NCBI GenBank assembly: GCA_022703965.1 | Contig: JAKJHH010000005.1 | Span: 1 to 39,629 of the forward strand | From: Verrucomicrobiota bacterium | Lineage (GTDB): Bacteria; Verrucomicrobiota; Lentisphaeria; Victivallales; UBA1829 | Length of the DNA: 39,629 nucleotides | Direction of reading: 5' to 3' | In this document: piece by piece, positions 1-39,629 of the stretch | How positions within the stretch are numbered: the first letter of the stretch is position 1 | Layout of the letters: every line of letters begins with the position of its first letter | Position numbers and translations under genes: made by a program | Notes under the pieces: model-generated | The model's input: only the letters and a program-made list of their open reading frames with translations | Database searches by the model: none | What the model was told of the DNA's origin: nothing

Positions 1-257
1 GCCGCTCGGCGGGCAGGAATGAATTCCTGCACTCTGTTAAAATGCTTCGCATTTTACTTTTTATGGGATGACTGTGTGGGAGAACTTAATTTGGGGAGAG
101 CCTCTAAAAATTGAAATTCCTAAAATGCCAACGGTATTCCGACAGACAAAATCCGGGATTTCGACGGCAATGGACTGCCGTCGCTACCCGTTATCAGCTT
201 CTCCCCGTGCGCTGAGCGAAGCTGGAGCGCACTAATGGGGTGCAGGCGTCACGCCTG
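1..257. repeat. Hairpin-rich intergenic repeat cluster
   Basis: I see no gene here. The stretch holds a chain of inverted repeats: GCAGGAAT/ATTCCTGC at 13-30; AAAATGC-ttc-GCATTTT at 39-55; CGACGGCA/TGCCGTCG at 162-183; GTGCGCT/AGCGCAC around 207-232; and GCAGGCG-TCA-CGCCTGC at 242-258. Several recur elsewhere in the window: the 3-12 plus 39-51 pair at 13567-13598, the 162-197 segment inverted at 28208-28243, and the 242-258 palindrome at 35919-35935. It lies just 3' of the SGNH hydrolase gene and may help terminate or stabilise that transcript, but it has no convincing T-tract. Confidence 0.7.
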
Positions 258-1580
258 CTATTTCTCGGGGAAAAGATTAATTAGGGAATCGGCGAATATT
301 TTCATTCCGTCTGGGCCGGGATGATTGATCGCGTTGGACATCAGAGTCATGTAGGGGATTCCCTGACGCCAGAGACGTCCGTAACGTGCCGAAACATCCG
401 AAAGCGGAATATTGTTCTTTGCAGCGAATTCACGCAGAGTCTTAACGTAAATATTCGGATCTTCATCAATATCCTTCTGAGACTTGAGCTTTCTCCATTC
501 AGGCAGATCGTAATGAGGAGTATTTATAATCCACTCCGCGCCGATGCCTTTGAAGTCTGCAAGAATCTTACTGTAACGTTCATTTGTCTTCTCGGCGCTA
601 AAACCCTTGTCGTTGATGAATTCAGTAATAATCAGATCAGGCTTGAGAGCAAGGACTTTTTCCTGATAATTATGGATATCGCCAGCCGGAGCCGCAAAAT
701 AATTGTCGGTATTGTGTCCGGGCCATGCCTGAGTGAGAAGTTCGATATCGGCCTTCGGGAATCTGGCTTTAAGTCTTGTTACAAACTGAGCCTGCCAGCG
801 ATTCTTTTCCTTTTCAGGCAGAAATCCGCCGTCTGTTACGCTGTCACCCCAGGCGAGAATTCTGAGTTTTTCGCCGTTCCTGAGTTTTGCCATGGTCTTA
901 GGAAGCAGTTTTTCGGCAATTCCTTTCGATGACGCCGCAAGAGATTCAGGATATGCGGTCTCGGTCACAGGAAAGAGATTTGCATCGGAAAGTTTCGCCA
1001 GTCTCGGAGTTACAAAGACATTCAGTATTGCCCGCTCTCCTGCGGCAAGAGCCGGGACTTTGGGCATTGCCACATCGGGAGTTCCCTTCTTCAGAAGAAG
1101 TTTTTTGCCGTCCGCCGAAAGCACAATTGAGTCGATGCGCTGAGGTCCGTAGCTATAACTGATGAAAACGGTCTGTTTCTCCTTGATCGCGCCGTCTGCA
1201 AGACGTCCGACCGCGCCCCATGAGAGTTCAGCCTGATAGTCTTTTCCAAGCGCATAAGCTGTTCCGCCGGGTGCATCCGTTATTTTAAGAGTTGCAGGAT
1301 CAAGAGCGTATTTTATGGTGCATTCCTGAGCTCTGACACTGTTGAGTTTGTAGCCCTTGTTGAACTCCCATCCTTTGGGATTGTAGTCGGGGAAATTGAC
1401 AACTTTTTCATCGACGACTTTGACAATCGGAGCCGGATCAATCGCAAAAGTCTGCTCCAGAGCCGGAGAAAGCGAGACTTTAAGATTCCAGTCACCTGTA
1501 AGAGAAAAAACAGGCTCGGCAGCTACAGCAAGAGTCATCCCTGCCGCGACAGCAATTGCAGTACTTAGTGTTTTCTTCAT
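258..1580 (-). CDS. Secreted SGNH/GDSL-type hydrolase
   Basis: A 440-residue protein with a signal peptide (Lys-Lys, hydrophobic core, cleavage probably near AVAA at 18-21). Residues about 25-230 form an N-terminal domain I cannot name. Residues about 237-440 are an SGNH hydrolase fold: the block I motif GDSVTDGG places the nucleophile at Ser247, ITEFIND at 318-324 is the Asn block, and NHPGPDG carries His420. The usual Asp three residues before that His is not present (Ala417), so the triad is non-canonical, as in some related proteins with an N-x-x-N-H pattern. Family members are esterases or acetyl-carbohydrate deacetylases acting outside the cytoplasm; a glycan-deacetylating role beside the upstream glycosidase is inference. 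The gene has its own promoter and operator at 1612-1653. The stop codon (258-260) merges into a palindromic repeat. Confidence 0.88.
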   Translation of the reverse strand: MKKTLSTAIAVAAGMTLAVAAEPVFSLTGDWNLKVSLSPALEQTFAIDPAPIVKVVDEKVVNFPDYNPKGWEFNKGYKLNSVRAQECTIKYALDPATLKITDAPGGTAYALGKDYQAELSWGAVGRLADGAIKEKQTVFISYSYGPQRIDSIVLSADGKKLLLKKGTPDVAMPKVPALAAGERAILNVFVTPRLAKLSDANLFPVTETAYPESLAASSKGIAEKLLPKTMAKLRNGEKLRILAWGDSVTDGGFLPEKEKNRWQAQFVTRLKARFPKADIELLTQAWPGHNTDNYFAAPAGDIHNYQEKVLALKPDLIITEFINDKGFSAEKTNERYSKILADFKGIGAEWIINTPHYDLPEWRKLKSQKDIDEDPNIYVKTLREFAAKNNIPLSDVSARYGRLWRQGIPYMTLMSNAINHPGPDGMKIFADSLINLFPEK

Positions 1581-1611
1581 GAACAGCTTCCTTGAGTTAA
1601 ATTCAATATCG

Positions 1612-1653
1612 TGTAATCGTTTACAAGATATCAGAACTCATGTTTTTTGTCAA
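1612..1653 (-). promoter_or_regulatory. Promoter with LacI-type operator for the SGNH hydrolase gene
   Basis: Read on the minus strand there is a TTGACA -35 (1648-1653), a 17-nt spacer and a TATCTT -10 (1625-1630). Immediately downstream, touching the -10, lies TGTAATCGTTTACA (1612-1625). It is a near-perfect palindrome around a central CG, which is the typical form of LacI/GalR-family operators. Its position over the start region predicts repression. No canonical LacI-family protein with a LacI-type HTH is encoded in the window, so the regulator would have to be elsewhere. Confidence 0.75.
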
Positions 1654-1662
1654 TAGCGGAAC

Positions 1663-4600
1663 TTAAAGTCCGGCACTGATAGCGACAATGCAGGGGACAG
1701 CTTCGGCGCAGGCGGAAACGACTTTTATATTCTTTATTGTTTTCTCGGGGTTAAGATTTTTCCAGCTCGTGCAATAAAGTCCAATGCGAGGAGCAGCAGG
1801 ATTAGCACCTTCCCATGCAATATATCCGTCGCTGATTGCTTTAGGATCATACCAGTCAGAATTCTGAGCTCCGCCCGTAATCGTAAAACGGACTTCAGAG
1901 CCGTCATCATATCTGATGAGGTAATCGAACTGTTTTTCATTGCGTCCGCCCCAGGCCGATGAATGCAGGAAATAAAGGGATGAGCATTTCAGTCCGACCG
2001 GAATATCAGGAGAAGTCGCCGGAAATATATCAATTGCCCCCTTCAAAATAATGCAGGATTTTCCACCATTCTTTTCGGGATCGATTACCTTGAACGGAAC
2101 ACCTGCGTAAACGCCCTGTCCGACAGGGAAATTGCGGAGATCCATTTTTCCTTGATCCGTCCAACCGCCCTTGCCGTCGCCGGCGACTTCATCACGAAAG
2201 CCCATGTTAACGGCGGCGCTTATGTCGATGAACGTGCATTTTGCCGGATCGACGCTGTATCCTTTGCGTGCGGCGTCGTAATCGGCTTTCTGTTTTTTTC
2301 TGAGCTCGGCAAGCTCGGCGTCATAAACTGCGAGTTCGGCATCAAGAGATTTCTGCATCTTTTGCAATTCTGTCGAGCATCGTTCAGGAGTCCATGGAAG
2401 TTTCCCCTGCTCCGCCATCGGCTTGGCTGAAACCGCTATTATAACGCGCTCCTGCGAGGGAAGAAGGATCTTAATACCCTTCGCAAGATCAGCCCGAGTC
2501 CATTCCGCAGACTTGCCGTCCTTCAGGAAAGGAGAAAATGAAATAAGGTCGCTTACGTATGAAACAGTAGCTTTTCCGGCAGGATCGGGAATGAAATTAA
2601 CGATCTCATGATTTCTGCCGCTCCAGTTGCAGAAATAATATATGTCAACGTTTTCACGTTTGATGCGACGGATTTCCAGCTCAGGAAGGCTTTTGCCTGT
2701 CGAAGCGGAAAGCGCCTTCCACGGAATCTGATAAGCGGCTTTCTGCGCAAGGAAACTGAACAGAGCTGAAGCCGCCTGCGTGTTGATATCCTCCATAGCC
2801 ACGTAAAAGACTTTGCCCTTACCTATAGTTTTCTGAGTAATACAAGGCTTTCCGTCCTGACGGCTCAGAACTGTTTCCGCATCGACAAGTTCGATATCGC
2901 GGAAAGAAGAGAATTTAAGATCAGCACCAATATTGAGACTTGAGGACACTTTCTGCGGAAGCTCTCCTTTTTTTCTGACACCAAGCAGAGCCTCTGCGGA
3001 AAGAGGACGCGCCATGTAATCATAGTCGAGCGAGCTTCCGCAGACAATTGCAGTTCCGCCTTGTTCCACATAATTCTTGAGTCCGGCAAGAGTTTCGGGA
3101 AAAACATATTTTGAGTACGGAACTATAATGATTTTCGCCTGCGGAGCCCCTTTTTCAGAAAGCTCCTGTTCACATATGACTCCGGCAGGAGCCTGAAGCG
3201 AAGCAAGCGCTTCATACCAGGCAAGACAATGTTTCTGGTAATTGCTGACTTGTCCTGCTCCGGATACAGGAAGAGGATTATGCCAGAGAGTCGGAATCGA
3301 ATACATCAGCATGATATCTTTCTGTGCTCTCGGATAAGGCAGGACAAGCTCGGCGATTTTATCCACTTCATCGCTGAAGTCCTTCATGCCCTTGAGCGAG
3401 TCCATCGGATAAAGATAAGGATTGAGGAGAGCTGGGGGCATATTCTTGCTTCTGCCCTCGCGCTTTGCGTCTTCGAGAGTTTTCCAGCCGAAATCGCGGC
3501 CTCCCTTCCACCAGCAGTATATTTGAGAACCGCTGACATCGTGAAAGACCTCGAACCAGAGAAGAGCCGGAAAGTCTCCGCGTTTGACGCTGACTCTGCC
3601 CAGTTCCGCGTGGCTGCGTGTCACATAACTTTCCTGATTCATAACAGGCTTACCCTGAGCAAATGCCGAGGCAAGATCATAGTTGAATGTAGTCAAGACT
3701 CTCTTGCTGTTCAGGACTTCAAACATCCAGTCGACTTTCTGCTCCTCGAAAACACCGAAAGGAACTCCGCCTTCCGTGCCGAAGATATCGGCTTTTTTCA
3801 TGAGCTTATAATAGTCCATTCCGTTCAAAGGCTGCCAGAGCGAGGCGATGGAAATTTCAATGTCGAAATAAGTCTTTTCTCTTGCGTCTACTTCCTTTAT
3901 GGATGATACAGCCTCGCTGAAAAATTCATTGAAGCGGTCACCGAGGAAAAGCATCCATTCTCCGAACATCGCCTTGTTTGAGGAAGGATTGGAGTTGATG
4001 ACCTGAGCAAAAGATTTCAGATACTCATCCCCCCATGCCTTATGGAGCTTAGTTATGTCATTGGAATATTTGCTGCGCAGATACTCTGAAAAAAGAAGTT
4101 TGTTGACCGGATGCAGCGAATGATACCACTGAACTTCGTTGACAATCTCATAGACCCAGGGATTGTTTTTGCCTTCATTTAACCAATAACGTGCACCTTC
4201 ACGGAAGTATGTATTGTAGATAAGCTTTGCAACAGGCTCCTCGGGAGTGTATGGCAGGAAGCCTCCGCTGTGAACCATATTTTCAGGAAGTCCGGCCTCG
4301 CGGACACGCTTCAGCACGCCCTTGTTGAAACAGATGTCCAGCCAGAGGCTGGAGTAATCGACAACAATCGGAAGGGACTTCAAACTTGCACGGTGGCGCA
4401 GTCTCTCATTCCAATGTTGACGGTAAGGATTTCCAAGCAGAAGATCGGCCTTTTCAGGAGTGAAATTAAGCTCGTCCAGAACATCGTTCATCACGTGGCG
4501 CGGACGAGTATATTCGTGAACGCAGTTGAAGCCGAGTCGCGCGGCCTTCTCAGCACTGAGCATGTCTGTAAGCAGATCATTTTTCTCGAAAGGCGGCAAT

Positions 4601-5355
4601 GAGTTGACTTCGCCGAACTCCCAGGAGTTACTTGTGTCGTTGACTCCGAGCATGAAAACAGGACGCCCATTCATCCAAAAAGTACCGTTTTTGATTTCCG
4701 GCCGCATCTGAGCGTCGCTTTTAAGAGGATATATGAAAGCGTTTTGTTTCGGATTTTCAGCAGGAGCAAGTCCGGCAGGATTGACAATAATGGATTTTAC
4801 TGTAAAAGACGATGCATAATTGCCGCCAATTCCGAAAGTTCCGGAAGAAAGAGGCTCGGTATCCTTGAATTCACCGATCAGTTTTCCTGAGACTTTCACG
4901 CCGAGAAGTCCTTTGTTCACCGAAAAAGAGATTTCCAGATTGCTGAGGTCGGAGGCAACGTTCTTATAGAGCACAGAACCGAGTTCCTGAATTCCGCTCT
5001 TAGTATGTTTGCGAACTCTGAGAGTCCCCTTGCCAGGCTCATCGATTTCAGCCATATAATAATCGGGATAACGCATATGAGAATAAATGATGAATGCCGA
5101 GTAGCCGGAACGTCCGAACTTCACAGTCACTTCATAATCCTTGAAGGATGAGGCTGCCTTGCAGAGCATTGCCGGATTCTGCTTTTCGGAACTCACATTG
5201 AGGATTCCGGAAGAAATCTTGAAGCAATCCGTATAATCTTTAGGAATATTCCAGCTCTCAAGTCCATTGGAAAAGTCATCCTGAAAAAGCGGAGCGGCAC
5301 AGCATATAATTCCTGCGAAACACAGAAAAGAGGCAAGAATGGAGGCTATTTTCAT
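1663..5355 (-). CDS. Large secreted GH42-like beta-galactosidase family protein
   Basis: A 1230-residue protein. I start it at the ATG at 5355: GGAG lies 9 nt upstream, a signal peptide follows directly (MKIASILASFLCF..., ending near CCAA), and the start clears the preceding stop by 28 nt. An in-frame ATG at 5361 is only 3 nt from the GGAG. Residues about 22-195 look like a concanavalin-type laminin-G/DUF1080-like domain. A glycosidase barrel follows, with VYEIVNE (acid/base candidate Glu407), the GH42-type stretch FSEYLRSKYSNDITKLHKAW, and a nucleophile candidate in MNQES (Glu574). A class-I-glutamine-amidotransferase-like trimerisation segment (IIVPYSKYVFP..., NYVEQGGTAIV) comes next, then a charged helical segment and an unassigned C-terminal beta domain. 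The protein is longer than ordinary GH42 enzymes because of the added end domains. Substrate is unknown. Confidence 0.85.
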   Translation of the reverse strand: MKIASILASFLCFAGIICCAAPLFQDDFSNGLESWNIPKDYTDCFKISSGILNVSSEKQNPAMLCKAASSFKDYEVTVKFGRSGYSAFIIYSHMRYPDYYMAEIDEPGKGTLRVRKHTKSGIQELGSVLYKNVASDLSNLEISFSVNKGLLGVKVSGKLIGEFKDTEPLSSGTFGIGGNYASSFTVKSIIVNPAGLAPAENPKQNAFIYPLKSDAQMRPEIKNGTFWMNGRPVFMLGVNDTSNSWEFGEVNSLPPFEKNDLLTDMLSAEKAARLGFNCVHEYTRPRHVMNDVLDELNFTPEKADLLLGNPYRQHWNERLRHRASLKSLPIVVDYSSLWLDICFNKGVLKRVREAGLPENMVHSGGFLPYTPEEPVAKLIYNTYFREGARYWLNEGKNNPWVYEIVNEVQWYHSLHPVNKLLFSEYLRSKYSNDITKLHKAWGDEYLKSFAQVINSNPSSNKAMFGEWMLFLGDRFNEFFSEAVSSIKEVDAREKTYFDIEISIASLWQPLNGMDYYKLMKKADIFGTEGGVPFGVFEEQKVDWMFEVLNSKRVLTTFNYDLASAFAQGKPVMNQESYVTRSHAELGRVSVKRGDFPALLWFEVFHDVSGSQIYCWWKGGRDFGWKTLEDAKREGRSKNMPPALLNPYLYPMDSLKGMKDFSDEVDKIAELVLPYPRAQKDIMLMYSIPTLWHNPLPVSGAGQVSNYQKHCLAWYEALASLQAPAGVICEQELSEKGAPQAKIIIVPYSKYVFPETLAGLKNYVEQGGTAIVCGSSLDYDYMARPLSAEALLGVRKKGELPQKVSSSLNIGADLKFSSFRDIELVDAETVLSRQDGKPCITQKTIGKGKVFYVAMEDINTQAASALFSFLAQKAAYQIPWKALSASTGKSLPELEIRRIKRENVDIYYFCNWSGRNHEIVNFIPDPAGKATVSYVSDLISFSPFLKDGKSAEWTRADLAKGIKILLPSQERVIIAVSAKPMAEQGKLPWTPERCSTELQKMQKSLDAELAVYDAELAELRKKQKADYDAARKGYSVDPAKCTFIDISAAVNMGFRDEVAGDGKGGWTDQGKMDLRNFPVGQGVYAGVPFKVIDPEKNGGKSCIILKGAIDIFPATSPDIPVGLKCSSLYFLHSSAWGGRNEKQFDYLIRYDDGSEVRFTITGGAQNSDWYDPKAISDGYIAWEGANPAAPRIGLYCTSWKNLNPEKTIKNIKVVSACAEAVPCIVAISAGL

Positions 5356-5383
5356 AAACATTATCTCCGTTGAATATGAGTTA

Positions 5384-5986
5384 TTATTCGTAATCGTCGC
5401 GGAAAAGACGGAAGACCACTTCATTGGTTTTGAGCATGGCAGTATGCCCGTCAACAAAAACGAATGAGGCTGAATTTGCGCCATGACGGTATTTCACGTA
5501 AGCACCGCCTGCAATGTTATTGAAATTCCAGGAGTCAGTCCACCAGTTCGAGCCGTCTGCAAGGATGATATCCTTGGAAGGCTTCTTCACCTGAGTGATT
5601 TCAAGAGGCTTCCCGTCGCTTGTACTCAGAGCCGGGCTCAAAGAGGCGTTGTAACAGTAAGACCATGTTGTTGTCTTCTCGGCAGCCGGACAGCGGAATA
5701 TGGAGTTTTCAGTAGTGCTGTATCCCTTTACATCGCCGACACGTCTGAGCACATCATCCCACTTGGCACCACCCCAGCTTTCATGAACGGGAGGCCAGTA
5801 ACGTCCGCCATAAGTATCGCCGTAATTGACGAGAGCAAGATGGACTTGTTTAAGATTTGAAACGCAACGAATCTGCTTTGCGACATCACGCGATCTGCCG
5901 AGAGCAGGAAGCAGCATCGCGGCAAGTATCGCGATAATCGCTATCACCACCAAAAGCTCAATTAAGGTAAAGGATTTTCTTCTCAT
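5384..5986 (-). CDS. Pseudopilin with prepilin-type N-terminal methylation motif (DUF1559-like)
   Basis: A 200-residue protein beginning [17 protein letters not shown], the classic type IV prepilin signal with cleavage after a short charged leader and Glu at mature position 5. The hydrophobic helix ends at AAMLLPALG. The body contains [20 protein letters not shown] and ends with a C-terminal VFVDGHTAM segment, the H-x-DG-like pattern of planctomycete/lentisphaeral pseudopilins. An upstream ATG at 6010 exists, but the 5986 start has GAGGAG 8 nt away. Such proteins are thought to be inserted into the inner membrane or assembled as minor pilins of a type II-like secretion system. Here it leads a glycosidase operon, so a role in secreting or displaying that enzyme is possible but unproven. 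Confidence 0.92.
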
Positions 5987-6008
5987 TTTGACATCTCCTC
6001 TTGAATCC

Positions 6009-6037
6009 ATTATAAACTGTATATATCTTTAAGTCAA
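6009..6037 (-). promoter_or_regulatory. Promoter of the pseudopilin-glycosidase operon with regulator half-site
   Basis: On the minus strand: TTGACT (6032-6037), 17-nt spacer, TATAAT (6009-6014). The spacer includes the reverse complement of AACTGTATATAT (6016-6027). This resembles the ACTGTTATAT units in the divergent regulator promoter about 60 bp away, so both promoters appear to be under the same DNA-binding protein. Confidence 0.75.
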
Positions 6038-6076
6038 TGCATAGATGATGTTATTTTAAAAATCAGCCATAAATTA

Positions 6077-6105
6077 TTGCAAACTGTTATATACTGTTAT
6101 ATAAT
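6077..6105 (+). promoter_or_regulatory. Promoter and direct-repeat operator of the GntR-SBP regulator
   Basis: TTGCAA (6077-6082), 17-nt spacer and TATAAT (6100-6105). The spacer and -10 consist of two tandem copies of ACTGTTATAT with a 10-bp period (6083-6102), so a bound repressor would cover the RNA polymerase contact. This predicts autoregulation by the adjacent GntR-type protein. Confidence 0.75.
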
Positions 6106-6126
6106 ATAAAAAACAGGAAAAATGAA

Positions 6127-7524
6127 ATGAAAGAAGCAAACAGCAATCCTCCAAAAACTCGCATAATATATGGCGAACTCGAAAGGAAAATCCTGAGCGG
6201 AGAGCTGAGAGAGGGAGAACGTCTCTACAGCGTCCGTCAGATTGCCTCCGAATATAATGTCAGTACTGCTGTCGCTCTTGCCGCTTACAAGTATCTGGAA
6301 AAGAAAAAACTCATAGTAAGAGAAGCGGGACGAGGCACCTTTGTCCGGAAAATCCGTAAGACAGACGACTCGAGTACTCGCATATGCTGCTGGAATGGAG
6401 TATTCCCGATAAACCACGCCGCCAACGTATTCCGCGATCCGCCGCCGGACTTCAAAACCGAATTCCAGCCCTTCTTCACCAATGAGTATGAGAACTATAT
6501 GGAATATATAGAATTCCTCGAAAAGGCAGGAACGGATAACAGTAGCGTTCCGGATATTATTTCAGTTGATGAAGGTCTTTTGCCGATACTCGGGGCCAAA
6601 GGCTTATTAAGCCCGCTGGATCAGTTTCTCTCCAAAGGCAAAGGCGTAAGAAGAGAAGATTTCGATGAAAAACTTCTACAGGGAATGAGCTACGGTGGAA
6701 AACTTTTTGCAGTTCCTTCAAGCTATTCTCCGTGCATACTCTTCTGGAACAGGAAACTCTTTGCGGATAAAGGTCTTAAAGAGCCTGACAGAAACTGGAC
6801 ATGGAATGATTTTTACAAAGCTGCATCCGATATGACATGTATAGCGCCGTCAGGACAGATATCATCATACGGACTCGGCATCACTTTCAGCATCAACAGC
6901 TATGCCCCCTTTATTTATCAGAACGGCGGAGAAATTTTCGACCGCAACGGTTCCTGCGCAATAGGAAGCCGCGAGGCCTGCGAAGCCCTCGGCTTCTTCT
7001 CAAAACTATATAACATGCCCGGAGTCTGCTCGCATCGTTATGGAGATCCCCGAAGCGCACTGGCAGATCTAATGAGCAACGGTAACATGGCAATGCTGCT
7101 CGGTGATGCCATAGAATATCATTTATTAAAAGGAAAAATGCCAGAAAACTCCTTCGGAATGACAAGAGTTCCGGGAATAAACGGACGCCATAACACATCC
7201 TCATCCGTGACCGGCTGGGCAATTCCGGCAGGCTCGGCGAATCCGGAAAAGAGTTTCAAACTGCTTGTTTCCGCCTATAAGAACGGAAAAGTTAAAAATC
7301 TTGCCGCGGCTCACAACACATTTCCAGCCTTCAAAACCGACTCGGAAACTATTCCGCAAGTCGCTATTGATCTAGTCCCTGAAATCAGCTATTCCCTGCA
7401 ATCGCAGAGTCCGGCCGCCTTCAACGCTATAAATTCCACCTTAACAAGTTTCATAAAGCACAAATTGGCACTAGCCCCTGAAAAAATCAGGGAATTCCAG
7501 AACAAAATCAACGCCTCCCTCTGA
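6127..7524 (+). CDS. GntR-type DNA-binding domain fused to an ABC solute-binding-protein domain
   Basis: A 465-residue protein with two clear parts. Residues about 10-78 are a GntR-family winged helix (SGELREGERLYSVRQIA, NVSTAVALAAYKYLEKKKLI, GRGTFVRK). Residues about 90-465 resemble extracellular solute-binding protein family 1, the sugar-binding lipoproteins of ABC importers: PDIISVDE, LLSPLDQF, a hinge-like YGGKLFAVPSSYSPCILFWN, and WTWNDFYKAASDMT. There is no signal peptide or lipobox, so the sugar-binding fold must sit in the cytoplasm as the effector domain. It is divergent from the pseudopilin/GH42 operon, and both promoters carry matching half-sites. Inference: a one-component repressor whose ligand is a glycan breakdown product. 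AGGA stands 8 nt before the start. LacI-like effector domains are the usual partners of such regulators; a family-1 solute-binding partner is less common. Confidence 0.9.
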   Translation: MKEANSNPPKTRIIYGELERKILSGELREGERLYSVRQIASEYNVSTAVALAAYKYLEKKKLIVREAGRGTFVRKIRKTDDSSTRICCWNGVFPINHAANVFRDPPPDFKTEFQPFFTNEYENYMEYIEFLEKAGTDNSSVPDIISVDEGLLPILGAKGLLSPLDQFLSKGKGVRREDFDEKLLQGMSYGGKLFAVPSSYSPCILFWNRKLFADKGLKEPDRNWTWNDFYKAASDMTCIAPSGQISSYGLGITFSINSYAPFIYQNGGEIFDRNGSCAIGSREACEALGFFSKLYNMPGVCSHRYGDPRSALADLMSNGNMAMLLGDAIEYHLLKGKMPENSFGMTRVPGINGRHNTSSSVTGWAIPAGSANPEKSFKLLVSAYKNGKVKNLAAAHNTFPAFKTDSETIPQVAIDLVPEISYSLQSQSPAAFNAINSTLTSFIKHKLALAPEKIREFQNKINASL

Positions 7525-7827
7525 AAAAGATCAGCAGGACGGGAAAAATTTTCCGGAAAAGCTTTGTAACTTTTGCACAGTTTCAGACGAATAATCAGCG
7601 GAAGATTTTATCTGAAATTGTTTTTACCACGGATGGAAACTGCGATTTCAGACAAAAACAAGCCCCTTAAGGACAACGAATTACAGAAACTCCTCCCATT
7701 CTGTAAAAATTGTCTCAAATCTTTCGCCGAAGCCCTGCGGCACAGTGAATGCAAGAAGTTTCCATCCTGAACGGATCGGAAAAAGTCCGTCCGTCGTAAA
7801 TAAGCAAAGCTAAGAAAGGAAAGAACA
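7525..7827. other. Gene-free leader region with nested inverted repeats
   Basis: Between the GntR-SBP gene and the acidic repeat protein I see no convincing gene. The region contains TTTTCCGGAAAA (7549-7560), TCTGAAAT/ATTTCAGA (7611-7618 and 7645-7652), an 8-bp stem TTACAGAA/TTCTGTAA with a 10-nt loop containing CTCCTCCC (7681-7706), and an outer 11-bp perfect pair GGATGGAAACT/AGTTTCCATCC (7631-7641 and 7757-7767). This could be a structured 5' leader or small RNA for the downstream gene. I cannot match it to a known riboswitch. Confidence 0.4.
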
Positions 7828-8535
7828 ATGAGCATCAGCAGTCTGAATTCGAGCTCATCATCTTCCTGGGGACACTCCGGACTCTCCAGCTCAAAGATGC
7901 AGAAGCCGCCGGAAGAACAACTCTCAAGAAAAGAGCAGAAGGAACTCGATAAGCTTCAGGACGTTATCTCAAGTCTGAGCGAAGAAGATAAAGCCGCAGC
8001 TCAGAACTACATGCAGAACGTTCAGGAAGCAATAATCGACGGCACTTTCGATGCAAAAGATCTCGCCGACGCCGCCCCGGACGCACTCAAAGAAGCCATG
8101 GAAGAAGAAGGTCTTGATCTTAAAGACATCATCAAGGACATGGACAGCAACTATCAGACCGCAGTGGCAAACGCGCCTGTCAATGTTGACATCGAATCAA
8201 TGACAAGGTTCACAATTGCAGTTGCAAGCGCGTCCGAAACAGACAGCGAAGAAGTAGAAAAGTACATGGACAAAGTACATGAAGCCATAGAATCCGGCGA
8301 TTTCGACATCTCGGCACTCGCGGCCAAAGCACCGGATTCGCTTAAGACGGCTCTTGAAGAACAGGGGCTTGATATGGAATCTATGATCACCGACATGTAT
8401 ATGAATTCACCTCAGAATATGCCGGTAGTCGACTACAGCTCAAAACTCAACGGCAGTTCAAAGCCCGATAATACATATGGAATGAATCTGGCAATCCTCA
8501 AGACAATATTCAGCGGAGGCGCTGACGAAGAGTAA
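7828..8535 (+). CDS. Acidic two-repeat protein of unknown function
   Basis: A 235-residue protein I do not recognise. The N-terminus is Ser-rich low complexity (residues 1-23). Two similar units follow, about 42-108 and 128-194. Both share the order [SE]EE-x-(A/V)-x(3)-YM-x-(N/K)V-(Q/H)EAI, G-(T/D)-FD, a Leu-Ala-AA/AK-APD-(A/S)L repeat, and EE-(E/Q)GLD-(L/M)-(K/E)-x-(I/M)-I-x-DM. The units are helical, acidic and evidently an internal duplication. The tail is short and ends in acidic residues. There is no signal peptide or membrane segment. GAAAGGAAAG precedes the ATG, and a strong terminator follows at 8566-8613, so it is probably a one-gene transcript. It might be a small scaffolding or adaptor protein; no function is claimed. 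Confidence 0.85.
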   Translation: MSISSLNSSSSSSWGHSGLSSSKMQKPPEEQLSRKEQKELDKLQDVISSLSEEDKAAAQNYMQNVQEAIIDGTFDAKDLADAAPDALKEAMEEEGLDLKDIIKDMDSNYQTAVANAPVNVDIESMTRFTIAVASASETDSEEVEKYMDKVHEAIESGDFDISALAAKAPDSLKTALEEQGLDMESMITDMYMNSPQNMPVVDYSSKLNGSSKPDNTYGMNLAILKTIFSGGADEE

Positions 8536-8565
8536 AAGCGGGCGTTGCTTATTTATGAGGGTAGA

Positions 8566-8613
8566 CTTAGGCGCACTGCTCTTCCATCGGGAAGACAGTG
8601 CGTAAGTTTTTTT
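8566..8613 (+). terminator. Rho-independent terminator after the two-repeat protein gene
   Basis: A long hairpin whose arms pair CTTA/TAAG, GCGCACTG/CAGTGCG and TCTTCC/GGAAGA around an ATCG loop is followed directly by seven T residues (8607-8613). It ends where the convergent kinase gene stops. No T-tract exists in the other direction, so it serves the plus strand. Confidence 0.85.
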
Positions 8614-10037
8614 CAGGAAGTCTTTGCCGTTCCCGGAACAGCCGGGAAGTAGAAGCGGAAACATGCGCCTTGTCCTTCTACGCTTTCAAGCTCAAGGCGT
8701 CCGTCAAATTCCTTCAGAATGTCACGGACAATGGAAAGACCAAGCCCGGTGCCTTCTCCTGGATTCTTGGTAGAGAAGAAAGGCTCCGTACAGCGCCTTT
8801 TGACTTCGGCATTCATTCCAAGTCCGTTGTCTTTCACTTCAAAGACAACTTCGCCGTCCTTGGTGTAGAGAGACATTCTGATTTCCTTCTTAAAGTCACG
8901 GCCTTTACGGTTACCCATCTCATCGACAGAAAAACGAGCATTGGAAATAACGTTGACGACAATCTGTTCAAAGCGTTGCGGATCAATGATGACGGACGGA
9001 ACATTCTTATCAAGTGCCATCTCAAGCGCAATATTATGAAGTCGTATCTGCTCCTGAAAGAAAGAGATTCCCTCTTCAATGACAACAGCAAGGGAAACTG
9101 ATTGCGGGCCGGAACCTTTGAGTCTGACAAAGGATCGCATGTGATTGATGATTTTGGAGGCGCGGTCAACACATTTGATTCCTATGTCAAAAGCCTCGCC
9201 GAGATTCTTCTCCTTGAGCGCCGGGGAGTTACCGAGAACAGCCTGAAGCAGCTCAAGATATCCGCGGATTACGCAAAGCGGCTGATTGATTTCATGAGCC
9301 ATGCCGGCCGCCATTTCGCCCATCGCTGTAAGGCGTCCTGCATGAATGAGCTGATTCTGTTTCTGCTCAATCATGGCCTCCTGTCTGGCTGAAATCTTCA
9401 TGTGCACAATGAGGAGCGGAAGAACAAGAAGCATGAACATCACGGCAAGCGCTATCGAATAGGCAATATTGCGGTGCATGATTGAGCGGATATCCTTGAG
9501 CTCCATATCAGCCCCCATAACATAAGTATTGCCTGCCGGGCTTTTGACAGGGAGAAAATATGAGCGGAATGTCCCCCATTTATCGGTGTATTCGGCGACA
9601 ACAGGAACAAATTCTGTAAATGCTTTGTGAAGATTCTTTGGAGCGTCATCGTATTCGGACATGAATTTGACCGGAGGCTGTACATTCGATTCACAGTCGC
9701 TCGTGAAACAGATTTTACCATCCTTGAGCACCATTGAATAAACATATCTGACATCAATATCTTTTGTATACTGGGTAAGGGTATTCCTGAGCTTCATGTA
9801 ATCTTCATCAGGAATTGAGCCCCCTTGCATGCCGATGTCATGAATCTGTTCAGGAATCATATACTTTCCGCCGCCTGCTGCGACTCGCAACCTGTCATCA
9901 ACAGATTTAAGATATTCCTTGTTTATCTGTCGGCAGAAGATGACGGAGCATATTATGACTCCGACAAGATATATTCCGATGGCAATCCCGATCATGAGAT
10001 TGCTTATGCGCGGCACTGGCTTAATAGCGGAGCTCAT
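8613..10037 (-). CDS. Membrane sensor histidine kinase
   Basis: A 474-residue kinase. One transmembrane helix lies at about 15-35 and a second at about 192-213, enclosing a roughly 155-residue periplasmic sensor domain with DVRYVYSMVLKDGKI and GNTYVMGADMEL, which looks like a Cache/PAS-like fold. The HisKA region has GEMAAGMAHEINQPL with the phospho-accepting His248. The ATPase domain shows the N-box Asn366 (VVNVISNARFS), DNGLGM at 403-408 and GEGTGLGLSI at 427-436. The order and the NQPL phrase after the His are typical of DctB/NtrB-like kinases. No response regulator or receiver domain is adjacent, so it is an orphan whose partner must be elsewhere. GAGG stands about 12 nt before the start. 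Confidence 0.93.
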   Translation of the reverse strand: MSSAIKPVPRISNLMIGIAIGIYLVGVIICSVIFCRQINKEYLKSVDDRLRVAAGGGKYMIPEQIHDIGMQGGSIPDEDYMKLRNTLTQYTKDIDVRYVYSMVLKDGKICFTSDCESNVQPPVKFMSEYDDAPKNLHKAFTEFVPVVAEYTDKWGTFRSYFLPVKSPAGNTYVMGADMELKDIRSIMHRNIAYSIALAVMFMLLVLPLLIVHMKISARQEAMIEQKQNQLIHAGRLTAMGEMAAGMAHEINQPLCVIRGYLELLQAVLGNSPALKEKNLGEAFDIGIKCVDRASKIINHMRSFVRLKGSGPQSVSLAVVIEEGISFFQEQIRLHNIALEMALDKNVPSVIIDPQRFEQIVVNVISNARFSVDEMGNRKGRDFKKEIRMSLYTKDGEVVFEVKDNGLGMNAEVKRRCTEPFFSTKNPGEGTGLGLSIVRDILKEFDGRLELESVEGQGACFRFYFPAVPGTAKTS

Positions 10038-10123
10038 AAAATACGTTGTCCTCTTACGTTTTTATCTACCGCCATTTATATAGCACATAAACACCTGATT
10101 TTAAAGCAAAAGAGAAGAAAAAT

Positions 10124-10155
10124 GCCGGAGGCGGATAATAAATCCGCTCTCCGGC
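10124..10155 (-). terminator. Rho-independent terminator after the GH13 gene
   Basis: GCCGGAG-GCGGAT pairs with ATCCGC-CTCCGGC (one mismatch/bulge) around a short AT loop. Read on the minus strand it is followed by TTTTTCTTCTCTTTT. It separates the GH13 transcript from the kinase gene downstream. Confidence 0.8.
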
Positions 10156-10170
10156 AAAGAAAAGTTCAGT

Positions 10171-11604
10171 TTAGAAAGAAGCGCAGATGTATCCAAATGC
10201 AGGAGCCTGAAAACTCAAAACTCCGCCTGAAAGCTCAAGAACTGCCCCTGAAGAAGCAAGTAGCTGAGAGTGTTTTGACGGCAAAACAGTTTTTAATTCT
10301 GCTTTTACTGAGTTTTTGCTTATATTTATTGCTACCATGACTGTTCCATTGTCCGTTACCCTCTTGAACGTCAAAACGTTAGCAGATTCACTGTTGTCGA
10401 CCCATTCGAAAGAGCCTTCGGAAAGAGCTTTGATCTTGTGGCGCATTCCGCAAAGTTTTGTACAGAGAGCGCGACGGGCAAGCGCATAAGGCTCTGAGAA
10501 CTTAGACCAGTCCACGGCGGCGACATCATATATACTGTGTCTGCTGTAATCGCCGATTTCCTGACCGCTGTAGAACATCGGAACTCCATCCATCATGAAA
10601 CTCATGACAAGGGCGGCTTCAGCGGCATCGTGCCCCCAGGCTTTTTCGATGCGGCTGTCAGCGGGAAGTCCATCCTGCGGAATTCCGTGAAAATTGACGG
10701 AGCCCTGCCAGCTTTCATCGCTCTGTCCGGGCTTTCTGCGAACACCGAAAGAGGTATCGTTGGCTATGTCATGATTGTCGGTATAGCGGATGAAGCGGGT
10801 GCCTTCGGGATATTCCCTAGCCTGCTCCTCCCATTTGTCTCTGAGCGATGAAGCGGGACGTCCCTGATTAAAGAGAGCGTGAATACCAAACGAGAACGGA
10901 AAATTGTAATTGAGATCAAAAGCCTTGAGCTGATCTTCCTTGCGGTGTCCTTCGGCAAGAATAATAGTATCGGGATTGATCTTTTCGAGTCTTTCTCTTG
11001 CGGTCTCCCAAAAGTCGAGAGGCACCGCATCGGAAACATCGCAACGGTAGCCGTCAACTTTAAATTTTGTCATCCAGTACTCAAGATTCTTCCAGAGATA
11101 TTCGCGGAGACCGGCGCTTGCATAATTGAGTTCAGGGAAATGCCAATGTCCATAATTCACGCTTCCATCAGGATTGCGTTTCACAAAATCCGGATTGCTT
11201 TCAATGAAAACAGCTTTCGGGCCGCAGTGGTAAAATACGATATCCAGAATAATCTTCATGCCTAGACGATGCACTTCAGCGACAAAAGAATGCAGATCGG
11301 CATCAGTTCCATACTCAGGATCAACATTATAAAAATCTTTGATGCGGTAGGGATTCTTAGGATTTTTCGTGCCGCTGAATCTCTGCCTGTCGCTCCAGTG
11401 TTCAACGTTCATATCATCGTCCTGAAGACATATCGGACAGAGATATAAAATATCTACTCCGAGCGCAGCCAGTTCCGGAAGTTTTTTTTCTGCGGCTTTG
11501 AGAGTTCCCTCAGGCGTAAAGGATCTGAGGAAAACCTGATACATTACACTGTTTTTAAGCCATTCAGGCGATTTGCGGGCTACTGCTTTAACTGTCGAAT
11601 TCAT
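10171..11604 (-). CDS. Cytoplasmic GH13 alpha-amylase-family enzyme
   Basis: A 477-residue protein. I start at 11604, where GGAG is 6 nt upstream; the ATG 12 nt earlier has no ribosome site. The (beta/alpha)8 motifs are clear: IILDIVFYH (region I), GYRCDV with nucleophile Asp189, ILAEGH with acid/base Glu218, and RYTDNHDIAND with Asp279. A C-terminal all-beta domain closes the protein (NVLTFKR, MVAINIS). There is no signal peptide, so it should act on oligosaccharides imported into the cell, such as maltodextrins or sucrose-type or trehalose-type glucosides; the exact specificity cannot be read from sequence alone. It is divergent from an AraC-type regulator, with promoters on both sides of a 175-bp gap, which suggests regulated glucoside use. 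Confidence 0.9.
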   Translation of the reverse strand: MNSTVKAVARKSPEWLKNSVMYQVFLRSFTPEGTLKAAEKKLPELAALGVDILYLCPICLQDDDMNVEHWSDRQRFSGTKNPKNPYRIKDFYNVDPEYGTDADLHSFVAEVHRLGMKIILDIVFYHCGPKAVFIESNPDFVKRNPDGSVNYGHWHFPELNYASAGLREYLWKNLEYWMTKFKVDGYRCDVSDAVPLDFWETARERLEKINPDTIILAEGHRKEDQLKAFDLNYNFPFSFGIHALFNQGRPASSLRDKWEEQAREYPEGTRFIRYTDNHDIANDTSFGVRRKPGQSDESWQGSVNFHGIPQDGLPADSRIEKAWGHDAAEAALVMSFMMDGVPMFYSGQEIGDYSRHSIYDVAAVDWSKFSEPYALARRALCTKLCGMRHKIKALSEGSFEWVDNSESANVLTFKRVTDNGTVMVAINISKNSVKAELKTVLPSKHSQLLASSGAVLELSGGVLSFQAPAFGYICASF

Positions 11605-11645
11605 GAAAAACTCCATTGAGATGAATTATTTGCTTCACTTCTAAA

Positions 11646-11678
11646 ATTATACGCAATTTTGCAGGGAATCACAATTGC
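11646..11678 (-). promoter_or_regulatory. Promoter of the GH13 gene
   Basis: On the minus strand TTGTGA (11669-11674) and TATAAT (11646-11651) are 17 nt apart. An inverted pair GCAATT (11653-11658) and AATTGC (11673-11678) brackets the spacer and overlaps the -35, a possible site for the adjacent AraC protein. Confidence 0.65.
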
Positions 11679-11728
11679 AATGATGTTCATTTTTTTAACA
11701 AATGCGATTATCTATATTTTTATCAGGC

Positions 11729-11757
11729 TTGAAATATCCTTATTATTTTGCTATAAT
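11729..11757 (+). promoter_or_regulatory. Promoter of the AraC regulator gene
   Basis: TTGAAA (11729-11734), 17-nt spacer, TATAAT (11752-11757), 22 bp before the chosen ATG at 11780. This position also argues against the upstream in-frame ATG at 11702, which lies before the promoter. Confidence 0.75.
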
Positions 11758-11779
11758 GATTAGAAGAGGATCAATAAAC

Positions 11780-12604
11780 ATGGATATTCAAAATCTTATC
11801 GCGGAATCTAAAGAGCTGCCAAAAATCAGAAATTTCTTTTCAGGGAAAAACCTTCCGGAAAATTTTACTGTCCCTTCGAGCCTTCTGCTTTACTGTCATG
11901 ATTTCCCGTGGCCTCAGACAATCACAAGTTCACGCTACATGCTGATAATTCCCTATGTGAAACTGAGCTACAGGATAGAAGATGTTCTTTATCCTGTCGA
12001 AGCAGGGGAAGCCGTTCTTGTGAAGCCCTTTCTGCATCGTTCAGTACCTGATATACATGAAAGTTATCTGCGTCTGATCGTTTCTTTCGAAGCGGATGAC
12101 AAACAGCCCTATATCCCGGACAGTCCGCTAATGAAGATGACTGAAAAAGCATGGGCTCATGCGGAAAATCTGCTCCGCCACTACAAGAATGACGAGATCA
12201 TCCAGAGCTCTTTTGAACTGACCATGCTGCTATTTGAAATAAGCGGCAACAGCATCTCATCCGGCAAGAGCGAAAAATCAAGAGCTGTCGCCTCTGCAAT
12301 GCTCTACATCAACCAGTACTTGGATCAGTCTTTTTCCATCAAGGACATCGCAGCGAAAAGCGGTATATCCGCCAGCCACCTCCGCAGACTTTTCCGGCAG
12401 GAGAACGGAATAAGTCTCGGCGAGTATGTCAGTCGGCGACGACTCGCTTCCGCCCAGCGTCTGCTTGCAGATACCAGCATGAAAATTGAAGAAGTCGCCA
12501 TAAGTTGCGGCTATGATTCCATTTACACATTCAGCCGCTTTTTCAAGAACAGCACAGGACAAACTCCAAGTGCATTCAGACGCATTCATAAAGGCGGAAT
12601 ATGA
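11780..12604 (+). CDS. AraC-family transcriptional regulator
   Basis: A 274-residue protein starting at MDIQNL; GAGG lies upstream and the promoter precedes it. Residues about 15-150 form a cupin-like N-terminal sensor domain (VEAGEAVLVKPFLHR is the typical jelly-roll phrase). Residues about 175-272 hold the double helix-turn-helix: first HTH FSIKDIAAKSGISASHLRRL, second IEEVAISCGYDSIYTFSRFF, and the ending TGQTPSAFRR. It is divergent from the GH13 enzyme, which it probably controls in response to a sugar. The nitroreductase gene follows in the same direction after 93 bp and may be read through. Confidence 0.9.
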   Translation: MDIQNLIAESKELPKIRNFFSGKNLPENFTVPSSLLLYCHDFPWPQTITSSRYMLIIPYVKLSYRIEDVLYPVEAGEAVLVKPFLHRSVPDIHESYLRLIVSFEADDKQPYIPDSPLMKMTEKAWAHAENLLRHYKNDEIIQSSFELTMLLFEISGNSISSGKSEKSRAVASAMLYINQYLDQSFSIKDIAAKSGISASHLRRLFRQENGISLGEYVSRRRLASAQRLLADTSMKIEEVAISCGYDSIYTFSRFFKNSTGQTPSAFRRIHKGGI

Positions 12605-12697
12605 AAGTTTTTTCTCTTGTAAAACATCCTGCAAGAGATATTAGTTATGAAATCGACGGGTAAATTCCATATTCACCACAAAGAGAAAGGACGAACA

Positions 12698-13531
12698 ATG
12701 GGACTCGATTTCAAAATAAACGAAAATCTCTGCACAAAATGCGGCGCCTGTGCCAAAGATTGTCCTGCTCATATTATAAAGGTTGAAGAAGGAAAAATTC
12801 CATCCATTTCAGCGGAAGACGAAGCGAACTGCATTGAATGTCAGCACTGTCTTGCCGTATGTCCGTCGGCAGCGCTCTCGATACTTGGATTCAACCCGGC
12901 GATCTCGCTTGAGCTCAAAGCTGCAAACATGCCCAACTTCGCCCAGGCAACACGACTGCTCAGAGGCCGCCGTTCCGTAAGACAGTATCGCAAGGAAAAT
13001 GTAAAACCTGAAACTGTTTCGGAAATGCTCGCGACAATCGCAAACTCACCCACCGGCTGCAATTACAGAAACCTCAAATTTACCTTGATTGATAATCTTG
13101 ATGAACTTAAGAAATTTCATACAGCAATAATCGAGGCGGTTGAAAAAGCTCATAATGAAAAACGTATTCCGGACGCGCTTTCCTTCGTTTATGACGCAGT
13201 TATGGACTGGAAGCAGAAAGGACACGATCAGATCTTTCGCGGAGCGCCTCATATTCTGATCGTTTCCGCCGAGAAAGAAGCGCCGACGGGACAGGAAGAC
13301 GTCATCATCGCCTTGTCCTACTTTGAGCTTCTGGCATGCGCAGCCGGACTCGGTGCGGTATGGTGCGGATACCTCAAATTCATCTTTGATGTCTGTCCTG
13401 AACTCAAGGATACAATCGGCATTCCGCGTGATCAGTACTGTTACGCAATGCTTTTCGGATACCCTCTGGTTCATTACGCAAGAACCGTACAGAGAGACAA
13501 GTCGGCCTCAATAAACCGCATCAAGTTCTAA
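12698..13531 (+). CDS. Nitroreductase-family protein with N-terminal 2[4Fe-4S] ferredoxin domain
   Basis: A 277-residue protein; the start at 12698 has AAAGGA upstream, whereas the in-frame ATG at 12647 has none. Two ferredoxin clusters are intact: Cys12-15-18-22 (CTKCGACAKDC) and Cys45-48-51-55 (CIECQHCLAVC). Residues about 85-277 form an FMN-dependent nitroreductase domain beginning with the flavin-binding RRSVRQYRKENV and ending with a GYPLVHYAR segment. Such fusions are common in anaerobes and move electrons from ferredoxin-like clusters to FMN for reduction of quinones, nitro compounds or unknown substrates. Transcription probably ends at a hairpin inside the end of the convergent gene (13615-13645). 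Confidence 0.92.
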   Translation: MGLDFKINENLCTKCGACAKDCPAHIIKVEEGKIPSISAEDEANCIECQHCLAVCPSAALSILGFNPAISLELKAANMPNFAQATRLLRGRRSVRQYRKENVKPETVSEMLATIANSPTGCNYRNLKFTLIDNLDELKKFHTAIIEAVEKAHNEKRIPDALSFVYDAVMDWKQKGHDQIFRGAPHILIVSAEKEAPTGQEDVIIALSYFELLACAAGLGAVWCGYLKFIFDVCPELKDTIGIPRDQYCYAMLFGYPLVHYARTVQRDKSASINRIKF

Positions 13532-13566
13532 AAAACATAAGCATCTCATAAAGGAAAAGAAGATCG

Positions 13567-13598
13567 CGCTCGGCGGCACTTTTCTAAAATGCTTCGCA
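13567..13598. repeat. Dispersed repeat pair (CGCTCGGCGG ... AAAATGCTTCGCA)
   Basis: CGCTCGGCGG (13567-13576) and AAAATGCTTCGCA (13586-13598) recur in the same order and orientation at 3-12 and 39-51. The internal spacing differs (9 versus 26 nt), because the window-start copy carries an extra GCAGGAAT/ATTCCTGC hairpin between them. Both copies sit next to the 3' end of a minus-strand gene. Confidence 0.7.
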
Positions 13599-13606
13599 CT
13601 TTGCTC

Positions 13607-14431
13607 TTACTTGGAAGCCGCTGCACTTGCTGAAGCGGCTTTTTTCCTGTCTTCTTCAGCCATTATTCCGTAGTCTTCGGGAGTCTTGCCGAGTTTGTTT
13701 TTGATGTTGCTCCTGGCGGAGTACTTGCGCAGGACTTCCTTCATTTTCTCATCTCCGAGTCTGTACGCGAAGTGCATGGCGCTGTTCCCGGATCTGTCAA
13801 GAGCATCGGGATTCGCTCCGTTTTTGAGGAGAAGTTCGGCGATATCGGAATCCTGAACACCCGCAGCAAGCTGCAATGCATAAACACCGTTTTCATCATC
13901 GTTTATAGGAAACTTCTGCTTTAGAAGAAACTCAAGCACATCTTTTCTGTGGCAGACGACAGCAATCGCCATAAGAGTCCGACGCTCGCCGGAATCCCCC
14001 ATCCATTTGTAAGTCGGAACTCGCTCGGTTTTCATCATTTCCGAAAGCTTTTCGACTTCTCCGCGTCCGCAGTAAGTAAATACATCCTTTTTGGCTCCGT
14101 ATTTCAGAAGCAATTCGTAGACAGCGTCGTTCTGAAGCGCAAGATGAATCGGCTTCACATGACCGTCTGCCATGATATCCGGATTCGCTCCGTTTTTGAG
14201 AAGGAACTCGCAAACTTCATAATTCCCCTCGGCAGCGGCCATATGTAGAAGAGTAAAACCTTTCTGATAGGTTTTGTTGACAAGAGAAGGCTTTTCCTTC
14301 AATATTGCGGCTGCCATTGTCATATTCTTTTTCTTAATCGCGTCGCGCAATTCCTCTTTCTGAGCTGAACCGCATCCGGCGGAGAAAATAACTGCAAGAG
14401 CCAAGGTCAAAAGGAGAGAAAGCTTTTTCAT
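13607..14431 (-). CDS. Ankyrin-repeat lipoprotein
   Basis: A 274-residue protein starting at MKKLSLL (AGGA upstream; an earlier ATG at 14458 would overlap the preceding gene's stop). Residues 1-19 are a lipoprotein signal with lipobox FSAGC, so the mature protein is lipidated and held in a membrane. The rest is an array of about five to six ankyrin repeats: KGFTLLHMAAAEGNYEVCEFLLKNGANP and GVYALQLAAGVQDSDIAELLLKNGANP are the clearest. The third-repeat region is degenerate. The tail is Ala/Ser/Lys-rich. Ankyrin repeats bind other proteins; the partner is unknown. It follows the LPS-kinase-like gene by 23 bp and is probably in the same transcript. Confidence 0.9.
   Translation of the reverse strand: MKKLSLLLTLALAVIFSAGCGSAQKEELRDAIKKKNMTMAAAILKEKPSLVNKTYQKGFTLLHMAAAEGNYEVCEFLLKNGANPDIMADGHVKPIHLALQNDAVYELLLKYGAKKDVFTYCGRGEVEKLSEMMKTERVPTYKWMGDSGERRTLMAIAVVCHRKDVLEFLLKQKFPINDDENGVYALQLAAGVQDSDIAELLLKNGANPDALDRSGNSAMHFAYRLGDEKMKEVLRKYSARSNIKNKLGKTPEDYGIMAEEDRKKAASASAAASK
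13615..13645 (+). terminator. Terminator embedded in the convergent lipoprotein gene
   Basis: AAGCCGCT (13615-13622) and AAGCGGC-TT (from 13633) pair around a 10-nt loop and are followed by TTTTTT (13640-13645). It would end the plus-strand nitroreductase transcript while also encoding the Ala/Ser-rich C-terminus of the minus-strand lipoprotein. Confidence 0.7.
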
Positions 14432-14454
14432 ATGATTTCCTGTATAGAGTCCCG

Positions 14455-15651
14455 TCATTTTCTCTTGAAAAGTACGGGTTTGATGTTGACGATTTCGGCA
14501 AGACCTGTAAAACTGTTTTCCATGACTTCCGCCCCGTTCAGGTCGATTCCGGAAAGAGTACAGACATGCATCAGTTCATCAAACTTGCCGGATTCAAAAC
14601 AAGTATTCAGCCTGTCTTCCTTGCGGAAGTAAACCTTGCTGCGTCCTGACGGCTCAACCTTCATTCCCAGCGGCATTTTGTGCGGAATTCTGTGGAATTG
14701 GAGCCTGAAGGACTGAAGCCACAGCTTTTCGCCTTCCTCGAAGGTCGTTTCAATGGATTCGTAAGCGCCTGCCGAAGCATCCTTGGAGTTGAAAACAGGA
14801 ATGCCGGACATCGACTTGCGTACATAATAAGTATTTTCGCCACGGGTGTTTTTAAGACAGTACTTGGAGTTTCCGGAAAGAACCTGATCCTTGCGCTTTT
14901 CCCAGAGATTTTCCATTTCCTGCGCTTCCGCCCTGATGATTTTCTCCCAGAGAGTTATCGCAGCGTCTATGTACGTTTCCATTCCGGCTGAAATCAGAAC
15001 TGTGGCCGCATCGTAAAACGACAACTCACCTCGCATGGCTCCCACTATTTTATAAAGCTCAAACTTCTGCTCCTGAGTCAAACCTGAAGACTTCAACGCT
15101 GCTCCGTATGGATCAACTATGCAGAATTCCGACAGATCATTCTTCACCATCAGATTCCCTAAATGAAAATCCGGATGAAATATTCTGGAACTCAGAAAAA
15201 GCTTGAGAAAGCGGGAAAAACTCCTTATATATGCCTCTCGCGTAGCCGGATACAACGACGCGCTGTCAAACCAGATGCTATGTGCGTTGGAAGCGTTCTC
15301 CAAAGTCCTGCTGAGAAGTACGCACTCCGAGCCCTTATTTCCCCATCCGGCATAGTTTACGACCGGTACGGATGCGCCTTCAAACATCAGCGCCGACTCG
15401 AATTCCCGCTCTGAACGAGGACTGAAACTGTTCCTGATTGAACGGATAAAACCGTCCGGAAATTCATGCTTTATAAAGCAATGGATATCAGGAGATACTG
15501 TGGAAAAGACAACTCGTACCTTATTGGCTTTGACCTTATGAAAATCATTGAAATTGCCGTTGGAGATTTTTTCACAGACAGGAAGCACTGCTTCATCGCG
15601 AAGATGCCACTGCCAGGAGTTTATCGTTATTCCATGTAAGACTTGTTTCAT
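14455..15651 (-). CDS. LPS kinase-like (Kdo/WaaP family) protein
   Basis: A 398-residue protein with a protein-kinase-like fold of the lipopolysaccharide kinase type. FIKHEF holds the presumed ATP-binding Lys61, the catalytic loop is HPDFHLGNLMV (Asp161, Asn166), and IVDPYGA holds the metal-binding Asp180 in place of DFG. Family members phosphorylate heptose or Kdo in the LPS inner core on the cytoplasmic side. The roughly 170-residue C-terminal extension (from about 230) is longer than usual and unassigned. A 25-bp gap separates it from the TerB-like gene upstream, and the next gene starts 23 bp after it, so the three are probably cotranscribed. Function in outer-membrane glycolipid modification is likely but the acceptor is unknown. 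Confidence 0.8.
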   Translation of the reverse strand: MKQVLHGITINSWQWHLRDEAVLPVCEKISNGNFNDFHKVKANKVRVVFSTVSPDIHCFIKHEFPDGFIRSIRNSFSPRSEREFESALMFEGASVPVVNYAGWGNKGSECVLLSRTLENASNAHSIWFDSASLYPATREAYIRSFSRFLKLFLSSRIFHPDFHLGNLMVKNDLSEFCIVDPYGAALKSSGLTQEQKFELYKIVGAMRGELSFYDAATVLISAGMETYIDAAITLWEKIIRAEAQEMENLWEKRKDQVLSGNSKYCLKNTRGENTYYVRKSMSGIPVFNSKDASAGAYESIETTFEEGEKLWLQSFRLQFHRIPHKMPLGMKVEPSGRSKVYFRKEDRLNTCFESGKFDELMHVCTLSGIDLNGAEVMENSFTGLAEIVNIKPVLFKRK

Positions 15652-15676
15652 TTTTCCTGCTTCAACTCATCTCCCC

Positions 15677-16474
15677 CTAAAACATTACGGAGATTTGATT
15701 CTTTACCAGAAGTACGTCACGGACTGCATTAAGCTCCTCCTCGTCAATCCTCAAAGCCGATGCAAAACTTCTTATAAACTTCTGTTCGGAACTCCTCAAC
15801 GCTCCGTCGGCCATTCCGGCCTCAAAGAGATGAGCCAGACAACAGAGCGCCTGCTGACGGTTCAGATATGCCAGTTCCTCGAAAAGCTTTTCCGCATCAT
15901 GGTTTTTGAAGAAAGCCAGCCCTTCCTGAAGTAAATCCTGCCTGCTTTCAAAAAGTTTCTTTATATAATCGTCTTCCGAAGCGTCTATAGAGTCATCAGC
16001 CACGGCCTCGAACATCAACAGAGCGGCAAGCCCGGCCATCGGACTTATGGACTGCTTCCGCGAAACAGCTTCTGCAAGCGGTGCTTCGTAATCAGGCACA
16101 GCTGTCGGCTTTGCTGTGGCAGACGGCTTTATTTTTTCCATGAGCTCCAAAACCGCCTGCTTATCAAAAGAAGAGAATTTGAATGAATAAGGTCTTCCCT
16201 TTAAAGTCGCGTCAAGAAAGAGATTATAGCTCTCTATTCGCGTCTTGAATTCAGGAACTCCGTCAATTGCCAGATTATGATCTACAATATGATAGGATTC
16301 CTCTCCAAGATTTCTGTAAAACAGGAATATTTCCGGCAGATATACTGCCATATATGACTCGCCAGGAACTCCGCCGGGAGCTCCTCCTGCCCTCAAAATC
16401 GACAGGGCTGTCCGTCCGGGAAGCCTTGCTTCCAGATCTTTCCGTACCTTTTCCGGTAGAAATATATATTCCAA
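15677..16474 (-). CDS. TerB-like domain protein
   Basis: A 265-residue soluble protein. The first 110 residues form a beta-rich domain (ESYMAVYLPEIFLFYR, RPYSFKFSSFDKQ) of unknown type, possibly PH-like. A Pro/Ala linker follows at about 118-135. Residues about 140-265 are helical and resemble TerB/DnaJ-associated TerB domains: ADDSIDASEDDYIKKLF and AGMADGALRSSEQKFIRSFA are two acidic metal-binding-like stretches of the expected form. TerB-family proteins occur in stress and envelope-associated systems; the specific job here is not known. First gene of a three-gene unit with the LPS-kinase-like protein and the ankyrin lipoprotein. Confidence 0.7.
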   Translation of the reverse strand: MEYIFLPEKVRKDLEARLPGRTALSILRAGGAPGGVPGESYMAVYLPEIFLFYRNLGEESYHIVDHNLAIDGVPEFKTRIESYNLFLDATLKGRPYSFKFSSFDKQAVLELMEKIKPSATAKPTAVPDYEAPLAEAVSRKQSISPMAGLAALLMFEAVADDSIDASEDDYIKKLFESRQDLLQEGLAFFKNHDAEKLFEELAYLNRQQALCCLAHLFEAGMADGALRSSEQKFIRSFASALRIDEEELNAVRDVLLVKNQISVMF

Positions 16475-16500
16475 GATCCAGCTCCTAATCCTTCAAGCAC

Positions 16501-16529
16501 TTGTCAGATATAAAATATTGAGCTAATAT
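16501..16529 (+). promoter_or_regulatory. Promoter of the Sua5/TsaC gene
   Basis: TTGTCA (16501-16506), 17-nt spacer, TAATAT (16524-16529), about 40 bp before the start codon. The region is shared with the divergent TerB-like gene, whose own promoter is less clear. Confidence 0.5.
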
Positions 16530-16566
16530 AATTGTCTGTTCCCAGCAATCAAATAAAATCCGGAAT

Positions 16567-17175
16567 ATGATTATGAACGAATTTTCAACATCCTCATCAT
16601 CCATAGCTCCTCTTTGCAGAATATTGTCAGAAAAAGGCTCCGTCGTCCTTATACCTACCGAAACCGTTTACGGACTCGGATGCGATGCCACAGATCCCGT
16701 TGCAACAGGGAAAATATACGACTTGAAAAAACGTGCGGACAACAAACCTTTGGCAATATTCGTAAGACATGTCAGAATGCTGGACGGCATGGGGATACGT
16801 CTCCCCAAGGCAGCAGAAAAAATTGCGGATGCATTCTGTCCCGGCCCCATCACTCTTGTTGTTCCGGACGGCAGAGGCTCAACTTTCGGATTCAGAATAC
16901 CGGATCATCCCTTTGTCCTTGAACTTCTCGAACAGTATGGACGCCCCCTCGCGGTAACAAGCGCCAATTTATCAGGAGAACCCGCAGCGCTTTCCGTAAA
17001 GGAAGCCCTCGCCTCAATCCAAGGAGAACCCGACGCAGTCGTGGACGGCGGCGCACTCCCCGCGGATTCCAAGGCTTCAACAGTCATAATGGTATTTGAG
17101 GACAGCAGTTTCAAAATCCTCCGTCCCGGCCCCGTGACTGAGGATGATATCCGCAAGGCCTTGGCAGGTCTTTAA
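16567..17175 (+). CDS. tsaC: L-threonylcarbamoyladenylate synthase (Sua5/YciO/YrdC family)
   Basis: A 202-residue protein matching the single YrdC-type domain of TsaC, without the extra Sua5 C-terminal domain. Seen motifs: the substrate-binding VVLIPTETVYGLGCDA near the N-terminus, KIYDLKKRADNKPLAIFV, PGPITLVV and the SANLSGEPA loop. It makes threonylcarbamoyl-AMP from threonine, bicarbonate and ATP for the t6A37 modification of ANN-decoding tRNAs. Two in-frame ATGs (16567 and 16573) are possible; GGA lies only 2 nt before the first, so the second may be used. A short hairpin (TTGGCAGG/CCTGCCAA, 17161-17184) covers its stop. Confidence 0.93.
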   Translation: MIMNEFSTSSSSIAPLCRILSEKGSVVLIPTETVYGLGCDATDPVATGKIYDLKKRADNKPLAIFVRHVRMLDGMGIRLPKAAEKIADAFCPGPITLVVPDGRGSTFGFRIPDHPFVLELLEQYGRPLAVTSANLSGEPAALSVKEALASIQGEPDAVVDGGALPADSKASTVIMVFEDSSFKILRPGPVTEDDIRKALAGL

Positions 17176-17197
17176 CCCTGCCAAAGTCTGAAATTAT

Positions 17198-19438
17198 TCA
17201 GCACACAAAGTCCAATTTTTCTCCGGCGGCAAGATCGGCCTCGAATGGGAAGCTGACTTTTACGGGCTGTCCGTTGCGGATCAGATTCATCGAAGTTTCA
17301 CCCTGAACGATAAGCTTCAGTTTGGCGGGAACAGGACTTGATATCTCAAGCTTTTCCATGCGTCCCTTGCGCTTTTCGCCCGAGACACAGAGTCCGGCTG
17401 TCGTTCTTACATCTTTGAAGGAAAGATCCTTCCAGCGCTCGGGAATTCCGCCGAGCACTCTTGTCGTCCCTGAATGAGTATGAGCAAGCATTTCAAGCAG
17501 AGCAGAAGCGCTTCCCATAGTTCCATCGATCTGCATAACCTCGGAATCCTCTTTCGGCTTTACCATATCATGACGGCGATGCGCGATGAGGCCTCTGAAT
17601 CGCGGCAGATAAACTGTTGTCAGTCCCTCGTTCACGAAAATATGACGCCACATTTCGAGCAGAACCGAAGGCGCTTCATTAAAGCCGAGTCTTGCCTGAA
17701 GAATCGCAGCCCACGGAATACACCATTCACTCCATTGTCCCATTCCCATGAGAATCCAGCGGTCTATGGAGTTGTTGAGAATTTCCTCTTCCTCCGCGTT
17801 GAGCTTTCCGCCGAAACTGTCGAACGGATAAACTCCGCCCAGATGGGAATGATGTCTGTGACAGGTGTCGAGATCCTGTCCTTCCCATATTGCGATATGC
17901 TTTTCCATCTGTAAGTGAGGGTCAAGATTTTCAGCCACGGTGAAATTCGGAACTTTGGAGCGCATTTCAGACCAGAAAGGACGCTCAGGAATATTCAGGA
18001 CTTTGCAGGATTCTCCAAGCGCATCAAGCAACATGTGAATCGCGGCAAGCTGATAAGACGGATCGCGTCCCGCCTTCTGACCGCCGGGATTTCTGCATCC
18101 ATATTCAGCGGAAATCGCAAGAGGTATAGAAAGTTTTCCATTGCGTTCCTCAAGCATTGCCTCGTAGACTCTCAATATACCTGCCATGAATGGAACTGCC
18201 CGTTTAGCGAGAAATTCCTTATCGCCTGTCTGCTTGTAGTAAAGCCAGTAAAGAAGGGCAGTCCACGCTCCGCAAGCCTGGTCAAGAATCGATCCGGCCA
18301 TAAGCCATCCGCACTGGAACCCCTTGTCATCGACGGCGTGAGTGAGCAGAAGTCCGTCGTCGATTCCCAGCAGAGTTTTCGCGTTATGACGCATGTTCGC
18401 CATAAACTGTTCCGACTCCAGCATATCGAAAAGCGGCATCAGATGTTTGAGTTTGCCTGTCTGGAGCGCAAGCGTATAGACCTGCTGAACATTAACATTA
18501 AAATGATAATCGCCCGACCACTGCGCATTGTGATATTCCTCAATCCAGGGGCCCTGAAGTCCTGCCGCCACAGGCTTGACGCTGTCGGGCGAAGTCGAGC
18601 CCGCAAACTTGTAGAGACAATACTTATAGAACTTGTTGAAAAACTCGTCAGGAAGCTCAATCTGCGGACAATCCTTCCAGTATTCCTTCCACCATTTTCC
18701 GGTCTCCGACACAATTTTCGAGGCTCTGGATTTAGCTTCATCAATGAGCTCCAAGGCATTTTTTAGAGCCTCTTCATCATTTGCGCCAAGCTCAAGTGAT
18801 ATTATCTTCAAGCCCTTGCCGCAGTCTTTGCAGACGGCTGCCAGCGAGGGATCGGCGGGACAAGACTGCATCCATGCCTCGTAATCTTTGCCGGAGGATT
18901 TCTGAGGAGCCTTGAAAGCGTATTTGGAAAGCCACTTGCGCGACTTCTCAAAATCCCAGGACGGCACTGTTTTTACTGATGCAATGATTCCGGACGGATC
19001 GTTAAGGATCACAAGATTCTCTTTCATCGACATAAGGATGGAAAGCGTTTTGCCGTTTGAGGCTGTCACTGTAATGATTCCGCTCTTGTACTCAAGCGAA
19101 AGTTTTTCCAGCTTGATTCCCGAAGCAGGAACAAACTCGAAACGTCCCATCGGCACTCTCTGCGGTTTGAAAACATCTTCAGGCCATTTGAGACGCAGAA
19201 ATGCCCTTTCCACAGCCTCGCCGTTCAGAGGATCTACCGACTCTATCGCTTTCTTATAAGTGGTTCCTTCAACAACTGTTTCGCCGCCGCGATGATCCCA
19301 GAAATCCGCACGGTTCACTGTAATGTTCAGATTTTCTTTGCCCCAGACCATGATTCCGGCGTTTCCATTACCTGCGACAATTCCGCAGTGAGTTCTCGGT
19401 ACAGGAAAATCAAATTCCAGCTTGCTGATGCTTTTCAT
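17198..19438 (-). CDS. GH95-like glycoside hydrolase (alpha-L-fucosidase family), cytoplasmic
   Basis: A 746-residue protein with the GH95 layout: an N-terminal beta-sandwich beginning GIVAGNGNAGIMVWG (compare the family's P-I-G-N-G-x-L-G-A-M-V), a helical linker, an (alpha/alpha)6 barrel from about 260 to 640 with EYHNAQWSGDYHFNVNVQ, GRDPSYQLAAIHML and HRHHSHLGGVYPF, and a C-terminal beta domain. GH95 enzymes cleave alpha-1,2-L-fucosides or alpha-L-galactosides by inversion. Family members are usually exported; this one has no signal peptide, so it would act on imported oligosaccharides. It is divergent from a GntR/LacI-type chimera with a shared operator. Confidence 0.85.
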   Translation of the reverse strand: MKSISKLEFDFPVPRTHCGIVAGNGNAGIMVWGKENLNITVNRADFWDHRGGETVVEGTTYKKAIESVDPLNGEAVERAFLRLKWPEDVFKPQRVPMGRFEFVPASGIKLEKLSLEYKSGIITVTASNGKTLSILMSMKENLVILNDPSGIIASVKTVPSWDFEKSRKWLSKYAFKAPQKSSGKDYEAWMQSCPADPSLAAVCKDCGKGLKIISLELGANDEEALKNALELIDEAKSRASKIVSETGKWWKEYWKDCPQIELPDEFFNKFYKYCLYKFAGSTSPDSVKPVAAGLQGPWIEEYHNAQWSGDYHFNVNVQQVYTLALQTGKLKHLMPLFDMLESEQFMANMRHNAKTLLGIDDGLLLTHAVDDKGFQCGWLMAGSILDQACGAWTALLYWLYYKQTGDKEFLAKRAVPFMAGILRVYEAMLEERNGKLSIPLAISAEYGCRNPGGQKAGRDPSYQLAAIHMLLDALGESCKVLNIPERPFWSEMRSKVPNFTVAENLDPHLQMEKHIAIWEGQDLDTCHRHHSHLGGVYPFDSFGGKLNAEEEEILNNSIDRWILMGMGQWSEWCIPWAAILQARLGFNEAPSVLLEMWRHIFVNEGLTTVYLPRFRGLIAHRRHDMVKPKEDSEVMQIDGTMGSASALLEMLAHTHSGTTRVLGGIPERWKDLSFKDVRTTAGLCVSGEKRKGRMEKLEISSPVPAKLKLIVQGETSMNLIRNGQPVKVSFPFEADLAAGEKLDFVC

Positions 19439-19467
19439 ATTTTCTCCATTTTTTCCTGATTTTACTC

Positions 19468-19496
19468 TTGCATCAGGAAAGATAATGTTATATAAT
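19468..19496 (+). promoter_or_regulatory. Promoter of the GntR/LacI-type chimera gene
   Basis: TTGCAT (19468-19473), 17-nt spacer, TATAAT (19491-19496). The last part of the spacer is TAATGTTA (19483-19490), a half-site that repeats 10 bp later across the -10, as in the regulator promoter at 6077-6105. Confidence 0.75.
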
Positions 19497-19524
19497 GTTA
19501 ATAACTTTTAAAACATTAACATTA
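19483..19524. promoter_or_regulatory. Operator array between GH95 and its regulator
   Basis: TAATGTTA (19483-19490) is followed by a 10-bp perfect inverted repeat, TAATGTTAAT (19493-19502) and ATTAACATTA (19515-19524), with a 12-nt spacer. The sites overlap the -10 of the regulator promoter and lie just downstream of the -10 of the GH95 promoter, so one protein could repress both. Confidence 0.75.
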
Positions 19525-19553
19525 ATTATAAAACGCTTTTACGATGAATGCAA
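19525..19553 (-). promoter_or_regulatory. Promoter of the GH95 gene
   Basis: On the minus strand TTGCAT (19548-19553) and TATAAT (19525-19530) are separated by 17 nt. The -35 lies inside the first codons of the divergent regulator, so transcription would begin over the operator array and leave a leader of roughly 80 nt. Confidence 0.7.
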
Positions 19554-20626
19554 GACGCAAAGAGATTTTCAAGTATATAATCGGGCTCATAAACGACAAA
19601 AAGCTTCAGGAGGGAGATAAGATCCCGACTGAAAACGAACTTGCGATAATGTTCAATACCAATCGCATGAACGCCCATTTTGCCATCAAAGCACTCGAAA
19701 GCGAAGGAATCGTAAAAAGCAACAAGAAGCAGGGAACAACAGTAATAAAGAAGTGGACTGACGAAGGAAGTCTCAATAAAGCCCTTTCCTCAGGAGCCGG
19801 CACTGTCAAAATATTCGCCTCTCCCTCAAAAGCCACCGGCATACACTGGAGCGAAAACAGCGTCCTCTCCCTCGAAAGCATACTCAACGGACGCGGCTGC
19901 CGCGTAATACATACAGACATGCCTGAGGATACGGAAAGCTTTAGAGCAGAACTTGAAAAGAAAAATCACGAGCTCAAAGCCGTAGTGCTTTTTCAGGAGG
20001 CGAAAGATCTCAATATAATCATGCAGTCTCTGGACAGCCTTGAGAAGCTTCCATGTCCTGTAATTCTTTTCTCACGCGGAGAATCCGCGCTGGAGGAATT
20101 CCCTTTTCACATGCTTGCGCTCAATCCCTATAGAGAAGGAGTTCTGGCCTCGGATTACGCTTCCGATCCTGCCAATGCCTTTGAAAAAATAATATTCCTG
20201 GCTCCTGACACGATAAGGAACTCCTACTGGTGCTCAAAACGAGTGGAAGGATTCAGACAAGGAGCCTCAAAGCATGGATTTCCTTTTGAATGCCCCGAAG
20301 GCAATATCCTTGAGATAAGCCGCCAAGCCCTGAAATCCATAAAGAGCGGAAGCGACAAGCATCTCATTGTTCTCGCAAACGACAAGAAAGCCGCATTCTT
20401 CATTGAACTTGCAACAAAAGACAAATTGGAAGCAGGCAAAGACTTCCATACTCTTTCCTTCGACAACAACCCTCTCTACAGAAACCGTAACCTGACAACA
20501 ATAGCTCCACCGCTTGAAGAAACAGGAAAGCTGCTTGCCGACATGATCTTCAGCATCCCGCCGCGCAAACACGGAGTGCAGTATATCGTCAAAGCCGATT
20601 CAAGACTCATAAAACGCACTACCTGA
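19544..20626 (+). CDS. GntR-type HTH fused to LacI-like ligand-binding domain (AraR-like regulator)
   Basis: A 360-residue protein. Residues about 1-70 are a GntR winged helix (KKLQEGDKIPTENELAIMF, NRMNAHFAIKALESEGIV, KKQGTTVI). Residues about 85-360 look like a type-1 periplasmic-binding fold of the LacI/GalR effector kind: IHWSENSVLSLESILNGRG, LIVLANDKKAAFFIEL, and DFHTLSFDNNPLYRNRNLTT, the stretch that usually ends strand F in such domains. This is the domain order of AraR. It should release its operator (19483-19524) on binding a sugar, perhaps L-fucose or L-galactose given the GH95 neighbour; the ligand is inference. The reading frame begins about 48 bp after the -10. Confidence 0.9.
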   Translation: MNARRKEIFKYIIGLINDKKLQEGDKIPTENELAIMFNTNRMNAHFAIKALESEGIVKSNKKQGTTVIKKWTDEGSLNKALSSGAGTVKIFASPSKATGIHWSENSVLSLESILNGRGCRVIHTDMPEDTESFRAELEKKNHELKAVVLFQEAKDLNIIMQSLDSLEKLPCPVILFSRGESALEEFPFHMLALNPYREGVLASDYASDPANAFEKIIFLAPDTIRNSYWCSKRVEGFRQGASKHGFPFECPEGNILEISRQALKSIKSGSDKHLIVLANDKKAAFFIELATKDKLEAGKDFHTLSFDNNPLYRNRNLTTIAPPLEETGKLLADMIFSIPPRKHGVQYIVKADSRLIKRTT

Positions 20627-20658
20627 AAAGCAATCGAAGTAAAAAGTCCGGCGCTTTT
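20627..20658. terminator. Possible weak bidirectional terminator
   Basis: GTAAAAAG and CTTTTTTAC pair around tccggcg (20639-20662) between two convergent genes, with A/T runs on both sides. The stem is AT-rich and contains a bulge, so strength is doubtful. Confidence 0.35.
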
Positions 20659-21123
20659 TTACAAACTCATAAATCTGGAGGGATCGAGGACGGAAATCAG
20701 GCCTTTTTCAGTTTTGCAGATGGACACTGTATAACGGCTTTTCACCGAGCCGGAAACAGAGGATATATCATGGGCGGAAGTCCATGCTTCAAGATCACTG
20801 TTCTTTGAACTGAAAATCTCGCCTGCCCTGTCGACGAGAATACCGAAGGCAGGACCGGTGCTTTCCTTGAAGAAAATCAGATCTTCAGAAGCAGGACGCG
20901 GAGCCTCGTTTCCTATCATTTTCCTGAAATCCAGAACAAGGTTGATTTCGCCTCGCACATTAATGTAGCCGCGCACGATATCCGGAGCATGAAAGACAGG
21001 AGTAATCGTGCTCAGTTCATGATGACTGCGCACCTCTTTGACATCGTTAGCCTTTACGGCAAAAGTCTGTCCGTCGCTTATGAAAGAATAAAGCTGTGTA
21101 TGTGAGTCAGAGTTTTCCTTCAT
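20659..21123 (-). CDS. cheW: CheW-like chemotaxis coupling protein
   Basis: A 154-residue single CheW domain. QLYSFISDGQTFAVKANDVKEV is the entry strand and helix; PDIVRGYINVRGEINLVLDFRKM is the characteristic centre (the G-x-(I/V)-N-(V/L)-R-G-x-I-x-x-V phrase); GILVDRAGEIFSS follows. CheW tethers the kinase CheA to receptors at the inner face of the membrane. Its ATG overlaps the cheA stop by 4 nt (ATGA), so the two are translationally coupled. There is no methyl-accepting receptor gene nearby; the candidate input is the double-Cache protein at the head of the operon. Confidence 0.93.
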   Translation of the reverse strand: MKENSDSHTQLYSFISDGQTFAVKANDVKEVRSHHELSTITPVFHAPDIVRGYINVRGEINLVLDFRKMIGNEAPRPASEDLIFFKESTGPAFGILVDRAGEIFSSKNSDLEAWTSAHDISSVSGSVKSRYTVSICKTEKGLISVLDPSRFMSL

Positions 21124-24095
21124 TGTGATGCCGCCTTTTTTTCAGGGTTGTATCTGGCAAAGAACTTGGCAATCTGCGAGAGGAATTTTTCACGCTCAAT
21201 CTTGACGATATAATCGGAAAAGCCGCTCTGAAACGCAGTCCTGCGGTCGTGATCGGAATCAAGGGAAGTGAGGGCAATAGCGGGAAGCTCTCTCGTCTCG
21301 GGGTTTGCCCTGACAGCCTCGACAAGACGCCAGCCGTTAACAAAGGGCATTTCAAGGTCGGAGAGCAGCATGTCGAATTTCTGTCTCCCGAGGATTTCCA
21401 GAGCTTCACGTCCGTTTGCCGCAGTCGTAACATGATAATTGTCGGACTCAAGATATTTACGCACAAGCTGACGGAAAAAAGGAGTATCCTCAGCGAGCAG
21501 AATTCTGATCTTGGAATTTGCATCCCGGTCACGTTTCTGAACGTCTTCACCGGCAAACCATTCGGGCTCGATCTTTTCGATGACCCTGTAGATATCCGGA
21601 AATATGACGATTTTAGGTCCTACGGTGGCGCTTCCGATGATACCGTCTTCCACATATCCGCGTGAATCGAAATGAGCAACAATGTCCTCGATTTCCTCGA
21701 ACTCCGAAGCAAGAATTCCGAAAGGACGCTTTATGTGCTTGGGCAGAATAAGGAACATATCGTCCTTTATCTCACACGGAGAAACATTGAGTGCCTGATC
21801 CAGACTGACAACCTGAGTCGGCACGCCGTCCACCGTCACGAAACGACGATTGCCGATGATCTGAATGTTTTCAGCTTTAATCCAGTCGACACGCTTTATC
21901 AGGGCAAGAGAAATTGCAAACTTCTCATGAGGTCCGCTGCGGAAGCTGAGTACTTTCTGAGCATCATCCGAACGCGCTACAATCACCTCCGGCTCATGCT
22001 CGACACTTGAAGAGGATGAGCCGTGGATGTGTCCCAGCGCATGTTTGCCGATTCCATCTATATCAAGAATCATGGAAACAGAGCCGTCGCCGAGGATCAT
22101 TGCTCCGAGGTAACACTTGAGATTCTTGAGCATGGGATGCATCGGTTTGACGACGATTTCTTCAGTCCCGACAACTTTATCCACCACAAGCCCGTAATGT
22201 CTGGAACCGACTTTCACAACAGCGATATTCAAGGAACGCAAACCGGCGCTTGTCAAGAGAGCCGCATTCTGTTCAGCGGCAGCGTTTGAACTTGCTATTT
22301 CGGCGCGCTTCGCATCGCTAAACGGACTTGCACTGCGCAAAACTTCGTTGAAGCGGACAAGCTGCACAATCCCGCCGTGATAACGGAAGACTTCCTGCCC
22401 GTTGAAGATTTCAATTTTACCTGCGATTTCCTTGCCGAAAAGACATACCACTTCTTCGAGGTTGACTTGAGGGATGGCAAAGCGCTGTCCTGACGACTCA
22501 ATCAGCAAACTCGACATGATAGCCAGAGTCAGCGGCAAAGAGAGGGTGAGCGTTGTTCCCTTGCCCGGAATTGAATCAATGTCCAGAGAGCCGCTGAGTT
22601 TTTCTATTGCGCTCTTAACTACATCCATCCCCACGCCGCGGCCTGAGATTTCACTTACTTTGGAGGCTGTGGAAAAACCCGGCAACATGATAAGTGAAAG
22701 TATCTGTCTGGGCTGAAAATGACGTAAATCGTCAGCAGTCTTCAAACCTTTTTCAATCACTTTCCGGCGTATCATTTCGGGGTCAATTCCCTTGCCGTCG
22801 TCCGCAATGCTTACAATAATCTGTCCGCCTTCGTGACGAGCCTGAACAAATATTTTGCCCCCCGGAGTCTTACCGACTTTTACTCTGTCAGGCGGATCCT
22901 CGATGCCGTGATCGCAGCAGTTGCGGATCATATGAGTAAGGGGATCGGCAAGAGATTCAAGGATAGTCTTGTCAACTTCAACGTCTTCACCGGCTATTTC
23001 AATGTCAATCTGCTTGTTAAGTCTTGAGGCAAGATCACGCACAATTCGCGGGAGCTTCCCGAAAACATTACCAAGAGGCTGCATGCGTATATTCATGACA
23101 GAATTCTGAAGTTCCGAAGTCACGGCGTTGAAACGACGACTGATCTCGCTTGCCATTCCGTCCTGACGTCCTGTAAAATACTGCATATGCTGATTTCTGA
23201 CAAGCACAAGCTCGCTGGCAAGATTCATAAGATGATCAAGCACCTCTACATTGATTCTGACAGTCTCGGTTCTCACGGTTTTTCTGACATGGGCTTCCTG
23301 AGCAGCTTCAGGCGCAGGTATAGGAATTGAAGGCGTCAGCTGAACTTTTGCAGGAGCCTCCTGAAGCGGCGGATTGGAAGGCCATGACGCGGCAGGCGCA
23401 GAAGAAGAAGGCTGAATTTTAAGCTGAAGAATTTCACTGCCTTCTGTTACTACAGCCGCTCCTATCATATCCGGATCAAGCATGGTCGCGAAAAAGAGTT
23501 TTATTCCGCCAGCGATGCTTTGACGTTCAATGGACTGTCCGAAGTTCATAAGTTCATTGAAAGCCTCCTCGCATTCATCAGGATTTCCTTTAATGTGAAT
23601 TTCGTAAAAGAATGAGGAGGAAGCAGGAAGCTTGTCAATAATTTCCTGAGTAAGCACAAATGAAGCGGCCTTCAAACTTTTCGCCGGAGCAGAAGCCGCA
23701 GCAGGACTTTTTCCCGAAACAATGCTTTCAAAAGCCGAAAGCAGAGCGGAACACTCAGTGTGCTCATCTTTTCCGGCTACATCAAGCATTTTATTAAGGA
23801 CATCCACTCCTTGCAGAAGCTTTTCGATGAGATCAGGTCTTGCCTCAAGCTTTCCGGAACGCACAAGAGAAAGCACGTTCTCCATGGAGTGTGAAAAGGC
23901 ATTTATAGCCTCAAGATTCAGAAAACCCGCCGCGCCTTTTATGGAGTGTATGCCGCGAAAAATCCTGTCTATAAGCTCCTTCTTTTCTCCATCCTGAGCG
24001 CTGTCCAGCTCAAGCAAAAGCTGCTCCGACTCGGCAAGATGCTCGGAGGCCTCGGAAATGAACTCCTCAAGGAGTGTGGAATCTGTATTTTCCAT
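21120..24095 (-). CDS. cheA: Hybrid CheA kinase with two CheW-like domains and a receiver domain
   Basis: A 991-residue protein. Domains in order: Hpt (1-125) with GIHSIKGAAGF and phospho-His50; a P2-like middle domain (about 145-228); a Pro/Ala linker; the dimerisation helices (275-340, LMNLASELVLVRNQ); the ATPase (350-520) with HMIRNCCDHGIED, ADDGKGID and GRGVGMDVV; a first CheW-like domain (525-690); a second CheW-like region (about 700-850, LSFRSGPHEKFAISLALIKR); and a receiver domain (863-980) with Asp870, phospho-acceptor Asp913, Thr943 and Lys965. The Pro that normally follows the receiver Lys is replaced (VKIE). The layout is that of FrzE/ChpA-type or other alternative-function CheAs, not the simple flagellar enzyme. 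It starts 24 bp after the Cache gene and overlaps cheW by 4 nt. Confidence 0.93.
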   Translation of the reverse strand: MENTDSTLLEEFISEASEHLAESEQLLLELDSAQDGEKKELIDRIFRGIHSIKGAAGFLNLEAINAFSHSMENVLSLVRSGKLEARPDLIEKLLQGVDVLNKMLDVAGKDEHTECSALLSAFESIVSGKSPAAASAPAKSLKAASFVLTQEIIDKLPASSSFFYEIHIKGNPDECEEAFNELMNFGQSIERQSIAGGIKLFFATMLDPDMIGAAVVTEGSEILQLKIQPSSSAPAASWPSNPPLQEAPAKVQLTPSIPIPAPEAAQEAHVRKTVRTETVRINVEVLDHLMNLASELVLVRNQHMQYFTGRQDGMASEISRRFNAVTSELQNSVMNIRMQPLGNVFGKLPRIVRDLASRLNKQIDIEIAGEDVEVDKTILESLADPLTHMIRNCCDHGIEDPPDRVKVGKTPGGKIFVQARHEGGQIIVSIADDGKGIDPEMIRRKVIEKGLKTADDLRHFQPRQILSLIMLPGFSTASKVSEISGRGVGMDVVKSAIEKLSGSLDIDSIPGKGTTLTLSLPLTLAIMSSLLIESSGQRFAIPQVNLEEVVCLFGKEIAGKIEIFNGQEVFRYHGGIVQLVRFNEVLRSASPFSDAKRAEIASSNAAAEQNAALLTSAGLRSLNIAVVKVGSRHYGLVVDKVVGTEEIVVKPMHPMLKNLKCYLGAMILGDGSVSMILDIDGIGKHALGHIHGSSSSSVEHEPEVIVARSDDAQKVLSFRSGPHEKFAISLALIKRVDWIKAENIQIIGNRRFVTVDGVPTQVVSLDQALNVSPCEIKDDMFLILPKHIKRPFGILASEFEEIEDIVAHFDSRGYVEDGIIGSATVGPKIVIFPDIYRVIEKIEPEWFAGEDVQKRDRDANSKIRILLAEDTPFFRQLVRKYLESDNYHVTTAANGREALEILGRQKFDMLLSDLEMPFVNGWRLVEAVRANPETRELPAIALTSLDSDHDRRTAFQSGFSDYIVKIEREKFLSQIAKFFARYNPEKKAASQ

Positions 24096-24119
24096 GATGG
24101 AATCTCCTTGTTATAGAGT

Positions 24120-26525
24120 TCAGAAAGGACGCACGACATGAGCGGACCACTGAAGTCCCTTGTATTCTCTGTAACCCTGAGTGCGCGACGATCCTATGAT
24201 GTATTTTCTGCCCTTATGCACAAGGAATCCTGAAGAGGATTCTCCGGCGGCGAGCTTCAGACATTCAGGCGGCAGTTCCAGAAGCGTACCGGCGGGAAAA
24301 TTCTCTTCATCGGTCGTTTCAATGACTGAGCCTGAGGAGTTTGTATAGAATGCCGCGCTTCCGCTGATAAATTCTCCGCTACGGTTCTTTGGAAGGCAGC
24401 ACTTGAGCATCTTTTCGGCCTCGGTATCCCAATCAAAGAGCACACCGAGAACTCCGATAGACTCGGAATTGACCTGTCCGTTTTTGCGGACTCCGCCGGC
24501 GTAAACAAGACTGAGAGCCTTGTTCTTTTCTAGTTCGGAGTGCTGGACGTCCTGAACGGCGAATTCAGTGGAATTCAAGGTCTGGAGTCCATTCATGAAC
24601 CACTCGTGTTCAGACACATTCAGAGACTGAAGACGCTGAAGCTGTGAGGAGTTGGAGCATGCGATAATCTCGCCCTTTGCGTTCGCGAGTATCAGATTCC
24701 GGTACATGGTATAGCTGTTGTTGATAACTTTCAGACGTTCGCAGGCACGCTTGGAATTCTCCTCAGATGGATGCATGAGGGCTTCCCAGAAATAGCGGTC
24801 TGTCGCCCACCAGCGGATGTCTGCCGCGCGCTCGAAAAGATTGCGGTCGATGAGGTCGATAGCCTGATGGCTGAATGTTCTCAGCGTCCTGAAGTTCAAA
24901 GCCAGCTCTTCGAGAGCCATCTCATGAAGCAGTTTTTCCATGCACTTTGTGGCGAAATCTCCGGTCTTTGTCAACTGTTCAAAAACAGGCCCGAGAGCCT
25001 GACCGCGTGAGCCAAGCTCAGTCGCGAAAAGAATACCGTTGGTCGAAATCAGCTGAAGTGTCCTCTTGTCCTTCTGGACGTACCGGTATGTCTTCTTATT
25101 GATGTCAGGAGTAATCTGCGAGCTCATAAGCTCATTAATATCAATATCGTTCAGAACTTCATAAGACTGGTCGTCGAATATGGTATTTTTGAGGACGATA
25201 AGATTTGAATTCCAGTTCAGTCCCTTGTAGTCGAGATATCCGTCGCTTCGAGCTGTGAATACAGCCGAGTCGCGGCCTCCCGCCGTTATATAACTGCTGA
25301 CTGTCTGCCCGGGCTTGAGTTCTCTGTGCAGGCGCGGCAGAGCGCTTTTTTCACCTGAAGAGAACATATATTCATCGCTGCTGGCGAGAATACGTCCCTT
25401 GTCGTCAGTAAAGAAGGAATACCATCCTTCCTCGATTTCACCCGAGGAAGTTCTGGCCATATGGTCATTCAGAATAATCTGCGCCTCTCCCTGGAAGTCG
25501 AAGAATACACCGAGAACACCTATAGGTTCGGCATTGCTTTCGCCGTTCTTTCTGATTGCAGTCGTATATATCAAAGAGTCCTGAGACTCGACTGAAGACT
25601 TTGTAAGAGTCTCATGGAAATGATTGGAGCTCTGAGTCGCCATCGCCTTGGAAAACCATTCTTCGGTTTTGACTGAGAGTCCCTGAACAAGAGCGCGTCT
25701 GGCACGGTTGGCTGTAGCCACAACATTTCCGTCGAGATCGCAGAGAACAAGCTCTCTGTAAAGAGTATATGAGCGGTTAATCGCCTCAAGACGGTCGCAG
25801 GCAAAGTCTATTTTCGCGTGCAGTTTTGAACAGTCAGCCAGAACACGAGTCAAAAGATCAGCAACATTTTCATCATGAGCGCGGCTGCATATCGACTGGA
25901 TCTGAGGCAGTATGCTTTCGGCCTCCTTCAGCATTATCGGAGAATAAAGGACATGAACACCGGCGATAAACGCGTTGCGGAACTTCATCGCTACAGCGAT
26001 TTCCTCCTCAGTGATGCTTACGTTTTTCTTGAGGAGTCCCGCAATACGGTTTTTGTTGATGCTGTCCATCAGCGGCACATAGAGGGCGTCCAGCTTCTTC
26101 AGCTGCTCACGGGCAGTGTTGAATGAACTGAGGCAGTCCCCGAAAGCCGTTTCCAGCGCCCACCATCTCACATCGCATGTACGCTCAAGCAGATTGCGGT
26201 CTATCGTGTTGATCTTGCCGTAAGCCATCGTTGAAAGAATCATACGGTAGAATTCTTCCTTGGCAAGATAAAACTGTCCGAAAAGATTTTTAGTGCCTTC
26301 CAGAAGTTCTCCGCGGAAAGTTTCGACGCGGTTCATCAGATCCTTGATAGTGTCCTGTTCGCGCGCATTTCGTCCGATATCGACGGCAAGACTTTTACCG
26401 TGATTACAGACGGGTAGAATAATATTCAGTTCGTTCACGATCTGTTCATAGAACTCACGATGTTTGTGAGTCACAACCGGATCAAAAATTGAAAACTTAC
26501 GTTCCTTCTCATTCGAGCTGCCCAT
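24120..26525 (-). CDS. Soluble double-Cache sensor protein, presumed CheA/CheW input
   Basis: An 801-residue protein. I start at MGSSNEK (26525), where AGGAGG is 9 nt upstream; the open frame runs back to 26654 but has no ribosome site there. It is built from two similar halves. Each has a motif DRNL(L/F)ER(T/A)(C/A)D(I/V)RWWA (about 109-123 and 560-574), then a helix with LExINxSYTxYRxL, then a Cache-like ligand domain (about 250-445 and 592-801) with (E/S)IGVLGV-(F/L)-FD and (Y/F)KGLxW(N/S). A roughly 100-residue helical insert separates the first motif from its Cache. I see no transmembrane helix, HAMP or MCP signalling hairpin. Cache domains normally face outward, so a cytoplasmic placement is odd. 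First gene of the unit with cheA and cheW. Confidence 0.8.
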   Translation of the reverse strand: MGSSNEKERKFSIFDPVVTHKHREFYEQIVNELNIILPVCNHGKSLAVDIGRNAREQDTIKDLMNRVETFRGELLEGTKNLFGQFYLAKEEFYRMILSTMAYGKINTIDRNLLERTCDVRWWALETAFGDCLSSFNTAREQLKKLDALYVPLMDSINKNRIAGLLKKNVSITEEEIAVAMKFRNAFIAGVHVLYSPIMLKEAESILPQIQSICSRAHDENVADLLTRVLADCSKLHAKIDFACDRLEAINRSYTLYRELVLCDLDGNVVATANRARRALVQGLSVKTEEWFSKAMATQSSNHFHETLTKSSVESQDSLIYTTAIRKNGESNAEPIGVLGVFFDFQGEAQIILNDHMARTSSGEIEEGWYSFFTDDKGRILASSDEYMFSSGEKSALPRLHRELKPGQTVSSYITAGGRDSAVFTARSDGYLDYKGLNWNSNLIVLKNTIFDDQSYEVLNDIDINELMSSQITPDINKKTYRYVQKDKRTLQLISTNGILFATELGSRGQALGPVFEQLTKTGDFATKCMEKLLHEMALEELALNFRTLRTFSHQAIDLIDRNLFERAADIRWWATDRYFWEALMHPSEENSKRACERLKVINNSYTMYRNLILANAKGEIIACSNSSQLQRLQSLNVSEHEWFMNGLQTLNSTEFAVQDVQHSELEKNKALSLVYAGGVRKNGQVNSESIGVLGVLFDWDTEAEKMLKCCLPKNRSGEFISGSAAFYTNSSGSVIETTDEENFPAGTLLELPPECLKLAAGESSSGFLVHKGRKYIIGSSRTQGYREYKGLQWSAHVVRPF

Positions 26526-27005
26526 TGCCATTGTCCTCCTGCTTCCTCGGGAAAAATGCTCTCTCCAAATTGCCATGCATTTAGCGGACGGACTGAAGAA
26601 GATCTTTGTGAAGAAATCTCGCGGCGGCGGAAGTCCAGTGTTGCCCCTTATCACCAGACTGCCATGCTAAAAAAGTTCTTCTTCAGACAGTCCTCTAACC
26701 AACTGTTAGCAAGTTATTGTTAAAGCATCAGATATGCCAGCTTCATCCGGCAAAGCCATAAACCCTTGATGTAAAGGCATATATTTTAAAATTATACTAA
26801 ATAAAATCTCTCATATTTGAACACAAAATCCTCAGAATAACATTTTTGTATGTCACCAGAAACTGAAATTATTACATTTTTGTAAAAACAACGGTCTTTC
26901 TCAAAAAAAGATGCTTCTTACAGACTGCCTTGTGACAAAAGAGGCTTGGCGTGCTAAATTATCCATTTAAGGAGCGGAATTAACTTCTAAACAAGGGAGA
27001 AACTA
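26526..27005. other. AT-rich divergent intergenic region
   Basis: No gene seen. It separates the che operon (minus) from the LptF/G gene (plus). A perfect TATAAT on the minus strand at 26791-26796 has no good -35 at 17 nt, so it is only a weak candidate for the che promoter and would give a leader of about 260 nt. The plus-strand promoter is listed separately. Confidence 0.4.
26932..26960 (+). promoter_or_regulatory. Promoter of the LptF/LptG permease gene
   Basis: GTGACA (26932-26937), 17-nt spacer, TAAATT (26955-26960), about 45 bp before the start codon. Confidence 0.5.
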
Positions 27006-28097
27006 TTGAAAACGCTCAATCTGTATGTGACCAGAAGTTTTCTTGTCACGTTCCTCATGGGCATAGGTATCCTTACCTTTGGCATGACCGGAGCGAGACT
27101 TGTAAAGATATTTGAATATATGTCCAGCGGCGTACCTGCGAGCGTAGCGCTGACATTCCTTGTTTACATCATGCCCATAGCGCTCTCGTTTACAATCCCC
27201 TGGGCTGCTCTTGTGGCAATCATGCTGATATTCGGCAGAATGTCGGCGGACAACGAAATTACAGCCATGCGCGCCTGCGGTATTTCCGTGCTCCAGATCA
27301 TTTCGCCGATCATTATCATAACATTTCTGCTGACATGCCTCTGTCTATATCTTCAGGTCGATATAGGGCCGACTTACGCAGGACGCGCCAGTAATCTCAT
27401 CAAGGAAGTCGGCGTGAACCAGCCGACAGCTTTGCTTGAGGCGGGACGCCCCGTCGAATTTGAAAGATTCCGCATATACATTGAAGAAAAGAACGGAACA
27501 GACCTGCGTGACATTCAGGTTTTCAAAATGTCTGAAGACTGGAAAAAAATGGAGCAGGACATCACTGCCGCCCGTGGTAAAATCGAACTTGATAAAGAGA
27601 ATCAGCGCCTCGACATCGTTCTTGAAAACGCCACTGTTGTTTCATACGACAACGACCAGCTTCAGCCGCAGAGAACAATCGGCTCCAAGATGACTTTCTC
27701 GATTGATTACGGCAAAAAATTCAATCAAATTCAGATAGGCAAAAAGGCAAAACACATGTCCTTCCATGAAATTTTCGCGAGAACAGCGCTGGACAAGCGT
27801 CGCGGAATCGACACGACACGCCTTGAAGTCGAGCTTAATCAGCGTGTCGCGATGGCGCTTTCGCCGATTGCCTTCCTGTTGCTTGGAATGCCGCTGGCCA
27901 TCAGAACATCCAGAAGAGAAACCTCTATCGGTCTCTTTCTCAGCGTTATTCTTGCTGGTGCCTATTTCGGAGCCGTCCTGATATCCGACTCCTTGCAGTC
28001 GAGACCCCAGTATTATCCGCAGTATCTGGTCTGGATTCCAGCTGTGATATACCAGATCTTCGGAGCATACTACCTCTTCAAAATCGCAAGAAAGTAA
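27006..28097 (+). CDS. LptF/LptG family LPS-export permease (YjgP/YjgQ)
   Basis: A 363-residue inner-membrane protein with the LptF/G plan: TM helices near 10-35, 50-80 and 95-120, a periplasmic beta-jellyroll-like segment (about 130-270), then three TM helices at about 280-360. IMPIALSFTIPWAALVAIML and GRMSADNEITAMRACGIS (the coupling helix that contacts the ATPase LptB) are diagnostic. Together with a partner permease and LptB it extracts LPS and passes it to LptC/LptA. The start codon is TTG, with GGGAG 6 nt upstream. Usually lptF and lptG are adjacent; here only one is present, and I cannot tell which. Confidence 0.92.
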   Translation: MKTLNLYVTRSFLVTFLMGIGILTFGMTGARLVKIFEYMSSGVPASVALTFLVYIMPIALSFTIPWAALVAIMLIFGRMSADNEITAMRACGISVLQIISPIIIITFLLTCLCLYLQVDIGPTYAGRASNLIKEVGVNQPTALLEAGRPVEFERFRIYIEEKNGTDLRDIQVFKMSEDWKKMEQDITAARGKIELDKENQRLDIVLENATVVSYDNDQLQPQRTIGSKMTFSIDYGKKFNQIQIGKKAKHMSFHEIFARTALDKRRGIDTTRLEVELNQRVAMALSPIAFLLLGMPLAIRTSRRETSIGLFLSVILAGAYFGAVLISDSLQSRPQYYPQYLVWIPAVIYQIFGAYYLFKIARK

Positions 28098-28114
28098 TCT
28101 TACGGGATAAAGGA

Positions 28115-28150
28115 AACCACGAAGTACACGAAGAGCACGAAAAAATACAA
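28115..28150 (+). repeat. CACGAAG-rich dispersed repeat, copy 1
   Basis: AACCACGAAG, then CACGAAG and GCACGAAAAAATAC within 35 bp. It closely matches 35313-35350 and is partly present inverted at 39068-39121. Confidence 0.75.
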
Positions 28151-28207
28151 GGACGAGTGTTTTATAATTAAAGACTTATGGTCGAATGTTCTTTAATCAA
28201 TAGTGAA

Positions 28208-28311
28208 CTGATAACGGGTAGCGACGCCAGTCCCTTGCCGTCGAACCATTAGACGTTAATGCCGGAAGCAATGGGAAGAGAAGCCGTCAAGGGACTGACG
28301 GCACTACCCGT
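28208..28311. repeat. MITE-like inverted-repeat element
   Basis: The left arm (28214-28243) begins ACGGGTAG and contains CAGTCCCTTG. The right arm (28281-28311) contains CAAGGGACTG and ends CTACCCGT, so the two pair imperfectly over about 30 bp around a spacer of about 37 bp. The left 36 bp (28208-28243) match 162-197 in the opposite orientation at 34 of 36 positions by my alignment. Confidence 0.65.
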
Positions 28312-28378
28312 CAAATGTCCCTCAGAAACGGGAAAATCTTGTTTAAAAAACTAGAAGTTGACGGATAGGAGTACGAAG
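28305..28378 (+). repeat. 74-bp dispersed repeat, copy 1
   Basis: Runs from TACCCGTCAAATGTCCCTCA to GTACGAAG. Aligned by eye with 35706-35779 it differs at 9 of 74 positions with no gaps. It overlaps the right end of the MITE-like element. Confidence 0.75.
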
Positions 28379-28418
28379 AAAGATTGTATTTTTGACAGAT
28401 TAAGGGAAGTGATAGAAA

Positions 28419-29705
28419 ATGAAAAAGATTGAATCATGGCTTGAGTGCGTAAGATGCTCAAAGAACTACAGTATCGACGAACTGCGCTACACATGCGAGT
28501 GCGGAGGCGTCCTTGACGTCCGCAGAGACCTTTCAAAGGTTGACGGACAGGAACTCAAAAAACTTTGGGATTCCCGCTGGGGAATGAAAAGAGGCATTGA
28601 GTCCTCTGGAGTCTGGCGTTATCGCGAACTGATACTCGACGCGCCGGATGAGAAGATCGTCACCCGTCAGGAAGGCAATACAAGACTTTATCATGCAGGC
28701 AAGGCGGCTCAGTACGCAGGTCTGAAAAACTTCTATCTCAAGCATGAGGGCGAAAATCCGACAGGCAGCTTCAAAGACCGCGGAATGACATGCGGAACAA
28801 CAGCCGCAATGATGTTCAACGCTAAATCCGTTGCCTGCGCAAGCACCGGCAACACAAGTGCAAGCATGGCTTCCTACGCCGCCTGCTGCGGAGTAAAATC
28901 CATCATCTTCATTCCTGCCGGAAAAATTGCTTACGGCAAGCTAGCTCAGGCACTTGCTTACGGAGGCATCACTCTCCAGATCGACGGCAATTTCGACGAT
29001 GCAATGACACTCGTTCAGGAAGTCTGCGAAAAGCTCGGAATATATCTGCTCAACTCAATCAACCCGTTCAGAATCGAAGGACAGAAGGCCATAGGCTTTG
29101 AAATCGTCCAGCAGCTCGACTGGGAAGTTCCGGACTGGATTGTAGTTCCCGGCGGCAATCTCGGCAACAACAGCGCAATCAGCAAAGGTCTCATGGAACT
29201 GCATGAGCTCGGCATTATCAACAAAATCCCGCGCATCGCCGTTATTCAGGCCGAGGGAGCAAACCCACTTTACAGGATGTGGAAGAATAAGACTCCTTAC
29301 GAAGCGGTCAAAAATCCCGAAACCATAGCAACCGCTATCAAGATCGGAAATCCTGTTTCATGGGAAAAGGCTCTGCGCGGAATCGAGTGGAGCAACGGCG
29401 TTGTCGATGATGTCACCGAACAGGAAATCATGGATGCGAAAGCATGGGTTGACGCAGCCGGAATCGGTGCGGAACCGGCCTCATGCTGCTCTGTCGCAGG
29501 CGCTAAAAAGCTTGTCGAAGCGGGCATCATCAAGCCGGATGAAAAGGTCGTCGGAATCCTCACAGGCAATGTTCTTAAAGATCCCGACGCGGTAATCGGA
29601 TATCATCAGAACACCCTCACAAACATGGGAATAGTCGGAACATTCGCCAACAAGCCGAAACAGATCAAACCCACAGTCGAAGACGTCCGCAAAGCAATCT
29701 CCTGA
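28419..29705 (+). CDS. thrC: Threonine synthase
   Basis: A 428-residue PLP enzyme. The N-terminus carries a zinc-ribbon-like set of cysteines (Cys10, Cys13, Cys26, Cys28), as in plant-type and archaeal threonine synthases. The PLP site is HEGENPTGSFKDRGM with Lys119. ACASTGNTSASMASYAA binds the phosphate and carboxyl groups, VPGGNLGNNSAI is the cofactor glycine loop, and PASCCSVAGAKKLVE is the distal phrase. It converts O-phosphohomoserine to threonine in the cytoplasm. The ATG follows GGGAAGTGATAG. EcfT begins 24 bp after the stop, so these may be cotranscribed, although the functions differ. Confidence 0.95.
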   Translation: MKKIESWLECVRCSKNYSIDELRYTCECGGVLDVRRDLSKVDGQELKKLWDSRWGMKRGIESSGVWRYRELILDAPDEKIVTRQEGNTRLYHAGKAAQYAGLKNFYLKHEGENPTGSFKDRGMTCGTTAAMMFNAKSVACASTGNTSASMASYAACCGVKSIIFIPAGKIAYGKLAQALAYGGITLQIDGNFDDAMTLVQEVCEKLGIYLLNSINPFRIEGQKAIGFEIVQQLDWEVPDWIVVPGGNLGNNSAISKGLMELHELGIINKIPRIAVIQAEGANPLYRMWKNKTPYEAVKNPETIATAIKIGNPVSWEKALRGIEWSNGVVDDVTEQEIMDAKAWVDAAGIGAEPASCCSVAGAKKLVEAGIIKPDEKVVGILTGNVLKDPDAVIGYHQNTLTNMGIVGTFANKPKQIKPTVEDVRKAIS

Positions 29706-29729
29706 GAATAGACACAGGAGGAGGACTCC

Positions 29730-30461
29730 GTGAATTTTTCGGAATTCCCCGGCAGAGACTCAGACATACATCGGCTTGACCCGCGCTTGCGGGTCATAGC
29801 CGCTTTTGTTTTAACCGTCATGGCGGCCTGCTGTAACAGCATCCCGGCCTTGAGTATACTCTTCCTTTCAGGATTTCTGCTGAACTCCATGGCGTCTATA
29901 AAAGTTTCAGAGATAAAAGGACGCCTTCTCTTCCTGAACATCTTTGTTCTGATGACTTATCTGAGTCTGCCTCTTTCGAGCCTCGGAAATCTCTGCGACG
30001 ATGAAAATATTCTTTTTCTCCTCAGAATCGCCTTAAAGATAAATGCGGCTCTTTTCTTTACCACATCCTTGCTCTGCACAATGGATCCCTCGGAATTCGG
30101 CCATGCGCTGATACATCTGAAAGTACCTGAAAAAATGATTCACATATTTCTTTTCAGCCTTAAATTTCTGGATATCATGAGAATGGAATATCTGAGACTG
30201 AAAGAAGCCGCAAAAGCGCGCGCATTCAAGGCGGGAACTAACCTCCACAGTCTGAAAACAGCCGCCGATATGACCGCCATGCTGATAATAAAAAGCCTCG
30301 ACAGAGCCTCAATAACATCCGACGCGATGAAAGCACGCTGCTTCAGGGGATTATTCTTCAGAGCGGATCATTTCTCATTCAAGGAATCCGATACGATAGC
30401 GGCATTGCTTTTCACCGCACTCGCAGGCGCAACAATTTTTTCGGAGTTCATTCACAAATGA
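29730..30461 (+). CDS. Energy-coupling factor transporter transmembrane protein (EcfT/CbiQ family)
   Basis: A 243-residue membrane protein starting at GTG with GGAGGAGG about 5 nt upstream. DIHRLDPRLRVIAAFVLTV is the typical EcfT opening. Four to five hydrophobic segments follow. The two cytoplasmic coupling motifs of the Ala-Arg-(Gly/Ala/Cys) type appear as AAKARAF (about 195-201) and AMKARCF (about 222-228), which contact the ATPases. EcfT links the ATPase pair to a substrate-specific S-component. The gene overlaps the ATPase gene by 4 nt. No S-component or CbiM/NikM is present, so the substrate (vitamin, cobalt or nickel) cannot be read here. Confidence 0.9.
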   Translation: MNFSEFPGRDSDIHRLDPRLRVIAAFVLTVMAACCNSIPALSILFLSGFLLNSMASIKVSEIKGRLLFLNIFVLMTYLSLPLSSLGNLCDDENILFLLRIALKINAALFFTTSLLCTMDPSEFGHALIHLKVPEKMIHIFLFSLKFLDIMRMEYLRLKEAAKARAFKAGTNLHSLKTAADMTAMLIIKSLDRASITSDAMKARCFRGLFFRADHFSFKESDTIAALLFTALAGATIFSEFIHK

Positions 30462-31117
30462 CAAGAGAACTGCTCCATCTGGAAAATATCAGCCTTCAAT
30501 ATGAAGGAGCATCGGCTCCAACTCTGAACGGACTCACGATAACAGTCAATGAAGGAGACCGCATTCTTCTTTCCGGCTCGAACGGCTCAGGCAAAACCAC
30601 CCTTTTCAGGATCATTACAGGACTCCTCAAAAAATCCTCCGGCTCAATCCGCGCCTATGGAAAAAATGTAGAGACGGAAAAAGATTTTTATGAGCTCAGA
30701 ACAAAGACCGGACTTCTCTTTCAGAATCCAGAAGACCAGCTCTTCTGCGCAACGGTCGAGGAAGATCTCGCTTTCGGCCCCTTCAATCTCGGCTGGAGCA
30801 GGGAAAAAGTAAAAACAGCCGTCAAGGAGATTCTTGAAAAGCTGGAAATTCCCGGCTACGAAAAAAGAATAAGCTCCAAGCTTTCCGGCGGCGAAAAACG
30901 TCTGGTCTCGCTGGCCTCCGTGCTGGTGATGCAGCCTGAAGTCCTGCTTCTCGACGAGCCAAGCTCAGGTCTGGATGATCTGCATCTGGCAAAACTCGAA
31001 AAAATACTTGCCGCCTGGACTGGCACTCTTGTAATGATTTGTCATGAAAAAGATTTTTCCTCAAAAATATGCAGTTCCGAAATGAGGCTGAGCTCAGGAA
31101 AAATTCTTAGTTTGTGA
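30458..31117 (+). CDS. ECF transporter ATPase (EcfA/CbiO family)
   Basis: A 219-residue ABC ATPase. Walker A GSNGSGKTT at 40-48, Q-loop Gln89 in FQNPEDQLFCATVEEDLAFGP (a phrase typical of CbiO/EcfA), signature LSGGE at 142-146, Walker B LLLDEP at 163-168, and switch His in MICHEKDF. It is short for the family (usually 270-280), lacking most of the C-terminal extension. Only one ATPase gene accompanies EcfT, so it probably acts as a homodimer, as in CbiMNQO-type systems. Confidence 0.92.
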   Translation: MTRELLHLENISLQYEGASAPTLNGLTITVNEGDRILLSGSNGSGKTTLFRIITGLLKKSSGSIRAYGKNVETEKDFYELRTKTGLLFQNPEDQLFCATVEEDLAFGPFNLGWSREKVKTAVKEILEKLEIPGYEKRISSKLSGGEKRLVSLASVLVMQPEVLLLDEPSSGLDDLHLAKLEKILAAWTGTLVMICHEKDFSSKICSSEMRLSSGKILSL

Positions 31118-31127
31118 CTAGTGAATA

Positions 31128-31156
31128 TTGATTCGCCTCCTGAAAAGGGCTATCTT
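31128..31156 (+). promoter_or_regulatory. Promoter of the MgtE-like gene
   Basis: TTGATT (31128-31133), 17-nt spacer, TATCTT (31151-31156), about 27 bp before the start codon. It gives this gene its own transcript apart from the ECF genes. Confidence 0.6.
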
Positions 31157-31182
31157 GTAAGCTAATACTCAGGACAAAACCA

Positions 31183-32163
31183 ATGCTCGAGACCAGAACA
31201 GACGAACCTATAATCAATTATCTCAGGAAAGACTTCATCACTCTTTCAATAGGGATGTCTGTGCCCGAGGCTCTCGACAAAATCAGAAAAGACGCGGCAG
31301 CCAATATGATTCACTACTTTTATGTGGTGGATGAGTCTGAAAAACTCTGCGGCACTGTCTCCGCTAAAAAGCTGCTGACGGAAGACCTCGACAAAACCAT
31401 AAAAGACATCATGGATTCGAGGTCAGTGGCAATACCTCACGAATGTACCGTCTTCGATGCCTGCGAATACTTTGCGATATATAAATTCCTTGCATTTCCT
31501 GTGGTCGATGACAACATGAAAATCCTTGGTGTAGTCGATGTAAATCTCTACACCAACGAACTGTTCGACATAAATGAAAGAAAGCAGACGGACAGCTTCT
31601 TCAACTCAATGGGTTTCAGGATTTCGCAGATCAAAAACGCTTCGGTTTTTCAAGGCTATAAATTCCGCTTCCCATGGCTTCTGGCGACAATTTCCAGCGG
31701 AGTTATCTGCGCCGTACTGACAAGTTTCTTCCAGACAACACTTACGGAAAACATCATTCTGGCATTCTTCCTGACCCTTGTTCTGGGACTTGGAGAAAGC
31801 GTCAGCATACAGACAATGTCGATTACGATTCATGCAATCCATTACGATAACCCGACACCTGCCTGGTTCTGGAAATCACTTAAACGTGAAGTAGGCACCT
31901 CGCTGCTTCTCGGAGTCTCCTGTGCAATCATAGTCGGTTCTATTGCCGCTATATGGAAGAGCGCGCCTCTGACAGGTTTTGTAATCGGCTGCGGTATTGC
32001 CTCCGCCCTGCTCCTTGCAGCAACGGGCGGAATCATTATTCCTTACCTCCTCCACAGAATGAAAATGGATCTCAAAATCGCCTGCGGCCCCATAACTCTG
32101 GCCTGCGCCGACATCATGACGATATTCTCATATCTCTCCCTAGCCAAACTATTCATTCGCTGA
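31183..32163 (+). CDS. MgtE-like divalent cation channel lacking the N-terminal domain
   Basis: A 326-residue protein. Two CBS domains come first (about 15-75 and 78-135), with the usual YFYVVDESEKLCGTVS and FLAFPVVDDNMKILGVVDV phrases. A linker and five transmembrane helices (about 165-326) follow, with the MgtE pore-type segment LGLGESVSIQTMSITIHAI and a last-helix GPITLACADIMTIFSYLSLAKLF. Full MgtE proteins are about 450 residues and begin with a superhelical N domain that senses Mg2+; that domain is absent here. It is probably a Mg2+ or other divalent ion channel with changed gating. Conservation of the reading frame from a proper promoter argues against a recent truncation. Confidence 0.88.
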   Translation: MLETRTDEPIINYLRKDFITLSIGMSVPEALDKIRKDAAANMIHYFYVVDESEKLCGTVSAKKLLTEDLDKTIKDIMDSRSVAIPHECTVFDACEYFAIYKFLAFPVVDDNMKILGVVDVNLYTNELFDINERKQTDSFFNSMGFRISQIKNASVFQGYKFRFPWLLATISSGVICAVLTSFFQTTLTENIILAFFLTLVLGLGESVSIQTMSITIHAIHYDNPTPAWFWKSLKREVGTSLLLGVSCAIIVGSIAAIWKSAPLTGFVIGCGIASALLLAATGGIIIPYLLHRMKMDLKIACGPITLACADIMTIFSYLSLAKLFIR

Positions 32164-32303
32164 AAAAGGCTGACAAAGATTCCTGTAACTTTTAGGAGAG
32201 GCTCTCCGACTATTTGCAGAAGCAGAAACGGACAATGCCCCTCGCAAGCGGGTACTCCGTCAAACACAAGCTATTCTGCTCAAGAAACTTACAGGAGGTT
32301 TCA

Positions 32304-33053
32304 ATGTTTAAAAAGATCTCAATCGCAATCTTGGTGACTGCCTTTCTTATACAGATCGCTCCCGGCGCCATCGCCGGGTCCGGCGGCGGCCCGGGTGGAC
32401 CGGGTGGAGGTCCAGGCGGCGGACACGGAGGAGGCCCCGGCCCATCTCCAAGACCGGGACCTCATGGCGGCTACGGCCCCGGCCCCAGACCCGGCTTCCC
32501 ATATGTTCCGCTCATCGTCGACGGAATCACAATGCTTTATTGTGCCGGACTCTATTATCAGGCTACATCAACAGGTTATGTCGTTGTATCCGCTCCGGTC
32601 GGCGCGATTGTTCCGACTCTTCCGGTCGGATACACCGTCGTATATACCAATGGAGTACAGTATTACTGTTACAACTCGACATACTACGTTGTGACTAACG
32701 GCGGATACATGGTCGTAAATCCTCCTGTTATTGTATCGACACCGCCGCCGGTGGTGGTTCAACAACCGGTTGTCGTACAGCAGCCGGTTGTACAAAATAC
32801 GACAGTAGTTCAACAGACTCCGGCTGCTACTCCAGCCGCAACGCCGACACCTGCTGCAACAACAGGCACAACTACGGCGAGCACGGCAGCGCCAGCAACA
32901 GATACTTTTGATGTAACTCTGCCGAACGGAGACGGAACATATACGCTTATCAGACTCAAGAAAACTGATAAGGGCTTTCTCGGACCTCAGGGTGAATTCT
33001 ATCTGGATCACCCTACGATAGAACAGCTCAAGGAAAGATACGGAAGAAAATAA
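32304..33053 (+). CDS. Secreted Gly-rich protein with DUF6515-like domain
   Basis: A 249-residue protein starting at MFKKIS (AGGAGG 5 nt upstream; the open frame extends back to 32214 with no ribosome site). A signal peptide ends near AIAG. Residues about 26-65 are a Gly/Pro-rich low-complexity tract (GGGPGGP...). Residues about 75-140 have the aromatic motif YVVVSAPVGAIVPTLPVGYT followed by YTNGVQYYCYNSTYYVV, which matches my memory of the DUF6515 family. A Val-Gln-Pro and Thr/Ala-rich linker follows (about 150-205), then a short folded end (TYTLIRLKKTDKGFLGPQGE). Envelope or periplasmic location is likely; function is unknown. It is a paralogue of the next gene in its middle portion. Confidence 0.85.
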   Translation: MFKKISIAILVTAFLIQIAPGAIAGSGGGPGGPGGGPGGGHGGGPGPSPRPGPHGGYGPGPRPGFPYVPLIVDGITMLYCAGLYYQATSTGYVVVSAPVGAIVPTLPVGYTVVYTNGVQYYCYNSTYYVVTNGGYMVVNPPVIVSTPPPVVVQQPVVVQQPVVQNTTVVQQTPAATPAATPTPAATTGTTTASTAAPATDTFDVTLPNGDGTYTLIRLKKTDKGFLGPQGEFYLDHPTIEQLKERYGRK

Positions 33054-33128
33054 AGCGTCCTTATGGCGCGAGGCGCGGAATGTGAAATGCCCGCCTCGTG
33101 CTGCTCTCAATAATTCTCAGGAGTTCAT

Positions 33129-33854
33129 ATGTCAAAAGTTCTCTCAATATGCCTGATTTTCACCATACTCGCAATCTCAGTTGCGAATGCGGAAGAAAAA
33201 AAGGAAAATCAGGAAGCATCCTATCAGCCTGTCACAGTAGATGGAATGAACTACTATTACAAAGGCGGCACATTCTATCAAAGAAGCTCTGCCGGATATG
33301 TAATTGTCGCAGCTCCGAAAGGCGCTGTTGTCCCTGCCCTTCCGCCTGAGGCAACGACAATCACTGTAAACGGAAAATCCTACAGCTATTGCAATTACAT
33401 TTATTATAAGGAAGTTCCGTCAGGCTACGCAGTTACAGGTTCTCCTTTCGCTACTGAAGCACAGGCTGCGCCGCCGCCGCCAGCTCAAGCCCCGGTGCAG
33501 AACACCCCGGCGACTCCAGCGGTTCAAGCGACTGTAATACAGCCCGTCATATACCAGCAGCCTCGTGAACCGGACAGTCAGAATCCGATTAAAAAGCTCG
33601 GACGCGGCATTGTCAACGTTGTTCTCGGTGTCTGCGAAATACCGATCAATATGGACGATATTGCGAGAAAGGAAGGCCCTCTTCAGTCCATGTCATACGG
33701 ATTCCTGAAGGGAACTGGCTTCTTTGTTCTTCGCGAAGTCGTCGGAGTTACGGAAGTCGGCACATTCCTCATTCCTCTGCCCGGAACCATTGAGAACGGC
33801 GTGAGAGACTGGGGCTACGGTCCGCTCATGCTTCCTGAATGGGTTGTAAGATAA
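33129..33854 (+). CDS. Secreted protein with DUF6515-like and TIGR04073-like (exosortase-associated) domains
   Basis: A 241-residue protein with a signal peptide (MSKVLSICLIFTILAISVANA). Residues about 35-105 repeat the motif of the upstream gene: GMNYYYKGGTFYQ, YVIVAAPKGAVVPALPPEAT, then NGKSYSYCNYIYYKEV. An Ala/Pro linker follows (110-150). The C-terminal domain (about 155-241), KLGRGIVNVVLGVCEIPINM, YGFLKGTGFFVLREVVGVTEV and the LPGTIENG segment, resembles the TIGR04073 exosortase-associated family found in Verrucomicrobia and Lentisphaerae. Exported; function unknown. It lies 75 bp after its paralogue, with its own GGAG. Confidence 0.85.
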   Translation: MSKVLSICLIFTILAISVANAEEKKENQEASYQPVTVDGMNYYYKGGTFYQRSSAGYVIVAAPKGAVVPALPPEATTITVNGKSYSYCNYIYYKEVPSGYAVTGSPFATEAQAAPPPPAQAPVQNTPATPAVQATVIQPVIYQQPREPDSQNPIKKLGRGIVNVVLGVCEIPINMDDIARKEGPLQSMSYGFLKGTGFFVLREVVGVTEVGTFLIPLPGTIENGVRDWGYGPLMLPEWVVR

Positions 33855-33877
33855 TCAGAGATTCTCACCTTAAGATA

Positions 33878-33915
33878 GGCGGCATCGTTCTTTCAAACGA
33901 TGCCGCCTTTGTTTT
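33878..33915 (+). terminator. Rho-independent terminator
   Basis: A 12-bp stem GGCGGCATCGTT/AACGATGCCGCC (33878-33907) followed by TTTGTTTT. It closes the two-gene secreted-protein unit. Confidence 0.9.
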
Positions 33916-33984
33916 GCAATCGGGATAGAAAAATTCATACTGCAAAGTATATTTATGAATCTGTAAATAAATAAGGGAACTCCG

Positions 33985-34878
33985 ATGCTGATTTCAGAGC
34001 TTTTGAAAAAACATAAGACAACGCTCAGCTTTGAATTTTTTCCTCCCAAGACTGAAAAGGGAGCCGAAAATCTTTTCAAGGCTATCGAAGACCTGAAAAA
34101 ACTTGATCCTTCTTTCGTCAGCGTAACATACGGAGCCGGAGGCTCAACACGCGAACTCACCCATGACCTCGTCGTCAAGATACAGAAAGAGCTCGGAATC
34201 TGCGTCGTATCGCATCTTACATGCGTAGGCGCTTCAAAGGAAGAAATCGGCAAAATACTTGCTTCATATCATGCTTCCGGAATCAGAAATATCATGGCTC
34301 TCCGCGGTGATCCGCCGCAGGGAAAATCATACTTTGAAGCGACTCCCGGAGGCTTCAATCATGCCGCCGAACTCGTCTCGTTCATCCGCAAGGAATTTCC
34401 TGACATGGCTATCGGCGTTGCCGGTTTCCCTGAAGGACATCCCGGCACTCCGAACCGTCTGCTTGAAATGGATTACCTCAAAGCCAAGGTCGATGCCGGA
34501 GCCGATTACATCTGTACTCAGTTCTTCTTTGAAAACCGTGACTTCTACGATTTCCGCGAACGTTGTCAGATCAGCGGCATCAATATCCCGCTCATCGCCG
34601 GAGTAATGCCGGTGACATCTCGCAAAAGCATGTTCAAAATGGCCGAATGCGCTGGAGGCGCCCGCTTCCCGGCAGGTCTGCTTAAATCCATCAACAGGGC
34701 AGGCGAAAATGAAGAATCCGTCCGCAATGTCGGCATCCAGTGGCTGACCGAACAGGTGCGCGGACTTCTCGATGTAGGAGTCGCCGGAATACACTTCTAC
34801 TCTCTGAACAAGTCTGAAGATGTGCTGGAAATCTGCCGTTATACAGGCATCAGCAACTCCAAAGACCTGCTGAAGTAA
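33985..34878 (+). CDS. metF: 5,10-Methylenetetrahydrofolate reductase
   Basis: A 297-residue TIM-barrel flavoprotein of ordinary bacterial MetF length. LSFEFFPPKTEKGAENL near the N-terminus carries the catalytic Glu, SVTYGAGGSTRELTHDL and CVVSHLTCVG follow, NIMALRGDPP binds the flavin, and ADYICTQFFFENRDFYDF is the folate-binding phrase. It reduces methylene-THF to methyl-THF for methionine synthesis. AGGGAACT lies upstream of the ATG, and a strong terminator follows immediately. Confidence 0.96.
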   Translation: MLISELLKKHKTTLSFEFFPPKTEKGAENLFKAIEDLKKLDPSFVSVTYGAGGSTRELTHDLVVKIQKELGICVVSHLTCVGASKEEIGKILASYHASGIRNIMALRGDPPQGKSYFEATPGGFNHAAELVSFIRKEFPDMAIGVAGFPEGHPGTPNRLLEMDYLKAKVDAGADYICTQFFFENRDFYDFRERCQISGINIPLIAGVMPVTSRKSMFKMAECAGGARFPAGLLKSINRAGENEESVRNVGIQWLTEQVRGLLDVGVAGIHFYSLNKSEDVLEICRYTGISNSKDLLK

Positions 34879-34886
34879 GGACATCA

Positions 34887-34915
34887 GGGAGGCGTAAAGG
34901 CCTCCCTTTTGCTTT
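34887..34915 (+). terminator. Rho-independent terminator after metF
   Basis: GGGAGGC/GCCTCCC (34887-34906) with a 6-nt loop, followed by TTTTGCTTT, ending just before the next ATG. Confidence 0.88.
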
Positions 34916-35242
34916 ATGAACTATATTAAGACAGTGAATCTTGTTCTGGAAATCGCTCTTTTTGTATTATTGCTTATTAATAAACTCTTTCCGGCTCTTT
35001 TCATATTAGTCCTGTTCATTTGCATGTATCACATCAAAAAATGCAACAAATATCTTGGCGGGACAGTTGAAATACATTCGCAGGATATTATCTCGGAAGA
35101 AGAATACAACAGAAGAAAAAACGCCATTGAAAACCCTGATTTTAAAGGCTTGAAACCAGCATTTCACTTCTGTACCTTGATAGTTATGCTTATAGCTATA
35201 GCATTTATCCTGATCTGTAAATATGGGGCTTCAACGCTGTGA
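34916..35242 (+). CDS. Small membrane protein of unknown function
   Basis: A 108-residue open frame. Two hydrophobic stretches near the N-terminus (about 8-24 and 26-40) and one near the C-terminus (about 85-105) suggest two or three membrane helices, with a charged loop EEEYNRRKNAIENPDFKGLK between. I do not recognise it. No ribosome-binding site precedes the ATG, which directly follows the metF terminator, so expression is uncertain. Codon use looks more AT-rich than neighbouring genes, which may indicate recent acquisition. Confidence 0.5.
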   Translation: MNYIKTVNLVLEIALFVLLLINKLFPALFILVLFICMYHIKKCNKYLGGTVEIHSQDIISEEEYNRRKNAIENPDFKGLKPAFHFCTLIVMLIAIAFILICKYGASTL

Positions 35243-35284
35243 TGGCTCAGTAGTTAAAGAGCCCTCCACGAAAAACCTGACGCA

Positions 35285-35350
35285 GCATAGCCGCAACCAA
35301 AGGGGGAGTGCCAACCACGAAGCGCACGAAGGGCACGAAAAAATACACGG
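35285..35350 (+). repeat. CACGAAG-rich dispersed repeat, copy 2
   Basis: CATAGCCGCAA, GGGGGAGTG, then CACGAAGCGCACGAAGGGCACG. The first two blocks plus GCACGAAGGGCACG occur inverted at 39068-39121; the latter half matches 28115-28150. Confidence 0.75.
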
Positions 35351-35460
35351 AAACAGAAGACGGTGGATTTTTTTGAACATTGAATAGCAGTTAAAAGATC
35401 AAGCATTATGGGCACATATCTTCATTAAACTATGCCATAATTAAATCAAATTCAACAAAA

Positions 35461-35502
35461 AGACTATGCCCAGATGCAATGCGCCGCATCTGGGCATAGT
35501 CT
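35461..35502. repeat. 17-bp perfect hairpin
   Basis: AGACTATGCCCAGATGC (35461-35477) and its exact reverse complement (35486-35502) with an 8-nt spacer. A weaker relative (ATTATGGGCA ... TGCCATAAT) lies about 35 bp upstream, sharing the ATGGGCA/TGCC motif. There is no long T-tract, so this is not a plain terminator. Confidence 0.75.
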
Positions 35503-35705
35503 AATGTAAAAATCAGAAAAAATCAAGTGCGGTAAAGAGAAAATTAAAACAGCCTGTGGAGATCAAGGGGATTTCCAGTTCCTTATTTTCTCTGAAAATA
35601 GCCCCCCATAAGTATTTTTGAGCTTATAAGTATGAGTTCAAAAACATTGAAATTATAGATTCTTTGTTCTCTTCTATTTGTGGATAGCGCTTAAGCAGAC
35701 GGAAG

Positions 35706-35779
35706 TACCCATCAAATGTCCCTCAAAAATGGAAAAATCTTGTCAAAGAAACAAGAAGTTGACGGATAGTAGTACGAAG
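35706..35779 (+). repeat. 74-bp dispersed repeat, copy 2
   Basis: Second copy of the sequence at 28305-28378, with 9 differences by my alignment and no gaps. Confidence 0.75.
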
Positions 35780-35816
35780 GGCACAAAGTTTTTAATAAGT
35801 TATTGCGTTATACTTT

Positions 35817-35875
35817 GTCCATAGTGTCCATCCTGTCCATGAAGTCCATACTCCAATTCTATGGACAATATGGAC
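35817..35875. repeat. 9-bp tandem GTCCAT array with inverted copies
   Basis: Four units GTCCAT-NNN in 9-bp register (35817-35852) are followed by two inverted units ATGGAC (35861-35866 and 35870-35875), also 9 bp apart. Confidence 0.75.
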
Positions 35876-35918
35876 GCAAAAAACGCTGTTTGTTTTCTGC
35901 TGTCTTCGTGCGAGCAGT

Positions 35919-35935
35919 GCAGGCGTCACGCCTGC
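35919..35935. repeat. Palindromic repeat at the end of larB
   Basis: GCAGGCGTCACGCCTGC, identical to 242-258. It encodes the last codons (Gln-Ala-stop) of the larB gene. Confidence 0.8.
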
Positions 35936-36678
35936 TGAAGAGAGTGGATGATTCTGGCGGCGGCGCAACCGGCTCCGAAACCGTTGTTGATGTTGACAAC
36001 TGTAACGCCGCTGGCACAACTGTTGAGCATCGCAAGCATCGCGGTAAAGCCTCCGAGGTTCGCTCCGTAACCGACGCTCGTCGGAACAGCGATAACCGGA
36101 CATGGTACCAGACCGCCGATTACGCTCGGCAAAGCGCCTTCCATTCCGGCGACGGCAATTATCACATCAGCCTTGCGCAAATCTTCCGTGCGGCTTAAAA
36201 GACGATGTATTCCGGCAACCCCGGCATCCTGCATAAGAGTAACCTGACATCCGCAGGCTTCAGCAGTATATTTCGCCTCGAGAACCACAGGAAGATCTGT
36301 TGTCCCGGCGCTGACAATATAGATGTTTCCGCGCTTTTCGGACGGCGGATTCAAGAGCAGGATTCTGGCACTGCTGTCGTAATGTATCGACGGGATTTCT
36401 TTGAGGACGGCGGCGGCCTGTTCAGGTGAAATTCTGGTAGCAAGCACGCATTCTTTTTGAGAATCTAACTGGCGGATGATTGATACAAGATGAGACGCTT
36501 CCTTGCCTTCGCCGAAAATGAATTCGGGAAAACCGCAACGTTCTTTGCGCGAAGTATCGATTTTGGCAAAACCGAGGTCAGCGACTCCGGCGCTGCTTAT
36601 TTCAGCCAGCGCCTTTTCAGGACTGATCCTGCCGCTCGCGATATCATCAAGTATATTCTTCAGTGAATCTTTATTCAT
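35926..36678 (-). CDS. larB: LarB, nickel-pincer cofactor biosynthesis carboxylase/hydrolase
   Basis: A 250-residue protein; I start at MNKDSL (AAAGGA upstream), since the open frame back to 36732 adds residues without a ribosome site. The C-terminal PurE-like domain is clear: YIVSAGTTDLPVVLEAKYTA, MQDAGVAGIHRLL, VAGMEGALPSVIGGLV, VPTSVGYGANLGG, VVNINNGFGAGCAAARI. LarB carboxylates and hydrolyses nicotinate adenine dinucleotide, the first step to the nickel-pincer cofactor of lactate racemase and related enzymes. LarC and LarE are not in this window. It follows the AraC regulator in the same direction with a 63-bp gap. Its 3' end overlaps a palindromic repeat. Confidence 0.93.
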   Translation of the reverse strand: MNKDSLKNILDDIASGRISPEKALAEISSAGVADLGFAKIDTSRKERCGFPEFIFGEGKEASHLVSIIRQLDSQKECVLATRISPEQAAAVLKEIPSIHYDSSARILLLNPPSEKRGNIYIVSAGTTDLPVVLEAKYTAEACGCQVTLMQDAGVAGIHRLLSRTEDLRKADVIIAVAGMEGALPSVIGGLVPCPVIAVPTSVGYGANLGGFTAMLAMLNSCASGVTVVNINNGFGAGCAAARIIHSLQQA

Positions 36679-36741
36679 CCGCCATCCTTTTTGACTGTCC
36701 CGGAACTTACGCCGCGGCAAGACAAAAATCAAGCAGAACTG

Positions 36742-37557
36742 TCATCCTTTGCGGAAGGAGCGTGGGCTTTGGCCGGTCTCTTTTCTGAAGACGGTGCAAA
36801 AATAATTGCTGTCCGAAAAACCGCACTGGACGGCAATCTCGGCGATACTCATGGATGGGTTGAATTTCAGAAAAATCTTTGCCTCCTCAACACGCTTTGC
36901 GGTAAGGAGTTCACGAAAGGTACTGCCGCTCTTTTTACGAATAAGTCCGCTGAGATAATTGGGGTTGACTCCCAGTGAGTCGGCGAGATCCGAAACCGCT
37001 ATATTTTCATTATAGCGACAGCTTATATAGCTCATGCAACTCTCAAGGTAATATGCGTCGCTCTTCTGCTTTTTCATGACACCGCCGGACTTCAGCCAGC
37101 GCTCGATTTCCAGACTTATAAAATCGCGTATGAAAAGAGCGTGATGCATGAGTTCCTTCTTCTTCTCAGCAGTGACGAGCGGCAGATCTTTTCCGGAATA
37201 AGCCCCCTCCACCGATTTCAGAGGAACAGTTTCACTACGGAAATGTCCAAGATATATAATGCAGGCAGTCTGCCCGTCTATAACTAGAGGCATCGCAAGC
37301 TCCCAGACTCCCCAGGGACAACATCCCGAAAAAGCACGTCCCTTGGAGGCGACTTTCTTGCTTCGCTCCTTGTTTTTGGCGCAGACACGCATTCCACCGC
37401 TGTACTTCATCCTTACGCAGAAATGTCCATGATGAACCGTCTGGTCAGGCAGGATTTGCAGAGACTCAAAAGAGAAAAAGGCCTGATGCGCCACCTCTAT
37501 ATTGATAACAGCACAGCTCTTGTCCTCAAGATGTCTGAGAAGTTCTGATAAAATCAT
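36742..37557 (-). CDS. AraC-family regulator with PocR-like sensory domain
   Basis: A 271-residue protein. The start at 37557 has GAGG 6 nt upstream; the longer frame would need a TTG with no ribosome site. Residues about 1-165 resemble the PocR ligand-binding domain: Cys-containing FSGCCPWGVWELAMPLVIDG, then TACIIYLGHFRSE. The C-terminal 100 residues are the double HTH: AVSDLADSLGVNPNYLSGLI, IAEIAVQCGFSDSNYFCTVF and the ending TGQSPRSFRK. PocR itself responds to 1,2-propanediol. It is divergent from an FAD-dependent oxidoreductase, the likely target. Confidence 0.9.
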   Translation of the reverse strand: MILSELLRHLEDKSCAVINIEVAHQAFFSFESLQILPDQTVHHGHFCVRMKYSGGMRVCAKNKERSKKVASKGRAFSGCCPWGVWELAMPLVIDGQTACIIYLGHFRSETVPLKSVEGAYSGKDLPLVTAEKKKELMHHALFIRDFISLEIERWLKSGGVMKKQKSDAYYLESCMSYISCRYNENIAVSDLADSLGVNPNYLSGLIRKKSGSTFRELLTAKRVEEAKIFLKFNPSMSIAEIAVQCGFSDSNYFCTVFRKETGQSPRSFRKG

Positions 37558-37579
37558 AAAAAACCTCAAAAGCTGAGAT

Positions 37580-37608
37580 AATTTAAGATTTTCAGCAGAA
37601 AAATTCAA
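37580..37608 (-). promoter_or_regulatory. Promoter of the PocR-type AraC gene
   Basis: On the minus strand TTGAAT (37603-37608), 17-nt spacer, TAAATT (37580-37585), just upstream of the chosen start. The -35 coincides with the TTG of the longer frame, which supports the shorter one. Confidence 0.6.
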
Positions 37609-37630
37609 GGTTTTAATCTGAATTTAACAG

Positions 37631-37636
37631 TATAAT
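37631..37636 (+). promoter_or_regulatory. Candidate activator-dependent promoter of the FAD oxidoreductase
   Basis: A perfect TATAAT lies about 45 bp before the ATG, but the hexamer 17 nt upstream (AGGTTT) is a poor -35. This is what an AraC-activated promoter often looks like. Confidence 0.5.
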
Positions 37637-37679
37637 TATCTCCGTAACAAGAAAATCCTCAACTGAAAGGGAATAAAAA

Positions 37680-38987
37680 ATGAGAAGCTGGGAAGAGAAG
37701 CCCCGTACAATAAATGTCGCCGAAGAAGCCGATGTAATCGTAGCCGGAGCCGGACCTGCCGGAGTGGCAGCCGCGATATCGGCAGCGAGAGCCGGAGCCA
37801 AGACAATCCTAGTCGAACAGACCGAATGTCTCGGCGGTGTCGCCACAAGCGGCATGATGAGCCACTGGTGCGGCGGAACCACCTCAAAAATCGTCGATGA
37901 AATCCAGCAGCGCTGCTACGATATCCCATGCAAAGGCGAAAACAAGGAGCTTCTCAAGGGCTGGAAGATCAATCACGAAAAGCTCAAAAGAGTCCTTCTC
38001 GAAATGATGGACGAAGCCGGAGTGACAGTCCGTCTCCACTCCTTTGTATCCGGTGCCGCAATGGAAGGCAATAAAGTCTGCGGCATCATCACAGAAAGCA
38101 AGTCAGGCCGTGAAATGCTTGCCGCCAAGGTCGTTATCGACGCGACAGGCGACGGCGACGTAGCTTACAAAGCAGGCGCAGAGTTCCAGAAGGGACGCGA
38201 AGGCGACGGCCTTATGCAGCCTGTGACAATCATGTTCAAGATGGGCGGCGTCGATCTTTCCAGAGCCGTCTTCCCCGGCTCATTTGAAACAAAAATCGAA
38301 ATCCCGGCAGGTGAAATTCAGGCTCTTGCCTACAAAATACTGCCGAAACCCGCAGGACACGCCCTGCTCTATCAGGATCCTCAGGACGGCTTTGTTGTCG
38401 CCAACATGACAAACATGACAGGCATCGACGGAACCGATGTAAAGTCTCTCACCAAGGGCGAAATCGCCTGTCGTCAGCAGATTCCACTTATCATGGACTT
38501 CCTGAACAAATATGTTCCCGGATACGAAAACGCTTTCCTTGTCAGTTCAGCTTCCTACGTCGGAGTAAGAGAAACAAGACACTTCAAGGGACTCTACACG
38601 CTGAACGAGCATGATATCGTGGAAGCCAAAAGATTCGACGACTGGATAGCCTCAAAGTGCAGATTCAACTTTGACATCCACAACATCAAAGGCCCGGGTC
38701 TTGATGAAAACGGAGCACAGCACAACTTCAAGTGCAAAGGTCAGTATTCAATTCCCTTCCGCTGCTGCGTACCGGAAAAAATCGACGGACTGCTTCTCGC
38801 AGGCAGAAACATCTCCGGCACACACAAAGCACACTCGAATTACAGAGTCATGCCGATCTGCGCAAATATGGGCTATGGAACAGGAGCCGCTGCCGCAGTC
38901 GCCGTCAAGGACAACGTTGAAGTCCGAAATGTCGACATCAATAAGGTTCACGCCATACTTGAAAAGCAGGGCATCAGTCAGGACTGA
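37680..38987 (+). CDS. FAD-dependent oxidoreductase (FAD_oxidored family)
   Basis: A 435-residue protein. The dinucleotide-binding fold is at the N-terminus: VIVAGAGPAGVAAAISAARAG with Gly23-x-Gly25-x-x-Gly28 and the acidic Glu46 at the end of strand two, followed by CLGGVATSGMMSHW. VVIDATGDGDVAYKAGAEF is the central FAD motif. The C-terminal AGRNISGTHKAHSNYRVMP and NMGYGTGAAAAVAV complete the flavin site. This family is abundant in Lentisphaerae and Planctomycetes and often beside sugar-metabolism genes; substrate is unknown. It is divergent from a PocR-type AraC regulator. Confidence 0.9.
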   Translation: MRSWEEKPRTINVAEEADVIVAGAGPAGVAAAISAARAGAKTILVEQTECLGGVATSGMMSHWCGGTTSKIVDEIQQRCYDIPCKGENKELLKGWKINHEKLKRVLLEMMDEAGVTVRLHSFVSGAAMEGNKVCGIITESKSGREMLAAKVVIDATGDGDVAYKAGAEFQKGREGDGLMQPVTIMFKMGGVDLSRAVFPGSFETKIEIPAGEIQALAYKILPKPAGHALLYQDPQDGFVVANMTNMTGIDGTDVKSLTKGEIACRQQIPLIMDFLNKYVPGYENAFLVSSASYVGVRETRHFKGLYTLNEHDIVEAKRFDDWIASKCRFNFDIHNIKGPGLDENGAQHNFKCKGQYSIPFRCCVPEKIDGLLLAGRNISGTHKAHSNYRVMPICANMGYGTGAAAAVAVKDNVEVRNVDINKVHAILEKQGISQD

Positions 38988-39009
38988 GCAGTCATGATGA
39001 GTCTGTCCC

Positions 39010-39048
39010 AAACTGCGCCTACCTCACGGAGGCGCAGTTTGCTTTTTA
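39010..39048 (+). terminator. Rho-independent terminator after the FAD oxidoreductase
   Basis: An 11-bp perfect stem AAACTGCGCCT/AGGCGCAGTTT (39010-39040) followed by GCTTTTTA. Confidence 0.9.
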
Positions 39049-39067
39049 TAACAATCCTCTTTTAAAT

Positions 39068-39121
39068 TCCCCGTGCCCTTCGTGCTTTCCACTCCCTTGG
39101 CCTTGCTTTGCGGCTATGGTT
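39068..39121 (-). repeat. CACGAAG-rich dispersed repeat, inverted copy
   Basis: On the minus strand it reads CATAGCCGCAA, GGGAGTGG, then GCACGAAGGGCACG, in the same order as at 35285-35337. Confidence 0.7.
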
Positions 39122-39159
39122 CCGGAATTTTAAGTTTTACATGCCATTAGATATAGGTA

Positions 39160-39225
39160 TTGACTTTAACAATCCGATATTGTATAATAATTGTATAAAC
39201 ACACAACACATTTTATACAATTATT
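39160..39225 (+). promoter_or_regulatory. Promoter and inverted-repeat operator of the terminal GntR gene
   Basis: TTGACT (39160-39165), 17-nt spacer, TATAAT (39183-39188). The -10 overlaps AATAATTGTATAAA (39186-39199), whose exact reverse complement lies at 39212-39225 after a 12-nt spacer. A further ATTGTATAAT (39180-39189) makes the left arm a tandem repeat, so the layout copies that at 19483-19524. Confidence 0.8.
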
Positions 39226-39237
39226 GGAAATACATAA

Positions 39238-39629
39238 ATGGAAATGAACTTATTTACACCGCGAGGACAGGTAAAAGAATTGATCCGAAAATGGATTTCG
39301 GAAGGTTCTCTTGGACGCGGAAATATGGTTCCAAGCGAGATTCTTATATCTGAACAGTTGAATCTGTCGCGCGGGACGGTGAGAACCGCGCTGGAAGAAC
39401 TGGAGCAGGAAGGAGTACTGGAGAAACGCAACCATAGGCGTTATGTGTCCGACCACCTGCATAAGAGTAATGCGGTTCGCGATCTGGTTTTACTGGTGGG
39501 AGCATCGAATGAGGACTCGGCAAAGTTCCGAAATACGGGCTTCGGCCTGGCAGTACAGGCAGGAATACTGGATGCGCTGTCGGAAAGGTCGAAAAATGTG
39601 GTGAGCCTGCATTTGGACAACATAAATCT
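39238..39629 (+). CDS. GntR-family regulator, truncated by the window end
   Basis: The frame stays open to the last base, giving about 130 residues. I start at the ATG at 39238 with GGAAA upstream; a second ATG at 39244 is possible. Residues about 5-70 are a GntR winged helix (RKWISEGSLGRGNMVPSE, LNLSRGTVRTALEELEQEGV). The residues after about 80 (DLVLLVGASN, GLAVQAGILDAL) look like the first strand and helix of a LacI-type ligand-binding domain. It is therefore probably another GntR/LacI chimera. The promoter and 14-bp inverted repeat directly upstream suggest autoregulation. Confidence 0.85.
   Translation, partial: MEMNLFTPRGQVKELIRKWISEGSLGRGNMVPSEILISEQLNLSRGTVRTALEELEQEGVLEKRNHRRYVSDHLHKSNAVRDLVLLVGASNEDSAKFRNTGFGLAVQAGILDALSERSKNVVSLHLDNIN

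Follow-up and report, generated by a model that had tools for sequence, protein, structure and literature searches.

A soluble tandem hairpin-dCache protein encoded with CheA and CheW is a likely relative of short cytoplasmic chemoreceptors

The first gene of a che operon in a Verrucomicrobiota genome encodes a protein with two dCache domains which is likely to be a soluble chemoreceptor: we propose that it arose by tandem duplication of a short hairpin-dCache methyl-accepting chemotaxis protein (MCP) and couples to CheA/CheW via a divergent hairpin tip. The operon lies in the window, i.e. the whole stretch of 39,629 nucleotides that was analysed, and comprises three genes:

24120..26531, minus strand, tandem hairpin-dCache gene; 803 aa from the ATG at 26531, 801 aa from the ATG at 26525
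21120..24095, minus strand, hybrid CheA (Hpt - dimerisation - ATPase - CheW - CheW - REC), catalytic motifs intact
20659..21123, minus strand, CheW of 154 aa, with a 4-bp overlap with cheA

The open reading frame at 24120-26525 had been described from the DNA letters as an 801-residue protein that opens a che unit, and it is indeed a real gene; AGGAGG is found at 26535-26540, ahead of the candidate starts. The gene order is cache-cheA-cheW, with a gap of 24 bp between the tandem gene and the hybrid CheA. The operon contains no CheY and no other output gene, and the REC domain of its CheA may act as output or as phosphate sink. The encoded tandem protein is laid out as follows:

26232..26495, minus strand, helical segment 1 (aa 13-100), putative degenerate half-1 counterpart of the MCP hairpin
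26157..26201, minus strand, motif 1 DRNLLERTCDVRWWA (aa 111-125), predicted start of Cache helix 1
25812..26141, minus strand, half-1 insert (aa 131-240), poorly conserved (mean entropy 2.04)
25176..25811, minus strand, dCache 1 (aa 241-452), Pfam PF02743
25113..25175, minus strand, linker (aa 453-473), poorly conserved (mean entropy 1.91)
24873..25112, minus strand, helical hairpin 2 (aa 474-553), probable degenerate MCP signalling hairpin, from HMM and shuffle test and from the model
24948..25049, minus strand, hairpin 2 tip ISTNGILFATELGSRGQALGPVFEQLTKTGDFAT (aa 495-528), from conservation and an ungapped register with the MCP tip
24804..24848, minus strand, motif 2 DRNLFERAADIRWWA (aa 562-576), within the long helix 514-575 of the model
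24123..24803, minus strand, dCache 2 (aa 577-803), from Pfam and Foldseek

The two Cache halves of the preliminary description were confirmed by Pfam, which matched dCache_1 twice (4.4e-13; 49.8 bits against a cut-off of 45), as was the DRNL[LF]ER..D.RWWA motif ahead of each. The model of dCache 2 had the DctB sensor domain 3e4o as its top Foldseek match (E 8e-10), and chemoreceptor dCache domains were also matched; a search of the half-2 profile against PDB sequences gave no match, and PHROGs gave none. Cache domains are usually described as extracytoplasmic sensors (PMC12889525). No membrane segment or signal peptide that would place the Cache domains outside was found: the peak 19-residue hydropathy of the window protein is 1.2 from either start, whereas MCPs encoded in this genome reach 2.3-3.1, and the maxima of four full-length family proteins tested range from 1.2 to 1.5, again from either start. 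No HAMP domain was found either. PF00015 gave no match above cut-off in the three tandem proteins scanned by Pfam (the window protein and its G055 and SZUA orthologues), and an in-house MCP HMM matched no tandem protein. Thus the absence of a membrane segment, of HAMP and of a Pfam MCP match, as first described, stood, but the further claim that the protein has no MCP hairpin did not: a probable degenerate hairpin precedes Cache 2, and a weaker counterpart precedes Cache 1. We regard the statement that there is no signalling hairpin as probably wrong and the negative as a limit of profile detection.

The evidence for hairpin 2 comes largely from single-unit relatives. A search with the C-terminal half retrieved single-unit proteins in the window's phylum, on Pseudomonadota plasmids and in the phylum to which the MAG SZUA-567 belongs. 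The 23 that were read are soluble, of about 350 aa, and consist of a short N-terminal MCP hairpin, RNLYER.CDVRWWATD and a dCache domain; mostly, no che genes are linked to them. In all four tested against Pfam, PF00015 was matched at 1e-14 to 1e-20 directly ahead of the RWWA helix and the dCache domain, so that, contrary to the usual order, the sensor comes after the hairpin. These soluble MCPs share with the tandem protein the order of parts, the motif helix, the dCache domain and solubility; unlike it, they have one unit and a canonical tip recognised by PF00015, and mostly do not lie beside cheA/cheW. WP_060148510.1 of Burkholderia stagnalis and WP_269154015.1 of Methylobacterium currus, for example, are annotated only as methyl-accepting chemotaxis protein. 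The cytosolic formaldehyde sensor of Methylobacterium is MtpA (PMC10613068) and, since that genus has single-unit relatives, a relation to MtpA was considered, as a lead. Some single-unit genes have signalling neighbours: at three loci (L102, L104, L107) they directly adjoin hybrid histidine kinases and REC proteins, not cheA, and at L101 one is the divergent neighbour of a hybrid CheA (5270-6580 and 6629-9370).

In the window protein, ISTNGILFATELGSRGQALGPVFEQLTKTG, which lies before Cache 2, aligned to the MCP tip with zero gaps, and a MAFFT alignment of all units, unprompted, matched LISTNGILFATELGSRGQALGPVFEQL in half 2 to the MCP tip. Each of the nine half-2 sequences aligned to the HMM of the 23 single-unit proteins without a break across hairpin 2. 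When the hairpin alone was shuffled, the real HMM score was equalled in 0-1 of 500 trials per sequence, with a mean loss of ~9-14 bits; the nine tests are not independent because the sequences are related orthologues. Four MCP tip residues (N381, A386, G390 and G393 in Tsr numbering) are retained in 10/10 tandem tips as well as in the window genome's own MCPs. Two hallmark residues are changed in all ten tandem proteins, E385 to F and R388 to K, E or D. No other 34-aa stretch of the family is as conserved as aa 495-528, top of 770 windows across the ten proteins and ahead of both Cache domains.

AlphaFold applied to half 2 with four sequences predicted a helix at 475-507, a turn at 508-513 and a second helix at 514-575, with confidence that was fairly high for the Cache domain and low for the hairpin (pLDDT about 40). 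The modelled turn falls where MCPs have theirs, at the equivalent of Tsr 391-396, and the second helix continues into the RWWA motif and dCache. In this model the hairpin arms appear shorter than those of canonical methylation bundles; the genome's one CheR is encoded elsewhere. A full-length model with two sequences was unusable (pLDDT 39). Profile-profile comparison of the isolated hairpin was weak (probability 5%, E 0.007, with 4 of 200 column shuffles scoring as high), so it is the anchored alignment that carries the case for homology. Taken together, the motif- and Cache-anchored alignment, position, conservation and predicted fold suggest that hairpin 2 is probably a homologue of the MCP tip in the correct register.

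For hairpin 1 the signal was fainter. Helical segment 1 is kept within the family (42 of 88 positions are invariant across the ten tandem proteins), and the alignment of half 1 to half 2 showed G45, A49 and G53 to be kept. Its similarity to the MCP hairpin was marginal, with 1-39 of 500 shuffles reaching the real score. Judged from these alignments, hairpin 1 appears more degraded than hairpin 2, and its homology to the MCP hairpin is weak. The two hairpins are of similar length, their tip-to-motif distances differing by about 3 residues.

Tandem orthologues were found at nine other loci, 47-67% identical to the window protein, and in the window's order the family is rare, being present in 2 of 137 genomes, although these are mostly incomplete assemblies. 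In a tree of motif-Cache units, single units, first halves (99/99) and second halves (90/89) each grouped as one clade; since each half forms one clade, there was one old duplication, after which both halves were always retained. In G742 the tandem gene (L095 5896-8323) is in two overlapping frames, split inside Cache 1 by a frameshift or an assembly error.

The family is also tightly linked to chemotaxis genes. Both cheA and cheW adjoin the tandem gene in all ten cases with readable neighbours, with cheA only partly on the contig in two, so that the gene does not occur mostly apart from che genes. The order cache-cheA-cheW is found in the window, in G055 and in one G548 copy, and the order cheA-cheW-cache in SZUA-567, the other G548 copy, G790, G567, G742, G697 and G758. 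CheA proteins with two CheW domains and REC belong mostly to class F5 (PMC10782961), and the operon CheA has Hpt, kinase, two CheW domains and REC in common with them. The idea that the tandem-linked CheAs form one clade was rejected, as they fell in two clades that match the two operon orders. G548 carries both operon types in one genome (L091, L093), with tandem proteins and CheAs from both clades. In G055, the cache-cheA-cheW operon has genes resembling FliW, FlgB and FlgC, as judged by eye, at a distance of ~4 kb (L014 2054-3392).

The window genome, 78% complete, encodes 22 MCP signalling domains, three CheAs and one CheR. Given those 22 domains, the proposal that the tandem protein stands in place of a chemoreceptor does not apply genome-wide. 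The proposed tie of a cytoplasmic Cache protein to CheA/CheW held, and it is supported from within the same genome: the sole other copy there, a paralogue of 839 aa (L013 3631-6150, contig C361), fuses Cache, Cache and a C-terminal CheW domain in one chain. The anchored HMM-shuffle test gave no hairpin signal in this fusion. The only CheR found in the genome (C361:13677-14288) lies about 7.5 kb from it.

The tandem protein probably descends from MCPs and works like them, but it is set apart from ordinary MCPs by having neither a PF00015 match nor E385/R388. Its ancestor would have been a short cytoplasmic MCP, arranged as signalling hairpin, helix 1 and dCache, that was tandem-duplicated. An intracellular ligand would bind one or both dCache domains, and Cache helix 1, i.e. 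the RWWA helix, which is predicted to be continuous with the returning hairpin arm, would then move the hairpin directly, with no membrane and no HAMP involved. Such a membrane-free path agrees with the arrangement seen in the single-unit relatives. The tip of hairpin 2 would dock on the operon CheW, on the CheW domains of the hybrid CheA or on both, and so switch the kinase. By packing in cis, the halves of one chain may form a pseudo-dimer in which hairpin 1 would be the diverged partner arm; cis packing is possible because the hairpins are similar in length and the linker has about 21 residues.

Docking had been proposed to occur through the conserved motif itself, with a Cache sensor that lacks any signalling hairpin binding CheW via RNLxER..D.RWWA. 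The conservation of the motif in both halves and the constant proximity of the gene to CheW/CheA speak for this proposal, which we nevertheless consider highly improbable. The motif is common to the 23 single-unit MCPs, which already have a standard MCP tip and mostly lack linked che genes, and a close variant, DRNLFERYGDVQAFA, is present in L031, a Cache MCP of the ordinary transmembrane kind. It also falls inside the Pfam dCache_1 alignment of one relative and, in the half-2 model, within the long helix that enters the Cache domain. These comparisons and the model argue that the motif is better explained as Cache helix 1 and is not a likely dock; a more plausible docking surface is the tip of the hairpin (aa 495-528), whose conservation is no lower and whose position is more favourable. 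A different doubt concerns whether the protein is the operon's input receptor at all. It could instead be an accessory or decoy regulator, either an antagonist of CheW/CheA or an adaptor of ordinary MCPs, as might suit a genome with 22 MCPs and two further CheAs and a tip without the hallmark E385/R388, but this appears unlikely, as one hybrid CheA and a CheW accompany the gene without exception in ten loci and two dCache sensors are retained.

MCPs and dCache domains are normally homodimers, and the protein might likewise assemble in trans, either as a homodimer, which would hold four hairpins, or as a higher oligomer. Being one form of the soluble-receptor explanation, this arrangement shares part of its probability; it is possible though somewhat doubtful: engineered single-chain Tsr molecules do swap subunits (PMC4692393), but the halves have always both been kept and are separately specialised in the tree, and the hairpins are similar in length. 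Engineered Tsr~Tsr single-chain receptors do signal if their linkers are long enough, and single-chain MCP signalling domains that are natural and soluble have been noted in Rhodospirillum centenum (PMC4692393). Both have two signalling hairpins per polypeptide, as the tandem protein is proposed to have; they are recognisable MCP domains, whereas in the tandem protein a dCache domain of its own follows each hairpin C-terminally and the tips have diverged. With transmembrane dCache chemoreceptors (PF02743, HAMP and PF00015) the protein has in common a dCache sensor and probable MCP-type hairpin ancestry, but it has no membrane segments or HAMP, its sensor follows the hairpin, and the hairpin is much shorter. 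We suggest, tentatively and as a serious possibility rather than our expectation, a natural single-chain pseudo-heterodimer of two specialised hairpin-dCache units head to tail, with a rewritten but strongly constrained tip without E385/R388, a dedicated hybrid CheA/CheW and perhaps a core complex that is organised otherwise than around trimers of receptor dimers.

PF00015 is the profile by which receptors are counted, and che operons with an apparently missing receptor would on this evidence have one that escapes that profile. The tandem family would offer naturally swapped-out tips for asking which contacts the control of CheA/CheW needs, and would let single-chain receptors and the cytoplasmic use of Cache domains be studied in a natural example. 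Elsewhere in the window, positions 7828-8535 encode a 235-aa protein in which an internal repeat of the type LSEEDKAAAQNYMQNVQEAI..GTFDAKDLA..APDALKEAMEEEGLDLKDII occurs twice.
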